Below, piece by piece: positions 1 through 64,000 of a stretch of 64,000 nt of DNA; the first letter of the stretch is position 1, and every line of letters starts with the position of its first letter. The notes below the pieces were generated by a model that ran no database searches, was not told the origin of the DNA, and saw only the letters and a program-made list of their open reading frames with translations. This DNA comes from Gemmatimonadota bacterium (lineage in GTDB: Bacteria; Gemmatimonadota; Gemmatimonadetes; Gemmatimonadales; GWC2-71-9), in assembly GCA_003221035.1 (NCBI GenBank), contig QHUB01000010.1:1-64000 (forward strand), in the 5' to 3' direction. Both the position numbers and the translations under genes were made by a program.

Positions 1-550
1 TTGGCCGGATTGTTTCCTCTATATAGGACGGCAGCAGAAAGCGATCGGCGCCCTTGCCGACGAAGACGTTGAAGTGATTGGTCCAGACGTCGACCATCAC
101 CTCGCGGAGCTGCCGCTCCGAGATCGCGGCGCGCACGATCGCGAGCTGCTGGAGCTCACCACCGAGCTCGCGGAACTCGCGCATGGGGGCGGACCTCACC
201 CCCTGACCCCCTCTCCTGTCGGAGAGGGGGAAAGAATCCCGCATGTCCCGCTGCAGGCGCTGCCGCTCGCGCTGGACATCGCGGAAACGCTCGGCGAGAT
301 CGGCGCGATTGTAATCGAGAATCTTGAACTCACGCTCGCGCTCGGCGAGATGGGAGTCGTCGATGTGCCCGGGATCGAGCTGGCGCTCGATCCAACGCAT
401 CACGCCGAACCGTGCGATCGAGTCAGCCTCGCCGGGACGGGCGCCATACGCCAGACGATTCAACGCATGAAAGGCCGAGTCGCGCGGCGTGAGCGCGGGC
501 GTGGACGCCGGCACCTGCACCGCGAGTGCGAATAAGGCGATGAAATGCAT
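1..550 (-). CDS. DUF1800 family protein, N-terminal part (truncated by window start)
   Basis: Open minus-strand frame from ATG at 550 to window edge, not listed in ORF track: MHFIALFALAVQVPASTPALTPRDSAFHALNRLAYGARPGEADSIARFGVMRWIERQLDP...RQLREVMVDVWTNHFNVFVGKGADR, typical of DUF1800. Confidence 0.85.
   Translation of the reverse strand, partial: MHFIALFALAVQVPASTPALTPRDSAFHALNRLAYGARPGEADSIARFGVMRWIERQLDPGHIDDSHLAEREREFKILDYNRADLAERFRDVQRERQRLQRDMRDSFPLSDRRGGQGVRSAPMREFRELGGELQQLAIVRAAISERQLREVMVDVWTNHFNVFVGKGADRFLLPSYIEETIRP
191..240. repeat. Intragenic REP-like inverted repeat (ccccctctcc-tgtc-ggagaggggg)
   Basis: Perfect 10-bp arms 207-216/221-230 preceded by cctcaccccctgac; lies in frame inside the DUF1800 gene. 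Confidence 0.75.
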
Positions 551-590
551 GTGGCTATACTGACGTTCAGACTCACGGTGAAGTTAACGC

Positions 591-1430
591 CTAGGGCGCA
601 GGTCGAACGTTTCCCCCGTCAGCCACGAATTTCCAGGATCGGTCCGTCTGGCGCCGCCAGATCGTGACGTACTTGCTGTAGTGATTCAGGCTGGTGATGC
701 GAGCCTCGCCCACGGTGCAGCCGAGGTCACCGGACGGTGCGATTTGCGCCGTGACCGGCCACCACTCCAGCACCGCCCCTGCCGGAAAACCGTCGAAGCC
801 CGCGCCGATCGCCTCGCGTCCCTCCGTGATCTGCGACCCGCCACCGAGCGCGATCGCCTCCTCGGCGGCGAACGCAAGGAACGCCGCCTTCGCCCCGCGC
901 GCGACGGAGCGTGCCGCGAATGCCGAGTCCGCCATGATCAGCTCATGCGAATCGGCGCGGCCGCGCACCTGCGCGCTCGATGCCGCTTTGGGCGTTGTGG
1001 CCGCGGCAGACGTCGAGTCGGCGATGGGGCGAGTGCCTGCGAACGCTGCGAGTCGCCACGAATCACCGGTGCGCTTCCAGCATGCGAGATACTTTCCGCG
1101 CTGTCCTCCGCCCGATGTGGACGTCCAGCCGTAGGTGTAGCCAAGATGGCCATCGGCCGAGACGTCGCCAAACACGGGGGTCCAGGTCTGCTGGAGAATT
1201 GAATCGTCGTTCTGGAGGAAAGCGCGAATCCGTTCGCTGCCGCGCAGGAGCGGCGCGCCAGGATAGAGGTATGCCGCGTCGTCGGTGAATGCAGGCACGA
1301 AGCCGGAGAGCAAACCAAGTGTCGCGGTTCGCTCCGAGAGCGCGCGGTCGGCGGCGAGCAGCGCGTCACGCTCCGAAGTCCGGTCCGCCGAGGTGAGCAG
1401 CAGTGTGAAGCCAAGCAGCAGGTATCGCAT
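591..1430 (-). CDS. DUF4440/SnoaL (NTF2-like) double-domain secreted protein
   Basis: 279 aa; signal-like N-terminus MRYLLLGFTLLLTSA; two NTF2-like segments (AYLYPGAPLLRGSERIRAFL; GREAIGAGFDGFP). Confidence 0.65.
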   Translation of the reverse strand: MRYLLLGFTLLLTSADRTSERDALLAADRALSERTATLGLLSGFVPAFTDDAAYLYPGAPLLRGSERIRAFLQNDDSILQQTWTPVFGDVSADGHLGYTYGWTSTSGGGQRGKYLACWKRTGDSWRLAAFAGTRPIADSTSAAATTPKAASSAQVRGRADSHELIMADSAFAARSVARGAKAAFLAFAAEEAIALGGGSQITEGREAIGAGFDGFPAGAVLEWWPVTAQIAPSGDLGCTVGEARITSLNHYSKYVTIWRRQTDRSWKFVADGGNVRPAP

Positions 1431-1497
1431 GGGTTTACCTCCCGGCGAAAATCTGGTGCCGGCGCGCGCGCGCGCGTAGAGGCGCCACGTTACCGCT

Positions 1498-1511
1498 GTG
1501 TGAATTCACAC
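1498..1511. promoter_or_regulatory. 14-bp perfect palindrome GTGTGAATTCACAC in divergent promoter region
   Basis: Direct reading; between the DUF4440 gene (-) and histidine kinase (+). Confidence 0.5.
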
Positions 1512-1565
1512 GATTCTGACCGCGTAAGCCGGGCAGGTCGTGCGGCGGTGTCGTACGATGCTACA

Positions 1566-2654
1566 ATGAGGTTCATGAAGCGTGCACTCATCGTCCTCGG
1601 CGCCTGGTCCGCGGTGGCGCTGCTCTTCTCCATTCAGATGCGCTTCCAGGCCACGCCCGACGCCACGCCACGCCCGTGGGGCTGGATTCTCGCGTGGCAG
1701 TTCACCGGATGGTGGACGTGGGCCCTGTTCACCACGCCCGTGTGCGCGTTCTCCGCCTGGGCGGTGCGCCGGATCCGCAAACCGGCGCTGTTGATCGCGG
1801 CGCACATCCCCGTCGCCGTAGTCAGCGCCGTCGCCTGCGCCGGTTTCGAGGGCGGACTGAAATGGGAGCTCGGTCTCTGGCGCACCCCACACACGTTTCT
1901 CTCGGGCGTGTGGGACGGCATCTCGATCTGGTGGACGTTCAATGTGCTGGTCTACGCCATGATCGCGGGCCTCTACCATGCCTGGCGCGCCTCGCGGCTC
2001 GAAATGCAACTGGTCCAGGCGCGCCTCGACGCACTGGTCGGCCAGCTTCAGCCGCACTTTCTCTTCAACACGCTGCACACGATTTCCGCGTTCGTGCTGG
2101 AGGATCCCAAGCAGGCCAATCGCATGATCACCCGGCTCTCGGAGCTACTGCGCCAATCGTTTAACCGCGAGCGCGGCCCGCTCGTCACACTGGAGGAGGA
2201 GCTCGAGTTGTTGGATCATTACGTGGCGATTCAAGAGGCGCGCTTTGGCGACCGGCTGCGCGTGACATTCCGCGTCGATCCGCGGGCGGCCGCGGCCGCG
2301 GTCCCTACACTGTTGCTGCAGCCGCTCGTGGAGAACGCGATCCGCCACGGCGCGCTTCCCAACGGCGGCGTCGCCGAAGTCGAGATTGCCGCGACCCGAG
2401 AGGGCAACCGCCTGCACCTGACTGTTCGCGACAACGGTCCCGGTCTCAGCGCCGAGCGGAGTCCAAACGGTAACGGCAACGGCGATGGCAACGGCTTTGG
2501 AGGACTTGGGCTCGCCAACACGCGCGCCCGCCTCACCGAGCTGTACGGGCCGAGCCATCGGTTCGAGCTGACGAACGCGCCGCCGCCCAACGCGAGCGGT
2601 GCGCTGGCAACGATCGACATTCCGTATAATGACCATGCGCGCGATCATCGTTGA
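1566..2654 (+). CDS. LytS/YehU-type sensor histidine kinase (His_kinase PF06580 + HATPase_c)
   Basis: QLQPHFLFNTLHTISAFVLEDPKQANRMI...LLLQPLVENAIRHG...GLGLANTRARLTELYG; several TM helices; likely start ATG 1566. Confidence 0.9.
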   Translation: MRFMKRALIVLGAWSAVALLFSIQMRFQATPDATPRPWGWILAWQFTGWWTWALFTTPVCAFSAWAVRRIRKPALLIAAHIPVAVVSAVACAGFEGGLKWELGLWRTPHTFLSGVWDGISIWWTFNVLVYAMIAGLYHAWRASRLEMQLVQARLDALVGQLQPHFLFNTLHTISAFVLEDPKQANRMITRLSELLRQSFNRERGPLVTLEEELELLDHYVAIQEARFGDRLRVTFRVDPRAAAAAVPTLLLQPLVENAIRHGALPNGGVAEVEIAATREGNRLHLTVRDNGPGLSAERSPNGNGNGDGNGFGGLGLANTRARLTELYGPSHRFELTNAPPPNASGALATIDIPYNDHARDHR

Positions 2655-3321
2655 CGACGAGGCGCCGGCGCGCCGGCGGCTCAAAGGCGTACTGCAGCAG
2701 ATCAGCAGCGTCACGCGGATCGACGAGTGCACGAATGGCCGCGACGCGGTCGAACTGCTGCGTCGCGGCACGCCGGATCTCGTCTTCCTCGACATTCAGA
2801 TGCCCGATCTCGACGGCTTTGCGGTCGCGGCTGCAGCGAGCAGCGAGCGTCCTCCCGCCATCGTCTTCGTTACGGCCTTCGAAGAGCACGCGGTTCGCGC
2901 ATTCGAGATTCAGGCGTTCGACTATCTGCTCAAGCCGTTCGACGACGAGCGCGTGATTGCTACGGTCAGGCGCGCGGAGGATTTTCTCGACTGGGCGCGG
3001 CGTGAAGGAACGACCGATCCCTCGCTGCACGGCTTCGGGGACGTCACGGTCGATTTCGCCCGCCATCAGGTCCGCCGAGCGGGACGGACGGCCGAGCTGC
3101 GGCCCAAGGAGTATCAGCTGCTGCTCGCGCTGATGAAGCGAGGCGGCCGGGTGGCGAGCCGGCTCGAGCTGCTGCGCGAAGTCTGGGGCTATGCAGACGA
3201 CGTGATGAGCCGGACGGTGGACACGCACGTGGCCATGCTGCGCCGCAAGCTCGAGCACGATCCGGCGCACCCGCGCCACATCGTGACGGTACGGACGTTC
3301 GGCTACCGGATCGAGCGCTAG
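2629..3321 (+). CDS. Response regulator: receiver domain + OmpR-type winged helix output
   Basis: MRAIIVDDEAPARRRL...FDYLLKPFDDER then ELRPKEYQLLLALMKRGGRVASRLELLREVWG...VDTHVAMLRRKLEHDP...GYRIER; overlaps kinase stop. Confidence 0.9.
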   Translation: MTMRAIIVDDEAPARRRLKGVLQQISSVTRIDECTNGRDAVELLRRGTPDLVFLDIQMPDLDGFAVAAAASSERPPAIVFVTAFEEHAVRAFEIQAFDYLLKPFDDERVIATVRRAEDFLDWARREGTTDPSLHGFGDVTVDFARHQVRRAGRTAELRPKEYQLLLALMKRGGRVASRLELLREVWGYADDVMSRTVDTHVAMLRRKLEHDPAHPRHIVTVRTFGYRIER

Positions 3322-4415
3322 CGAAACAGCAGCCGGTCGGCGATTCGCTCGGCGATGGCTTCCGGCTCGCCGCTCGAGCGATTCGTCAGGATGACGATGG
3401 TGACGCGCCGATCGGGGTAGCGCTGGATCGCATTGCGAAATCCGCTCGTTTCGCCGGTATGGCGCCAGCGTCTGATTCCGCGGTAACGATCCACGAACCA
3501 GCCAAAGCCGTATTCGGTCGCCGCGCCGGCCGGCAACTGCGGCGGCGTCGTGGCGAGTGTCAGACTTGCCGTATCGACGACTTCGTTGCCGCCGGCGTAG
3601 AGCGCCTGATCCCAGCGCACCATGTCGTCCACGTTGGTGTAGATCCCGCCATCGCCGAGTGTGGCACTGGTGAGGCTCTGATCGCTCGGTGTAAATCCGC
3701 CGCCCCGCGGCGAGTAACCGAACGCCCGCCGCGGCACGGTGTCCACTCCTTCTACATGCGCGACGCTCGCCCGCATCCCCAACGGCCTGAAGATCCGAGT
3801 GCGCACGAATTCCGGATACGACATGCCTGACACGCGCGCCACGATCAACCCCAGCAGCACGTAGCCTGAGTTGCTGTAGCGATACTGCGTCCCGGCCGGG
3901 AAGTAGACCGAGTCCTTGGCCGACAGCATGGCGAGCACGTCCTGGTCGTTCAGTTGCGTGGCGCGACTTTCGGGGATCAAGTCCTCGTAATCGACGAGTC
4001 CCGACGTGTGATTCAACAGATGGCGCACGGTGACCGGGCGCGCGGCGCGGGGCAACTCAGGCAGCATGTCGCTGACCGGCTGATCGTAGCGGAGCTTCCC
4101 GTCCTTCACGAGCAGCGTCGCCGCCATGGCCGTGAACTGTTTCGAGACGGAGGCGAGACGATAGTCGGTCTCGGGCGTCGCCGCGACGCCGCGCTCGAGA
4201 TTGGCCATGCCATAGGCGCGCCGGACGACCACCTTGCCGTCCTGGATCACGATGACGCTTGCGCCCGGAACCGACGGCGCCGAGTAAGCCGAGAACAGCG
4301 AATCGATAAAGCGAGATTCGTCAGCGCGCACGCCAGGTGCCCGAGGTGCCCGAGGTCCACCGGTAGCGCAGGCCGCGCATGCGAGCAGTATCAGGACTTC
4401 GCAGCGGCGTACCAT
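3318..4415 (-). CDS. Serine hydrolase, beta-lactamase class C family lipoprotein
   Basis: SVSKQFTAMAATLLV (SxxK), YSNSGYVLLG (YxN), HTG near C-terminus; lipobox LACAAC. Confidence 0.9.
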   Translation of the reverse strand: MVRRCEVLILLACAACATGGPRAPRAPGVRADESRFIDSLFSAYSAPSVPGASVIVIQDGKVVVRRAYGMANLERGVAATPETDYRLASVSKQFTAMAATLLVKDGKLRYDQPVSDMLPELPRAARPVTVRHLLNHTSGLVDYEDLIPESRATQLNDQDVLAMLSAKDSVYFPAGTQYRYSNSGYVLLGLIVARVSGMSYPEFVRTRIFRPLGMRASVAHVEGVDTVPRRAFGYSPRGGGFTPSDQSLTSATLGDGGIYTNVDDMVRWDQALYAGGNEVVDTASLTLATTPPQLPAGAATEYGFGWFVDRYRGIRRWRHTGETSGFRNAIQRYPDRRVTIVILTNRSSGEPEAIAERIADRLLFR

Positions 4416-4747
4416 GCGTTCCAGGTTTCCGCGGCAGCGCCGATGGTGAGCTGCTGCTGATTGCGCACGAGCGGCATCTGCAGCAGCAGCGGCTCGAGGC
4501 TGAGCTTCTCCAGCCAGCGCTCCTCACTCAACATCGCCGACTTGAGTCCCAGCTCCGCGTAGCGCTTCGCGTCGCGGTCGACCAACGCCGCGATGCCGAA
4601 CTTCTGCGCGAAGCGGCGCAGCTCGCCGATCGAGGCCGCGCGCTCGTTGAGATCGACAAAGTGAACGGTGATGCGCCGTTCGGCGAAGAAGCGCAGGGCG
4701 GCGCGAGTAGCGGCGCTCTTCTTGACCCCGAAGATTTGAACCTCCAC
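4391..4747 (-). CDS. ArsC/Spx/YffB-family protein, catalytic Cys replaced
   Basis: VEVQIFGVKKSAATRAALRFFAERRITVHFVDLNERAASIGELRRFAQKFGIAALVDRDAKRYAELGL; GTG start at 4747 proposed. Confidence 0.75.
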   Translation of the reverse strand: MEVQIFGVKKSAATRAALRFFAERRITVHFVDLNERAASIGELRRFAQKFGIAALVDRDAKRYAELGLKSAMLSEERWLEKLSLEPLLLQMPLVRNQQQLTIGAAAETWNAWYAAAKS

Positions 4748-4809
4748 GCTGCGCCCCAGTGCGACGGTGCACCAAGCTAGTCTATATTCCTCGCTCCCGG
4801 CGAGGTGCG

Positions 4810-5676
4810 ATGAGTCCCCGATCAAAAATTATTGCCGCCGCGGTCCTCTTCTCGACCGGCGGCGCGGCGATCAAGTATTGCGGCTTCGGCGCATGGCAGC
4901 TCGCCGCCTGCCGGGCCACGATCGCCATGATCACCATTGTCCTGCTGCTGCCCGAGGCCCGGCGCGGTTGGAGCTGGCGCACGGTGATCGTCGGCTTTGC
5001 CTACGCCGCCACGACGCTGCTCTATGTGCAGGCGAACAAACACACCACGGCGGCGAGCGCGATCTTCCTGCAGTCCACGAGCCCCCTGTTCATTCTGTTG
5101 CTCGCGCCGCTGCTGCTGGGCGAGCACGCCACGCGCCGCGACGTTACGCAGATGGCGGTGATGGCTGCCGGGATGGCGCTGTTCTTGTTCGGGATGGATC
5201 AGCCCTCGGCGACGGCGCCGAACCCGCGCCTGGGCAATCTGCTGGCTGCGATTTGCGCCGTGACGTGGACGCTCACGGTGATCGGCTACCGCTGGATCGT
5301 GACGCGCGGTTCGTCCGTAGCAGCCGCGGCTGTGGCCGGCAACCTGACGGCTGCGATCATCTCGTGGATCATGGCGCAGCCGCTCGCACGCGGGCGTCCG
5401 GGCGACTGGGCGGTCGTGGTCTTCCTCGGCGTCTGCCAGCTCGGGATCCCGTATCTGTTCCTCACTCGTGCGGTGCCGAAAGTACGCGCGCTCGAGGTGG
5501 GTCTCTTCCTTCTTATAGAGCCGGTGCTCAATCCGATCTGGGCCTGGCTCGTGCATCGCGAAACACCGGGCCCGGCCACGCTCGCCGGCGGCGCGCTGAT
5601 CCTCGGCGCCACCGCCGTGCGCATGATCTTCGATGTCCGACAGCCCCCGCCCGTGCCGGAGTCGATCCCGGTGTAA
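4810..5676 (+). CDS. EamA/DMT family transporter
   Basis: 10-TM hydrophobic protein, two EamA-like halves (FSTGGAAIKYCG...; VAGNLTAAIISWI...EPVLNPIWAWLVHRETPGPATLAGGALILG). Confidence 0.9.
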   Translation: MSPRSKIIAAAVLFSTGGAAIKYCGFGAWQLAACRATIAMITIVLLLPEARRGWSWRTVIVGFAYAATTLLYVQANKHTTAASAIFLQSTSPLFILLLAPLLLGEHATRRDVTQMAVMAAGMALFLFGMDQPSATAPNPRLGNLLAAICAVTWTLTVIGYRWIVTRGSSVAAAAVAGNLTAAIISWIMAQPLARGRPGDWAVVVFLGVCQLGIPYLFLTRAVPKVRALEVGLFLLIEPVLNPIWAWLVHRETPGPATLAGGALILGATAVRMIFDVRQPPPVPESIPV

Positions 5677-5712
5677 AAAAAGGACCCGCCGCTGGGCGGG
5701 CCCTTGTTGTAT
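5675..5712. terminator. Hairpin between convergent genes (aaaaaaaggacccgcc-gctg-ggcgggcccttgttgt)
   Basis: GC stem with A-run upstream and T-rich run downstream; convergent EamA/S8 protease. Confidence 0.7.
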
Positions 5713-5721
5713 CGGCGCGAG

Positions 5722-7239
5722 TTACTGCGTCGCTCTGAGGGCGTTTACTCGCCCACCGCCGTAGAAGTCGTCGTTGCCGGGTTTGCCGAGGTCGTCCGCG
5801 GACGCGCGCAGGCGCGCTGCGACGGCCGCCGGTCCGATCTTCCCATATTTGCCGATGATCAGCGCCGCGACACCGGAGACCGCCGGGGTGGCCATGCTCG
5901 TCCCGGCCGCCCAGCAATAGGTGGCGTTGCTCGGGCCCGAGCCGCGGCATGGGGCCATGACCATATCGAAGACCCAACAGCGGTTGACGACCAGGCCGCT
6001 GGGAATGCGCGGGACCGCGCAGAGGTTCGGGGGCGGCTGGTCGGGGAGCACGAAATCGCCGCCGCCGGCCGCGAAGTCGACTGCCGACTGACCGTAGTTC
6101 GTATACGACGCCGGGCGATCGTAATTCGTCGCGCCGAACACAAAGCCTACAGGACCGGTCGCCGAGACGGCGATCACATGCGGCGACATCGCCGGCAGGA
6201 AGACCGTGTTCGCCGTGTGGTCGAGATCCGTGTACTCGTTGCCCAGTGCGGCGACGACGGTGACGCCGCGCTGCCACGCGTAGGTCGTCGCCTTGCCGAG
6301 CGCGACGGCGATTTTCGCCGCGACGACGCCCTGCCGCGCGAATTGCGCGCCGAGGCTCATGTTGATCACGTCGGCGCCCGCGCCGCCTTCAGCGATCGGA
6401 GTTGCCGCGTACACGATTCCCGCGATGACCTGACCGAAGGAGCCGCTGCCGCAATGGAGCACCTTGACGCCGATGAGCGTGGCATTCGGGGCAATACCCA
6501 CCGTGCCGATATTCTGGCCGGGCGCGGCCACGATTCCGGCGACGTGTGTGCCGTGCCAGAAGCTGTCCGTCGAGTTGCAGACGCCGTTCGTGTCACGCGC
6601 CTGGTCGAAGTTGAACGGCTGACCAGCGACGAACGATGCCGAATGCGCGACGTCGAGATTGGGCGCGATGTCGATGTGTGTCGAGCGAATGCCGCCGTCG
6701 AGAATGGCGACGCGCGCGCCGGCGCCTCTGTTGCCGGCATCCCAGGCCGCAGGCGCGGACAGCGCATCGGGGACCCATTGCGCGTGGCGGAATGTTTCGG
6801 CGGCGCCGAAGCTGGTTGCGGGCTCGACGGCTGTGCCTTCCCCGGCATCGACTTCACCGGCCTCGATGACGCGTTCCGGCTGCACCCACTGCACCACCAG
6901 GTCTTCAGTGGCCCAGAGCGCGCCTTTGATCTTGGCGGCGCGTCCCGCGAACTTCGGATCGTCCGAGCTGGCGACGGCGACGCCGATCTGATCGAACTGC
7001 GATGTCAGCGCGCCACCCGCCGCGCTCACCTGAGCTGCGAGATCGCCAGGCAAGGAGCCGGCAAAGTTGATGATGTACGATTTGGTGGTTGGTACGGCGA
7101 TACCTGAAAGATTCGGAGTCGTAATCAGCGACGGCTGATTCGCCATGCTGGGTGTCGTCGTAATGGGTGCGTCGTTGACGCATGCCGCGACGACGATCGC
7201 TCCCGCGATCGCGGCGGTTCGTAAGACAACCTTGTGCAT
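5722..7239 (-). CDS. S8 family (subtilisin-like) serine peptidase, lipoprotein
   Basis: VAILDGGI (Asp), WHGTHVAGIVAA (His), GTSMATPAVSGVAAL (Ser); likely start MHKVVLRTAAIAGAIVVAAC. Confidence 0.92.
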   Translation of the reverse strand: MHKVVLRTAAIAGAIVVAACVNDAPITTTPSMANQPSLITTPNLSGIAVPTTKSYIINFAGSLPGDLAAQVSAAGGALTSQFDQIGVAVASSDDPKFAGRAAKIKGALWATEDLVVQWVQPERVIEAGEVDAGEGTAVEPATSFGAAETFRHAQWVPDALSAPAAWDAGNRGAGARVAILDGGIRSTHIDIAPNLDVAHSASFVAGQPFNFDQARDTNGVCNSTDSFWHGTHVAGIVAAPGQNIGTVGIAPNATLIGVKVLHCGSGSFGQVIAGIVYAATPIAEGGAGADVINMSLGAQFARQGVVAAKIAVALGKATTYAWQRGVTVVAALGNEYTDLDHTANTVFLPAMSPHVIAVSATGPVGFVFGATNYDRPASYTNYGQSAVDFAAGGGDFVLPDQPPPNLCAVPRIPSGLVVNRCWVFDMVMAPCRGSGPSNATYCWAAGTSMATPAVSGVAALIIGKYGKIGPAAVAARLRASADDLGKPGNDDFYGGGRVNALRATQ

Positions 7240-7336
7240 TGTGTGCGCTCCAGAAGCGTGTTGAACGGGCGGGTGATGGAACTCCCGGAAGCTGCCGCCA
7301 GGGGCGAAGGTCCGCAAGCTATATTCTCTCCGCCCC

Positions 7337-8578
7337 ATGTCCACCTCGCGCTCGCGATTCGCAGTCATCTTCTTCACCGTCCTGATCGACCTGATCGGCT
7401 TCGGTATCGTCCTGCCGATCCTGCCGTTCTACGTAAAACACTTCGGCGCTGCCGGGCTGGGCTACGGCGCGGTCGTGGGCGTCTTCTCATTCATGCAGTT
7501 CGTGGCCACCGCGCTCCTCGGCAAGCTGTCCGACCGGATTGGCCGCCGGCCGGTCCTGCTCACGACGATGCTCATCAATGCGATCGGCTATATGCTGTTC
7601 GCGTTCGCAGGATCGTACTGGGTCCTGTTCCTGTCGCGCGTCGTCTCCGGGTTTGCCGGCGGGAATATCTCGGCGGCGCAGGCGTACATGGCCGACATCA
7701 CCACGCCCGCCGAACGTTCCCGCGGCATGGGGATCATCGGCGCCGCCTTCGGAATCGGGTTCAGTTTCGGGCCCGCGATCGGCGGGTTCGCCGCGACGTG
7801 GGGTCACCCCGCTCCGGGGCTCGTGGCCGTCGGGCTCTCGCTCGCGAACTTCGTGTCGGCGTATTTCATCCTCCCCGAGTCGCTGCGGGGTGAGCTGCGG
7901 GTAAAGCGTCGGTTGTTCGACCTGTGGCACATCGTCGAGGCCGTCCAGCGGCCGAGGCTGCGGCCACTGATGATTGTCTGGGCACTGGTGCCATTGGGGT
8001 TCGCCGGCTACACCGTCGCCCTGCCGCTGCGCGCCGCGGCCGCCCTCGGGTGGCAGGAGCGCGAGCTGGCGATCCTGTTCACGATCATCGGCATCACGGC
8101 CGCATCGGTGCAGGGGTACTTCTTCGGCAAGATGGTGCGGCGGGTTGGCGAACGCGCATTGGTCATCGCCGGCACATTCGGCATGGCGGTCGCGATCGCC
8201 GTCGTTCCGTTCCTCGACACGTCGGCGCTGCTGTACGGCTGGACGTTCATTCTCGCCGTTGCAAACAGCATTTTTGCGCCCGCCGCGACGGGACTCGTGT
8301 CGGTCTACGCGGACCCCAATGAGCAGGGCACCGTCCTCGGCGCGGCGCAGGCGATCGGAGCGCTCGGTCGAACCGCCGGTCCACCGTTGATCGGGACCGT
8401 CTACGATATTGTGAGCCCCGTCACGTCTTTCTTGCTCGCCGGCGGGGTCATGCTCGTCGCGGCGCTCGCGGGCTTCGGTCTCGCGCCTGTCCCGGCTCAC
8501 GCGTCGTCGGGTCAAACATCTCCGCCCACGAGCGTGCCGGCGACTCCGTTACCTGAACCCCCTCCCCGTGAGTCTTAA
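7337..8578 (+). CDS. MFS transporter (TetA-like)
   Basis: FFTVLIDLIGFGIVLPILPFYV...LLGKLSDRIGRRPVLL; 12 TM. Confidence 0.92.
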   Translation: MSTSRSRFAVIFFTVLIDLIGFGIVLPILPFYVKHFGAAGLGYGAVVGVFSFMQFVATALLGKLSDRIGRRPVLLTTMLINAIGYMLFAFAGSYWVLFLSRVVSGFAGGNISAAQAYMADITTPAERSRGMGIIGAAFGIGFSFGPAIGGFAATWGHPAPGLVAVGLSLANFVSAYFILPESLRGELRVKRRLFDLWHIVEAVQRPRLRPLMIVWALVPLGFAGYTVALPLRAAAALGWQERELAILFTIIGITAASVQGYFFGKMVRRVGERALVIAGTFGMAVAIAVVPFLDTSALLYGWTFILAVANSIFAPAATGLVSVYADPNEQGTVLGAAQAIGALGRTAGPPLIGTVYDIVSPVTSFLLAGGVMLVAALAGFGLAPVPAHASSGQTSPPTSVPATPLPEPPPRES

Positions 8579-8628
8579 CGGAGTCTAAGCTTCCACGTCA
8601 CAAGGCCGAGACTTCCTACCGGAGAATA

Positions 8629-9270
8629 ATGATGTACAAGCGTCTGACGATTGCGATCGCCGCCCTGACATTCGCGGCGGCCTGCAGTCAAGATCCTACG
8701 AGCAACGGCTCGACGAACGAAGTCATGCTCGCGCAGAACTCCCAACAAATTGCCGACGGCGTCGCCGCGTCGCGCGATGGCGGCACGAACTGTGACGGCT
8801 GGGTCCGTCGCCTCATCGACACGCTGCGGACCACTAATGATCCGCAAGCGCGGATCTATCTCGACTCGGCGCGCATCAATCGCGACTCGGCGTGGGCGGC
8901 GTGGCAGCGAGGCGACACCGCCGCGGCCCGGGTCTTCCGGAAGGCCGCGTTCCGCGATGTGCTCTCAGCGGTGATCGAGCTCTTCCCCGCCGCGCCGGCG
9001 CGCACCGGGGCCGCGGTCGACACGGCCGTCGCGAAGATCGAGAACTTCCTGGGCGACCGCGACGCGCCGAGAATTCGCGCGCTGCTGGCGCACGTGAAGG
9101 ACTTGCGGACGCAAGCGGACGCCGCGTTGGCCTCCGGCGACAGCGTGACGGCGCTCGCGCTCAATCTGAGGTCGATGCAGATACTGCACCGGCTGGTCGA
9201 GCACGTCCGAGAGAATCATCGCGATCATGACGAGGTCGCCGATGGAGAGATGGAAGACGTAGGAAGCTAG
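8629..9270 (+). CDS. Hypothetical lipoprotein
   Basis: MMYKRLTIAIAALTFAAACSQDP lipobox; good ORF. Confidence 0.6.
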   Translation: MMYKRLTIAIAALTFAAACSQDPTSNGSTNEVMLAQNSQQIADGVAASRDGGTNCDGWVRRLIDTLRTTNDPQARIYLDSARINRDSAWAAWQRGDTAAARVFRKAAFRDVLSAVIELFPAAPARTGAAVDTAVAKIENFLGDRDAPRIRALLAHVKDLRTQADAALASGDSVTALALNLRSMQILHRLVEHVRENHRDHDEVADGEMEDVGS

Positions 9271-9416
9271 ACGTCGACGTAGACGCCGAGCCGCCGAGCC
9301 GTTGAGCGGTCATGAGGGGTGAGAGAGTAGGAAAGTCCTACTAGCTCACCCCTCAAAGCCACCCAGCGGCTCGGCGGCTATGCGCCTTCAGGGCGTCTAG
9401 CCGTCTAGGCGTCTGC
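9267..9416. repeat. ~150-bp nested palindromic element built from 8-mers
   Basis: gccgagcc-gccgagcc-gttgagcg (9285-9308); core hairpin gaggggtgag..agtagga-aag-tcctact..ctcacccctc (9314-9354); 15-bp arms 9290-9304/9364-9378; gcgtctag-ccgtctag-gcgtctgc (9393-9416). Confidence 0.75.
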
Positions 9417-9459
9417 TCCGGCATATTTCTTTCCCCCCTTGCAGGAGCGTTGCGCCCGT

Positions 9460-11559
9460 ATGCGCGTGTACAAGACACCGGAAATCCGCAATGTGGCCGT
9501 AGTGGGCCACGGCGCGAGCGGCAAGACCTCCCTGGTCGATGCGCTGGCGTTCGTGGCCGGAACGAGCAAACGGCACGGTTCAGTCAAGGATGGCACCGCC
9601 CTCACCGATTACACCGCCGACGAAATCGAACGCAAGTACTCCATCAACCTCGCGCTGGCCGTAGCGGAGTGGATGGAGGCGAAGATCAACCTGATCGACA
9701 CTCCCGGCTACCTGGACTTCACCGGTGACGCGCTCGCGGGCGTGTACGCCGCGGACTCCGCCGTCGTCGTGTTGTCGGCGACCGCCGGCGTCGAAGTCGG
9801 CACCGAGAAGGTCTGGGACTACTGCGAAAAGCGTTCGCTGCCGCGCATGTTTTTCGTGTCGTTGATGGACAAGGAGCACGCCAACTTCGAGCGCGTCTTC
9901 AACCAGATCAAACAACAGCTCACGTCCAAGGTGATCCCGGTGGAGATTCCCGTCGGCGAAGGACTCGAATTCCACGGGATCATCAACCTGTTTTCGAAGA
10001 AGGCGCATCTCTACAAGAAGGGCACGAAGGCGGGCGAGTACGATGAGGTCGATGTCCCCGACGAGTACAAGGATCGGTTCGACAAATACTCGCAGGAGCT
10101 GATCGAAAGCATCGCCGCCACCGACGACACGCTGCTCGAGCGCTATCTCGGCGGCGAAGAGATCGGCCGGGACGAAGCGATTGCGGCGATGAAGGCGGGC
10201 ATGGCCAGAGGGGAGCTGTTCCCGCTCTTCTGTGGCGCCGCCGAGCTGACCTACGGCACGCGGGCCTTGCTGAACAAGCTCGTCGAGCTGTGCCCAGCGC
10301 CGCACGAGATGCCGCCCGTAGACGCGCAAAAATGGGGCAGTGCCGAGCGCATGACGCTGAACGCCGAGGACGCGGGAGCACTCGCGGCGCAAGTCTTCAA
10401 AACGGTATCCGAACCGCACGTCGGCGACGTGACGCTGTTCCGCATTTTCTCCGGCACCGTCAAGAACGGGCAGGACGTCTGGAACGCGCCGCGCGAGTTG
10501 TCGGAAAAGCTCAACCATCTTTGCGTCGCCGTCGGCAAGGAACGCATCGAGGTCCCGGAGCTGCATTCCGGCGACATCGGTGTCGTCGCCAAGCTGCGCG
10601 ACACGCACACCAACGACACGCTCTCCACCAAGGACAAGGGTCTGGTCCTGCCGAAAATCCCGTTCCCCGAGCCCGTCATTACGGTGGCGGTGGAAGTGAA
10701 GCAGCGCGGGGAAGAGGACAAGCTCTCGACCGGGCTGCACAAGCTCCACGAAGAGGATCCCACATTCCACCACGAGTACAACGGCGAGCTCGGTCAGACC
10801 CTGATTCGCGGACTCGGTGAGCGCCATCTCGAGATCGTGGTGGGGCGGCTGGCGCGCAAGTTCGGCGTCCACGCGCAGACGGCGCGGCCCAAAGTCGCGT
10901 ACCGCGAGACGTTCCGCGGCAAGAGCGAAGGGCAGGGCAAGCACAAGAAGCAATCCGGCGGACGCGGTCAGTACGGCGACTGCTGGATCCGGATCGCGCC
11001 GCTGCCGCGCGGCTCAGGGGTGCAGTTCGTGGATGAGATCGTCGGCGGTGTGATCCCGCGCCAGTACATCCCTGCCGTCGAGCGCGGCGTGCTCGAGGCC
11101 GCGCACAAGGGACCGGTGGCCGGCTATCCCGTCGTAGACTTCAAGTTCGAGCTCTACGACGGCTCCTACCACGACGTCGACTCGAACGAAATGTCGTTCA
11201 AGCTGGCGGGCATCCTGGCGTTCCGGAACGTGAGTCCCGGCGCGCGCCCCGTGTTGCTCGAGCCAATCATGGAAGTCGAGGTGTGGACGCCCGACGAATA
11301 TCAGGGCGCCGTCATGGGCGATCTCTCGTCGCGGCGCGGCCACATCGTCGGAACCGACAAGGACGGCAAGCTCACCAAGATCAAGGCGCTGGTGCCCGAA
11401 GCCGAGCTCGATCGCTACGCGACAACGCTGCACTCGGTGACGCACGGCCGCGGCACGTACAAGATGAAGTTCCACGTCTATCAGGACGCGCCGCCCGACA
11501 TCGCCGCGAAGGTCACCGAGACACGGAAGAAAGAGCTGGAAGAGTCGTCCAAATCATAG
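9460..11559 (+). CDS. Elongation factor G-like GTPase (EF-G paralogue)
   Basis: GHGASGKTS (G1), DTPGYLDF (G3), domains III-V (GERHLEIVVGRLARKFGV; GGRGQYGDCWIRIAP; PIMEVEVWTPDEYQGAVMGDLSSRRGHI). Confidence 0.92.
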   Translation: MRVYKTPEIRNVAVVGHGASGKTSLVDALAFVAGTSKRHGSVKDGTALTDYTADEIERKYSINLALAVAEWMEAKINLIDTPGYLDFTGDALAGVYAADSAVVVLSATAGVEVGTEKVWDYCEKRSLPRMFFVSLMDKEHANFERVFNQIKQQLTSKVIPVEIPVGEGLEFHGIINLFSKKAHLYKKGTKAGEYDEVDVPDEYKDRFDKYSQELIESIAATDDTLLERYLGGEEIGRDEAIAAMKAGMARGELFPLFCGAAELTYGTRALLNKLVELCPAPHEMPPVDAQKWGSAERMTLNAEDAGALAAQVFKTVSEPHVGDVTLFRIFSGTVKNGQDVWNAPRELSEKLNHLCVAVGKERIEVPELHSGDIGVVAKLRDTHTNDTLSTKDKGLVLPKIPFPEPVITVAVEVKQRGEEDKLSTGLHKLHEEDPTFHHEYNGELGQTLIRGLGERHLEIVVGRLARKFGVHAQTARPKVAYRETFRGKSEGQGKHKKQSGGRGQYGDCWIRIAPLPRGSGVQFVDEIVGGVIPRQYIPAVERGVLEAAHKGPVAGYPVVDFKFELYDGSYHDVDSNEMSFKLAGILAFRNVSPGARPVLLEPIMEVEVWTPDEYQGAVMGDLSSRRGHIVGTDKDGKLTKIKALVPEAELDRYATTLHSVTHGRGTYKMKFHVYQDAPPDIAAKVTETRKKELEESSKS

Positions 11560-11563
11560 AAGC

Positions 11564-11612
11564 GTGGGATGTGGGATGTGGATCAGCACTCCACATCCCA
11601 CATCCCACATCC
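11564..11612. repeat. Heptad (GTGGGAT)n inverted repeat, possible bidirectional terminator
   Basis: 19-bp perfect arms gtgggatgtgggatgtgga / tccacatcccacatcccac, loop tcagcac. Confidence 0.85.
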
Positions 11613-11619
11613 CAGACTG

Positions 11620-13215
11620 TTACTTCACCACCCGCACGATGAATACGTCGAAATCAGGACCGGTGCGCGACGGCTGATGTGCCGAGCCGCCAACCGGCCT
11701 GGGCGGGGTGACGCCACCCATCGGAATGCTGATGGATCCACCGCTGGAAGTACCGGTCGTCACGGGTGAGCCGAACCAGTTCTGCACGTTTCTCACCTCG
11801 TAACGGGCGCCGCTGGGCAGGACGGCGCCAAGATCGACGCTCACACTCGACTCGCTGCCCCAATTGTACACGACCACCATCGCGCGACCGGGCTCACGCT
11901 TGTTGGCCCGCACGAACACTTTCGTTCCGGTCGGCTGGCTGGACGATGCATCATCCGTACGACCCAGACCGGTGGTCGACTTCCAGCTCGCGAACGAATA
12001 GTCCGCGCCGTTGTACTGCCACGCCGAGGCATTCGGGTCGCGGCGGTAGCTGTTTCCGGAGAACGTGTAGCCGCCGAGCGAATTGTCCTTCACGCGGACC
12101 ATGCCGCCACCGCCCATCAGCTGGTTATCCGTCGCCGTAAAGCGGTCCCACTGTCCCGTGGTCAGCACGTACTGGCCGCCGACCGCGTAATTGTTGGACA
12201 GCGTGATGTCGCTGTTGGGGAGGTCGCCGTACCCCATCATCAGGTTGTAGACGCCGGTCCCGGGCGAAAAATACGTCATGTTGTTCAGCACCTTGTTGCC
12301 CTTCACCGGCTCCTCACCGCCCACGAGGATGTTCGCGATCGGACTGGTGTTGTACTGCTCCGTCACGGCGCCGTTGTTGAACGCCACGTTGCCGTCGAGC
12401 GTGATGTTGATCAGCTGGCCGGCGCCGGCATCGGTGTACACATGGATGCCGTACCCGAACTGGTCGAAGGCGACGTTGTCGCGCACGATCAGTGGGCCCG
12501 AGGCGCTCTTCAGATACATCGCGTGGCCGCCGCCCTTCAGCGGCCCCTGCCAGCCGTTGTTGTAGAAGATCGAACCGGTGACTTCCACGTTCGCCGCCGC
12601 CGGGTAGTTGTAAAACCCGATGCCGCCGTCGTGGACGATCAGGTCCACATACCGCGTGTTCGACGCGTTATTCACGATCATGTTGGGCCGCGTATCGGTG
12701 TGGCGATTCGGATCCGAGCTCATGACTTCGAAATCCCACCACTCGGTCCACGCGCCCTTCACGACGAACGCGTCACCGCGGCTGGTCCCGGACGTACCGC
12801 CGGCTGCGTCGATGGTCGCGCGCTCGCCCGGGTACTGCCGGATCACGACCGGACGCCCCGAGACCCCCGCAACGGTGGAGACGAACTTGCCGTCATACGT
12901 ACCGCCGTGCAGCCACACGGTATCGCCCGGCTGAACGCGGCCGGCTGCGCCGCTCAGCGCGTAGCTCAGGCTCCACGGTGAGGCCTTCGTACCGGCACCG
13001 CTGGTGCTGCCGCTGGGCGCGACATGCCACCCCTGGTGAGACGGGGAGGAGGACGTCGCGCTCGAGTCCGGCCGCGCTGCAGTCGAATCGATGGCGGTAA
13101 CGCCTCGATCGGCAACGCCGGTGGGGTCGCCCGCGCACGCGCACAGGGAAACGCCCAAGAGCAGGGTCGTCTGTAGGACCGCGAACCGCTTCGTAAGCTG
13201 CTGAGTGAAAGACAT
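11620..13215 (-). CDS. Right-handed parallel beta-helix lipoprotein (paralogue A)
   Basis: GWHVAPSGSTSGAGTKASPWSLSYALSGAAGRVQPGDTVWLHGGTYDGKF...; signal + lipobox LGVSLCAC. Confidence 0.85.
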   Translation of the reverse strand: MSFTQQLTKRFAVLQTTLLLGVSLCACAGDPTGVADRGVTAIDSTAARPDSSATSSSPSHQGWHVAPSGSTSGAGTKASPWSLSYALSGAAGRVQPGDTVWLHGGTYDGKFVSTVAGVSGRPVVIRQYPGERATIDAAGGTSGTSRGDAFVVKGAWTEWWDFEVMSSDPNRHTDTRPNMIVNNASNTRYVDLIVHDGGIGFYNYPAAANVEVTGSIFYNNGWQGPLKGGGHAMYLKSASGPLIVRDNVAFDQFGYGIHVYTDAGAGQLINITLDGNVAFNNGAVTEQYNTSPIANILVGGEEPVKGNKVLNNMTYFSPGTGVYNLMMGYGDLPNSDITLSNNYAVGGQYVLTTGQWDRFTATDNQLMGGGGMVRVKDNSLGGYTFSGNSYRRDPNASAWQYNGADYSFASWKSTTGLGRTDDASSSQPTGTKVFVRANKREPGRAMVVVYNWGSESSVSVDLGAVLPSGARYEVRNVQNWFGSPVTTGTSSGGSISIPMGGVTPPRPVGGSAHQPSRTGPDFDVFIVRVVK

Positions 13216-13360
13216 CGGTTTACTCCTTTCGATGGCCGTGAACTAACGCTCGACAGCCTAGCGGCCTACGCCTTCGGGGCCAATAGGGTTAGTCCGAAGT
13301 CGCGGAAGGAGTTAATCAAGGAATTAGTTCGGCAAGGGGGGACGGTCGCAGGTATGAAAA

Positions 13361-14863
13361 ATGCGCTTTCGTTGCGGCGTGACCTCGCTGCGTCTTCGCT
13401 TCCACCGCTCCGACACCTGGCCCGTGCTGTCGTGGCTGGCGCGCTGCCGGCCGGGCGATGAGGTCGTTGACGTGATCCATGGGACGCACGTCGAGGCCGC
13501 GCCGGACTGGTTTTGCGAAGCGGTATGGGACGGCGCCTACGAAAGCGGGGACTTCGATCGCACCGACATCGTATTCGGGTCGGGTGGGAGGGCCCGGGAC
13601 GGCGGCATCACCTTTGTCAGCTCCGGCGCCACCGTCGACCGGATCCAGACTATGGAATCGGGTGAGGAAGTCTGGGTCTCGAACTCGTTGCCCTGCTTGC
13701 TGGCGATCTCAGGCGGTCAGCTCGATCCGGCCTATCCGCACTACTTCCGGGACTTCTCCTCGATCAGGCTGGGGCTGTCGCGTTACGCCTCGCAGGTCGC
13801 GACGAATCGCGGAGTCATCCGGCTGACCTACTTCAACAACGTCGTGTGGGACGGCCAGCGGCTGCGCACGCTCGCCAAACCGAACCCCAGCCGGGATTTC
13901 GGGACGTTCGAGCGGTACCGCGATTTTCTCGAGGCCACGCTGCAACGAGTGGGGCGCAATCTCACGGCTTCGGTGCGTCAGTATCCCTATCGATTCCTCG
14001 GCACGATTTCCTCCGGATACGACTCGCCGGCGGTTGCAGTATTGGCGCGGCAGGCTGGACTGGAGGACGTGATTTCCTTCGATGGCGTGGATGCAGGAGA
14101 GTCCGATAGCGGGCAGGAGATCGCAACGCGGCTGGGACTGCGGGTCAGCGTCGTCGCGCGCGACGGGTGGCGCGCGTCACGGCTGGCGGAAGTGCCGTTC
14201 CTCGCCGGGGACGCGAAAGGGGAAGACGTCTACTTCAAGAGCGCCGAAGGCGAGCTTTCGGGCAGCGCGCTCCTGACGGGATTTCACGGTGATAAGATCT
14301 GGGACAAGCACACCACCGCGCTGGGCCCCGATCTCGTCCGTGGCGACCAGTCGGGATTGTCACTCACCGAGTACCGGCTGCGCGCCGGGTTCATCCATTG
14401 CCCCGTGCCGTTCATGGGCGTTCGCCAAATTCGGGACATCAACCGGCTCAGCCGCTCGTCGGCGCTGTCGTTCTGGGATATCGGGGGCCACTACACGCGG
14501 CCGATCTGCCGCCGCATCGTGGAAGAGGCCGGAGTGCCGCGTGAGTTGTTCGGCATCCGCAAGCGCGCCTCGTCCGTGCTGTTCTTCCACGGTTCGAGCT
14601 TTCTGACGCCGGAAGCGATGGAGGAGTACCTGCCCTGGCTCGAGACCCATCTGCCGCCGATGGCCGCCACCGGACGAAGTGCGGCACGCACCCAGCTCGC
14701 CCGCCTGACTCGCTCGGTCGAGCGTTTTGCCAGCACGCGCCGGATCACGCTGCTCGAGAAGACGGCCCACCGCATCGCGGGGTGGGCGGACCGCGAGCCG
14801 CTGTTTCGCTGGGTCTTCCCGTGGGCGGTGGAGCGGGCCCGCGGCGCGTACATTGCGGCCTAG
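13361..14863 (+). CDS. Asparagine-synthetase-like PP-loop ATPase (no class-II glutaminase domain seen)
   Basis: FLGTISSGYDSPAVAVLARQAG (SxGxDS PP-loop) and GSALLTGFHGDKIWDKH (GEGADE-like region). Confidence 0.65.
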   Translation: MRFRCGVTSLRLRFHRSDTWPVLSWLARCRPGDEVVDVIHGTHVEAAPDWFCEAVWDGAYESGDFDRTDIVFGSGGRARDGGITFVSSGATVDRIQTMESGEEVWVSNSLPCLLAISGGQLDPAYPHYFRDFSSIRLGLSRYASQVATNRGVIRLTYFNNVVWDGQRLRTLAKPNPSRDFGTFERYRDFLEATLQRVGRNLTASVRQYPYRFLGTISSGYDSPAVAVLARQAGLEDVISFDGVDAGESDSGQEIATRLGLRVSVVARDGWRASRLAEVPFLAGDAKGEDVYFKSAEGELSGSALLTGFHGDKIWDKHTTALGPDLVRGDQSGLSLTEYRLRAGFIHCPVPFMGVRQIRDINRLSRSSALSFWDIGGHYTRPICRRIVEEAGVPRELFGIRKRASSVLFFHGSSFLTPEAMEEYLPWLETHLPPMAATGRSAARTQLARLTRSVERFASTRRITLLEKTAHRIAGWADREPLFRWVFPWAVERARGAYIAA

Positions 14864-14869
14864 GAAGCG

Positions 14870-14905
14870 AAAAAAGCCCGGCTGCCGTGTGGCAACCGGG
14901 CTCTC
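14870..14905 (-). terminator. Rho-independent terminator of beta-helix gene B
   Basis: Minus-strand agcccggttgcc-acac-ggcagccgggct followed by tttttt. Confidence 0.85.
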
Positions 14906-14922
14906 TCGTTCGGTAACTCGAC

Positions 14923-16527
14923 TTACTCGATCAGCTTCACCACGTAGACGTTGAAGTCCGGCCCCGTCACGGGCGGCGTATGCGGCGCGCCGCCGACAAC
15001 CGCGGGCGGTGTGACGCCGCTCATCGGAATACTGATGGGACTGCCATCGAAGGTTCCGGTGGCCACCGGGGTGCCATACCAGTTTTGGACGTTGCGAATC
15101 TCGTAACGCCCGCCCGTCGGCACGATTCCCGAAAGATTGACTGCCACCGAAGACGCGTCGCTCCAGTTGTATACCACGACCACGGCTCGACCCGGCTCAT
15201 GCTCGCTCGGCCGGATGAACACTTGCGTCGTCGACGGGGTCCCCGTCGTCACGAGGTCAGTTGCCCCGAGGCCGCTGTTCGCCTTCCAGTTTGCGAATGA
15301 GTAGTCGGTGCCGTTGTACTGCCAGGCTGAGGCGGCAGGATCGCGGCGATAGGAGTTCTGAGCCCAGTTGTAGCCGCCCAGGTTCGTGTCCTTCACGCGC
15401 ACGACGCCACCGGTGCCGATCAGCTGATTGCCGCTGGCCGTCACACGGCTCCAGTAGCCGGTGGTGAGGACATACTGCCCACCCACCGCGTAGTTGTTCG
15501 ACATCGTCACGTCCGAATTCGCGAACGTGCTGTAGCCGATCATCAGGTTGTAGACCCCGACGCCCGGCGAGAAGTACGTCATGTTGTTCACCATCCGCGC
15601 GCCCTGCACCGGCTCTTCGCCGCCGATCAGGATGTTGGCATTCGCCCCGGAATTGTACTGATTCGTCACGGCGCCGTTGTTGAACGACACATTGCCGTCG
15701 AGCGTCATATTGATCAGCTGGCCTGCGCCGGCATCGGTGTACAGGTGGATGCCGTACCCGAACTGATCGAACATGACGTTATCACGGACGATGATCGGTC
15801 CGGTGGCACTCTTCAGGTAGAGCGCATGCCCGCCGCCCTTCGCCGTCCCTTGCCAACCGTTGTTGTAAATGATGTTGCCGTCGAATTCCACGTTCGACGC
15901 GGACGGGTAGTTGTAGAAAGCGATACCGCCGTCGTGGACGACGAGGTCGATGTACTTCGTGTTCGACGCGTCATTCACGATCATGTTGGGCCGTGTATCG
16001 GTGCTCCGATTCGGGTCCGAGCTCATCAGCTCGAAGTCCCACCATTCAGTCCACTGCCCGTTCACGATGAATGCATCACCACGAGACGTCGTCGACGTGG
16101 CGCCGGCGACGTCGATCGTCGCCCGCTCGCCCGGGTATTGCCGGATCACCACCGGCCGAGTCGAGGTCCCTGCCACGGTCGCGGTGAACTTGCCGCGATA
16201 GGTGCCGCCGTGCAGCCAGATCGTGTCACCGGGCTGCACGCGGCCAGCGGCGCCGGTCAACCCATAGGAGAGCGACCAGGGCTGGCTCGATGAGCCATCG
16301 TTGCTCGAGCTTCCGCTCGGAGCTACATGCCACCCGATGTGTTCAGGCGGTGGACCAGGAGGAGGTGGAGGGGGAGGAGGAGGCGGTGGCGGTGGCGGTG
16401 GCGGTGGCGGTGGCGGTACCACAACCTGCGTCGGCCGCTGAATCTCGCAACCGATCATCGCGACGTTCAGGATCGCCAAAGACCCTATGACGGCAAGGCG
16501 CTTCGAGAGCTTGTAAGTAAATGGCAT
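14923..16527 (-). CDS. Right-handed parallel beta-helix lipoprotein (paralogue B) with poly-proline linker
   Basis: Near-colinear with 11620-13215 product; N-terminal signal, then ~20 consecutive Pro before GWHVAPSGSSSNDGSSSQPWSLSYGLTGAAGRVQPGDTIWLHGGTYRGKF. Confidence 0.85.
   Translation of the reverse strand: MPFTYKLSKRLAVIGSLAILNVAMIGCEIQRPTQVVVPPPPPPPPPPPPPPPPPPPPGPPPEHIGWHVAPSGSSSNDGSSSQPWSLSYGLTGAAGRVQPGDTIWLHGGTYRGKFTATVAGTSTRPVVIRQYPGERATIDVAGATSTTSRGDAFIVNGQWTEWWDFELMSSDPNRSTDTRPNMIVNDASNTKYIDLVVHDGGIAFYNYPSASNVEFDGNIIYNNGWQGTAKGGGHALYLKSATGPIIVRDNVMFDQFGYGIHLYTDAGAGQLINMTLDGNVSFNNGAVTNQYNSGANANILIGGEEPVQGARMVNNMTYFSPGVGVYNLMIGYSTFANSDVTMSNNYAVGGQYVLTTGYWSRVTASGNQLIGTGGVVRVKDTNLGGYNWAQNSYRRDPAASAWQYNGTDYSFANWKANSGLGATDLVTTGTPSTTQVFIRPSEHEPGRAVVVVYNWSDASSVAVNLSGIVPTGGRYEIRNVQNWYGTPVATGTFDGSPISIPMSGVTPPAVVGGAPHTPPVTGPDFNVYVVKLIE
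16372..16420. repeat. GGTGGC-type hexanucleotide microsatellite encoding poly-Pro
   Basis: ggaggaggcggtggcggtggcggtggcggtggcggtggcggt. Confidence 0.9.
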
Positions 16528-16799
16528 AGACTACTCCTTTTGTCCGCCCAGAATTAGGCATTCTCACCCTAACGGTCTAATTACTAGGGGACAAGAGGAT
16601 TAGTCCTTACTGAGGAAAGGACTTAGCGGCGAGTCGCAATGACGCGCAGTCGAAGGTTTGCGCGAGACGCATCGAGGGTGTGTCACGAGTCACACACGCG
16701 CGGCTCACAGGGACTTGGAGATCGGGACTGGTTCGCGGGTCGGAGGGGTACCTACTCCGGCATGGCGTCGGCACCGCTCTATCGTGGTGTCGAGCCGCG

Positions 16800-17017
16800 C
16801 CTGGCGCCGCCGTCGCACCAGGTGATTAGGGTCGTCGAGATCGCCGCGCCGCCCGCAGTCGTCTGGCCGCACGCGGCTCGAGGGCCGGACCGCCTACGCT
16901 GTCGACATGTTTCCGCAGGCCTACTGGACCGTGCCCGCGCGTGCCATTGTATCGGCGATCCACACGCGGGTGTTGCACCACATTCAAACGTTGGCCGAGG
17001 AGGAAGAGCACCGATGA
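16800..17017 (+). pseudogene. Possible decayed SRPBCC-like gene remnant
   Basis: One frame reads VIRVVEIAAPPAVVWP, another reads RTAYAVDMFPQAYWTVPARAIVSAIHTRVLHHIQTLAEEEEHR* ending in an ATGA overlap with the next gene. Confidence 0.3.
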
Positions 17018-17898
17018 ACAGGAAGTGGTGGTTGGTGGTCGCGGCTCTATGCGCGTGCAAACCCGGCGCAAAGAGCGCCGGGACCGCTGCGACGCCCGTC
17101 AAAGCGGCGACCATCGGGGGATTCCAGACGCCCGAGTCGGTCAAATGGGATTCGGCGCAGGACGTCTACTTCGTCTCGAATATCAATGGCGTGCCCAACG
17201 CAAAGGACGGCAACGGCTACATCAGCCGCGTCGGGCCCGCCGGGATGATCATGGATAGCGCGTTCATCAAGGGTCTGAACGCGCCGAAAGGCATGGCGCT
17301 CGTTCACGACACGCTGTGGGTCGCCGACATCGATGAGGTTCGGGCGTTCGAGTCCCGCACGGGCGCCCCGGTCGCGACGATCAACGTCCCGGGCGCGATC
17401 TTCCTCAACGACATCGCGGCCGCACCGGACGGCTCGCTGTACGTGACCGACACCGCGATCCGGTTCGGCGCTAAGGGTCAGATGGAGCATCCGGGTACTG
17501 ATCAGATCTTCCGTATTGCGCCCGATCACAAAGTGAGCGTCGCGATCAAGAGCGACTCGCTCGGGCGGCCGAACGGCATTACCTGGGACAAGACGAATCA
17601 GCGGTTTGTCGTCGTGCCGTTCGGCGCGAACGCGCCGCTGGCCTGGAAGCCGGGCGAGAAGCCGACGACATCGCTCGGCACCGGCGTCGGCCAGTTCGAC
17701 GGGGTGGAGATCGTGAATGGAGCGATTCTCGTGTCGAGTTGGGCCGACTCATCGGTGGCGCGGTTCGAGAATGGCCACGTCACGACGATCATCACCGGCG
17801 TGCCGAGTCCGGCTGACATCGGCTACGACGCGAAGCGCAATCGCCTGCTGGTTCCGATTCTTAGTGGGAATCGTGTAGAGATTTGGCAGCTGCCGTAG
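17014..17898 (+). CDS. SMP-30/gluconolactonase-like beta-propeller lipoprotein
   Basis: MNRKWWLVVAALCACKPG lipobox; GFQTPESVKWDSAQDVYFVSNING...; 295 aa. Confidence 0.8.
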   Translation: MNRKWWLVVAALCACKPGAKSAGTAATPVKAATIGGFQTPESVKWDSAQDVYFVSNINGVPNAKDGNGYISRVGPAGMIMDSAFIKGLNAPKGMALVHDTLWVADIDEVRAFESRTGAPVATINVPGAIFLNDIAAAPDGSLYVTDTAIRFGAKGQMEHPGTDQIFRIAPDHKVSVAIKSDSLGRPNGITWDKTNQRFVVVPFGANAPLAWKPGEKPTTSLGTGVGQFDGVEIVNGAILVSSWADSSVARFENGHVTTIITGVPSPADIGYDAKRNRLLVPILSGNRVEIWQLP

Positions 17899-17907
17899 GA
17901 CGGTCGG

Positions 17908-18915
17908 TCAGACGGCCGGTTCTTGTTGTGTCAGGCAGTGCAATGTGCCGAGACCCCAGACCAGATCGACGGCGTGGATGCCGATCACGGGGCGATCGGC
18001 GAATAACTCGGCGAGGATGCCGAGGGCGACCCGGTCCTTGGGGTCGTTGAAGGTGGGGACGAGGACGGCGGCGTTGGCGATGTAAAAATTGGCGTAACTG
18101 GCCGGCAGGCGTTGGCCGTTGAAGCACACCGGAGCGGGCATCGGGAGATCGACGATCTCGATGCCCGCTCCTTTTTCCAGGCGCATGCCCTGGAGCCGTT
18201 CCCGATTCTCGGCGAGTGGCTTGTAGTTCACATCCTTGGGATCGTTTTCACGGCACAGCACGACGGTGGTAGGATTCACGAAGCGGCACAGATCGTCCAC
18301 GTGGCCGTGCGTGTCGTCACCCGCGATGCCGCGGCCGAGCCAGAGTGTGTTGGTGACGCCGAGCGTTTCGCGAAAGGCGTTTTCGAGCTCGTAGCGGGAA
18401 ATGCCGGGATTGCGGGTTTGCACCACGGGATCGAGCAGGCACTCTTCGGTCGTCAGCAGCGAGCCGCGGCCATTGACGTCGATGCTGCCGCCCTCGAGCA
18501 CGATCTTGCCGTCGATGACCGGCAGCTTGAGCCGTCTCGCCGCCCGCTCGGCGATCTGCGCGTCCTTCTTGTAGTCATCGTACTTGGCCCAGGCGTTGAA
18601 GCGGAACCGGGCGACCGCGAGACCGCCGCCCCTGCGGACAAAGATCGGGCCGAAGTCGCGGGTCCAGCCGCGATTGGTGGGGAAGCGGAAGAACTCGATG
18701 TCGGCCAGCTCGACGCCGACTTTCCGGAGGATCTTGCCGGCCTGAGCCTCGTGCGCGGCGGAGTTGACGAGGATGCGGACGGTCTCGCCGCGCGCCAGCT
18801 GGCGCACGATCTCGCCGTAGACCCATGGAATCGGCGGGAATTTGCCGGGCCAGTCGCTCGTATTGTGCGGCCACCCGAGCCACGTCGCCGCGTGGGGTTC
18901 CCACTCGGCGGGCAT
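17908..18915 (-). CDS. aguA: Agmatine deiminase
   Basis: MPAEWEPHAATWLGWPHN...TNRGWTRDFGPIFV...DDTHGHVDDLCRFV...LGTLHCLTQQEPA. Confidence 0.93.
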   Translation of the reverse strand: MPAEWEPHAATWLGWPHNTSDWPGKFPPIPWVYGEIVRQLARGETVRILVNSAAHEAQAGKILRKVGVELADIEFFRFPTNRGWTRDFGPIFVRRGGGLAVARFRFNAWAKYDDYKKDAQIAERAARRLKLPVIDGKIVLEGGSIDVNGRGSLLTTEECLLDPVVQTRNPGISRYELENAFRETLGVTNTLWLGRGIAGDDTHGHVDDLCRFVNPTTVVLCRENDPKDVNYKPLAENRERLQGMRLEKGAGIEIVDLPMPAPVCFNGQRLPASYANFYIANAAVLVPTFNDPKDRVALGILAELFADRPVIGIHAVDLVWGLGTLHCLTQQEPAV

Positions 18916-18931
18916 GCGCGGGGCCGGAGTG

Positions 18932-19828
18932 CTAATCGGTCAGGAACCGGTGCTGGATGTCGCTATACGCGTCCGTGCGCCGGTCGCGCAAGAACGGCCA
19001 GTGGCGCCGCACTTCCTCCACGCGCGAGAGATCGACTTCGGCCGACAGGAGCGCCTCGTCTTCTCCCGCTTCGGTGACGATGACGCCGAACGGATCGCAT
19101 ACGAACGAGTGGCCCCAGAACGCGATGCCGTCTCCCTGACCGCCGAGCTGCTCGAAGCCCACGCGATTTACGGCCGCGACCCAGCAGCCGTTTGCGATCG
19201 CGTGGCTGCGCTGGATCGTCTTCCACGCGTCGAGCTGCTGTTCGCCGTGCTGCGTTTTCTCCTTCGGATGCCAGCCGATGGCCGTCGGGTACAGCAGGAT
19301 GTTCGCGCCCTGCAACGCGGTAAGCCGCGCGCCCTCCGGATACCACTGATCCCAGCAGATCAGCGTCCCGATCGGTCCGACCTTCGTGTCGAACGCGCGA
19401 AAGCCGAGATCGCCCGGCGTGAAGTAGAATTTTTCGTAGTACGCGGGGTCGTCGGGGATGTGCATCTTGCGGTAGATCCCTTTGACCTTGCCGTCGGCAT
19501 CGATCACGGCGGCGGTGTTGTGGTAGAGTCCGGCGGCGCGTCGCTCGAACAGCGACGCAATGATCACGATGCCGTTCTCTTTGGCGATCTTGCCCAGCGT
19601 TTCCGTGGAGGGGCCAGGCACCGCCTCGGCGAGATCGAACAGCGCATGATCTTCGCGCTGGCCGATGTAATGTGTGCGGAACAGCTCTGGCAGACAGACC
19701 AGCGCCGCGCCCTGCTGCGCGGCCTCGCGAATCCGCGCGACCGCTTTGTCGAGATTGGCCTGCGGATCGTCGCTCATGCTCATTTGCACGAGCCCGATCT
19801 TGAACTTCGACGGCAACGCGGCACTCAT
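18932..19828 (-). CDS. aguB: N-carbamoylputrescine amidase (nitrilase superfamily)
   Basis: LVCLPELFRTHYIGQ (Glu), YRKMHIPDDPAYYEKFYFTPGD (Lys), LICWDQWYPEGAR (Cys). Confidence 0.92.
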   Translation of the reverse strand: MSAALPSKFKIGLVQMSMSDDPQANLDKAVARIREAAQQGAALVCLPELFRTHYIGQREDHALFDLAEAVPGPSTETLGKIAKENGIVIIASLFERRAAGLYHNTAAVIDADGKVKGIYRKMHIPDDPAYYEKFYFTPGDLGFRAFDTKVGPIGTLICWDQWYPEGARLTALQGANILLYPTAIGWHPKEKTQHGEQQLDAWKTIQRSHAIANGCWVAAVNRVGFEQLGGQGDGIAFWGHSFVCDPFGVIVTEAGEDEALLSAEVDLSRVEEVRRHWPFLRDRRTDAYSDIQHRFLTD

Positions 19829-19854
19829 GGGAGGGAAGGCTACTACGAATGTTC

Positions 19855-19871
19855 ACAGGCTGAAAGCCTGT
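19855..19871. repeat. REP-like palindrome ACAGGCT-GAA-AGCCTGT
   Basis: Perfect 7-bp arms in intergenic space, followed by cctgtcg...cgacagg pairing. Confidence 0.6.
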
Positions 19872-19956
19872 CGATCAGAAGGCTTTACTTACCGACAGGA
19901 CGAACCCAGGCTTGGACACATCGTGGGTCTCACTCGATCCCGCCGCACGGCGACTA

Positions 19957-19987
19957 CCGCCACGCTCGCGATTAACGAGCGTGGCGG
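19957..19987 (-). terminator. Hairpin downstream of amtB (ccgccacgctcg-cgattaa-cgagcgtggcgg)
   Basis: 12-bp perfect arms, no clear T-tract. Confidence 0.55.
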
Positions 19988-19990
19988 GAA

Positions 19991-21319
19991 TCATATCGTC
20001 GGCGCCGGCGCGGCTTCCCCGCTGAAGGTCTCCACGACCACGCTGCCACCGAGTGAATTCCCGGCGCCCGCCATCGTGCCGAGGTCGTTGCCGAAGTATG
20101 CCTCTTCGCCGTGCTGGCTCAGATCGAGCCCGGTGGTCTCCTCAGGCAAGTTGGCGCGCGCGCCAATCGTGATGTCCACGAGCTTGAGAATCGCCAACGT
20201 CCCGATGGCGGCAAACGCGATCGTCGCGACGACGGCGAGGAGCTGCACGCCCATCTGACCCGCATTGCCCGCCAGGAGCCCGTCGCCGCCGGCCGGGTTC
20301 ACGAGCTTCGTGGCGAATACCCCGGTGAGCATCGCGCCGGCCACGCCCGCGAGTCCGTGGCAGGAGAAGACGTCGAGCGCGTCGTCGAGCTTGGTCTTCG
20401 ACCGAATCTGGATCGCGGTGTAGCTGACGCCCGCCGCGAGAATGCCGATCACGAGTCCGGAAAGCGGCGTGACATATCCCGCTGCGGGCGTGATGCCGAC
20501 GAGGCCGACGACGAGTCCGGTGGCGGCGCCGACCGCCGTAATCTTGCCGGTCCGGGCGAGGTCGAGACCCGCCCACGTAACCAGAGCGGCGGCGGCGGCC
20601 GTGTTGGTGTTCACGAACGCGAGTGCGGCCAATCCGTTCGCGGCGAGTGCCGAGCCGGCATTGAAGCCGAACCAGCCGAACCAGAGGAGCCCGGCGCCGA
20701 GCAGGACGAGCGGGACGTTGTGCGGCGCGATTGGCACGCGGCGATAATCACGCCGTGGCCCGAGGAACCAGGCGGCCACGAGCGCCGAGACGCCGGCGCT
20801 GATATGCACGACGGTGCCGCCCGCGAAGTCGAGCGCGCCGCGCTTCAGCAGCCAGCCGCCGGAGCCCCAGACCCAGTGCGCGAGCGGATCGTAGATCAAG
20901 GTCGCCCACAAGATGAGGAATGCGATGTAGCCCCGGAAGCGCATTCGCTCCACGATCGCGCCGGAAATGAGCGCGGGCGTGATGATCGCGAACATGCCCT
21001 GGAACATCGCGTGGGCTTGCAGCGGAATCGTCGAGGAATAGGTCGGATTGGGGTCGAGGCCGACGTGATTCAAGCCGAGCCACGACAGGCCGCCCCACAC
21101 CGAATTGCCTGGACCAAACGCGATCGAGTATCCGAACAGCATCCACTGGACGCCGATCACGCCGAGCGCGACGACGCTCATCATCATGGTATTCAGCGCG
21201 TTCTTGGGGCGGACCAACCCGCCGTAAAAGAACGCGAGACCCACGGTCATCAAGAGCACGAGCGCGCTCGACATCAGTACCCAGGCCGTATCCCCCGCCG
21301 AAACCGCTGCTTGCGTCAT
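19991..21319 (-). CDS. amtB: Ammonium transporter
   Basis: FFYGGLVRPKNALNTMMMS...LLWFGWFGFNAGSAL...CHGLAGVAGAMLTGVFA. Confidence 0.95.
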   Translation of the reverse strand: MTQAAVSAGDTAWVLMSSALVLLMTVGLAFFYGGLVRPKNALNTMMMSVVALGVIGVQWMLFGYSIAFGPGNSVWGGLSWLGLNHVGLDPNPTYSSTIPLQAHAMFQGMFAIITPALISGAIVERMRFRGYIAFLILWATLIYDPLAHWVWGSGGWLLKRGALDFAGGTVVHISAGVSALVAAWFLGPRRDYRRVPIAPHNVPLVLLGAGLLWFGWFGFNAGSALAANGLAALAFVNTNTAAAAALVTWAGLDLARTGKITAVGAATGLVVGLVGITPAAGYVTPLSGLVIGILAAGVSYTAIQIRSKTKLDDALDVFSCHGLAGVAGAMLTGVFATKLVNPAGGDGLLAGNAGQMGVQLLAVVATIAFAAIGTLAILKLVDITIGARANLPEETTGLDLSQHGEEAYFGNDLGTMAGAGNSLGGSVVVETFSGEAAPAPTI

Positions 21320-21720
21320 ACCGCACCTCCTATACCGGCCGCGTTGATCGCCGCGCGTTGCACGGCGTCGGCGTTGACGGCGGTCAGAGCGGCGTTGTCT
21401 ACCTCACCGGTGCGAATCCGGACCACTCGTTCGATCGGCTGGATGAAGATCTTGCCGTCGCCGACTTCGCCGGTGCGGGCCGCGGACAGAATCGCCTGCA
21501 CGCACGGCTCGACGAACGGCTCCGAGCAGACCATTTCGATCTTGACCTTCTCGTGGAACTCCATGACGAGCGCGGTCCCGCGATACTGCTCGACCCGCTC
21601 GTGCTCACCGCCGTGCCCGCTGACTCGGCTCACCGTGATGCCGGTGACCCCGGCGCGGAACAGCGCCGCTTTGATTTCGGGAACGCGATCGGGACGGACG
21701 ACTGTCGTGATGAGCTTCAT
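21316..21720 (-). CDS. glnB: P-II nitrogen regulatory protein
   Basis: MKLITTVVRPDRVPEIKAALFRAGVTGITVSRVSGHG...YRGTALVMEFHEKVKIEMV...ARTGEVGDGKIFIQPIERVVRIRTGE. Confidence 0.95.
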   Translation of the reverse strand: MKLITTVVRPDRVPEIKAALFRAGVTGITVSRVSGHGGEHERVEQYRGTALVMEFHEKVKIEMVCSEPFVEPCVQAILSAARTGEVGDGKIFIQPIERVVRIRTGEVDNAALTAVNADAVQRAAINAAGIGGAV

Positions 21721-24700
21721 GCGTGACTCCCCCCTCCAGTCGATTGGAGTTGGACCACAGGTTCGAGCTCCGCCGCACCCGGCTGGGGCGGAGCGACTTT
21801 ACGAAACAGCGGGCGATACGCGTCCCAGTGGGCGATCACGAGCCGCGCGCGGGCGCTGCCGGTCTTGTGGAAGTGCTGCTGGACGAGTTTGCGCACGACG
21901 CGCTCGTCCATCGAGTTCAGGCCCGTGACCGCGACCATTTCGAGATTGCAGTGGGATTCGAGCAGGCCGCGCTCGTCGAGCACATACGCGATGCCGTTGG
22001 ACATCCCGGCCGCGAAGTTGCGGCCCACCGGTCCCAGGACCACGACGATTCCGCCCGTCATGTACTCGCAGCAGTGGTCGCCGGCGCCTTCGATGACGGC
22101 GACCGCGCCAGAATTCCGCACCGCAAACCGGTCGCCGGCGCCCCCCGCGGCAAAGAGCCGTCCGGAGGTGGCGCCATAGAGCGCGGTGTTGCCGAGCAGA
22201 ACGTGAGAACCGGTGACGTACCCGGCGCCGCGGAACGGCCGGATGACGATCTCGCCGCCGCACAGCCCTTTGCCTACGTGATCGTTGGCCTCGCCCTCGA
22301 GATGCAGATGCATGCGCGGCAGCGTGAACGCGCCAAAGCTTTGACCGGCGCTGCCGCGGAAGCGGAGCCGCAGCGGCGTGCCCGGGCCCTGGCTCCCATG
22401 TTCGCGCGCGAGGTCGCCGGCGATGCGCGCGCCGACGGTGAGGTGGTGATTGCCGATGGCGAAGACCTTCGCCGGAGGATCGGGCTGCGCGAGAATCTCG
22501 GCGTCGAGCGACACGATTCCGGGACGCGTATTGCGTTCGACTGTGCGGCGCCGGGATTCGGTCGTACTGGTCGGCGGCGTCAGGATCGCCGAGAGGTCGA
22601 GCAAGCTGGAGCGGGGCGTCTCGCGGCGCTCGACGCGCTCGAGCAGCTCGACCCGCCCGATCAAATCGTCCATCCGCCGCACGCCCAGCGACGCCATGAT
22701 GCGGCGGACGTCCTCGGCGATGAACGTGAAGTAGGCGATGACCTGCTCGGGCGTGCCCTTGAACTTGGCGCGCAGATCGGGCCGCTGGGTGGCGATGCCC
22801 GTTGGGCAGGAATTCAGGTGGCACTGCCGCGCCATCGCGCAGCCCAGCGCCACGACCGTCGCCGTGCCGAACCCGAACGACTCGGCGCCGAGCAGCGCGG
22901 CGATCACGACGTCACGGCCCGTGCGCAGCCCGCCGTCGGTGCGCACTTCGATGCGCTCGCGCAGCTTGTTGCGCATCAGAATCGCCTGCGTCTCGGCGAG
23001 GCCCAGCTCCCAGGGCGAGCCGGCGTGCTTGATCGACGACAGCGGTGAGGCGCCGGTCCCGCCGTTGTGTCCCGAAATCAGGACGTAGTCGGCATACGCC
23101 TTGGCCACGCCCGCGGCGACCGTGCCGACGCCCGCTTCCGCGACGAGCTTCACGCCCACCCGCGCGGTCGGGTTGACCTGCTTCAGATCGTGGATCAGCT
23201 GCGCGAGATCCTCGATCGAGTAAATGTCGTGGTGCGGCGGCGGAGAGATGAGCGAAATGCCCGGAACCGCATGGCGCAGGCGCGCGATGAGGTCCGTGAC
23301 CTTGTGTCCCGGCAGCTGCCCGCCTTCGCCGGGCTTTGAGCCTTGCGCGATCTTGATTTCGAGCTCGTCGGCGCGGACGAGGTACGCGGCGGTGACGCCG
23401 AACCGTCCGGATGCGACCTGCTTGATGCGATTGTCGGCGCGATCGTCATTGGCGCGGGCGACGTATGTGGCGGGATCCTCGCCGCCTTCGCCCGAATTCG
23501 AGCGGGCGTGCATGCGGTTCATCGCGATCGCGAGCATCGTGTGCGCTTCGGGCGACAAGGCGCCAAGCGACATCGCGCTCGAGATGAAGCGGCGCCGAAT
23601 CTCCTCGGCGGGCTCGACTTCCTCGAGTGGTACCGGAGTCTGTGCGCGGAAGTCGAGCAGGTCGCGTGGGCCCGCGGGTGCGCGCGCGCGCGTTCCCTCG
23701 ACGAATCCCGTGTATTCGCCGTGCTGCAGCGCGCGCACGAGCGGCGGCGACCAGCCGTGATCCTCGCCGTCGCGGCGATAGCGCACGCGGCCGTGATCGG
23801 GCAACGGACCCAGGGCGGCACTGTGCCGCGTCAGCACATCTTCGGCGATCTCCGTGAAGCCGATGCCGCCGATGACGGATGCGGTGCCCGTGAAGCAGCG
23901 ATCCATCACCGCGGGGCCGAGGCCGATCGCTTCGAAGATCTGGGCGCCGGCGTACGACTGCAGCGTCGAGATCCCCATCTTCGAAAGAATCTTGAGCAGG
24001 CCCTTCTCGGCCGCGCTGCGGAATTTCTCTGCGGACGACTCTTCGTCGCGCAGGGACTGCATCGCGAGCCAGGGGTGCACGGCCTCCGCACCGTAGCCGA
24101 ACAGCGCCGCGAGATGATGCACATCCCAGGCGTCGCCCGCTTCGGCAACCAGCCCGACGCGAATGCGTTGCCCCGCCTGTACCAGCCGCTGATGGACCGC
24201 ACCGATCGCGAGCAGCATGGGAATGGGCGCGCGCGTCCTGTCGGCATCGCGGTCGCTGATAACCAGGATCGTGGCGCCGCCACCGCGACGCACGGCCGCC
24301 ACGGCATCGCGCGACAGTCGTTCGAGCGCGCGCTCGAGCTCGGCCGGTCCCGCGGCAGCCTCCCAGGTCGCGCTGAGCGTAGCCACTTCGGCACCGCCAA
24401 CGCGGCGCAGTGCGGCCATCTCCTCGGCGAGAAGGACCGGATGCTCGAGCCGGAGCAGGGTCTTGCCGCCCGGGCGCTGCGCCAGCAACGAGCCGCGCCG
24501 GCCCAGGTACATCACCAGCGACATCACGCGTTCCTCGCGCAGCGGATCGATGGCGGGATTGGTCACCTGCGCGAACCGCTGGCGCACGTAGGCGTAAACG
24601 CTCTGCGGCAGCTTGGACAGCGGAGCGATCGGCGTGTCGTCGCCCATGCTCCAGATCGCGTCCTTGCCTTCGGCGGCCATCGGCGAGATCACGAACTTCA

Positions 24701-26132
24701 AGTCTTCGTGGCTGTAGCCGAACGCGTGCTGGCGCGCCGTCAACTCGTCGGGCGGGAGCGCCGGTCCGCGCGGCGCGACTTCGGCCGGGAGCTGGCGAAT
24801 GGCGCGCGCGGTCCAGCGGCGGTATGGACAGCGCTGCGCGACCTCGAGTTTGGCGTCGGCGCTGCGGAGGACGACGTTGCGCAGCGTGTCCACCACCAGC
24901 AGCTCGCCGGGCCCGAGGCGGCCGGACTCCACGACATCGGCAGGATCGAGGTCCACGATTCCGACTTCGGAGCCGGCGACCACGACGTTGTCGCGCGTGA
25001 TCTTGTAGCGGCACGGTCTGAGACCGTTGCGGTCGAGCGCGGAGCCGGCGACCACGCCGTCGCTGAACGCCAGCGCGGCTGGGCCGTCCCACGGTTCCAT
25101 GAGTCCCGCGTGATACTCATAGAAACTCCGCAGAGCCTGCGGCATTTCGGGTACGCGCTCCCATGCTTCGGGCATCAGCATCATCAGCGCGTGCACCGGA
25201 TCGCGGCCCGAGCGAACGAGCAGCTCGAAGGCATTGTCGAGACTCGTCGAGTCGCTGCCGTCGGCCCAGATCACCGGTTTCAAGAGCTTGACCTCTCTTT
25301 CCCACACCGGCGCGGCGAGCGCGGGCTCACGCGCGAGCATCGCATTGCGATTGCCCCACAGCGTGTTGATCTCGCCATTGTGCGCGAGGAGTCGGAACGG
25401 CTGGGCGAGAGGCCAGCTCGGCAGCGTGTTGGTCGAGTAGCGCTGGTGGAACACGGCGATGCCGGTCTCGTACAGCGGCGACTGCAGGTCGGCGTAGAAG
25501 CGGGGCAGCTCGGTCCCGACGAGTAACGCCTTGTACACCACGGTGCGACAGGACAGCGAGCAGACAAAGACCGGGAGTCCCGCTGCGGCGGCGCGGCGCT
25601 CGATCACGCGCCGGGCCAGGTACAGCCGGCGTTCCCATGTCTGCGCGTTGACGGGACCCGATGGAGGTCCAATGAAGATCTGGCGAATGACCGGCTGGCT
25701 CTCCGCCGCGAGCGGGCCGAGCACACTCGCATCGACCGGTACGACGCGCCATCCGAGCACGGACATGCCGAGCGTGACAAGCGCGCTCTCGATCATGTCC
25801 ATCGCGACCCCGAGGCCGCCCCCCTGCCGGGGCAGGAAGAACATGCCCACGGCGACACGCTCGCGCGGGCCGACACCGAGCAGGCGGTGAGGGATCTGCG
25901 TCAGGACGCCGGCGCCGTCGCCGGACTTGTCGTTGGAGGCCGCGCCGCGATGCGCGAGCCGGGCGACGGCCGTGAGCGCCATCGACAGGATGTCCCGGCC
26001 GCGCTCGCCGTCCGCGCGGGCGACGAACCCGACGCCGCAGGCGTCGCGCTCGCGCCAGGGATCGAGCAAACGAAAAGCCCGCTCTGTCTTCGGAGCGGGC
26101 TTAGTGGGCTTGGATTTGGGTTTTCTCTGCAC
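21717..26132 (-). CDS. gltB: Glutamate synthase large subunit
   Basis: ERDACGVGFVA (Cys nucleophile), HNGEINTLWGNRN, FMN/FeS region CHLNSCPTGIATQRPDLR, C-terminal GXGXG-type helix. Confidence 0.96.
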   Translation of the reverse strand: MQRKPKSKPTKPAPKTERAFRLLDPWRERDACGVGFVARADGERGRDILSMALTAVARLAHRGAASNDKSGDGAGVLTQIPHRLLGVGPRERVAVGMFFLPRQGGGLGVAMDMIESALVTLGMSVLGWRVVPVDASVLGPLAAESQPVIRQIFIGPPSGPVNAQTWERRLYLARRVIERRAAAAGLPVFVCSLSCRTVVYKALLVGTELPRFYADLQSPLYETGIAVFHQRYSTNTLPSWPLAQPFRLLAHNGEINTLWGNRNAMLAREPALAAPVWEREVKLLKPVIWADGSDSTSLDNAFELLVRSGRDPVHALMMLMPEAWERVPEMPQALRSFYEYHAGLMEPWDGPAALAFSDGVVAGSALDRNGLRPCRYKITRDNVVVAGSEVGIVDLDPADVVESGRLGPGELLVVDTLRNVVLRSADAKLEVAQRCPYRRWTARAIRQLPAEVAPRGPALPPDELTARQHAFGYSHEDLKFVISPMAAEGKDAIWSMGDDTPIAPLSKLPQSVYAYVRQRFAQVTNPAIDPLREERVMSLVMYLGRRGSLLAQRPGGKTLLRLEHPVLLAEEMAALRRVGGAEVATLSATWEAAAGPAELERALERLSRDAVAAVRRGGGATILVISDRDADRTRAPIPMLLAIGAVHQRLVQAGQRIRVGLVAEAGDAWDVHHLAALFGYGAEAVHPWLAMQSLRDEESSAEKFRSAAEKGLLKILSKMGISTLQSYAGAQIFEAIGLGPAVMDRCFTGTASVIGGIGFTEIAEDVLTRHSAALGPLPDHGRVRYRRDGEDHGWSPPLVRALQHGEYTGFVEGTRARAPAGPRDLLDFRAQTPVPLEEVEPAEEIRRRFISSAMSLGALSPEAHTMLAIAMNRMHARSNSGEGGEDPATYVARANDDRADNRIKQVASGRFGVTAAYLVRADELEIKIAQGSKPGEGGQLPGHKVTDLIARLRHAVPGISLISPPPHHDIYSIEDLAQLIHDLKQVNPTARVGVKLVAEAGVGTVAAGVAKAYADYVLISGHNGGTGASPLSSIKHAGSPWELGLAETQAILMRNKLRERIEVRTDGGLRTGRDVVIAALLGAESFGFGTATVVALGCAMARQCHLNSCPTGIATQRPDLRAKFKGTPEQVIAYFTFIAEDVRRIMASLGVRRMDDLIGRVELLERVERRETPRSSLLDLSAILTPPTSTTESRRRTVERNTRPGIVSLDAEILAQPDPPAKVFAIGNHHLTVGARIAGDLAREHGSQGPGTPLRLRFRGSAGQSFGAFTLPRMHLHLEGEANDHVGKGLCGGEIVIRPFRGAGYVTGSHVLLGNTALYGATSGRLFAAGGAGDRFAVRNSGAVAVIEGAGDHCCEYMTGGIVVVLGPVGRNFAAGMSNGIAYVLDERGLLESHCNLEMVAVTGLNSMDERVVRKLVQQHFHKTGSARARLVIAHWDAYRPLFRKVAPPQPGAAELEPVVQLQSTGGGSHA

Positions 26133-26199
26133 GCTATCGCGCCCCGCCGCTCCCCAATAAGGGTCCGACGTTAATATTGGCCAGCGGGTGCAGCGTATG

Positions 26200-26221
26200 T
26201 TTATGCATTGGTTATCATAAA
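26200..26221. promoter_or_regulatory. AT-rich inverted repeat TTTATG-N10-CATAAA upstream of gltB operon
   Basis: Direct reading in an AT-rich island upstream of gltB ATG (26132). Confidence 0.35.
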
Positions 26222-26259
26222 TATGCGGATAAGTTCGAAATCGCGCAAGGGGGATTTCG

Positions 26260-27348
26260 TCACCGGATCCCGAACGCCACGCGGGTAATCCGCCCGCGCG
26301 GCCCCGTCGCCCAGCAGACGTTGCGCGAGGTACAGCCCACGGCCCAATGGGCCTCGCCGCTCAGGTTGGTCCACGAACGACCGTCGTTCGCCGTCCAGTC
26401 CAGTCCCTTCGGCCCCGCCACCACGTACCCGGGCATCCCCGTGAGCGGTGCGGAGCCGTAGACCGCGCCGCTGAACGTCGGGCGGCTCACCAGAGACCAC
26501 GAGGCGCCGGCATCCCTGGTCACGGCCGCCACGCTGTCGCTGCGGTCATCCGGCTTCAGCAGCCGGCCGCCCAGCGCCATGCCGTGCTGGTCGTCCCGGA
26601 ACGCGAGCGTGGCGACGCCTGTGGCCTCGCCGGACACGATCGGCGTCGTCACGACGGACCAGTGCTGTCCGCGATCGACGGAGCGATAGACGCGTGCCAC
26701 GGGCTCCGTCCCAAACCATGCCCGTGCCTGGCCGTGCACGATCAAGCAGGTGCCGCCGGCCGCGGGCGAGCCTTCTTTCGGCGTGGCCGGCGGCATCCCG
26801 CTCTCCGCGATAGCGCTCCAGTGCTCGCCGTCGCCGGTCTGGATTACCACCATCTTCCCGTGCGCCGCGTCGCTCACCGCAATGCCATGAGTCGCGTCCC
26901 AGAAGCCGAAACAGTCATAGAAGGCCGCGGAATCGCGGTTGATGAATTGCAGTTGCCAGCTCTGGCCGGCATCCGTGGTCTTGTAGATGCGCGAGCTATC
27001 GCCGGGCCCTGCCGCCAGCAGGTACGCAGTGGTGGCACTCACGGCCTCGACATCGCGGAACTGGAGTCCGGAATCGGGGCCGGTCATGGCACCCGGGACC
27101 CACGTGCGGCCGCCGTCGACCGTGCGGACCCAGGTCGCGCGGTGCCCCGAGACCCACACCACGCTGTCATTGACCGCGCTGACCGCCTGCAGGAGTGCCG
27201 TGGTATGGCTCTCCTGCTCGGTGATCGTGGTTCCTACAGGAGCGGAATCACGCGCGGCGCGACTCTGGTGCCCGCAGCTCACGATCAGGATCAAGGGCGT
27301 GAACGAGAGACGCCTCACGACACTTACTGGCCCGCGGGTGGCTGCCAC
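26260..27348 (-). CDS. BNR/Ycf48-like beta-propeller lipoprotein
   Basis: Repeated S/TxDGGxxW motifs (TVDGGRTWV, TTDAGQSWQ, SVDRGQHWS, TRDAGASWS, TANDGRSWT). Confidence 0.85.
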   Translation of the reverse strand: MAATRGPVSVVRRLSFTPLILIVSCGHQSRAARDSAPVGTTITEQESHTTALLQAVSAVNDSVVWVSGHRATWVRTVDGGRTWVPGAMTGPDSGLQFRDVEAVSATTAYLLAAGPGDSSRIYKTTDAGQSWQLQFINRDSAAFYDCFGFWDATHGIAVSDAAHGKMVVIQTGDGEHWSAIAESGMPPATPKEGSPAAGGTCLIVHGQARAWFGTEPVARVYRSVDRGQHWSVVTTPIVSGEATGVATLAFRDDQHGMALGGRLLKPDDRSDSVAAVTRDAGASWSLVSRPTFSGAVYGSAPLTGMPGYVVAGPKGLDWTANDGRSWTNLSGEAHWAVGCTSRNVCWATGPRGRITRVAFGIR

Positions 27349-27710
27349 AGCTCAACTCTATTGCCCTCGGGATCTATGATCCAACCGAACTTGCCGTACT
27401 CCGAGTCTTGGACCTTGTCGTCGACTTTCACACCCTCCGCACGCAGAGCCGCAAGCAACGCGTGCAGGTCGTGCACGCGGTAGTTGATCATGAACGGCGC
27501 CGAGCTGGGCGCGAAGTGCTTCGTGTCCGCTGGAAAGAGGTTCCAGGCCGTCGTGCCCGCTCCCTCGGGGTTTTCGGGACCTTTCCAATCGAATGCGGCG
27601 CCACCCCACGACTGCACATCGATGCCCAGATGGGCCTTGTACCAGGCCCCCAGCGCCTTGGGGTCTTTCGCCTTGAAGAAGATCCCACCAATGCCGGTGA
27701 CTCGCTTCAT
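27324..27710 (-). CDS. VOC family (glyoxalase-like) protein
   Basis: TGIGGIFFKAKDPKALGAWYKAHLGID...DKVQDSEYGKFGWIIDPEGNRVELWQPP. Confidence 0.92.
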   Translation of the reverse strand: MKRVTGIGGIFFKAKDPKALGAWYKAHLGIDVQSWGGAAFDWKGPENPEGAGTTAWNLFPADTKHFAPSSAPFMINYRVHDLHALLAALRAEGVKVDDKVQDSEYGKFGWIIDPEGNRVELWQPPAGQ

Positions 27711-27741
27711 GGTTGCTCCAGTGCTGAAAGGACCAACGCTA

Positions 27742-28795
27742 CTATCCGACGAGAATTGGTTCCGGCGGTTGGCGGTAGCGGTAGGTTTTCCCAGCGTAAT
27801 TGCGGAGGACGATTTCCTTATCAGTGAGCTTGACCACGTACTCCGGCAGCAGCGGAATCTTCCCGCCGCCTCCCGGCGCGTCGATTACGAAATGCGGGAC
27901 GGCCAGGCCGGACGTCCAGCCTCGCAACGCCTGCACGATCTCGAGCCCCTTCTGGACCGTCGTCCGGAAGTGCTCGGCGCCCGCCACCTGGTCACACATA
28001 TAGATGTAGTAGGGACGCACCCGCGCCGTGAGCAGCCGCTGCATCAGCAGCTTCATTATCTCCGGATCGTCGTTCACGCCCTTGAGCAGCACGGTCTGAC
28101 AGCCGAGTGGAATCCCGGCATCGGCGAGCATGCCGAGGGCCTGTACAGCGGCCGGGGTCAGCTCGTCGGGGTGATTGAAGTGGGTGTTGATGTAGAGCGG
28201 ATGGTACCGCTTGAGGATCGCGCAGAGCTCGGGCGTCACCCGTTCGGGCAGGTGGCACGGGACCCGGCTCCCGATCCGCAGCACCTCGAGGTGCGGGATC
28301 GCGCGTAAGCGCTTGCAGATCTCGTCGATGCGGCGGTCTGAGAGGAGGAGGGGATCACCGCCCGACATGATGACGTCGCGGATCTCCTTGTGCTCCTCGA
28401 GATAGCGGAACGCCGATTCGAGCTGCGCCATCGGGATCTTCTCGGGGTCACCGACTTTCCGGCGCCGGGTACAGAAGCGGCAATACGCGGCGCAAACGGG
28501 CGACACCAAAAACAGCGCGCGGTCAGGATAGCGATGCGTGATGTTGGGCACCGGCGAGTTGGCATCCTCGGCCAGCGAATCCACCATCCCGTCGTGGACC
28601 TCGAGCTCCTGCACGGTAGGTACGTACTGCCGCCAGATCGGATCTCCGGGTGACTTGATGAGATCGACCATGGCGGGGGAAATGCGGAACTCGAAATTCT
28701 CGGCGGCCTGGCGGAGCACGCCGATCTCCCCGACGTGCGCCGCGCCGAACCGCGCGGCCAGGGCGTCGAGCGATGCGATGCTTTTCTTACGGAGC
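27742..28795 (-). CDS. KamA/lysine 2,3-aminomutase-family radical SAM protein
   Basis: CAAYCRFCTRRRKVGDPEK radical-SAM motif; IMSGGDPLLLSD; THFNHPDE; PLLPEYVVK. Reading frame stays open upstream of called start as LETWQELLRKKSIASLDALAARFGAAHVGEIGV, so true start overlaps the GNAT stop. Confidence 0.88.
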
Positions 28796-29287
28796 AGCTC
28801 TTGCCACGTCTCCAGGCGTCAGATCCTTGGTATAGATCACCAGATCATCACCGGGAGCGTAGTAACCCGGGACCCGAGCGGCGCTGGTGTAGCCGCGTGC
28901 CTCGTAGAACTTTCTCGTCGGCTGGTAATCGTCGCGCGACGAGGTCTCGACCACAACTAAGCGTGCGTCGTGCATCGCGAGTCGTTGTTCCACTGCGCCG
29001 AGCAGTTGCGTGCCGATTCCCGAGCCCTGATGCGCACGATCGACGACGATCCAGTACAGATCCCACGTGCTTTCGGTCCCCGGCGTCGGTCCCCAGCATG
29101 CGTACCCGAGCAGCTGGTCGCCATCGAACGCGCCGACGAACCGGTAATCCTCGTCGCCGGCGAGGTTCTCGTCCAGCAGCTCGACCGCGGTCCCGACCTC
29201 TTCCTCGCGAAAGCGGCCGGTGTCGCGCGTCAGCTGCTCAAGCCGTCCGCGGTGCGCGTGCCCGACGGGGCGCAGCGAGCAATTCAC
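28787..29287 (-). CDS. GNAT family N-acetyltransferase
   Basis: WDLYWIVVDRAHQGSGIGTQLLGAVEQRL (acetyl-CoA motif A), SSRDDYQPTRKFYEARGY. Confidence 0.88.
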   Translation of the reverse strand: MNCSLRPVGHAHRGRLEQLTRDTGRFREEEVGTAVELLDENLAGDEDYRFVGAFDGDQLLGYACWGPTPGTESTWDLYWIVVDRAHQGSGIGTQLLGAVEQRLAMHDARLVVVETSSRDDYQPTRKFYEARGYTSAARVPGYYAPGDDLVIYTKDLTPGDVARAAP

Positions 29288-30257
29288 GCGCGGCCTTCGA
29301 CCCTTGCGCCTCGCGCAGCGCCAGCTCCGCGATGCGGCGAATCAGCTCGGCGTAGTCCCACCCCGCGGCCTTTGCCATCCGCGACAGGCCCGCGTCGTCC
29401 GTGAGGTCGGGGTTGGGATTGACCTCGAGGATCCATGGCTTGCCCAGATCATCGACGCGGACGTCGACGCGGCCGTAGCCTTTGCCCTGCATCGTACGCC
29501 ACGCGGTCTCGGCGAGCCGAACGAGGCGATCGGCGAACCGCTGTGAGATTTGCGCGGGGCAGACCGGCCGGCTTCCGAGATCCTCGGCTGAGCCCACATG
29601 CCACTTGGCTGCATACGTAAGGATCGGCCAGACGCCCTCGGGCATCGCGCTAAAGTCGATTTCAGCGATCGGCAGCATGCGATCACCGACGATCCCGACG
29701 TTGAACTCGCGTCCCCCGATGTATTGCTGGACCAAGACCTCGTCGAATTGCTCGGTCATCGCGGCGATACGGGCTTTGAGACTCTTGCGGTCGGTCACGA
29801 CCGACTGGCGATCGAGTCCCGCGCTCGCGTCCTCCGCGGCCGGCTTGACGATGGCCGGCAGCGGGAAGTCGTCGTCGATCTTCCCTTGCGCTATGGTCCA
29901 GCGGGGCACCGGCAGTCCGGCCCGCTCGAGCAGCGTGTTCGCGACCGCTTTGCGACGGCAGACGGCCGTCGTCCAGGGTCCGCACCCCGTGTACGCGATG
30001 CCCGCGAGCTCCAGCGTCCCGACCACGTGGTCTTCCCACTGTGCGACGCCGCGCACGCCCTCGCACAGGTTGAATACGAGATCGGCGCGACGGCAGGCGT
30101 TGAACCAGCGCATGTCGTGGCGCGCGGGCACGCGCTGTACCTGGTGATTGAGTGCTGCGAAGATCGCGGCGATGTCGTCGACCGCTTGCATCACGCCGGC
30201 GACATCCTCGGTGGTCCAGTCGTCGGCGCCGGGATCGTACAGGATGACGACTTTCAC
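29238..30257 (-). CDS. ATP-grasp enzyme, D-Ala-D-Ala ligase-like (second of pair)
   Basis: VKVVILYDPGADDWTTEDVAGV...LVFNLCEG...PAIVKPAAEDASAGL...GYGRVDVRVDDLGKPWILEVNPNPDL; GTGA overlap with upstream gene. Confidence 0.88.
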   Translation of the reverse strand: MKVVILYDPGADDWTTEDVAGVMQAVDDIAAIFAALNHQVQRVPARHDMRWFNACRRADLVFNLCEGVRGVAQWEDHVVGTLELAGIAYTGCGPWTTAVCRRKAVANTLLERAGLPVPRWTIAQGKIDDDFPLPAIVKPAAEDASAGLDRQSVVTDRKSLKARIAAMTEQFDEVLVQQYIGGREFNVGIVGDRMLPIAEIDFSAMPEGVWPILTYAAKWHVGSAEDLGSRPVCPAQISQRFADRLVRLAETAWRTMQGKGYGRVDVRVDDLGKPWILEVNPNPDLTDDAGLSRMAKAAGWDYAELIRRIAELALREAQGSKAARELLAAPRRARAPRTA

Positions 30258-31291
30258 GCGCTGACCGCGGCGGCTGCGGCGGGGATCGTGCGGCCGGTGA
30301 TTCGCCGCCACGCGATCCGCACCACTTCCTGGATCAACTCGTCGTAGCTGAACCCGGCGACCCGCGCCGCCTTCGGGAAACAGGAATTCATGGCGGGATC
30401 GGGAATGATGCCCGGCAACGGATTCAGCTCGACCACGTTCGGGACGCCGAAGCGGTCGACGCGGACGTCGATCCGGCACCAGTCACGGCAGCTCAACGCG
30501 CGATATGCGTCGAGCGCCACGCGCTCGGTTTCGCGGCACAGCGAGTCGGGCACCCCGGTCGGTGGGCATTGGAAGATCGCGAGGGGGTTCTGCGGCGTAT
30601 CCCAGATCCACTTCGCTTCGTACCCGTATACCGGTGGCGCACCGGCGGGCAGCGTCGCGAAATCGAACCCGACGATCGGCAGGCAGCGCACATCGCCGTT
30701 GTTGCCGAGGATCGCGACCGTGAACTCGGGGCCGGGGAGATACGTCTCGACGAGCACGGGCTGGTCGTAGCGTCTCAAGAGGAAAAGCACGCGCTCGGCG
30801 AGCTGGGCCGGAGACTCACATAAGTTATTGACGAATATTCCCTTACCAGACCCTTCGGCCACCGGCTTCACGAACAGCGGAAACGGCAGCGGCATCCGCT
30901 CGAGGTCTTCGAGCATTTCGACCACGCGGAACGGCGCGGTCGGTACGCCGCGGTAGGCAAGAATTTCTTTCGTGCGCCCCTTGTGCAGCGTGAGCGCGAG
31001 CGCGAGCGGGTCGGAGCCCGTGTACGGAATGTTCAGGTACTCGCACAGCGCCGGCACGTGCGACTCGCGGCAGGGACCGTGCAGCCCCTCGGCGATGTTG
31101 AACACGATGTCGGGATGCGCAAGCGCGAGTTTTTGCGGAAGGAATTCGTCGGCCTCGAGACGAACGACGTCGCCGAAGAGACTGAGAGCCTGATCGACCG
31201 CGTCGATCGTCGACGGGTCATCCCATTCTGCGTAGGCATCAGACCCGGAGCTGCCGTCTGGTTTCTCGTTGTAAGCGAGACCTATTCGCAT
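30254..31291 (-). CDS. ATP-grasp enzyme, D-Ala-D-Ala ligase-like (first of pair)
   Basis: MRIGLAYNEK...IVFNIAEGLHG...LFVKPVAEGSGKGIFV...CRIDVRVDRFGVPNVVELNPLPGI. Confidence 0.88.
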   Translation of the reverse strand: MRIGLAYNEKPDGSSGSDAYAEWDDPSTIDAVDQALSLFGDVVRLEADEFLPQKLALAHPDIVFNIAEGLHGPCRESHVPALCEYLNIPYTGSDPLALALTLHKGRTKEILAYRGVPTAPFRVVEMLEDLERMPLPFPLFVKPVAEGSGKGIFVNNLCESPAQLAERVLFLLRRYDQPVLVETYLPGPEFTVAILGNNGDVRCLPIVGFDFATLPAGAPPVYGYEAKWIWDTPQNPLAIFQCPPTGVPDSLCRETERVALDAYRALSCRDWCRIDVRVDRFGVPNVVELNPLPGIIPDPAMNSCFPKAARVAGFSYDELIQEVVRIAWRRITGRTIPAAAAAVSA

Positions 31292-31338
31292 TCTGAAATC
31301 AGAATACGAAATGTACAATGGATGCGCAAGAGAAAAAA

Positions 31339-32091
31339 TCAGACTTTGTGGTGGACGACCCGCGCTGCTTCCTGTTTGTCATCCGCGACATAGATCTCGA
31401 AGTCGGAAAACAGCGCGCCCGCTTCTTTCTGCACGATGCGCAGCACCGCGACGGCCATGCGGCGAATTTCCAGCTCTGCGCCCTCGCCGCAACGCAGCTC
31501 CAGCATCGTACGCCAGGCCCGCGCATTGCCGGAGACCACGATTTTCACTTCGGTCGCGTTGGGCAGCACGCTCCGCGCCGCCTCGCGCGCCATTTTCCGG
31601 CGGTGCACCTTGTCGCCGATCCACTCATAGCGCTGCATCAGTCCCTCGACCGCGCGCACGTAGGCGGCTTGCGCCTCCAGCATCTGCTGCTGCCATTCTT
31701 CCTCGAGGCGCGCATCGCCGGCGATCGCGGGCGGCATGACGAACGCGGCATGCGACTCGTCCACGTAGCGCTGCGAGAGCTGGGAATACCCAAAGCCGGC
31801 GCGATGGCGGACGAGCTCGTGCGAGCAGGAGCGGGAGATCCCTTCGATGAGCAGCACGTACACCGCGTGCTCCAGCACGGAGCCGTGCCCCTGCTTCTTG
31901 ATGTTCTCGAGGTATTCAGCGGTCGTGCGATTGATCGGGTTATGCTGGCTCATGTAGCACAGCCGGCCCGCATACTCGGCGAGACGCTCGCCGTCGCTCG
32001 CGTCGCCGCGCCACTGCACCGGCAAATGCTCCGGCTCGAGGAATTGGGGACGGGCGATCAGCGAGATCCGGGGGGCTCGAAATACTTCCAT
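31339..32091 (-). CDS. thyX: FAD-dependent thymidylate synthase
   Basis: ELVRHRAGFGYSQLSQRYVD (RHRxxxxSxxSxR motif); start ATG 32091. Confidence 0.95.
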   Translation of the reverse strand: MEVFRAPRISLIARPQFLEPEHLPVQWRGDASDGERLAEYAGRLCYMSQHNPINRTTAEYLENIKKQGHGSVLEHAVYVLLIEGISRSCSHELVRHRAGFGYSQLSQRYVDESHAAFVMPPAIAGDARLEEEWQQQMLEAQAAYVRAVEGLMQRYEWIGDKVHRRKMAREAARSVLPNATEVKIVVSGNARAWRTMLELRCGEGAELEIRRMAVAVLRIVQKEAGALFSDFEIYVADDKQEAARVVHHKV

Positions 32092-32108
32092 CGATGCGGG
32101 AGCGGGGG

Positions 32109-33647
32109 CTAGCGGATCAACTCGAGTTTCGGTGTGGCCCATGCGGCGCTGCGCTCCATGTCACGGAGTTTGCCGGCGATGTCGTCGGGAATGGCCGCGG
32201 CGTCCGCGCCAACCTTCAGCGTGGCCAGGGGCGACCAGTCGGTCGCCGGAATGATAACACCGGGGTTGAGAATCGATAACGGGTCGTACGCGCGCTTCAC
32301 GGCGCGAAACAGCTCGCAGACATCTCTTCCGTAGAAACGCTCCAGCACGCCCGCGCGCAAGCGGCCGGCGCCGTGCTCACCGGCCGGAATGCCGCCGAGG
32401 CGAGCGAGGAGATTGGTGACGTCGTCGAACAAACCACGCAGCGACTCGTGCCAACCGGGGCGTGTGATATCAGGTAGCGCGTTGACGTGGACGTGCCCGT
32501 CTCCGGCATGTCCAAAGATCACGACCGGAATGCCGCGCTGCGCCGCGATCTCGCGCAGCCCCGCGACGTAGGTGCCGAGCGCGTCGAGCGGCACGCAGCC
32601 ATCCTCGATCACCTGGAGCGAGCGCTGCGTAGGGGGGAGCCGAGCCAGCGCGGGTGAGGCCTGGCGCCGGATGCTCCAGAGCTGCTCGAGCCCCTCCCGG
32701 CTCACCGCCGTCTCGACGTGTATCGCGGATTGCTTGAGCCCGCGCACCGCGTCGCCAACCACGCCCCGCGCGGCGGCCGCGCTCTCCCGCTCAAATTCGA
32801 CAAGCAGCAGGCAGGCAACGGTCGGAGCCTCGGGCAACAGGCGCAGCAGCGTTTCGTCCAGCAGCTCGACCGCGGACGGCCGCAGCGAGACGAGGAAGGG
32901 AACTGCCTCCGTCATTGTGTCGAGATCCGCGAACCCGACGCCCAAGCCGGCGAGGCCCGCCGGAATCGTGTCGAGACGCCAGTGCACTTCGGTCACGATC
33001 GCTAACGTGCCCTCGGCGCCGATGAGCAGATCGAGCTCGTCGCCGCTTTCGGCAAAGCGATCGAGCGCGTAGCCACTGGAATTCTTCCGCGTCTTGGGAA
33101 AGCGCGACGGAATCAGGAGTCTGGACTCGGGAGTCAGGGCGAAACGACCCTGACTCCCGGCGCCGCGCTCCAAGATCCTGATAGACCCGTCGGCCTCGAC
33201 GATTTCCAGGGCTTCCACCCAGTTTCGCACGCTTCCGTAGCGTACTGTGCGAGGCCCAGCCGCGTTCGTGCTGACCATCCCGCCGCTTGTGGCGAAGGCA
33301 CCGGAGGAAGGATCGGGCGGCAAGCGCAAGCCGTGTGGTTTCGCAGCATCGTTCACCGCGCCCCAGGTAACTGAGGCGCCGGCGCGCGCGATGCGCCGGC
33401 CTGGATCGATGCTGAGCCGCGAAAAGCCCGCGCTCATATCGACGATCACACCGGTGCCCACGTTCCCGCCCGGCATGCCGCTTCCCGCGCCGCGCGGAAT
33501 CAAGGCAAGGTGCTTGGCGGCGGCATCGCGGACCAATCGGACGACGTCGTCCCTGCTCGTGGGAATCGCGACCGCGGACGGGATGATGCGGTAGATCCCT
33601 GCGCCTTCGGCGTATGCCGCGCGGACACGCGAATCGGTGAGTAACAC
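32109..33647 (-). CDS. FAD-binding oxidoreductase, GlcD/D-lactate dehydrogenase-like
   Basis: IPRGAGSGMPGGNVGTGVIVDMS...LPPDPSSGAFATSGGMVSTNAAGPRTVRYGSVRNW...GHAGDGHVHVN...GEHGAG; exact start uncertain. Confidence 0.9.
   Translation of the reverse strand: MLLTDSRVRAAYAEGAGIYRIIPSAVAIPTSRDDVVRLVRDAAAKHLALIPRGAGSGMPGGNVGTGVIVDMSAGFSRLSIDPGRRIARAGASVTWGAVNDAAKPHGLRLPPDPSSGAFATSGGMVSTNAAGPRTVRYGSVRNWVEALEIVEADGSIRILERGAGSQGRFALTPESRLLIPSRFPKTRKNSSGYALDRFAESGDELDLLIGAEGTLAIVTEVHWRLDTIPAGLAGLGVGFADLDTMTEAVPFLVSLRPSAVELLDETLLRLLPEAPTVACLLLVEFERESAAAARGVVGDAVRGLKQSAIHVETAVSREGLEQLWSIRRQASPALARLPPTQRSLQVIEDGCVPLDALGTYVAGLREIAAQRGIPVVIFGHAGDGHVHVNALPDITRPGWHESLRGLFDDVTNLLARLGGIPAGEHGAGRLRAGVLERFYGRDVCELFRAVKRAYDPLSILNPGVIIPATDWSPLATLKVGADAAAIPDDIAGKLRDMERSAAWATPKLELIR
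33110..33159. repeat. GARTCRG heptads plus inverted repeat inside FAD oxidoreductase gene
   Basis: gaatcag-gagtctg-gactcgg-gagtcag; 12-bp arms cgggagtcaggg / ccctgactcccg (33128-33139/33148-33159). Confidence 0.85.
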
Positions 33648-33695
33648 GTCCCAAACTTGACACCGGGGAACGACAACGTGAAGCTTCGCTCTCCG

Positions 33696-34544
33696 ATGGC
33701 AAAAGCGCAGCTGATTCATATCGAAGTCGACCGGCGGCTCGGTCACGAGTGGGACGAGTGGAATGGCCGGCCCCTGCCAAACAGCGGTGACTTCTCCGCG
33801 GCCCCGGGACTGTTTTTTCGATTCGCGGCCCTCACGATTGCAGCGACGCTGGCCGCGCTCGCCCTTCTACTGTATCTCGTGGGTCCACGGCTGGCGGGCG
33901 TATGGAGACCGGCGCCGGACGTGCTGTGGATCGCTCTCGCGGTCCTGGCCGCGGCGTACTGGCTGTATTGGGGCTTACTGGTCGCGTCGTTCTACGCCGG
34001 CAAAAACCTGCTGCCCGAGCGGCTCCTCGAGCGCGGTCCCTACCTCAAGCTCATGAACTATACGTCGCTTCTGGCGCGCACCTTCGGCAAGCGCGACTGG
34101 GTCGAACATGCGGCCATCGATATCTACAACACGTTCGCCGAGCGCCGCGGCCGCAACGTGGGGAAGGGCGAGCTGCTGGTCCTGATTCCGCGGTGCCTGT
34201 CCAAACAGGCTCTCGACGGCGTCCTCGAGGTCGCCGGGCGCTACGAGGTGCCGGTCTTCGTCGCGACGCGCGGCCAGCTCGCGCGGCGCGTGATCCGCGA
34301 GCGCCGTCCCCGCGCCGTTGTGGCCGTCGCGTGCGAGCGGGACATGATGACCGGCCTCCGGGACGTCGCGGGCAAGCTGCCGGTGCTCGGGTTGACGATG
34401 CAGCTCCCGAACGGTCCCTGCCGGGATGCGACGATCGACCTCAGGCAGATGGAGAAGTGGGTCCAGAGTCTAGTGGGCCTGGAAACGCGGAGCGCTGGCG
34501 AGCGGACGACGGAGCAGAAGCCCGAGCACGCACCAGCCTCCTAG
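33696..34544 (+). CDS. DUF116 family membrane protein
   Basis: TM segments then LLVLIPRCLSKQALDG...VVAVACERDMMTGLRDVAGKLPVLGLTMQLPNGPCRDATID. Confidence 0.75.
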   Translation: MAKAQLIHIEVDRRLGHEWDEWNGRPLPNSGDFSAAPGLFFRFAALTIAATLAALALLLYLVGPRLAGVWRPAPDVLWIALAVLAAAYWLYWGLLVASFYAGKNLLPERLLERGPYLKLMNYTSLLARTFGKRDWVEHAAIDIYNTFAERRGRNVGKGELLVLIPRCLSKQALDGVLEVAGRYEVPVFVATRGQLARRVIRERRPRAVVAVACERDMMTGLRDVAGKLPVLGLTMQLPNGPCRDATIDLRQMEKWVQSLVGLETRSAGERTTEQKPEHAPAS

Positions 34545-35885
34545 CGTCACCCATTCAGCCCACCCGAAGCTCCCCGGCACGGCCGGAATCAGCTTCATCA
34601 AGACGATCGCGACACTCACAAGTGCGCCGAAGGCCGCCACGGCAACGCCATCGCGCTCATTGCCGCGCCGGCTCAGCGCAATGAACGCAACGCACGCGGC
34701 GCACCAGCCCACGGCTCCCACAGCCGAACCAACCTCCGTGATCGGGACAAGCAGTGCGTCTCCGAAGAATGCGCCTGCCGCGGTGAGCAGGGTGATCACC
34801 AGAATCGAGACGGAAGGCGTTCCAAATCGCCGATCGACGGTGCCGAGCCACGGATGGACCAGACTGCGGCGACCCAGCGCGTAGAGCAGCCTCGTCGCCC
34901 CCACGAGACTGCCGTTGAAGATCTTGAGCAGCGAAAGCAGCGCTCCCCCGAGAATCACCCGGGCGATCCACTCGCTGCCGAATGCCTTCGCGAATGCCGC
35001 CTCGGTGCCCAGGTGTTGCGCGACGAGGCCGGTCCACGGATAGACCCACGCGACGACCGCGACGACAAGAACGTAAAACACGCCCGCGGCGATGAGCGCG
35101 AGGCTAACCATCCGGCTGAGCGTCGAAGCGGCGAGATCGGCGCGTGCTTCCTCCGACGCCTTCGGAATCGCGTCGAACCCGGTCAGGAAGTATGGGACGA
35201 TCTGCGCCACCAGGAGCACGGAAATGAAAGGTCCTGCCGGCGCGAACAGCGGCTGCACGTTGCTCGCTGAGCCGCGGGCGAATCCGAGCCCGACAAACAG
35301 CGCAAAGCAGGCGAGGAGACCAAAGGTCATGACGTCCTGAAAGCGCCCGCTCAGGCGGATCCCACGGTAGTTGATGAGTCCGATGCCAGCAGTCAGCGCC
35401 AGGCCGGCGACCAATCGCGGCAGCGTGATGACCTTCCCCGCGACTGCATAGAGCGGGAAGTCATTCATCGCCGGAATGATGCGGGCCAGCAGATTCCCGA
35501 TGGCCACCGCCTCCCACGGACATACGATCGCGTACGCGAGCACCATCATCCAACCGGCCGCGAAACTGACGTCGCGTGGAAACACGCGCTCGGTATACGC
35601 GATCTCCGCGCCGGCATCCGGGATGGCGCGCACCAGGCGGCCATAGGTCCGCGCGACCGGCAGAATCAGGAGCGTGCCACCCAGGAATCCCAGTATCGCG
35701 CCGCCAGGCCCACCGCGTCCAAGCCAGTCGTCCATGATGACGAGCCAGCCCACGCCGACCATGCTGCCGAAGCCAAAGGTGAAGTACTCGAGCGCGCCGA
35801 GGGTGCGGCGGAGCGCGGTGCTAGTAGGTGGTGATGCCAAGCTTTTCCTTGAGTGCCGCGAGCAGCAGCTGGGCGCGCTGCTCAC
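34470..35885 (-). CDS. APC family amino acid permease
   Basis: TLGALEYFTFGFGSMVGVGWLVIMDDWLGRGGPGGAILGF...; 12 TM; exact start uncertain. Confidence 0.9.
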   Translation of the reverse strand: MSSAPSCCSRHSRKSLASPPTSTALRRTLGALEYFTFGFGSMVGVGWLVIMDDWLGRGGPGGAILGFLGGTLLILPVARTYGRLVRAIPDAGAEIAYTERVFPRDVSFAAGWMMVLAYAIVCPWEAVAIGNLLARIIPAMNDFPLYAVAGKVITLPRLVAGLALTAGIGLINYRGIRLSGRFQDVMTFGLLACFALFVGLGFARGSASNVQPLFAPAGPFISVLLVAQIVPYFLTGFDAIPKASEEARADLAASTLSRMVSLALIAAGVFYVLVVAVVAWVYPWTGLVAQHLGTEAAFAKAFGSEWIARVILGGALLSLLKIFNGSLVGATRLLYALGRRSLVHPWLGTVDRRFGTPSVSILVITLLTAAGAFFGDALLVPITEVGSAVGAVGWCAACVAFIALSRRGNERDGVAVAAFGALVSVAIVLMKLIPAVPGSFGWAEWVTLGGWCVLGLLLRRPLASAPRFQAH

Positions 35886-36291
35886 CCGCCGAGCCGGGCG
35901 GGGACGCGCGCTCGAGATCGCGCATCGTCCGGGACGGGTCCTCCCTGGGGCGGTAGACCGCTTCGATCGTCACGCGGGATTTGCCTGAGACATCGGGCTC
36001 GGCCCAGAGCCGAACGCGGTGGGTCCCCGCGAACGGCTTGGTCTCGAGAAACGCGTCACGCACACTCACGAATGAGACGGCGACGGTATCGGCGCGGAGC
36101 AGCGAGTCGGCGAATGCCGTCACACGCGCGGGTGGCGCGTTGATCACGACCCGTAGCGCCTCCGGCAGTGGCGCGAATGCCGGACGCGTCGTTCGGGGAT
36201 TGCAGGCCGCTACCAGAATGAGCAATGCGGAATGCGAAATGCGGAATGGCAGGGTGAGTCTCGCGCGCGACCTCGCCCTTGCATTCCGCAT
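35821..36291 (-). CDS. Small hypothetical lipoprotein; signal peptide lies in heptad repeat
   Basis: MRNARARSRARLTLPFRISHSALLILVAACNP (lipobox LVAAC); ATG at 36291 or 36312. Confidence 0.65.
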   Translation of the reverse strand: MRNARARSRARLTLPFRISHSALLILVAACNPRTTRPAFAPLPEALRVVINAPPARVTAFADSLLRADTVAVSFVSVRDAFLETKPFAGTHRVRLWAEPDVSGKSRVTIEAVYRPREDPSRTMRDLERASPPGSAGEQRAQLLLAALKEKLGITTY

Positions 36292-36313
36292 TCCGCATTT
36301 CCCATTCCGCATT
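36224..36313. repeat. Inverted heptad arrays (AATGCGG)4 ... (ATTCCGC)4
   Basis: aatgcgg-aatgcga-aatgcgg-aatggca (36224-36251) and attccgc-attccgc-atttccc-attccgc (36283-36310). Confidence 0.9.
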
Positions 36314-36888
36314 TAATGCGTGTGCGCCGGCGTGCCAGGCGGGTGAGTGTGTGTGGCCTCTGCGGTATCTGCGGGCGCCCCATGCTCGTGCTCCTCGCCT
36401 GGCTCATGGTGATGCCCGGCTTCTCGATTCTCGAGCTCGGCCTGCAACTTCGCCGAAGGAATTCCGGCGGCATGATCGAAGACCAGCTGCCCGCCGAGTA
36501 CGCCCGTCCACACGAGGGCCAGTATGCCGACGACGCTCAGCATGCGAGTGATCGCCAATTCCTGGGCCGGCATCTGGAAGCGCCGGATGAGTCGCCAGCC
36601 CAGCACGACCGTGAAGACTCCCATGGTGAGCAATGCCATGGTCTGATGCTTTTCCATGATTTCGTGTATCGCTTCACCATGCTCGATCGCGTCCTCGGCG
36701 AGCTCGCCGGCGATGACGGCAGCCCACCCGCCGATCACGCCCACCCACAGCGTCCAGATCGCCGCCCACATCAAGGATTCGCGTTTGGTCCAAGCCGCGG
36801 CGAAATCGAAGAGCACTGCGACGACCAGCAGTGCTGCGGGGAGATCGTTGAGGACTGCATGCCAGCGAGCGGCGTTGTAACCGTACAT
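36313..36888 (-). CDS. DUF2231-like membrane protein with His-rich C-terminal tail
   Basis: Four TM helices; C-terminus HHHEPGEEHEHGAPADTAEATHTHPPGTPAHTH. Confidence 0.65.
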   Translation of the reverse strand: MYGYNAARWHAVLNDLPAALLVVAVLFDFAAAWTKRESLMWAAIWTLWVGVIGGWAAVIAGELAEDAIEHGEAIHEIMEKHQTMALLTMGVFTVVLGWRLIRRFQMPAQELAITRMLSVVGILALVWTGVLGGQLVFDHAAGIPSAKLQAELENREAGHHHEPGEEHEHGAPADTAEATHTHPPGTPAHTH

Positions 36889-37775
36889 TAGAGTCCCAGG
36901 TTGCTGACGATGGGTGGGTTGGACGAGTAGTCGTAAAAGCCCTTGCCGCTCTTCTTGCCGTGCATTCCCGCCAGCACCATCCTCTTGAGCAGCGGCGGAG
37001 GCGCATACCGGGCCTCGCGGTACTCCTTGAACATGATCTCGGCGATGTGATGCGTCGTGTCGAGCCCCACGAAATCCAGCAGCGTCAGCGGGCCCATCGG
37101 GTAGCCGCAGCCGAGCTGCATCGCCTTATCGATGTCGGGCACGCTGCCGACGCCGCGCTCGACGGCGCGAATGGCATCGAGCAGATAGGGAACGAGCAAA
37201 AGATTCACGATAAAGCCGGAGTTGTCCTTCGCGGCGATCGCCTCCTTGCGGAGCGACGCCGCGAATGCGAACGCGCGCTTGAATGTCTCCTCGGAAGTCG
37301 TGACCGTGCGCACGACTTCGACGAGCGCCATCAGCGGCACGGGATTGAAGAAATGCAGCCCCACGAACCGATCGGCCCGCTTGGTCGCACCCGCCATTTC
37401 CGCAATCGTCAAGCTGGAGGTGTTCGATGCGAAGATCGTTCCCTGGCCGCACAAACCGTCCAGTTCCTTGAAGAGCGCGTTCTTGAGCGCCAGGTCTTCG
37501 GTGATCGCTTCGATCACGATGTCGACCGGTTTCAAGTCGGCGACGGTCGTCGTGAAGGTCAGCCGCTCGAGTGTCGCGTCGCGATCGGCGGCGGAGAGCT
37601 TTCCTTTTTCGACGAATTTGGCGAGCGATTTCTCGATGCCGGTGCGGCCGCGGTCCAGCACGTCCCTGGAGACGTCGCGCACGATCGTGTCGTAGCCCAC
37701 GCTGGCCGCAACTTGCGCGATGCCGCTCCCCATCAGGCCACACCCCAGCACCCCGACCCGTTTGATATCGGTCAT
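36888..37775 (-). CDS. 3-hydroxyacyl/3-hydroxybutyryl-CoA dehydrogenase
   Basis: VGVLGCGLMGSGIAQVAAS...SNTSSLTIAEMA...HFFNPVPLMALVEVV...GKGFYDY. Confidence 0.94.
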   Translation of the reverse strand: MTDIKRVGVLGCGLMGSGIAQVAASVGYDTIVRDVSRDVLDRGRTGIEKSLAKFVEKGKLSAADRDATLERLTFTTTVADLKPVDIVIEAITEDLALKNALFKELDGLCGQGTIFASNTSSLTIAEMAGATKRADRFVGLHFFNPVPLMALVEVVRTVTTSEETFKRAFAFAASLRKEAIAAKDNSGFIVNLLLVPYLLDAIRAVERGVGSVPDIDKAMQLGCGYPMGPLTLLDFVGLDTTHHIAEIMFKEYREARYAPPPLLKRMVLAGMHGKKSGKGFYDYSSNPPIVSNLGL

Positions 37776-37784
37776 CTGAGTCCT

Positions 37785-38639
37785 CTAGCCTCTGGTTCTG
37801 GGACGGGGGGGCGGACTCTCGAAGGCCTTGCGGACTTCGTCGGCGATGCGGGCGAACGTCTGAGGCACACCCGGTAACGCATTTTGATTCGGAGTGCGGA
37901 TTTCACCGCGTTCGAGCCGGTCCAGCACCTGTTCGAGCGCGAGTTGCAGGCGCTCATTCGCTGCGCGATGCGTCCGCGTGACCGTGCCGCCGGCAAACGT
38001 CAGGCCGATGCCCGGGACCAGCGCGAGCGCCTGCGCCAGCGCCAGCGGCGGCGCGATGAGCACGGCTGACGCCGTCATCGCCCAGCCCAGAACCGTGAGC
38101 ACGGTTGCACCCGTTATGCGCTTGGTGCGTTGCTCGCGGATGTCGGCCTCGAGCCGCACCAGGCAAAATCCCGGCTCCAGCGGGATCACCTGCGCGCCGA
38201 TCTCCGACGCGCTCGCCAGCGAGTAGCGACGCTTGCCGGCCAGCGCGCGCTGGATCGATGCGAACGCGCCGGCCTTGGGCTCCCACGATGTGCGATCGGC
38301 GTGGCGGCGCTTTTGCTGCAGCAGCTCCTCCTCGATCATCCAGCGGCTCAGCGCGCGCTCCACGGCATCGCGGTCACCGGGCACCACACGGTGCGCGACG
38401 ATCGAGCGCGGACCCGTCAGCCATGCCCACGTACCGGTTGTGATTTCGGGCGCGGTGCGCGTCTGCTCATCGAGCATGGCCTGGCGCAGGTAGCGATCGG
38501 GAATGCCGACATCCTTGCCGAGCGCGACGACCTCGTCGGTCGTCAGGCCCTCACCGATGTCGTGTTCATCGGCTTGCAGCTCGGCGGCGCGCTTGATGAT
38601 GCGCTCGAGCGCTTCCCGGCTGATCAAATCCTTGCCCAT
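37785..38639 (-). CDS. Hypothetical membrane protein
   Basis: 284 aa with central TM pair; co-oriented in thiolase operon. Confidence 0.6.
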   Translation of the reverse strand: MGKDLISREALERIIKRAAELQADEHDIGEGLTTDEVVALGKDVGIPDRYLRQAMLDEQTRTAPEITTGTWAWLTGPRSIVAHRVVPGDRDAVERALSRWMIEEELLQQKRRHADRTSWEPKAGAFASIQRALAGKRRYSLASASEIGAQVIPLEPGFCLVRLEADIREQRTKRITGATVLTVLGWAMTASAVLIAPPLALAQALALVPGIGLTFAGGTVTRTHRAANERLQLALEQVLDRLERGEIRTPNQNALPGVPQTFARIADEVRKAFESPPPRPRTRG

Positions 38640-39836
38640 TTACAATGCCTCGACGATGACCGCCGCGCCCTGGCCGCCTCCGATGCACGCGGAGCCGAGG
38701 CCGAAGCGCTTCTTCTCACGCCGGAGCGCGTGCAGCAGATGAATCGTGATGCGAGTGCCGCTGGCCGCGAGCGGATGACCAATCGCGATCGCGCCGCCGC
38801 ACGTATTGGTGCGGTTGCGGTCGAGTCCCAGCTCTCGCTCGACCGCGAGGTACTGCGGCGCGAAGGCTTCGTTCACTTCGACGAGATCCATCTGCTCCAG
38901 TTTCATTCCTGCCTTCGCGAGTGCTTTACGCGCCGCCGGTGCGGGACCGATCCCCATGTGCTTTGGCTCGACGCCGGCCACGGCCCACGCCACCAGCCGG
39001 CCCAGAGGCTTCAGTCCATGCGCCCTGGCGTACTCTTCATGTGCGACCACGGTCGCGGCGCCCCCGTCGGAGATACCGGAGGCATTCCCCGCGGTGACCA
39101 ATCCGTCTTTCTTGAAGTACGGCTTGAGGCCGCTGAGAATTTCGAGCGTCGTCTCCGGCCGCATGTGCTCGTCGGCGCGGAACTCGACTTCCTTTCCTTT
39201 CACTTTGATCGTGACCGGCACTACCTCATCCTGAAAGACGCACGCGTCCCAGGCCTGCTTCGCGCGCCGCTGCGACGCAACCGCTACTTCATCCACTTCT
39301 TTTCTGGTGAGCTTGTACTTTTCGGCGAGGCTCTCCGCCGTCTCGGCCATCGAGAGACCGCACTGCGGATCTTTCAGCGCCTCCCACAGGAGGTCCTCGA
39401 GCGGCGCGGGACCCAGTCGCAGTCCCCACCGCGCGCCACGCACCACGTGCGGAGCCTGGCTCATCGACTCGGCGCCGCCCGCCAGAACTGCCTCGGCTTC
39501 GCCGAGGAGAATCAACTGGGCGGCTTGCGTGATCGCCTCGAACCCCGAGCCACACAACCGGTTCACCGTCACCGCCGGCGTCTCGATTGGCAGACCCGCC
39601 TTGAGACCGACGTGGCGAGCCATGTAGATCGCGTCGGCCGACGTTTGCAGCGCATTGCCGAACACCACGTGACCGAAATCGGTGGCGGGCACTCCCGAGC
39701 GCTGGATGGCGTGGCGCGAGGCCGCAGCACCTAAATCAATGGCCGACAAGTCCTTCAAAGAGCCGCCGAACGCGCCGAACCCCGTCCGCACACCGGACAG
39801 GAAGACGACGTCCTTATTGGCGCCCTGGGTTTTCAT
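38640..39836 (-). CDS. Acetyl-CoA C-acyltransferase (thiolase)
   Basis: VNRLCGSGFEAITQAAQ (Cys), NEAFAPQ, GGAIAIGHPLAASGTRI, GLGSACIGGGQG. Confidence 0.95.
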   Translation of the reverse strand: MKTQGANKDVVFLSGVRTGFGAFGGSLKDLSAIDLGAAASRHAIQRSGVPATDFGHVVFGNALQTSADAIYMARHVGLKAGLPIETPAVTVNRLCGSGFEAITQAAQLILLGEAEAVLAGGAESMSQAPHVVRGARWGLRLGPAPLEDLLWEALKDPQCGLSMAETAESLAEKYKLTRKEVDEVAVASQRRAKQAWDACVFQDEVVPVTIKVKGKEVEFRADEHMRPETTLEILSGLKPYFKKDGLVTAGNASGISDGGAATVVAHEEYARAHGLKPLGRLVAWAVAGVEPKHMGIGPAPAARKALAKAGMKLEQMDLVEVNEAFAPQYLAVERELGLDRNRTNTCGGAIAIGHPLAASGTRITIHLLHALRREKKRFGLGSACIGGGQGAAVIVEAL

Positions 39837-39902
39837 ATGCGGAACTCCGTCGTAAGTGGGCGGAATATGGGTCTTTAGCGAATGCGACGGTAGGTCGCGA
39901 CG

Positions 39903-39946
39903 CAAAAACACAAGCGGCGGATGGGGTTGTTCCCCACCCGCCGCGA
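39903..39946 (-). terminator. Rho-independent terminator of HTH-propeller gene
   Basis: gcggcgggtgggg-aaca-accccatccgccgc followed by ttgtgtttttg on minus strand. Confidence 0.75.
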
Positions 39947-39964
39947 AGCGTGCGCTCCAGCCCC

Positions 39965-41401
39965 TCAGCGTACGAGGTCGACCCACCCCGCTTCGTTGGC
40001 GATGAGCGCGGCAGTACCGAGCGCATTGAACGCGACATGCCGCGGGAGGCCGCCCGTTTCGAGCGCTCCCGCGGGCGTGAGGGTTTGAGCGTCGAGAATC
40101 GCAATCCGGCCCGCGGTGCGGAGACTTGCATACACGGCGGACTGGTCCGGTGTCAGCGCGATTTCATCGACCGGCGTGCCCACAGTGCGCCGCGTGAGCT
40201 TGCCTGTGGGAACATGAATGAGGTCGAGCCAGCCGTCTTCGTTGCCGCAATACAGCCGCACACCGTCCCGGGAGATTGCGACGCCCAGCGGCCGGCCGCC
40301 GACTTCGTAGCGGTGCGTCACGCTGAGTGTGCGCGCATCGATCTCCAGAATCATGCCGGCCTTCCACGTGGGTACGAACACACGGCTGCCAGCCGGGTGC
40401 ACAACCAGTTCCGTCGTTGCGAGCGGCAGCGACATCGACCGGACGATCCGGCCGCCGTTTTCGGTCAACGCACAGACGCAGAGGCGGTCCAGATTGGTGG
40501 TGACGTACAGGGTACGGCCGTCCGGAGCCAGCGCGGCGCCGAGTGTGTCGCCTTCCATGGAGATTGAGCCGACCCGATGTGGCCACGCCAGGTCTACGAC
40601 TGCGACATCGTGCGTGAACTGATTCGTGACCCACGCGCGACCTCCAGTGGGTGCCACGATAACGCGGGTCGGCGCGACGCCGACGCGAATGGATCCGCTG
40701 GATGCCAATGGCTGAAGCTGTAGGCGCTCGAGAACCGCCGCGTGCAAACGCGTCAGCCACGCAGTGCCGTTGGGAGCGATCGAGACATCGAACGGGTATC
40801 CGGGCATACTCAAGCGCGAGGCGAGAATGCCACGAGGCTTTCCGGGTACTTCGCCGGCCGGATGCGAAGGAATGCGCGGTGCGCGGTCGCCAAGACCGCT
40901 GACGCCTGGATCCGCCCCTACAGCAAGTCGAGCTTCCGCCTCCCGCCGCCCCGTGGCCTGGAGATACGGCTGCAGGGCGAGGTGATGCATGGGGCGGTCT
41001 TTCCAGACGGCCTGGAAACGGAGGATGGCGCCGGCAATCCCGCCGCGCCGCACGCGCGACCACGGTGCGCCCATCAAACGGCGCACCAGTCGATAGCAGG
41101 TAGCGGGCTCGAGATGCGCCTGGCGCGCCAGATTCAGTAGTGAAGCGCCGGTTTGCTCCCACTGGAGCACCCAATAGAAGAGACGGGTCCAGGCCGCGAG
41201 CTCTTCGAGCGGCGGCAGACTCGCTCGCCTGAGCGTGCGGGCGACCTGATGACGAGTGCGCAGACCGAGGAAGATGGCGACATCGCCGGCGGGGGGCAGC
41301 AACCCATTCTTGCAGGCGAGCACGTCCACGACAGCACGTGCTTCACCTGCCAGCGACGGCAGCGCGACGTTCAGAGCCTTGGCGAGTGGAAGAAGCGCCA
41401 T
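39965..41401 (-). CDS. HTH-like domain fused to cytoplasmic YVTN/YncE-type beta-propeller
   Basis: N-terminus LLNLARQAHLEPATCYRLVRRLMGAPWSRVRRGG; C-terminus APTGGRAWVTNQFTHDVAVVDL..., APDGRTLYVTTN..., SRDGVRLYCGNEDG...; no signal peptide or TM. Confidence 0.65.
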   Translation of the reverse strand: MALLPLAKALNVALPSLAGEARAVVDVLACKNGLLPPAGDVAIFLGLRTRHQVARTLRRASLPPLEELAAWTRLFYWVLQWEQTGASLLNLARQAHLEPATCYRLVRRLMGAPWSRVRRGGIAGAILRFQAVWKDRPMHHLALQPYLQATGRREAEARLAVGADPGVSGLGDRAPRIPSHPAGEVPGKPRGILASRLSMPGYPFDVSIAPNGTAWLTRLHAAVLERLQLQPLASSGSIRVGVAPTRVIVAPTGGRAWVTNQFTHDVAVVDLAWPHRVGSISMEGDTLGAALAPDGRTLYVTTNLDRLCVCALTENGGRIVRSMSLPLATTELVVHPAGSRVFVPTWKAGMILEIDARTLSVTHRYEVGGRPLGVAISRDGVRLYCGNEDGWLDLIHVPTGKLTRRTVGTPVDEIALTPDQSAVYASLRTAGRIAILDAQTLTPAGALETGGLPRHVAFNALGTAALIANEAGWVDLVR

Positions 41402-41434
41402 TAATCCTTCACTCTAACTGTAGGGATTAATTCC
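41402..41434. promoter_or_regulatory. Inverted repeat TTAATCC-N16-GGATTAA at start of HTH-propeller gene
   Basis: ttaatcc (41401-41407) and ggattaattcc (41424-41434). Confidence 0.45.
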
Positions 41435-41476
41435 TACCCAACGCAACCAATCAGTGCCGACCCTGTCAACTGGGAT

Positions 41477-42508
41477 TCAAACCAGGTCCGCCAATGCTCT
41501 TGCCACCGCGGTAGTACGCGCCTCACCGCCGAGATCAGGCGTGCGCGTTCTGCTTGCGAGCACGGTCCGCACGGCTTGCTTAAGATCGGCGCTGGCAGCG
41601 GGGTACCCGAGGTGCTCGAACATCAAACCGCCGGTCAACACCGCGGCAACAGGGTTGGCCACACCCTTACCCGCGATGGCTGGCGCCGACCCGTGCACCG
41701 GCTCGAACAGCGCATGGCGCCGGCCGGGGTGCAGATTTGCGCTCGCGGCCGTCCCTAGCCCCCCAACGAGCCCGGCACCGAGGTCGGAGAGGATATCTCC
41801 GTAAAGGTTATTGGTGACAATGACTTGAAATCGTTGGGGCTCTCGCACCAGTTCGAGCGCGAGCGCATCGACGTAGCGGTGCTCGGCCGTGAGCTCCGCA
41901 TACTCTCGCGCGATCGCCCTGAACTTGTCCTGCCAGATCCGGTGCGTTGGGATCGCGTTCGACTTGTCGCTCATGGTGACGCGGGTCTTGCCGTGTGCCT
42001 TGGCCCACTCGAAGGCCGCGCGGATGATCCGCTCGACGCCTTTGCCGGTGTTGACCTCCTCGGCGACGTGCTCATCGCCGCTCGAGCGGCCGCGGCCGAG
42101 GTATTGGCCCTCGGTGTTCTCGCGGAAGATGACAAAATCGATCGACCCCGGATTCCGCAGCGGTGTCAGATCGGGATGGAGCAGCTCAACGGGCCGGAAG
42201 TTGACGTAGAGGTCGAGCTTGAAGCGCAGACCGAGCAGGATGTCACGGGCGTGCTCGTTGCCTGGCACTCTGGGGTCGCCGAGGGCGCCGAGGAAGATGG
42301 CGTCAACGTCGTTCTGCAGACGCCGGAACGCCGCGTCCGGGAGCGTCTCTTTCGTCTTGAGATAGTGAGCTGCGGAGTACGGCAGCCGTTCCCAGCGGAT
42401 CGCGAAGGAGTGTTTCGCGGCCACGCGATCGAGAATCGGTATCGCGGCCTCGATGACCTCCGGACCGATCCCGTCTCCCGCGATGACCGCGACGGTGAAT
42501 GCCTTCAC
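41477..42508 (-). CDS. Isocitrate/isopropylmalate dehydrogenase family protein
   Basis: VAVIAGDGIGPEVIEAA...VIFRENTEGQYLG...VTNNLYGDILSDLGAGLVGGLG...FEPVHGSAPAIAGK; GTG 42508. Confidence 0.93.
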   Translation of the reverse strand: MKAFTVAVIAGDGIGPEVIEAAIPILDRVAAKHSFAIRWERLPYSAAHYLKTKETLPDAAFRRLQNDVDAIFLGALGDPRVPGNEHARDILLGLRFKLDLYVNFRPVELLHPDLTPLRNPGSIDFVIFRENTEGQYLGRGRSSGDEHVAEEVNTGKGVERIIRAAFEWAKAHGKTRVTMSDKSNAIPTHRIWQDKFRAIAREYAELTAEHRYVDALALELVREPQRFQVIVTNNLYGDILSDLGAGLVGGLGTAASANLHPGRRHALFEPVHGSAPAIAGKGVANPVAAVLTGGLMFEHLGYPAASADLKQAVRTVLASRTRTPDLGGEARTTAVARALADLV

Positions 42509-43164
42509 TCGAACCCGGTCGGGCGGCCGCAGGCCAGACAGTACGCCCAACCCACGTCCAGCTCGCTCCCACAGCCCTGGCATTTCAGCTCGCCCTCGCG
42601 CGGCTGCCCGCAATGGGGGCAGAAGCGCGCCTCGCGGTTCGCGGGCAATACGCCGCCGCAGTACTCGCACTGATTCGGCGCCAGGGCATCCTTGGCCTTG
42701 GGGACGGCCGAGCGGAATGCCGCGGGCGGGGAGACTGGCAGGGGAACGGGATTCTCACCCGTCGTGTCGCTGAGCTCCATTTCGTCGTCCGAAGTCTGAG
42801 CTGACGGGGGCGCGTACGCGCGGTCGGCCTGCATCACCCGCTCGGCGGCGCGTCCGTTCACCATGATCTGCGCGTCGGGAAAGGTGCGGAAGTACGCCGG
42901 ATCGGGATTGATGGTGGCGATTTCGCGCTGCATCGCGTCGCGCACCGTCTCCGGCTCGAGCTGCACGTAGTTCCGCTCCCCCGCGAGCAGGCGCAGCACG
43001 GCCATCTCATAGTCCTGATGCGTCGCGACGTTCAACCGTGAGCGATTGGAGCGATACGGAACGAGGCGCTCGTACACGTCGGACGCAGGGAAGGGCACGG
43101 CCACGCGTGCCTCGCGCGCGAGCGCGCCGACGAGCAGGCCGAACAGCCGATCGAGCTCATCCAC
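42505..43164 (-). CDS. Zinc-ribbon protein
   Basis: CEYCGGVLPANREARFCPHCGQPREGELKCQGCGSELDVGWAYCLACGRP. Confidence 0.75.
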   Translation of the reverse strand: MDELDRLFGLLVGALAREARVAVPFPASDVYERLVPYRSNRSRLNVATHQDYEMAVLRLLAGERNYVQLEPETVRDAMQREIATINPDPAYFRTFPDAQIMVNGRAAERVMQADRAYAPPSAQTSDDEMELSDTTGENPVPLPVSPPAAFRSAVPKAKDALAPNQCEYCGGVLPANREARFCPHCGQPREGELKCQGCGSELDVGWAYCLACGRPTGFE

Positions 43165-43636
43165 CGTTCCGCCACGCCCTCATCCATTTGTCATACAGCA
43201 CCGGGACGACGCCTCCCTGCTGCAGCACTTCGACGCCCGACGGATCGCGATACGCTTTGCGGTAGAACACGTGCGTGACGCCGGAGTTGATGATGAGCTT
43301 CGCGCACATCACGCAGGGCGATGCGCTCACGAAGACGACTTTGTCCCGCACGTTGCCCGGCGCTTTGACCAGGGCGTTCATCTCGGAGTGAATGCAGCCG
43401 CAATTCCCCGGCACCGCCGAGTCGCATTTGTTCGGCAGCCCGCGCGCGTTGCCGTTGTAGCCGATGGCCAGCACGTTCTCGAGCCGCTGATCGGTGACCA
43501 CCGTTCCCACTTGCAGGCGCAGACAGGTCGAGCGTTTGGCCAGCTCTTCCGCCATGCGCATGTACACCTCGTAGAGCGGGATCCTGTCGACGGCGACCGT
43601 TTGGTCGGACGCGACCAGGTGGTCTTTAGGCACGCT
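43157..43636 (-). CDS. dCMP/deoxycytidylate deaminase family protein
   Basis: CIHSEMNALVKAP (HxE), SPCVMCAKLIINSGV (PCxxC). Confidence 0.93.
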   Translation of the reverse strand, partial: SVPKDHLVASDQTVAVDRIPLYEVYMRMAEELAKRSTCLRLQVGTVVTDQRLENVLAIGYNGNARGLPNKCDSAVPGNCGCIHSEMNALVKAPGNVRDKVVFVSASPCVMCAKLIINSGVTHVFYRKAYRDPSGVEVLQQGGVVPVLYDKWMRAWRNGG

Positions 43637-44204
43637 CATGCAGCTCCTTGTCGGGATCGAAGTCCACAAACTTGCCGCGCGCGCGCAGTTGCGCGAGCCA
43701 GGTATCGAAGCCGGATGGGATCAGGCCGTTGGAGCGCTGCTGCTGGTCGGCGGCGCGAATCGCGACGATGTTCGCGTATTCGTTTTTCACATGCTCGTTG
43801 TGCCCGCGCACCCAGCGCCAATCCACCGTATGGGCGCGCGCGACCTGGGCCAGCTTCTGCCAGAGATCCAAGTTCTCGAGCGCGCCGGTCTTCCGCCGCC
43901 AGCCGCGTGCTTCCCATCCCGGCAGCCACTCGGTCATCCCTTTGATGAGATACTCCGAGTCGGACACGAGCCGGACGTGGGCGTGTCCCCACTGCCGCCG
44001 GATCCATTCGAGCGTCCCGATCGCGCCGGCGAGCGCCATCTTGTTGTTGGTCGTCTGGGGCGAGCACTCGTAGAAATCCCAACGCGCGACGCTGTCGCCG
44101 GCCGGCGCTTCGACCAACGCGCCGTTCCCTCCGCGGCTCGGCTTGGTGGAGTCGTTGCCGAGACAGCTCTCGTCGGCGTGCACGAGCACAAATCGTCCCG
44201 TCAC
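43626..44204 (-). CDS. RNase HI-like protein with altered catalytic carboxylates
   Basis: VLVHADESCLGNDST, QTTNNKMALAGAIGTLEW, VRLVSDSEYLIKGMTEWLPGWEARGWRRK, WRWVRGHNEHVKNEYANIVA; GTG 44204. Confidence 0.8.
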   Translation of the reverse strand: MTGRFVLVHADESCLGNDSTKPSRGGNGALVEAPAGDSVARWDFYECSPQTTNNKMALAGAIGTLEWIRRQWGHAHVRLVSDSEYLIKGMTEWLPGWEARGWRRKTGALENLDLWQKLAQVARAHTVDWRWVRGHNEHVKNEYANIVAIRAADQQQRSNGLIPSGFDTWLAQLRARGKFVDFDPDKELHERA

Positions 44205-44938
44205 GGCTGGATCACCACCGGGATGTCCGTGTGCAGCAGGATATCTTCGGCGTGCGACACGGTGACGGCCTGGCGCTCGCCCACGTGCGCGCCCGCGAAC
44301 AGCGCATCGCACTGCGTGCGTGCGATGACGCGCGCGACGGCCTCCCCGGGGGTGCCGTGCTCGAGATGCGTGACGAATGCGACTCCCTGCAGCGACAACA
44401 GCGCCTCCGCTTCGCCCACCACCATGGTCCCCATGGCGGGATCGATCGTGGCGTGAATGATGTGCACCGTACTGTGCGTGACGCTCGAGAACCGCGCCAC
44501 CAGCTCGAGCGCCCGCCGCGCCGTCGCGCGGCCGTCGTAGGCGATGGCGCAGGAATTCATCGGCGACGGCTTACTCGCGCACACGATCACCGAGCGCTCG
44601 GCGATTCGGATCAGCGACGCCACGGTCTTTCCGACGCCCGCGGCGGGGGAGGAGCGCCCGCGGCGTCCGACCAGCACCGTATCGACGTCGCGCGCGAGCG
44701 CCGCAAGCTCCTCGTCAGGATGGCCGCGCCGGAGCACCGGCTCGGCTTTCAGGCCGGCATCGCGCACGCGCTCTTCTGCGCGCTGCAGCAGATCACCGGA
44801 ATCCGAAGCGCGCCGTCCGATTCCGTGCGTCTCCTGCACATGGGCCAACACGATCTTGGCCTTGAATCGCTGCGCGAGATGGACCGCCTGCTCGAGCGCT
44901 TCGTCGGCGTTGGGACTGCCGTCCAGACCTACGAGCAT
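44201..44938 (-). CDS. Universal stress protein (two UspA domains)
   Basis: MLVGLDGSPNADEALEQAVHLAQRFKAKIVLAHV... Confidence 0.85.
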   Translation of the reverse strand: MLVGLDGSPNADEALEQAVHLAQRFKAKIVLAHVQETHGIGRRASDSGDLLQRAEERVRDAGLKAEPVLRRGHPDEELAALARDVDTVLVGRRGRSSPAAGVGKTVASLIRIAERSVIVCASKPSPMNSCAIAYDGRATARRALELVARFSSVTHSTVHIIHATIDPAMGTMVVGEAEALLSLQGVAFVTHLEHGTPGEAVARVIARTQCDALFAGAHVGERQAVTVSHAEDILLHTDIPVVIQP

Positions 44939-44952
44939 GCGAGTGAACAATG

Positions 44953-44973
44953 GAGTCGGGAGCCGGGATTGAG
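44953..44973. repeat. GARYCGG heptads gagtcgg-gagccgg-gattgag
   Basis: Direct reading; intergenic, just upstream of UspA start. Confidence 0.7.
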
Positions 44974-44980
44974 GGCGATG

Positions 44981-45217
44981 CTAGGACAGCACCGCGAAGC
45001 TCTCCAGATCGCGCAACCGGAACGTGAGGACCTCGCCCGTCATGGGAAGCCGTCCCGCGAGGACATCATCGCGTCCGCTCGTCTCGAGGTGCTCGGCCAC
45101 AACGACATATTCGGTGCCGCGGCGCTTGAGCGCCACCCGGCGATGCTCCCGCACCGCGCGTTCCAGCGCATCGAGCGACTCCGGCGTCAGCGCGCGGAAT
45201 TCCCGAATCGTGGCCAT
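44981..45217 (-). CDS. Small hypothetical protein (78 aa)
   Basis: ORF immediately downstream of selD; no family assigned. Confidence 0.55.
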   Translation of the reverse strand: MATIREFRALTPESLDALERAVREHRRVALKRRGTEYVVVAEHLETSGRDDVLAGRLPMTGEVLTFRLRDLESFAVLS

Positions 45218-45223
45218 GGCGGT

Positions 45224-46270
45224 CTAGCTCACCGAAATCGCGCCGGCGACGCCGCGCGTGATCCGGCCGATTTTCGCGGCGGCGGGTGTGCCCTCCCGCT
45301 CCAGCGCGGCGAGCAGCGCACTCGCGCGATCGGGATCGACAGCGATCAACAACCCACCGGACGTCTGCGCGTCGAACAGCAGCACCCGAACCGCCTCGGG
45401 GACGCCGTCGGCGATTTTCACGTGCGGCCCCAGCGCTTCGCGATTGCGCGTCGTGCCGCCCGGAATGGCGCCGCGCTGGGCCAGCTCGACGGCTTTGGGC
45501 AAGAGCGGTACGGCCGCCGCGGCGATCTCGGCCGCCATGCCGCTCGCGGCAAGCATGTTGTGGAGATGACCGAGCAGCCCAAACCCGGTGACGTCGGTGG
45601 CGGCGTGCACGCCACCGCCGGTGGCGCGCATGGCTCGTGCTGCGCCCGCGTTCAACGTGGCCATCGATTGCACCGCAGGCGCGATGTCGGCTGCGGTCGC
45701 CAGATCGCGTTTTAACGCGGTTGCGAGCACACCCGTACCGATCGGCTTGGTCAGTACCAGCACGTCGCCGGCGCGCGCGCGCGCGAGAGTGATGAGCCGG
45801 TTTGGATGTACTTCGCCGATCGCCACCATGCCGTACTTCGGCTCCGGATCGTCGATGGAATGGCCGCCGAGCACAAAGGCCCCGGCCTCTTTCGCGACAT
45901 CCGCGCCGCCCCGCAGCACGTCGCCGAGCAGCTCATAGGGAAGCGTGTCGCGCGGCCAGCCGACGAGATTCAATGCGAGCAGCGGCGTGCCGCCCATCGC
46001 GTAGACGTCCGAGAACGCGTTGGCGGCCGCGATCCGCCCGAAGTCATAGGCGTCATCGACGATCGGGGTGAAGAAATCGACGGTCGCGACAATCGCCCGA
46101 TCCGGCGTCAGTTGATACACGGCGGCGTCGTCCCGCGTCGCAGCGTCGACCAGGATGCGTGGATCGGAAATCGTCGGCACGTAGCGCAAGACCTGCGCCA
46201 ACTCGGCGGGGCCGAGCTTGCAGGCTCAGCCGGCGCCGTGCGAAAGCGCAGTCAGGCGAATAGTTGTCAT
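45224..46270 (-). CDS. selD: Selenide, water dikinase; putative selenoprotein (UGA/Sec at 46226-46228)
   Basis: Continuous frame if UGA is read through: MTTIRLTALSHGAG-U-ACKLGPAELAQVLRYVP...; then canonical SelD (LGGHSIDDPEPKYGMVAIGEVHP, TDVTGFGLLGHLHNM, DAQTSGGLL). Confidence 0.92.
46184..46198 (-). promoter_or_regulatory. Candidate bacterial SECIS apical hairpin GCGCA-GGUCU-UGCGC
   Basis: Hairpin ~27 nt downstream of the UGA; loop GGUCU resembles the E. coli fdhF SECIS apical loop. Confidence 0.7.
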
Positions 46271-46287
46271 TGGTCCTGCGAAGATAG

Positions 46288-46668
46288 CTACGAAAGGCGC
46301 CAGGCGAGCAGCGCGCCCGCGATCACGTACCGGGCGAGATGAGCGCATGCCGCAGCCACGAGCGCGCGCTTCGGCGCCGGATTCTGCCCGATCGCGAACC
46401 ACTTTGGCACCGTCGCGAGCGCCCCGACCAGCAGAAACAGCAGCCACCATCCGCCGCTTCCGAGAGAATCGAACCACAGCGACGCGATCAACGTCAGGAG
46501 CAGCGCTTCGACGAGCCGCTCGACGAGCAGCCGCGACGAAACGCCGACGAGAAACTCCGCGTCGTCAGGGAGCGCGAGCCGGTAGAACAGATAATGGGTG
46601 GCAAACGTCGCGATTTCGAACCACGCGGCGACGACGATCGATGCGATGACAAGTCGCCCCAGCGTCAC
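46288..46668 (-). CDS. Hypothetical membrane protein
   Basis: 126 aa, several TM helices. Confidence 0.6.
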   Translation of the reverse strand: MTLGRLVIASIVVAAWFEIATFATHYLFYRLALPDDAEFLVGVSSRLLVERLVEALLLTLIASLWFDSLGSGGWWLLFLLVGALATVPKWFAIGQNPAPKRALVAAACAHLARYVIAGALLAWRLS

Positions 46669-48378
46669 CTACCGTGCTCCAGGATATCCCGGACCGCGAA
46701 GTCCCCGTCCCGGGCGCGCGCCCGTCATCTGGCCGCGCTTCAATACCATTTGCCCGTTCACGAACACGTATTCGATTCCGGCCGACGTTTGGTGCGGCTG
46801 CTCGAACGTGGCGCGATCGATCACCGTCGCCGGATTGAACACGGTGATGTCGGCAAACATGCCCGGCTTCACGAGCCCGCGATCCTTGAGACTGACGCGC
46901 TGCGCCGCGAGCGACGTCATCTTGCGCACCGCAAACTCGAGCGGAAACAGCTTGAGGTCGCGCGCATAGTGGCCGAGGATGCGCGGGAACGTCCCGTAGG
47001 CGCGCGGGTGCGCCGATTGCGTGCCGAGCGGCCCGTCGGGCGCCACGCCGCCGAAGTCGGTGTTCACGGCGACCCACCATTGCTTCATGGCGGCCTGCAC
47101 GTCGGGCTCGTCCATGATCGCGTAGACCGCGTCGGTGCGATGGCCGCCTTCGGCGAGGACGATGTCGAAGACCGTCTCGACGGTATCGCGATGGTGCAGC
47201 GCCGCGATTTGTGCCACGGTCTTGCCCTGCATGTACCGCAGCGAATCCTGGAACGTGCCGGTGATCAGCACGCCCGTGCCGCCGCCCGCCGCGACGAAGA
47301 AGCTTTCAGTCTCCGGGTTCACGATCTCATGGTGCAGGCGCGCGCGGGTCGCCGGATCGCGCAGCCGGATGAGCAGGGAGTCCCAGCCGCCGCTCTCGGC
47401 CCACGTGGGAATCGACGCGTCGAGCGACGTGGCTGCCCGGATGTAGGGGTATTGATCTGCCGTGACATCGAGACCCGCGGCGCGCGCAGAGTCGATCTTG
47501 GCGAGGATGCGCGGCATCTGACCCCAGCTGCGGCGTCCCGACAGCTTGAGATGCGACACCTCGGCCGGGATGTGTGCCTCCCGGGCGATGCGAAAGACTT
47601 CGTTGAGCGCTTCGTCGATGTGCTGGCCTTCGTCCCGCATATGCGACGCGTAGATCCCGCCGTGCCGGCTCGCCGCCTGCGAGAGCGCGATCAGCTCGTC
47701 GGTCTTGGAGTAGCTCGCCGGCGCATACTCGAGCGCCGTCCAGACCCCCAGGGCGCCCTGCGCCATCAGCGTATCGACGATGGCCGTCATGTGCGCGAGC
47801 TCGGCGGCGGTCGGCGCGCGGTTCTCGTTGCCGACCACGGCGAGCCGGACCTGGGTCGCGCCAACGAACGTGGCGATGTTGAGTGAGCTGCCCTGGCGTT
47901 CGAGCTGCGCGAAGTATCCGTTCAGGTCGCGCCAGTCTTCGCGGTAGTGCCACTTCTTCATCGCGTCGGAATCGCCGGCAGCGAGCTTGTCGGTCAGCGG
48001 GGCGACCGAACCGCCCTCACCCGTGACTTCCGTCGTGATGCCTTGCGTGATCTTGGAGAGCACGCGGTTGTCGATGAGGACATTCGTCTCCGATTGGCCC
48101 ATCATGTCGATGAACCCGGGCGCAACCACGAGTCCGCTGACGTCGACCGTGTCGCGCGCCGTCGCCGTGCCGAGAAAGCCGACGGCAGCGATGCGATCGC
48201 CCTTGAGCGCGACGTCACCGCGATAGCGCGGATTCCCGCTCCCGTCGATGATCCAGCCGTTTTTGAGGATGAGGTCGTAGGGTCCGGTACTTTGGGCCGG
48301 TGGACTCATGCCACAAGCGGTGCCTAATGAGAGGAGTACCAGATAGCCGATAGCGGATAGCCGCTCGCTCATTTCCAT
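46669..48378 (-). CDS. N-acyl-D-amino-acid deacylase/D-aminoacylase family amidohydrolase, lipoprotein
   Basis: DLILKNGWIIDGSGNPRYRGDVALKGDRIAAVG...VVAPGFIDMMGQS...; lipobox LGTAC. Confidence 0.88.
   Translation of the reverse strand: MEMSERLSAIGYLVLLSLGTACGMSPPAQSTGPYDLILKNGWIIDGSGNPRYRGDVALKGDRIAAVGFLGTATARDTVDVSGLVVAPGFIDMMGQSETNVLIDNRVLSKITQGITTEVTGEGGSVAPLTDKLAAGDSDAMKKWHYREDWRDLNGYFAQLERQGSSLNIATFVGATQVRLAVVGNENRAPTAAELAHMTAIVDTLMAQGALGVWTALEYAPASYSKTDELIALSQAASRHGGIYASHMRDEGQHIDEALNEVFRIAREAHIPAEVSHLKLSGRRSWGQMPRILAKIDSARAAGLDVTADQYPYIRAATSLDASIPTWAESGGWDSLLIRLRDPATRARLHHEIVNPETESFFVAAGGGTGVLITGTFQDSLRYMQGKTVAQIAALHHRDTVETVFDIVLAEGGHRTDAVYAIMDEPDVQAAMKQWWVAVNTDFGGVAPDGPLGTQSAHPRAYGTFPRILGHYARDLKLFPLEFAVRKMTSLAAQRVSLKDRGLVKPGMFADITVFNPATVIDRATFEQPHQTSAGIEYVFVNGQMVLKRGQMTGARPGRGLRGPGYPGAR
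48342..48363. repeat. Heptads gatagcc-gatagcg-gatagcc-g encoding part of a signal peptide
   Basis: Encodes RLSAIGYL in the deacylase signal peptide. Confidence 0.7.
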
Positions 48379-49715
48379 GTCGCCCTCAATGAATCGGGCC
48401 GGATCATCCGGCCCCGGATCATGACCATCGAGATATTGCGGGTGGCGCCGATGTTGCCGGCGGGATTGCCGTTCAGCACGACGAGGTCGGCCACTTTTCC
48501 CGGCGCGATCATGCCCAACGAGTCCGCATGGAGCAGCTGCGCGCCGCGCCGGGTGGCGGCCGTGATCGCCTCGAGCGGGGTAAGGCCCGCGGCCACGAGC
48601 AGCGCCATCTCCTCATGCATCGAGTAGCCCGGAATCAACAACTGATTGGCGGCGTCGGTGCCGGCGGCGATTGCGCCGCCGGCGCGTTTGAACTCGCGGA
48701 CGAATTGATCCTGGCGCCGGCGCGAGCGCCGGAATGCGTCGAAGTCGGCCGCATGCCAGCCGGTGCGCCGCACGAGACTCGGCACGCTGCGCACGCTCTG
48801 CGCGTTGTCGGGCACATCTTCCATGCCCGGCCGCGACAGCAGAATGGGATTGTCGAGCCGTGCCAGCATGTCGTGAAGCACCAGCGTCGGCACAATCGTC
48901 ACCTTGGTTTGCGCGAGCGCCTGCGCCGTGCGTGCCACCGTCGCCGAGTCCAGCGCCGCCCAGCCTTTTTCCTCCACCGTCCACCCCGTGAGGAAATTGC
49001 TGTGCGCATAGCTGTAGGTGGCGTCACCAGTCGCGGCCTGCACGACGCCGGCCATGTGCTCGATCGACACCACACCGGCGCGTGCCGCCGTCAGCGCATC
49101 GGTCTTGCCGAGGTGCGCCGCAACGGGGAGGCGGAGCTTCTCGGCTTCGTCGAGAAGTGGACGCAGCAGGTCTGGTGTGATCTTGGTGTACACCTTCAGG
49201 TAATCGGCGCCTGCCACTGCATGCTGGTCCACCGCGCGCCGCGCCTCATCAGGCGTCGAAACGCCGACGGCATTCGGGTAGGTCGTCGGCATCCCGTCGA
49301 TCATCGCGCCTGCGCTGAACATTCGCGGGCCGATGATCGAGCCGAGGTTCATCTGGCTCCGGAGCTGGAGCACGGTGTCGGTCTGGCCGTGCAGGTCGCG
49401 CACGGTCGTGACGCCCCACGCGATGTACCGCTGCGTCGCCCAGCGTTCGACGTGCGCGTGCGCATCGATCAGCCCGGGAATGACCGTCTTTCCCACCAGA
49501 CTGATCTGCTCGGCGCCGTTCGGGATGGAGATCTCGTTCACCCGCGCGACGGCATCGATGTGGCCGTTGCGGATGATGATCAGCGCATCGCTTTTCGGGT
49601 CTCCGCCCGCGCCGTCGATCAAAGTCGCACCGGTGAGCGCGATGACGCGGTCTTTAGGCGGGAGAAACTTGCTGCAGCCGCAGAGTGACAGCAGAAACAG
49701 GAACGTGAGCCTCAC
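48369..49715 (-). CDS. Amidohydrolase family lipoprotein
   Basis: VRLTFLFLLSLCGCSK...TVIPGLIDAHAHVERW...KVADLVVLNGNPAGNI; GTG 49715 overlaps previous stop. Confidence 0.88.
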   Translation of the reverse strand: MRLTFLFLLSLCGCSKFLPPKDRVIALTGATLIDGAGGDPKSDALIIIRNGHIDAVARVNEISIPNGAEQISLVGKTVIPGLIDAHAHVERWATQRYIAWGVTTVRDLHGQTDTVLQLRSQMNLGSIIGPRMFSAGAMIDGMPTTYPNAVGVSTPDEARRAVDQHAVAGADYLKVYTKITPDLLRPLLDEAEKLRLPVAAHLGKTDALTAARAGVVSIEHMAGVVQAATGDATYSYAHSNFLTGWTVEEKGWAALDSATVARTAQALAQTKVTIVPTLVLHDMLARLDNPILLSRPGMEDVPDNAQSVRSVPSLVRRTGWHAADFDAFRRSRRRQDQFVREFKRAGGAIAAGTDAANQLLIPGYSMHEEMALLVAAGLTPLEAITAATRRGAQLLHADSLGMIAPGKVADLVVLNGNPAGNIGATRNISMVMIRGRMIRPDSLRATWK

Positions 49716-50161
49716 TTCGTGTCCGCCGACGTGTGATCGTGCAGAATCTTCCAGCGGTCGCCCTGCTTTTGCAGCACCAGCGTGAACGGCCCACTCGCGA
49801 CCGTGGAATCGCGACGCGACAGCTTGAACCGCGCGGTCGCATACGCGAAGTCGGGCGTCAGGACGCGGACATGCAGCTCGTCGAACGACAGCGAGTCGCG
49901 CGACTTGCCCGGCGCGAAATAGTTTTTTTGGTAGCGATCGTAGAGCGCCTGCCAGCCATATTGGACGTGTCCGTTGTTCATGTAGCTCGTGAGCGAATCC
50001 TGCGCGTAGTCGCTCATGAAGCCCTGAAGATCTCCGCGATTCCAATCGGATGCGGAGCGCTTGAGCATCGCGGCGATTTCATCGGGCGGATTGCCCAGCG
50101 GAATTTTTGGCGCGGAACAGGCGGCCAGCGCAGCGAGAACCACGTACGACGCACGACGCAC
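49712..50161 (-). CDS. DUF4440/SnoaL-like lipoprotein
   Basis: VRRASYVVLAALAACSAP lipobox; IAAMLKRSASDWNRGDLQGFMSDYAQDSLTSYMN. Confidence 0.85.
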   Translation of the reverse strand: MRRASYVVLAALAACSAPKIPLGNPPDEIAAMLKRSASDWNRGDLQGFMSDYAQDSLTSYMNNGHVQYGWQALYDRYQKNYFAPGKSRDSLSFDELHVRVLTPDFAYATARFKLSRRDSTVASGPFTLVLQKQGDRWKILHDHTSADTK

Positions 50162-50162
50162 G
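50142..50162. repeat. Heptads acgtacg-acgcacg-acgcacg encoding signal peptide n-region
   Basis: Direct reading, overlaps start of DUF4440 lipoprotein. Confidence 0.7.
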
Positions 50163-50182
50163 AGTTCGTCTCCTTTAACGAG

Positions 50183-50215
50183 CCGCGGGAGCGTCTCGGC
50201 GAGACGCTCCCGCGG
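50183..50215 (-). terminator. Strong hairpin downstream of histone-like gene
   Basis: 15-bp perfect arms ccgcgggagcgtctc-ggc-gagacgctcccgcgg. Confidence 0.65.
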
Positions 50216-50233
50216 ATGTCGGTGCGAGATCGG

Positions 50234-50488
50234 TTAGCGGCGGCGCTTCTTCGGGGACTTTTTCTTCTTCGCCGCTTTCTTCTTTGTCTTAGGCCGGGCC
50301 TTCTTGGCCGCTTTCTTTTTCTTCTTGGCCTTCGGCTTGGAGGACGGGCGCGGCCGCGCGGGCCGCGAGGACTCCTCCATCGGCTCCGACGACGGCGTCG
50401 GGGCGGGAGTGGGGGCCGACGGGAACATCGGCTCCATGAAGCCCGGTCCCGGCCAACTACTCTCCGTTACGTCCGTCTGCTCAAGCAT
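50234..50488 (-). CDS. Histone H1-like Lys/Ala/Pro-rich basic protein
   Basis: C-terminal half KPKAKKKKKAAKKARPKTKKKAAKKKKSPKKRRR. Confidence 0.7.
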   Translation of the reverse strand: MLEQTDVTESSWPGPGFMEPMFPSAPTPAPTPSSEPMEESSRPARPRPSSKPKAKKKKKAAKKARPKTKKKAAKKKKSPKKRRR

Positions 50489-50661
50489 CGGATCTTCTCC
50501 ATGCTGGTAGGTGCGAGGGCGTCGTGGGTGGCCTATAGCTTACCGCGGGATTTCTACCTCGCAAGGTGACACGAACTAGCGTGTTTTCGGTGCCGAAACT
50601 GCGCTCGAATGTGACAAGTTGGCTTGACAACGCCATTTAGCTGAACACACATTCGCGAGCC

Positions 50662-52950
50662 ATGATCGGACGCACGTTTTTCGCGACACTCGCGCTCGCG
50701 GTCCCCAGCGCCCTGGCGGCGCAGAACGTCGCCGAGGTTCAGGTCGCCCCGCCCGCCGTGACGATTCGGGTCGGCGAGCGCAGCGGATTGCTCGCGACCG
50801 CGTTCGATCGCATCGGGAACGTCATCCCGACGGTCCGCATCATCTGGTCGTCGAACAACCTCAACGTCGCGAAGATCGACAACAACGGCACCGTCACCGG
50901 CGTCGCCAACGGCGTCGCCATCATCGAGGCGCGGGTTGGCGCCCGGCGTGGGCAAGCCGCCATCCAGGTCACCGGCGGTGCCAGCGCCGCCCCGCCCCCG
51001 GCGCCTCCGGCGGCTCCGCCCGCCGCACCTCCGCCACCTCCAGGCCCCGATCCTTACCTCGGACAGCCTGCGGGTACCGGTCCCGCAGCGGCGCTGCGGC
51101 TCGATCCAGGCGTCGTGTATCTGCTGCCGTCGGAGAACACTCGAGTTTCGCCTCGGGCCATCAAGGAGGATGGCTCGCCCGCGGCGCCCGTCGTTGTTAC
51201 GTGGACCTCGCTCAGGCCCGACGTCGCGAGCGTGGACCAGAGCGGCAATGTCGTGGCGCTGGCTCCCGGTCAGGGCACAATTCAAGTCACGGTCGCGGGC
51301 GGTCTTACAGCCACGGCCCCCGTCGTCGTGCAGCAGGCGGAGTTCAGCGTGCGCGAAGGAGCGCAGTTGCTGCTGTCGCCGGGTGAAGTCGATACCGTGC
51401 ATGTCGTCGTCACCACACAGAGCGGCCGCACGGTTAATCCCCTGGTGCTGCAGTGGTCGTCCACCGATCAGAGTGTCGCGCGCGTCAGCCTCGGGGGTGT
51501 GGTGACCGCCGCTGGACCGGGCAAAGCGCTGTTGAACGTGTCGGGCCTTTTGCAGAACAAGACCATCGAGGTGTCGGTCCATCAGGTGGTGGACAAACTC
51601 TCGGTGCGGCCGCGCGTCGCGACCGAAGTGCAGGTACCACTTACGGGCTCGGCCAAGTTCGAGGCGCAGGCGCTCACTGCTGAGAATGTGGGGGTGCCCG
51701 AGGCACCGCTCCGCTGGGTGGTGACCGATCCCCAGATCGCGACCTTCGACGCGCAGACCGGCATGCTCACCGGTCGCGCCGTCGGCAAGACGCAGCTGAC
51801 GGTTCGCGGTCCTGGCTCCGGGTTGGCCGTCACGTGGAACGTCAGCGTCATCGCCGGGTCGCCGAAATTCACGCAGTCCCGAGTTGGAATCGGCCTCAAT
51901 CAGCGCCACACGCTGCGCGCCAATTACGCGGACTCGCTTGGAAACGCGCTTGGCCCCGCGACAAACCTCACGTGGGCCAGCGACAATCCCCAGGTCGCCG
52001 CGGTCGGTGAAGACGGCACGGTGTCGGGCGCCGGGTACGGACGTGCGAAGGTGACCGCCACCGCTCCCGGCGGAAAGACGGCAGTTGCCGACGTGTACGT
52101 CGTCGGCGAAATCGTCGTAGCGAGCAACCGTGGATTCCCGAACACACCAGGGAAATTCCAGCTGTTCAGCGTCGAGCGCGCCAACCTGGCCGGCCTCACC
52201 AAGCTGACGCCCGCGACCGATACGGTCTCGGCCAGCGATCCCACGTTTTCGCCCGATGGCTCGCGGGTCGCCTACGTCTCGCTGAAGGACGGCAATCCCG
52301 AGATCTACGTCATGAACGCGGACGGCACGGGCCCGACCCGCCTCACGACCGATCCGCAGGCGGATGGGCATCCCGCCTTCAGCGCCGATGGCCAGACCGT
52401 CCTCTTCCACTCGGCCCGCACCGCAGGGAAGCAGCAGATCTGGTCGGTCAATGTCGACGGCAGCGGGCTGCAGCCGCTCACGCGCGATTCGGTGAATTCA
52501 GCGCCGACCATTTCACCTGACGGGCAGACGATCGCCTACGTCTCCTCGCGCAACAAAGACATCGACATCTGGCTCATGAACCGCGACGGCACGAACCAGC
52601 GGCAATTCACCCGGTCGCCGCAGCAACGCGAATCCGAGCCGCACTTCCTGCGCGATGGCACGCTGACCTATCTGGTCGAGCGGCGCGACGCCAACCGCAC
52701 CGTCCAGCAGGTGATGAAAGCGGATCTCGCGACCGGCGCGACCACGGCGATCACAGGGACGGACCTGGCGATTGCGTCGTTCGCCGTCTCGCCGTCGGGC
52801 GATCTCGTGGCGCTGGTCGTCAACACCAAGCCCCAGGATCACAGCCATCCGGCATACCGGGTCTACGTCCAGCCGGTTTCTTCTGGAACGCCGGTTCCCC
52901 TGCCCACGACCGGCACGGAGCAGATGATTACGCCAGCCTTCCGGCCTTAG
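50662..52950 (+). CDS. Secreted protein: tandem BIG2 Ig-like domains + TolB-like PD40 propeller
   Basis: Repeated WSSNNLNVAKIDNNGTVTGVANG-type units; then FSPDGSRVAYVSLKDGNPEIYVMNADGTG repeats. Confidence 0.85.
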   Translation: MIGRTFFATLALAVPSALAAQNVAEVQVAPPAVTIRVGERSGLLATAFDRIGNVIPTVRIIWSSNNLNVAKIDNNGTVTGVANGVAIIEARVGARRGQAAIQVTGGASAAPPPAPPAAPPAAPPPPPGPDPYLGQPAGTGPAAALRLDPGVVYLLPSENTRVSPRAIKEDGSPAAPVVVTWTSLRPDVASVDQSGNVVALAPGQGTIQVTVAGGLTATAPVVVQQAEFSVREGAQLLLSPGEVDTVHVVVTTQSGRTVNPLVLQWSSTDQSVARVSLGGVVTAAGPGKALLNVSGLLQNKTIEVSVHQVVDKLSVRPRVATEVQVPLTGSAKFEAQALTAENVGVPEAPLRWVVTDPQIATFDAQTGMLTGRAVGKTQLTVRGPGSGLAVTWNVSVIAGSPKFTQSRVGIGLNQRHTLRANYADSLGNALGPATNLTWASDNPQVAAVGEDGTVSGAGYGRAKVTATAPGGKTAVADVYVVGEIVVASNRGFPNTPGKFQLFSVERANLAGLTKLTPATDTVSASDPTFSPDGSRVAYVSLKDGNPEIYVMNADGTGPTRLTTDPQADGHPAFSADGQTVLFHSARTAGKQQIWSVNVDGSGLQPLTRDSVNSAPTISPDGQTIAYVSSRNKDIDIWLMNRDGTNQRQFTRSPQQRESEPHFLRDGTLTYLVERRDANRTVQQVMKADLATGATTAITGTDLAIASFAVSPSGDLVALVVNTKPQDHSHPAYRVYVQPVSSGTPVPLPTTGTEQMITPAFRP

Positions 52951-52953
52951 CAG

Positions 52954-52981
52954 GAATCGGGAGTCAGGAGTCGGGAGCCAG
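52954..52981. repeat. GARTCRG heptads gaatcgg-gagtcag-gagtcgg-gagccag
   Basis: Direct reading, intergenic, immediately upstream of 52987 gene. Confidence 0.85.
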
Positions 52982-52986
52982 GAACA

Positions 52987-54027
52987 ATGCGCGCGTGCGT
53001 TCTAACGGCGACCGGCGGAATCGACAACCTCGACGTCAAATACGTGCCCGATGCTCCCGCTCCCCAGGCTGGGGAAGTGCGAGTCGGCATCCGCGCGGCC
53101 GCGTTGAATCACCTCGATCTATTTGTTGCGCAGGGCATGCCGGGGGCGGCGGACCGCTTTCCCCACGTCGTCGGAGCGGACGGCGCCGGGATCGTCGAGT
53201 CCGTGGGACCGAACGTCACCACGGTCCGTCCGGGCGATCGCGTCATGATCAATCCGGGAATCTCGGACTACACGTGCGAATTCTGTAGCGCCGGCGAGCA
53301 CTCGCTCTGCGTGAATTACCGCCTCCTCGGCGAGCATCTGCCGGGGACGCTCGCGGAGCTCGTGACGGTCCCCGCGCCCAACGTCGCCCCGATCCCCGCG
53401 CTCGTGCCGCCGCTTTCGTGGGGAGAAGCCGCGGCGTTTTCGCTCGTGACGCTGACCGCCTGGCGGATGCTCGTAACGCGCGCGCGCGTTCAGGCTGGAG
53501 AATGGGTCCTGATCTGGGGCATCGGCGGGGGCGTCTCACTCGCCGCTTTGCGCGTCGCGAAGCTCTACGGCGCGCGCGTCATTGCGACGTCGTCGAGCGA
53601 CGCGAAGCTCGACGCCGCGAAGGGGCTGGGCGCCGACGTCACGCTGAATCACCGCACGCAGCAGATCTCACAGGAGGTTCGCGCGCTCACGAAGAAGCGC
53701 GGCGTGGACGTCGTAGTCGAGAATGTGGGCGCCGCGACCTGGGACGAGTCACTCAGGAGTTTGCGGCGCGGCGGGCGGCTCGTGACGTGCGGTGCGACAA
53801 CCGGCCCGCAGGTGGGAATCGACCTCCGGCGGCTGTTCTGGCATCACTGGAGCATCCTGGGATCGACCATGGGGAACGCGGCGGAGTACGCCGAGATCAT
53901 CAGGCGACTTGGGCGGGGAGAGCTGCGGCCGACCGTGGATCGGGTGTATCCGCTGTCTCAGGCCAGGGAAGCGTATGAGCGCCTGGAACGAGGAGAGCAG
54001 CTCGGAAAAATCACCGTCGAGATCTAG
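52987..54027 (+). CDS. Zinc-type alcohol dehydrogenase/quinone oxidoreductase-like (MDR)
   Basis: HLDLFVAQGMPG...PHVVGADGAGIVESVG...GDRVMINPGISDYTCEFCSAGEHSLC. Confidence 0.92.
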   Translation: MRACVLTATGGIDNLDVKYVPDAPAPQAGEVRVGIRAAALNHLDLFVAQGMPGAADRFPHVVGADGAGIVESVGPNVTTVRPGDRVMINPGISDYTCEFCSAGEHSLCVNYRLLGEHLPGTLAELVTVPAPNVAPIPALVPPLSWGEAAAFSLVTLTAWRMLVTRARVQAGEWVLIWGIGGGVSLAALRVAKLYGARVIATSSSDAKLDAAKGLGADVTLNHRTQQISQEVRALTKKRGVDVVVENVGAATWDESLRSLRRGGRLVTCGATTGPQVGIDLRRLFWHHWSILGSTMGNAAEYAEIIRRLGRGELRPTVDRVYPLSQAREAYERLERGEQLGKITVEI

Positions 54028-54086
54028 CTTTTCCGCAGCTAAGTATTTAAGTTTCATCATCTTATCTCACTCCTACATCGAATCCA

Positions 54087-56636
54087 ATGACCGGTCCTAA
54101 CGTCCGCGAGCGCATCCTCCCTCGGCTGATCGAGGATGAATTAAAGGAATCGTTCCTCGATTACTCGATGAGCGTCATCGTGTCGCGCGCGCTGCCCGAT
54201 GTGCGCGACGGCCTGAAGCCCGTTCACCGCCGCATCCTCTACGCCATGCACGAGCTGGGGCTCGTGCCCGGCCGGCCTTACAAGAAAGCCGCCACGGTCG
54301 TCGGCGACGTGCTCGGCAAATATCATCCGCACGGCGACATCGCGGTCTACGACTCACTCGTCCGGATGGTGCAGGACTTCTCGCTGCGGTATCCGCTGAT
54401 CGACGGGCAGGGAAACTTCGGCTCGGTCGATGGCGATTCCGCGGCCGCGTATCGCTATACCGAAGCGCGGCTCACGCGCGTCGCGATGACGATGCTGGAG
54501 GACATCGACAAGAACACCGTCGCGTTCGTCCCCAACTTCGACGACCGGCTGCAGGAGCCCACCGTCCTGCCCGGCCGGCTGCCGAACCTGATCGTGAACG
54601 GCTCGGCCGGTATCGCGGTCGGCATGACGACGAACATTCCGCCGCACAACCTGGGCGAAGTCGTCCAGGCGCTCGTCCACCTCGTCGATCACCCGACCGC
54701 GGGCATCAAGGACATCCGGAAGTTCATCAAGGGTCCCGATTTTCCGACCGGCGCGATCATTTACGGCCGCGACGGCATCAAGGAATGCTACGAGAAGGGT
54801 CGCGGCCGCATCATCATTCGCGCGCGCGCGATTATCGAAGAGAAGGAATCGACCGGCAAGCAGCAGATCGTCGTCGCGGAATTCCCGTACCAGGTCAGCC
54901 CCGAGCGGGTGCACGAGCAGATCCGCGATCTCGTGCTCGCCAAGAAGCTCGAAGGCATCAGCGACGTCCGGAACGAGTCCGACAGAGAGGGCATCCGGCT
55001 CGTCATCGAGCTGAAGCGCGACGCCATCCCGATGGTCGTGCTGAATCAGCTCTACAAGCACACGCAGATGCAGCAGACGTTCGGCGCGATCATGCTGGCG
55101 CTGGTCGACGGCGTGCCGAAAGAAATGAACCTCGTCGAGATCCTGCAGCACTTCATCGAGCATCGCCACACCGTCATCACGCGCCGCACCGAGTTCGAGC
55201 TGCAGCGCGCGCAGGATCGCGAGCACATCCTCGAAGGGTTGAAGATCGCGGTCGACAACATCGACGAAGTGATCAAGCTCATCAAGAAATCGAAGGACAC
55301 GCCGTCGGCGGACGCGGCGCTGCGGAAGCGGTTCAAGCTGTCGGAGAAGCAGTCGGCGGAAATCCTCAACATGCGCCTCGCGCGCCTGACCGCGCTCGAA
55401 ATCGAGAAGCTCGAGGCCGAGTTGAAGGACGTCCGCAAGTTCATCAAGGAATGCAAGGAGATTCTCGCGTCCAAGCCGCGGCGCATGAAGATCCTCAAAG
55501 AAGAGCTCACGGAGCTCGCTCAGGGGTTTGGTGACGACAGACGCACAGAGATCGTCGCCGACCAGGGCGAGTTCTCGATCGAGGACTTGATCGCCGAAGA
55601 GGACATGGTCATCACCGTCTCCCATGCGGGCTACATCAAGCGGCTCCCGGTTTCTGCGTACCGCCGGCAACGGCGCGGTGGCAGGGGAGTGATCGCGGCC
55701 CATCAGAAGGAAGACGACTGGGTCGAGCATCTGTTCATCGCGTCCACGCACGACTACGTGATGTTCTTTACCGAACAGGGCCAGTGTTACTGGCTGAAGG
55801 TGCATGAGATCCCGCAGGCGGCGCGCGCGGCGCGCGGCAAGCCGATTATCTCGTGCGTCGCGATGAAGCCCGACGAGCGTCTCGCCGCCCTCGTGCCGGT
55901 GCGGGAGTTCTCCGAGGATCAGTCCCTGCTGTTCGCGACCAAGGACGGGGTCGTGAAGAAGACGGTGCTGTCGGAGTTCGGAAATCCGCGCTCCGTCGGC
56001 ATCCGCGCCATCAACATCGAGAAGGGCGACCAGCTGATCGACGTCCAGGTGACCGACGGCAAGAACGACATCGTCCTCGCCACCGCGCACGGCATGAGCA
56101 TCCGCTTCCACGAGAAAGACGTGCGCGACATGGGGCGGACGGCGACCGGCGTGAAGGGGGTCGCGCTCGACAAGAAGGACGCCATCATCGACATGGTGGT
56201 GGTGCGCCGCAAGTCGACGCTGCTGACGGTCACGGAGAAAGGCCTGGGCAAGCGCTCAGAGCTTGACGAATACCGCGTGCAACACCGCGGCGGCCGCGGC
56301 ATCATCACGCTGAAGCACAGCGACAAGACCGGCGACATCGTCGCGCTGAAAGAGGTCTTGCCCGACGACGAGCTGATGATGATCACCGAGAAGGGGATCA
56401 TGATCCGCGTGCCGGTCGAAGGGATCCGCATTTCGGGGCGCAACACCCAGGGCGTGAAGATCATGAACCTCACGCCGGGCGATCTGGTCGTGGACGTGGC
56501 GCGTGTGGTGAAGGAAGATGAGGACGAGGCCGAGATCGAGGAGGATGAGGACGAGACGTCCCCCCCGCGCCCGGCGCCGCCGAAGTCCTCGGCCAAGTCC
56601 AAGCCCAAGTCCCCAGGCCCCAAGCCCAAGAAGTAG
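54087..56636 (+). CDS. gyrA: DNA gyrase subunit A
   Basis: [38 protein letters not shown]...[41 protein letters not shown]...[11 protein letters not shown]. Confidence 0.97.
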
Positions 56637-56637
56637 C

Positions 56638-57579
56638 GTGGTTACCGCTCCCGACATTCACGACGCTGCCGCCGCGTTGCGGAGGAGCGGCATCGCGCGC
56701 CGCACGCGGCTGCTGTACGTGGAGGAGCTGGGCGCCCATCTCAAGCTCGAGAGCGAGCAGCCGATGGGAGCGTTCAAGATTCGCGGCGCCTACAATGCCA
56801 TCCGGAAGCTCTCGGACCCCGCGCGCAAGCGCGGCGTGATTACCTACTCATCGGGAAATCACGGCCAGGCCGTTGCCTACGCCGCGAAGCATTTCGGCAT
56901 CCGCGCCGTCGTCACGATGCCCGAGACCGCACCAGCCGTGAAGGTCGATGGCGTCAAGAAGTGGGGTGGAGAAGTCGTCTTTGCCGGCAAAACATCGGAG
57001 GACCGCCGCATCACAGCGGAGGCGATCGCGGCAAAGGAAGGCCTCGCGATCGTGCCGCCGTTCGATCACCCCGACATCGTCGCGGGACAGGCGAGCGTCG
57101 CCCTGGAGATCGTCGAGCAGCTTCCGGAGGTCGAGCACATCGTCGTGCCGGTCGGCGGGGGCGGGCTGATCTCCGGCATCGTGGCGGGCCTCGCGGCTGC
57201 CGGCAGCGACGCGGACGTATGGGGTGTCGAGCCCGCGGGAGCGCCCAAACTCTCCCAGTCGTTAGCTGCCCGCCGGGTGATCAGACTACAGAAAACCCAG
57301 AGCGTCGCTGACGGGCTGATCACGCTCAACATCGGCGAGATCCCCTTCGCGGAATTGACGCGGGAGCGCGACCGGATTCGCGGCGTCGTGCTGGTCGAGG
57401 ATGACAGCATCCGCGCTGCCGTGCAGTTTCTATGGCGCACCGTTCGGCTCGCCGTCGAGCCGTCGGGGGCGGCCACGACCGCGGCACTCCTCAGCGGAGC
57501 AGTGCCACGCGGCAAGGCCACGGTGCTCGTGGTCAGTGGTGGCAACGTCGATCCCTCGCTACTCGAGGCAACTGACTGA
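56638..57579 (+). CDS. Threonine/serine dehydratase (PLP fold type II)
   Basis: QPMGAFKIRGAYNAIRKL (PLP Lys), SSGNHGQAVAYAAKHFG, VPVGGGGLISG. Confidence 0.92.
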   Translation: MVTAPDIHDAAAALRRSGIARRTRLLYVEELGAHLKLESEQPMGAFKIRGAYNAIRKLSDPARKRGVITYSSGNHGQAVAYAAKHFGIRAVVTMPETAPAVKVDGVKKWGGEVVFAGKTSEDRRITAEAIAAKEGLAIVPPFDHPDIVAGQASVALEIVEQLPEVEHIVVPVGGGGLISGIVAGLAAAGSDADVWGVEPAGAPKLSQSLAARRVIRLQKTQSVADGLITLNIGEIPFAELTRERDRIRGVVLVEDDSIRAAVQFLWRTVRLAVEPSGAATTAALLSGAVPRGKATVLVVSGGNVDPSLLEATD

Positions 57580-59015
57580 TGCCGGGTGCCGCAACCCGCG
57601 TCCTCGTCGCCGACGACGACGCCTCGCTGGTCCAGACGCTCACCTGGATCCTCAAGGAAAACGGGTACGAGGTCGCGGTGTGCCCGGGCGGCGACGGCCT
57701 GTTTGCCAAACTCGAAGAGATCAAGCCCGCGCTGCTGCTGCTCGACATCATGATGCCGAAGGTCGACGGCCTGCAGCTGCTCGAGCGGCTCAAACAGGAC
57801 GAGCGCTACCGCGATCTGCCCGTCCTCATGGTGTCCTCCATGCCCCCCGAGGAAGCCACCGTGCGCGCCCTGGGCCTCGGCGCCGCGGATTTCATCTCCA
57901 AGCCGTTCCGCGTGCGCGAGCTGCTGGCGCGCGTCGAAGCGCATATTCGCGTGGGTCGAGCGCTGGCGCAGGCGCGCGAAGAGGCGCGCAGCCGCGCGGC
58001 GATGGTGGACATCCTGCACGAGGTCACCGACTCCCTCAAGCCGGACGAGATGTACCACATCCTCGCCCGGCGCGTGGCCCGCGCACTCAACATCTCCAAG
58101 TGCTCTATGGTTCTCGCGAAGCCCGGCGACCAGCAGGGCGTCGTCGTCGCGGCCTACGAGAACCCGATGCTGCGCAACCTGCAGATCGAGCTCAGCAAGT
58201 ATCCCGAGATCCGCAAAGCGGTTTCGACCGGCCGGCTCGTGCTGGTCGAGGACGTCGCCACCGATCCGCTCTATGAGGAAGAGCGGAAGCGCTGGGAGCG
58301 TGAGAACATCCGCGTGCCCACGCGTTCGGCGGTCGCACTGCCGTTCTGGATGAAGGATCAGCAGATCGGCGTGTTCTTTTTGCGGACGACGGGCGATGAT
58401 CCGCCGCTGACGCGCGCGGACGCGCAGTTCGCGGAGACCGTCATCAAGACGGCCGTGTCGGCGATCGAGAAGGCGTACGATTTCGAGTCGGCGGTGTCGG
58501 ACAAGCAGCGGCTCGAGAAGCTCGCCGCGACCGACGCGCTCACCGGTTGCATGAACCGGCGCGCGCTCGCCGAAGCGCTCGCGCAGGAGCTGGACCGCGC
58601 CCGGCGTTACAACCTGGCCGTGACGATCCTCCTGGCGGACATCGATCGGTTCAAGTCGATCAACGACACGCGCGGCCACATCGCCGGCGACTCGGTGCTG
58701 CGCCAGGTGGGCGACATGCTCAGGCGTGAAGCGCGGTCGGTCGACATCGTGGCCCGCTACGGCGGCGAGGAGTTCGTCGTCGTGATGCCGGAGACGGCGA
58801 CGCAGGGCGCGGCGATTTTTGCGGAGCGCGTCCGCGCCCGCGTTCAGAATCGCGACTTCGGCGATCCCGGTGAGGACCCCCTGCGGCTGACGGTGAGCAT
58901 TGGGCTCGCGTCGTTTCCCGATGACCGGGTCCACAGCTCCGACAGCTTTATCTCCCTGGCGGACCAGGCCCTCTATCGCGCCAAGAACGAAGGGCGCAAC
59001 TTGGTCCGGCAATGA
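57579..59015 (+). CDS. Response regulator diguanylate cyclase (REC-GAF-GGDEF)
   Basis: RVLVADDDASLVQTL...LLDIMMPKVDGLQLL; GAF-like centre; ARYGGEEFVVVMPET. Confidence 0.94.
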   Translation: MPGAATRVLVADDDASLVQTLTWILKENGYEVAVCPGGDGLFAKLEEIKPALLLLDIMMPKVDGLQLLERLKQDERYRDLPVLMVSSMPPEEATVRALGLGAADFISKPFRVRELLARVEAHIRVGRALAQAREEARSRAAMVDILHEVTDSLKPDEMYHILARRVARALNISKCSMVLAKPGDQQGVVVAAYENPMLRNLQIELSKYPEIRKAVSTGRLVLVEDVATDPLYEEERKRWERENIRVPTRSAVALPFWMKDQQIGVFFLRTTGDDPPLTRADAQFAETVIKTAVSAIEKAYDFESAVSDKQRLEKLAATDALTGCMNRRALAEALAQELDRARRYNLAVTILLADIDRFKSINDTRGHIAGDSVLRQVGDMLRREARSVDIVARYGGEEFVVVMPETATQGAAIFAERVRARVQNRDFGDPGEDPLRLTVSIGLASFPDDRVHSSDSFISLADQALYRAKNEGRNLVRQ

Positions 59016-60106
59016 GCGAGCGCCGCTGCCCCAAGTGTGGATCCGTGTACAGCGACACGGGGGCGCGCTTCTGCCCGAAAGACGGCAGCATGCTCGTGGA
59101 GATCCAGGCGAAAAAGCCTCCCGTGGCGCCCTCGTCCGGCAGCGGAACCGGCGTGCGCACGCCGCTCCCCCCCGGCAAATCCGGACTCGACCGCGCCTCG
59201 ACCCTGTCCAACCAGATTCTCGACGCGCGCTATCAGGTGATGAAGAAGCTGGGCGAGGGCGGGATGTCGTACGTCTATCTCGCCAGGGAGATCAATTCGG
59301 GCGAGACCGTGGCGATCAAGGTGCTCTCCCCGCGCCTCGCCTCCGACAAGAGCTCGGTCGAGCGCCTGCGCCGCGAAGCGGGACTGGCGATGCGCCTCGA
59401 CCACCCCAACGTCTGCCGAATCCTGCGCCTCGGCGAATCCGAGGACGGGCTGATCTACCTGGTGATGCCGTTCCTCAAGGGCGAGCTGTTGTCCGACCGC
59501 GAAGTGCGGGGCGGGCCGATGGACATCACCCCCGGCGTCACGCTCCTCAAGCAGATGTGCGCGGGCCTGCACCATGCGCACGAGCTGCAGATCATTCACC
59601 GCGATCTGAAGCCCGAGAACGTCATGCTGGTCCCCGACGACAACGGCGGCACCGAGCGCGCCGTGGTGATGGACTTTGGTCTGGCCAAAGAGCGCCGCGC
59701 CGACCCCGCCATCGCCAAGCTCACCGCGACCGGGATCATCCTCGGCACACCCGAGTTCATGAGTCCCGAGCAGATTCGCGGCAAACCGCTCGATGCCCGC
59801 AGCGACATCTACGCCCTCGGCATCGTGGCGTTCGAGATGTTCACCGGCAAGCTGCCGTTCCAGGGCCGCAACGCGCAGGAGATGATGATCGCGCGCCTGC
59901 GCAGCCAGCCGATCCCGATTCGCTCGCTGCGCGCGGATATCCCCGAGCCGGTCGAGAAGGCGCTCACGAAAGCCCTCCAGACGAACCCCGATGACCGCTT
60001 CAGCACCGCACTCGAATTCGGCGACGCATTGACCCGCACGAGCGCCGAATCGTCGGGCGGCAGCGGCGCGGGCTTCTTCGGCAAGCTCAAGGAAAAGTTC
60101 TCGTGA
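59012..60106 (+). CDS. Zinc-ribbon serine/threonine protein kinase
   Basis: CPKCGSVYSDTGARFCPKDG; LGEGGMSYVYLARE...VAIKVL...IIHRDLKPENVML...VMDFGLAKE. Confidence 0.94.
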   Translation: MSERRCPKCGSVYSDTGARFCPKDGSMLVEIQAKKPPVAPSSGSGTGVRTPLPPGKSGLDRASTLSNQILDARYQVMKKLGEGGMSYVYLAREINSGETVAIKVLSPRLASDKSSVERLRREAGLAMRLDHPNVCRILRLGESEDGLIYLVMPFLKGELLSDREVRGGPMDITPGVTLLKQMCAGLHHAHELQIIHRDLKPENVMLVPDDNGGTERAVVMDFGLAKERRADPAIAKLTATGIILGTPEFMSPEQIRGKPLDARSDIYALGIVAFEMFTGKLPFQGRNAQEMMIARLRSQPIPIRSLRADIPEPVEKALTKALQTNPDDRFSTALEFGDALTRTSAESSGGSGAGFFGKLKEKFS

Positions 60107-60107
60107 C

Positions 60108-61202
60108 GTGAAGCGGTTTCCCGCGTTCGACCCGCCCGAATATGTCGCGTGGAAACCGGACCCCGCGCTGGTGCGGGGGTTTCGATCCACGCTCGAAGCG
60201 AACGCCGAACGCGCCTCGATCGTCGCCGCCCTCACTCCTGACTCCAAGCTCGAGCTCTACCGCGGCCTGTTACGGGCCCGTCTCCACGATATCGAGCTGA
60301 AGCGCTGGGTCCGCACCGGTGTCATTTCCAAGGCATGGTTGGGAACGGGCGAAGAGGCGACCACCGTGGGGCCCGTCCATGCGCTGGAGCGCGGCATGGA
60401 CATCGTCGCGCCCATGATTCGCAACGCGGCGGCCTGTTGCGAGATGGGCATGCCGATCGCCGACATGCTGCGCGCGTATCTCGCGACGGCCGACTCGCCG
60501 AGCGGCGGACGCGATTTGCACGTGGGCTCGTTCTCGCACGGGGTGCTGCAGCCGATTTCGCATGTCGGCGACATGGTGCCGGTCATCACCGGCATCGCGC
60601 TCACATTCAAAATGAAGCGCCAGCCGCGCGTGGCGCTGACCTGGGTGGGCGACGGATCGACCAACACCGCGGCGGCGCATGAGGGCACGAACTTCGCGGC
60701 GGTTCAGCGTGTCCCGGCCATCTTCATTATCGAAAACAATCAGGTCGCGCTCGGCACGCGGCTCGCGCAGCATCATCTGCCGCCCGACTTCAAGGATTGG
60801 CCCGCGAGCTACGGCATCTGGGGCGCGACCTTCGACGGCAACAACGTGCTCGATGCCTACGCGGCCACACGACTCGCGGCCGAGCGGTGTCGTAAGGGCG
60901 ACGGGCCGGCGCTGCTCGTCGCGGAGACGTTCCGGATGGGTGGGCATGCCACGCACGACGAGCGCGAGGCGCGCGACACGTTTCCGCCCGAGCTGTTTGC
61001 CAGCTGGGGCAAGCGCGATCCGATCGGGCTGTATGAGGAGTATCTCAAGGAAGAAGGAGTGAAAGCGAAACAGCTCGAAGAAATCGAAGCCGAGGTGAGC
61101 GCCGTCGTCGCGAAGGCTGCCGCGGAGGCGATCGCGAGTCGGGAGAAGATGCCGAAGGGTGAGACGGCGTTGAATGGGGTATATGCGAACGGTCGCCAAT
61201 AG
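60108..61202 (+). CDS. 2-oxoacid (pyruvate-type) dehydrogenase E1 alpha subunit
   Basis: LTWVGDGSTNTAAAHEGTNFAAVQRVPAIFIIENNQVALGT (TPP motif); MGGHATHDE. Confidence 0.9.
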   Translation: MKRFPAFDPPEYVAWKPDPALVRGFRSTLEANAERASIVAALTPDSKLELYRGLLRARLHDIELKRWVRTGVISKAWLGTGEEATTVGPVHALERGMDIVAPMIRNAAACCEMGMPIADMLRAYLATADSPSGGRDLHVGSFSHGVLQPISHVGDMVPVITGIALTFKMKRQPRVALTWVGDGSTNTAAAHEGTNFAAVQRVPAIFIIENNQVALGTRLAQHHLPPDFKDWPASYGIWGATFDGNNVLDAYAATRLAAERCRKGDGPALLVAETFRMGGHATHDEREARDTFPPELFASWGKRDPIGLYEEYLKEEGVKAKQLEEIEAEVSAVVAKAAAEAIASREKMPKGETALNGVYANGRQ

Positions 61203-61251
61203 TCGAGTCGGGATTGCTCGCTCGAACCACCGCCAGCGCCGGAGGTCATTG

Positions 61252-62337
61252 ATGCACCAGCGCGTGTTCCTGGCCGCACTGCTCGCGTGCGGATGCCGCC
61301 GTCCCACTCCCGCCGCCGGGCAGGCGAGAAGCGACGACGTCCTGCGTGTGCCCGACGGATTCAAGATTGCCGTGTTTGCCGACAAGCTCGAAGGCGTTCG
61401 CTATCTGACGCTCGGGCCGGGCAATGTGATCTACGCGTCGCAACCCGGCTCCGGGCGGATCGTGAGTATGAGAAACCGTGACGGCGCCGCCGACAGTATC
61501 GTCGAAGTCGCGAGCGGGCTGAAAGGACCGTTCGGCATCGCCTTCCGCGGGGACACGATGTATGTCGCGGAAGTCACCCGCGTAAAGCGCTTTACTCCGG
61601 GCGCTCGCGACTCCAAGACTATCATCGACGACATACCCGACGGGGGACACTCGACCAGAACCATCCTGTTCGGCCCCGACGGCAAGTTGTATCTCGCAGT
61701 GGGATCGTCGTGCAATCTCTGCGACGAGCGCGACTCGCTGCGTGCGGCTGTCTCGCAGTTCAATCGCGACGGCTCGGGCGGCCGCATCTTTGCGCGCGGG
61801 CTCCGCAACACGGTGGGTATCGCCTTCAATCCGAAGACCGGCGAGCTGTGGGGCGGCAACAACGACCGCGACAACCTGGGCGATGACGTCCCGCCCGAGC
61901 ACATCAACATCATCAGGGACGGAAAGAATTACGGCTGGCCCCAGTGCTATCTGCCCGGCAAGCCAAACCCCGAGTACGGTTCGGCCAACTGCGCGAACGT
62001 CGAGCCGCCCGCGATCATGGTGCAGGCACACTCGGCGCCGCTTGGTCTGGCGTTCTACACGGGGACGCAGTTCCCGCCCGACTATCGTGGCGACGCATTC
62101 GTCACGCTGCACGGCTCGTGGAACCGGTCCATTCCTACCGGCGCGAAGGTCGTGCGCGTCCAGGTGGATAGCGACGGTCACCGCGCGGTCGGCGTCGAGG
62201 ACTTCATCCTCGGCTGGCAGCGCCCCGATGGGACGCGGTGGGGACGGCCTGTAGGGTTGTTGGTGCTTCCCGATGGATCATTACTCGTCAGTGACGACTA
62301 CGGCGGCAAAATCTGGAGGGTGACATATGGGAGGTAA
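61252..62337 (+). CDS. PQQ-dependent sugar/sorbosone dehydrogenase-like lipoprotein
   Basis: MHQRVFLAALLACGCRRP; LRVPDGFKIAVFADKLEGVRYLTLGPGNVIYAS...GLRNTVGIAFNPKTGELWGGNNDRD...GWPQCY. Confidence 0.88.
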   Translation: MHQRVFLAALLACGCRRPTPAAGQARSDDVLRVPDGFKIAVFADKLEGVRYLTLGPGNVIYASQPGSGRIVSMRNRDGAADSIVEVASGLKGPFGIAFRGDTMYVAEVTRVKRFTPGARDSKTIIDDIPDGGHSTRTILFGPDGKLYLAVGSSCNLCDERDSLRAAVSQFNRDGSGGRIFARGLRNTVGIAFNPKTGELWGGNNDRDNLGDDVPPEHINIIRDGKNYGWPQCYLPGKPNPEYGSANCANVEPPAIMVQAHSAPLGLAFYTGTQFPPDYRGDAFVTLHGSWNRSIPTGAKVVRVQVDSDGHRAVGVEDFILGWQRPDGTRWGRPVGLLVLPDGSLLVSDDYGGKIWRVTYGR

Positions 62338-63115
62338 GGGGCGGTACACGGCGGTAGGGGGCGGCATCTTGTGCGGTGCGGTCTTGGTGGCGGCGCTTTA
62401 CCGCCCCATACCGCCTCTTACCGCCCTTTACCGCCCCGATATCCATTCCGAATACGTGAAGATCCCCAGCGGCAAGGACACGATCACGGCCTACCTCGCG
62501 TATCCCGAGCGTCCGCAGCCGGCACCCGCCGTCATCGTGATTCACGAGATCTTCGGCCAATCGGACTTCATCAAGCAGACGACGGAACAGCTCGCGAAAG
62601 AAGGATTCGTGGCGATCGCGCCCGACCTGCTCTCGCGGCGCGGCGGAACGCCGGCGAGCTCGGATTCGGCGCGCAAACTGATCGCGACGCTCAACCCCGA
62701 CACCATCACGATGGATCTCGACGCGACGAGAAACTTCCTGAACAAGAACAAAGCGGTGCGCGCGAATGAAATCGGCGTGATCGGATTCTGCTGGGGCGGC
62801 GGCCAGAGCTTCCGCTATGCCACGAATGCAGCCCAGCTGAAGGCGTTCGTGGTGTGTTACGGGCCGGCGCCCGATGCGGCCGACATGTCGAAAATCAAAG
62901 CCAAGGGGCTGGGCGTGTACGCGGAGAACGACGCGCGGATCGACGCGGGTCTGCCCGATGCGTCGGCGGCAATGAAGGCGGCCCACAAAAACTATCCGTA
63001 CACGATCTATCCCGGTGTGGGTCACGGATTCCTGCGCACGCGCGAGAAACCGGAAGTCGCGGACAGCGCGTGGAGTGCCATCATCCGGCACTTCCGCGCG
63101 AACCTGAAGAGCTAG
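62327..63115 (+). CDS. Dienelactone hydrolase family protein
   Basis: APAVIVIHEIFGQSDFIKQTTEQLAKEGFVAIAPDLL...IGVIGFCWGGGQSF; N-terminal TM segment. Confidence 0.92.
   Translation: MGGKGRYTAVGGGILCGAVLVAALYRPIPPLTALYRPDIHSEYVKIPSGKDTITAYLAYPERPQPAPAVIVIHEIFGQSDFIKQTTEQLAKEGFVAIAPDLLSRRGGTPASSDSARKLIATLNPDTITMDLDATRNFLNKNKAVRANEIGVIGFCWGGGQSFRYATNAAQLKAFVVCYGPAPDAADMSKIKAKGLGVYAENDARIDAGLPDASAAMKAAHKNYPYTIYPGVGHGFLRTREKPEVADSAWSAIIRHFRANLKS
62333..62438. repeat. Inverted 10-mer arrays encoding DLH N-terminus
   Basis: ggtaaggggc-ggtacacggc-ggtagggggc (62333-62362) and taccgcccca-taccgcctct-taccgccctt-taccgccccg (62399-62438). Confidence 0.85.
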
Positions 63116-64000
63116 CGGCGCGCGGTGTCGTCGAGATAGGCGCGGGCGCGATCGAGCACGGCGTCGCGCCCCGCCAGCACGTCTTCGACCCGCACGCCAA
63201 CGGGGAATTGCGGCGCGATGCCCGTACGCTCGAAGTCCTTCCCATTTGGCAGGACATCGCGCGCCGCCGTCAGACGGATCTTCCAGCCGCCCGGCAACGT
63301 GAGCGCCGTCGTCGTCCCGCTGCTGCCCGCCGATGGCTCGCCGAATGTCGCTCCCCGCCCACCCGTTTGGAACGCCACCAGGAAATCCTCGGCCGGGCCG
63401 GAGGTGCGAGCCGAGATCAGCACGGCGACGGGGCCGGTGTAGGCGATTCGCTCGCGCTGCGTCGGCGGCCAGATCGTGTCCGGCGGTATGCTGAGCCAGA
63501 CGCCGCTCGAGTCGGGCCTGTACACCGGCATGCGCCGCCACGGGGTGAGGACGGGCCGCTCGATCAGGCGAGACAGCAGCGCATAGCTCCGAGCTCGACC
63601 CTGCGGCGTCCATGCGGTCTCGCGCAGATCGAGGATCAAACCGCGGTGGCGCGGCCCCTCGCGGGGCGCATCGCCAAGCGTCCGGTCGAATTGCTCGAGA
63701 ACATCCGGGTCAGCCAACGAGTACACGCGTATCCAGATCACGCCGTCCGGTAAGGTGTCGGCCTCGATCGGCTCGTGCTCGAGCGGCCAATGCGACGTCA
63801 GCGCCACGCTGCGCGTCACGCTCGCGCCCCGCTCGGCGCCGCCGGGGACTCGCAGCAAGAGATGCAGCGCCGTGCCACGCTCGCCCTCGAGCATCCGGGC
63901 GACTGCGCGCTCCCAGCGGCTCGCCTCATTCGCACCGGCGATCTTCGGCAGGACTGAATCGCGAATCCATTCGGCCGCGGGGATGCCTTGCACGGCGAGA
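63112..64000 (-). CDS. S41 family (C-terminal processing) peptidase, N-terminus beyond window
   Basis: GVIWIRVYSLADPDVLEQFDRTL...RGLILDLRE...VAVLISARTSGPAEDFLVAFQTGGRGATFGEPSAGSSG. Confidence 0.88.
   Translation of the reverse strand, partial: LAVQGIPAAEWIRDSVLPKIAGANEASRWERAVARMLEGERGTALHLLLRVPGGAERGASVTRSVALTSHWPLEHEPIEADTLPDGVIWIRVYSLADPDVLEQFDRTLGDAPREGPRHRGLILDLRETAWTPQGRARSYALLSRLIERPVLTPWRRMPVYRPDSSGVWLSIPPDTIWPPTQRERIAYTGPVAVLISARTSGPAEDFLVAFQTGGRGATFGEPSAGSSGTTTALTLPGGWKIRLTAARDVLPNGKDFERTGIAPQFPVGVRVEDVLAGRDAVLDRARAYLDDTARR

Follow-up and report, generated by a model that had tools for sequence, protein, structure and literature searches.

Four overlapping genes on the minus strand of a Gemmatimonadota genome encode two ATP-grasp enzymes that resemble D-alanine-D-alanine ligase (Ddl), a GNAT acetyltransferase and a radical SAM enzyme related to lysine 2,3-aminomutase (LAM). 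The locus raises the question of whether these enzymes form one pathway and, if so, what it makes. The genes lie in a stretch of 64,000 nucleotides (the window) and are named here, in order of transcription, ATPg1, ATPg2, GNAT and KamA. The original prediction had described four overlapping minus-strand genes at 27742-31291; when checked on the sequence, all frames were real and the coordinates correct. It had also reported a GTGA overlap, which is present, an overlap of about 50 bp, which is exactly 50 nt and recurs in many relatives, and a KamA frame reaching into the GNAT stop, which corresponds to a 29-nt overlap with a CTG start:

30254..31291, minus strand: ATPg1, 345 aa, predicted Ddl-like ATP-grasp amide ligase, gene 1 of the cassette
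29238..30257, minus strand: ATPg2, 339 aa, predicted second, distinct Ddl-like ATP-grasp ligase
28787..29287, minus strand: GNAT acetyltransferase, 166 aa, Acetyltransf_1 match
27742..28815, minus strand: KamA-family radical SAM/PLP aminomutase, LAM-like, 357 aa, CTG start, without C-terminal zinc domain
30254..30257, minus strand: GTGA overlap of ATPg1 stop and ATPg2 start, read from the sequence; the 4-nt overlap is repeated in relatives
29238..29287, minus strand: ATPg2/GNAT coding overlap of 50 nt, read from the sequence; identical length in many relatives
28787..28815, minus strand: GNAT/KamA coding overlap of 29 nt, read from the sequence; KamA CTG at 28815-28813
28824..28828, minus strand: AAGGA, putative ribosome-binding site for KamA, 8 nt upstream of its CTG and internal to GNAT

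The domain assignments were likewise borne out, with two Dala_Dala_lig_C ATP-grasps, an Acetyltransf_1 GNAT and a member of the KamA family (TIGR00238). Neither a lysine riboswitch nor another RNA was detected upstream (0 Rfam matches in the window and eight cassette loci).

Conservation and Linkage of the Four Genes

A neighborhood confined to this strain had been named in advance as a reason to give up the pathway; we found the cassette in at least five phyla. A genome scan with ATPg1 detected the four genes, in one order and on one strand, in Gemmatimonadota, Holophagales (Acidobacteriota), Bacteroidetes, Fermentibacteria and Kiritimatiellaeota/Lentisphaerae, as well as one rokubacterial record with ATPg1 and KamA only. 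ATPg1 orthologs occurred in approximately 32% of sampled Gemmatimonadota genomes, and strong orthologs were present in 43 of 248 genomes (17%) of the Bacteroidota (the phylum of locus L039), 22 of 247 (9%) of the Acidobacteria (L037) and 7 of 241 of the Kiritimatiellaeota (L043); the majority of loci sampled in these three phyla had the full cassette. Phylum assignments of these genomes follow the record titles through which they were reached. Among 298 Gemmatimonadota genomes, 94 contained ATPg1, 84 KamA and 82 both, with the two genes adjacent in 80 (a Fisher value computed with these counts disregards relatedness). The canonical order and strand were found in 59 of 91 scored loci, many of the others being cut by contig ends. 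Distances in the trees of the four proteins correlated with r = 0.82-0.95, compared to a permutation maximum of 0.26, a correlation that owes in part to shared species history. The conservation is far beyond chance. Gene content and co-inheritance are matters of observation, as are the fusions, catalytic-residue conservation and predicted fold described below.

At two loci (L046 and L127), only ATPg1 and KamA were present. Two genomes (G124 and G157) had ATPg1 and ATPg2 without KamA, and in some Bacteroidota genomes KamA, ATPg1 and ATPg2 were unlinked. To judge from the KamA-less and unlinked genomes, either some units are incomplete or the genes do not cooperate in every case.

Genes next to the cassette, such as ThyX, GlcD, DUF116 and GltB, were common to Gemmatimonadota only, and other phyla had different flanks. 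These contexts bear on the idea that the unit makes a secreted natural product with β-lysine, such as an antibiotic, metallophore or signal. KamA/ATP-grasp pairs in other contexts, on a Thioflavicoccus plasmid and on rhizobial plasmids, are in keeping with it; however, no transporter, regulator or resistance gene recurred with the four genes in the loci compared, the flanks are housekeeping-like and differ among phyla, and clade-wide occurrence in Gemmatimonadota would be unusual for such compounds. We regard a secreted product as unlikely.

Related genes were also seen in other arrangements. On the Thioflavicoccus mobilis plasmid NC_019941 (L076), KamA and a Ddl-like ATP-grasp are located by SbnA-like, ornithine-cyclodeaminase-like and diaminobutyrate transaminase genes, a different cluster in which diamino acids, KamA and an ATP-grasp come together. 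On rhizobial plasmids (L077 and L078), KamA is located by an ATP-grasp annotated as acetyl-CoA carboxylase biotin carboxylase subunit family protein. Two loci of the Bacteroidota phylum (L111:7190-8239 and L113:7487-8545) had a lone ATPg1 preceded by a gene for a small hypothetical protein; KamA and a gene resembling ATPg2 were located elsewhere in these genomes. An ATPg2-like ATP-grasp fused behind an apparent SAM methyltransferase was present at L124:2089-4011 in genome G466, and G531 has a frame of 647 aa that is similar; both genomes are without KamA.

GNAT, Its Fusions and Known Acetylation Systems

GNAT matched Acetyltransf_1 with 53.9 bits, and its closest solved structure was 2r7h (E 2.6e-52), a very near relative whose functional name, "putative D-alanine N-acetyltransferase", is the depositor's guess. 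Relatives of GNAT on plasmids sit in unrelated contexts, and therefore the GNAT family by itself is not diagnostic. More informative was its fusion with ATPg2 in a single open frame, detected in three loci, two from Gemmatimonadota (L065 and L071) and one from the Kiritimatiellaeota phylum (L128):

L065:5714-7855: ATPg2-GNAT fusion
L071:4511-6589: ATPg2-GNAT fusion
L128:4361-6859: ATPg2-GNAT fusion, gene order also permuted

In the loci examined, GNAT was fused to ATPg2 only and no GNAT-KamA fusion was found. In L128 and L131, the gene order was permuted and the genes were still clustered. These fusions and permuted yet clustered orders tie the enzymes functionally.

The adjacency of a LAM-type radical SAM enzyme and a GNAT acetyltransferase is shared with ablA-ablB, the established route to the solute N-epsilon-acetyl-β-lysine (Pelobacter genome paper, PMC3543383). 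KamA and GNAT could be read as a pair of this type, the two ligases having another job or making a storage form, and AblA is indeed the best family for KamA. However, the AblB model TIGR03827 matched neither GNAT nor anything else in the genome, and the identification of GNAT as AblB was rejected on this ground. KamA also lacks the zinc domain and scores under the AblA cut-off, GNAT has its fusion partner in ATPg2 and never in KamA among the loci examined, and the two Ddl-like ligases are near-obligatory companions of KamA, in agreement with the earlier view that it is the ligases that set this locus apart from ablA/ablB. An ablA-ablB-type pair appears quite unlikely.

A second known system, NAGGN (asnO-ngg), involves Ngg, an enzyme that both acetylates a glutamine and links it with another one (PMC8070244). 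This combination of ligation and acetylation provides a working precedent for the logic of the cassette, in which ATP-grasp and GNAT are adjacent and sometimes fused. The cassette differs in having two ligases and an aminomutase. Among the families listed, GNAT had no match to an Ngg family and neither had ATPg2, for which 25 of 36 families were listed, and no asparagine-synthase-like amidotransferase was recognized among the genes flanking the cassette.

Two Ligases Related to Ddl

Each of the two ligases matched Pfam Dala_Dala_lig_C with 99 bits. Against the Ddl model TIGR01205, ATPg1 and ATPg2 scored 131 and 136 bits and failed its cut-off of 245.65, and neither reached the threshold of any NCBIfam Ddl model among the matches listed. 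In AlphaFold models (pLDDT 86.5 for ATPg1 and 86.7 for ATPg2), the nearest folds to the predicted structures were all Ddl, and the Y216F Ddl structure 1iow was among those matched. The cassette ligases thus have the ATP-grasp fold of Ddl in common with it, as well as the catalytic K, E, R, D and N, which are retained in both. They differ from Ddl at Tyr216, which is replaced by Trp in 59 of 60 ATPg1 and 60 of 60 ATPg2 sequences (as K-Trp in both ligases) from complete cassettes, and at Ser150, which is kept in ATPg1 and lost in ATPg2, where the motif EDAS corresponds to EGSS of Ddl. A separate, true Ddl with the usual K-Tyr is encoded elsewhere in the genome and scores over the cut-off, at 272 bits.

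Substitution at Tyr216 is known to alter the specificity of Ddl. Together with the Ddl-like sequence and fold of both ligases, this change would fit an altered Ddl-like cell-wall dipeptide that contains a β-amino acid and changes peptidoglycan cross-links. Such a role is highly unlikely in our view, as a normal Ddl is present elsewhere, an amine-blocking acetyltransferase would be unexpected for a cross-link precursor, and no Mur genes were found beside the cassette in the loci examined. The ordinary peptidoglycan function of Ddl is similarly disfavored for the cassette ligases, the genome having its own true Ddl.

KamA: Start Site, Family and Probable Substrate

An ORF caller using ATG, GTG and TTG places the start of KamA at 28719, giving 325 aa. 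The true start is most likely the CTG at 28815, because relatives have an ATG aligned with it (METWQELL...), the AAGGA site, found in the close relatives listed as well, is placed 8 nt ahead of it, and codon-position changes upstream of 28719 are mainly in the third position (80:76:313, from pairwise comparisons over 22 codons outside the GNAT overlap). Five close relatives have a CTG at the same site or one codon upstream. Across the clade, CTG is found in the window, L010, L015, L033, L011 and L013, GTG in L014 and ATG in outgroups; an initial assignment of ACG in L011, L013 and L014 was discarded in favor of CTG or GTG one codon upstream. The start of KamA appears to be a drifting codon with a conserved AAGGA inside the upstream gene, such that gene callers will truncate the protein.

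KamA passed the cut-off of the KamA family model TIGR00238 (287.8 bits versus 199.2). Its best-scoring model was AblA (TIGR03820), with 439 bits under a cut-off of 525, and the sole solved relative found was lysine 2,3-aminomutase 2a5h. In LAM, the CxxxCxxC motif binds the cluster, R134 the lysine carboxylate, D293 and D330 the epsilon-amine and K337 the PLP. The CxxxCxxC motif is invariant in all 60 complete cassettes, and in an alignment to 2a5h the four residues are retained in the window KamA and again in 60 of 60. This conservation points to a basic amino acid as the substrate, be it lysine or another; ornithine or arginine would also be compatible with D293 and D330, with lysine favored by the presence of both aspartates. 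The LAM zinc ligand Cys268 is replaced by Asp, the protein ends before the C-terminal zinc domain, and the CxCxxC of the intersubunit zinc site was absent from the C-termini of 13 aligned KamA orthologs. Since KamA lacks this domain and scores below the AblA cut-off, it cannot be taken for granted as an aminomutase of free lysine.

LAM carries out the first step of lysine fermentation in some anaerobes, and KamA might similarly open a route of lysine catabolism with the ligases unrelated to it; but the cassette loci share no recurrent catabolic gene, and the ligases and acetyltransferase are biosynthetic, so that this reading deserves very little weight. Scarcely credible is a role as EpmB, acting with EpmA in the β-lysylation of EF-P with the neighbors incidental, which the original prediction had itself named as the finding that would overturn it: in favor of this role, the genome has no other protein of the KamA family, but KamA scores 234 bits with the EpmB model TIGR03821 (cut-off 369) versus 439 with AblA, the genome has no EpmA over the cut-off (an open frame of 522 aa, the size of lysyl-tRNA synthetase, came closest), and KamA is closely linked to the ligases in 80 of 82 genomes, and EpmB was rejected on these grounds.

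Proposed Pathway

A route that makes or ligates a β-amino acid such as β-lysine, as originally suggested, is the best-supported reading of the locus. We propose, with moderate confidence, that the four genes form a self-contained, non-ribosomal pathway. Its product would be a small N-acetylated peptide, or an amide resembling one, with a β-amino acid in it, most likely β-lysine. The chemistry of the pathway, that is, the substrates and product, the order of ligation and the number of residues, as well as its function, we infer from the enzymes. KamA, with SAM, a [4Fe-4S] cluster and PLP, would convert L-lysine to L-β-lysine by shifting its alpha-amino group to C3. ATPg1 would use ATP to convert a carboxylate into an acyl phosphate and then join it to a second amino acid; it is the probable handler of the β-amino acid, since ATPg1 and KamA occur alone in a few genomes. 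ATPg2 may form a second amide bond or carry out a parallel ligation. GNAT would use acetyl-CoA to cap an amine, probably of the substrate or product of ATPg2, with which it is expected to act because the two are fused in some species.

The absence of a recurrent transporter, regulator or resistance gene from the unit is a weak argument in favor of an internal compatible solute or stress metabolite rather than a secreted product. More tentatively, and with less confidence than in the pathway as such, we suggest that the cassette represents an undescribed, phylum-spanning primary-metabolite pathway of soil and sediment bacteria, mostly uncultured, whose product may be an acetylated β-lysine peptide with two amide bonds, made by two dedicated Ddl-derived ligases and used by the cell as a solute of the compatible type or in the response to stress.

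The cassette is real, widespread and uncharacterized; no description of it was found in the literature searched, in which coverage of subscription journals was thin and some searches were narrow. If the proposed reading is true, the label "D-alanine-D-alanine ligase" given to such genes is misleading and masks the pathway, a common bacterial metabolite would have been overlooked, and a link between radical SAM aminomutases and stand-alone peptide ligases would be established beyond NRPS systems.
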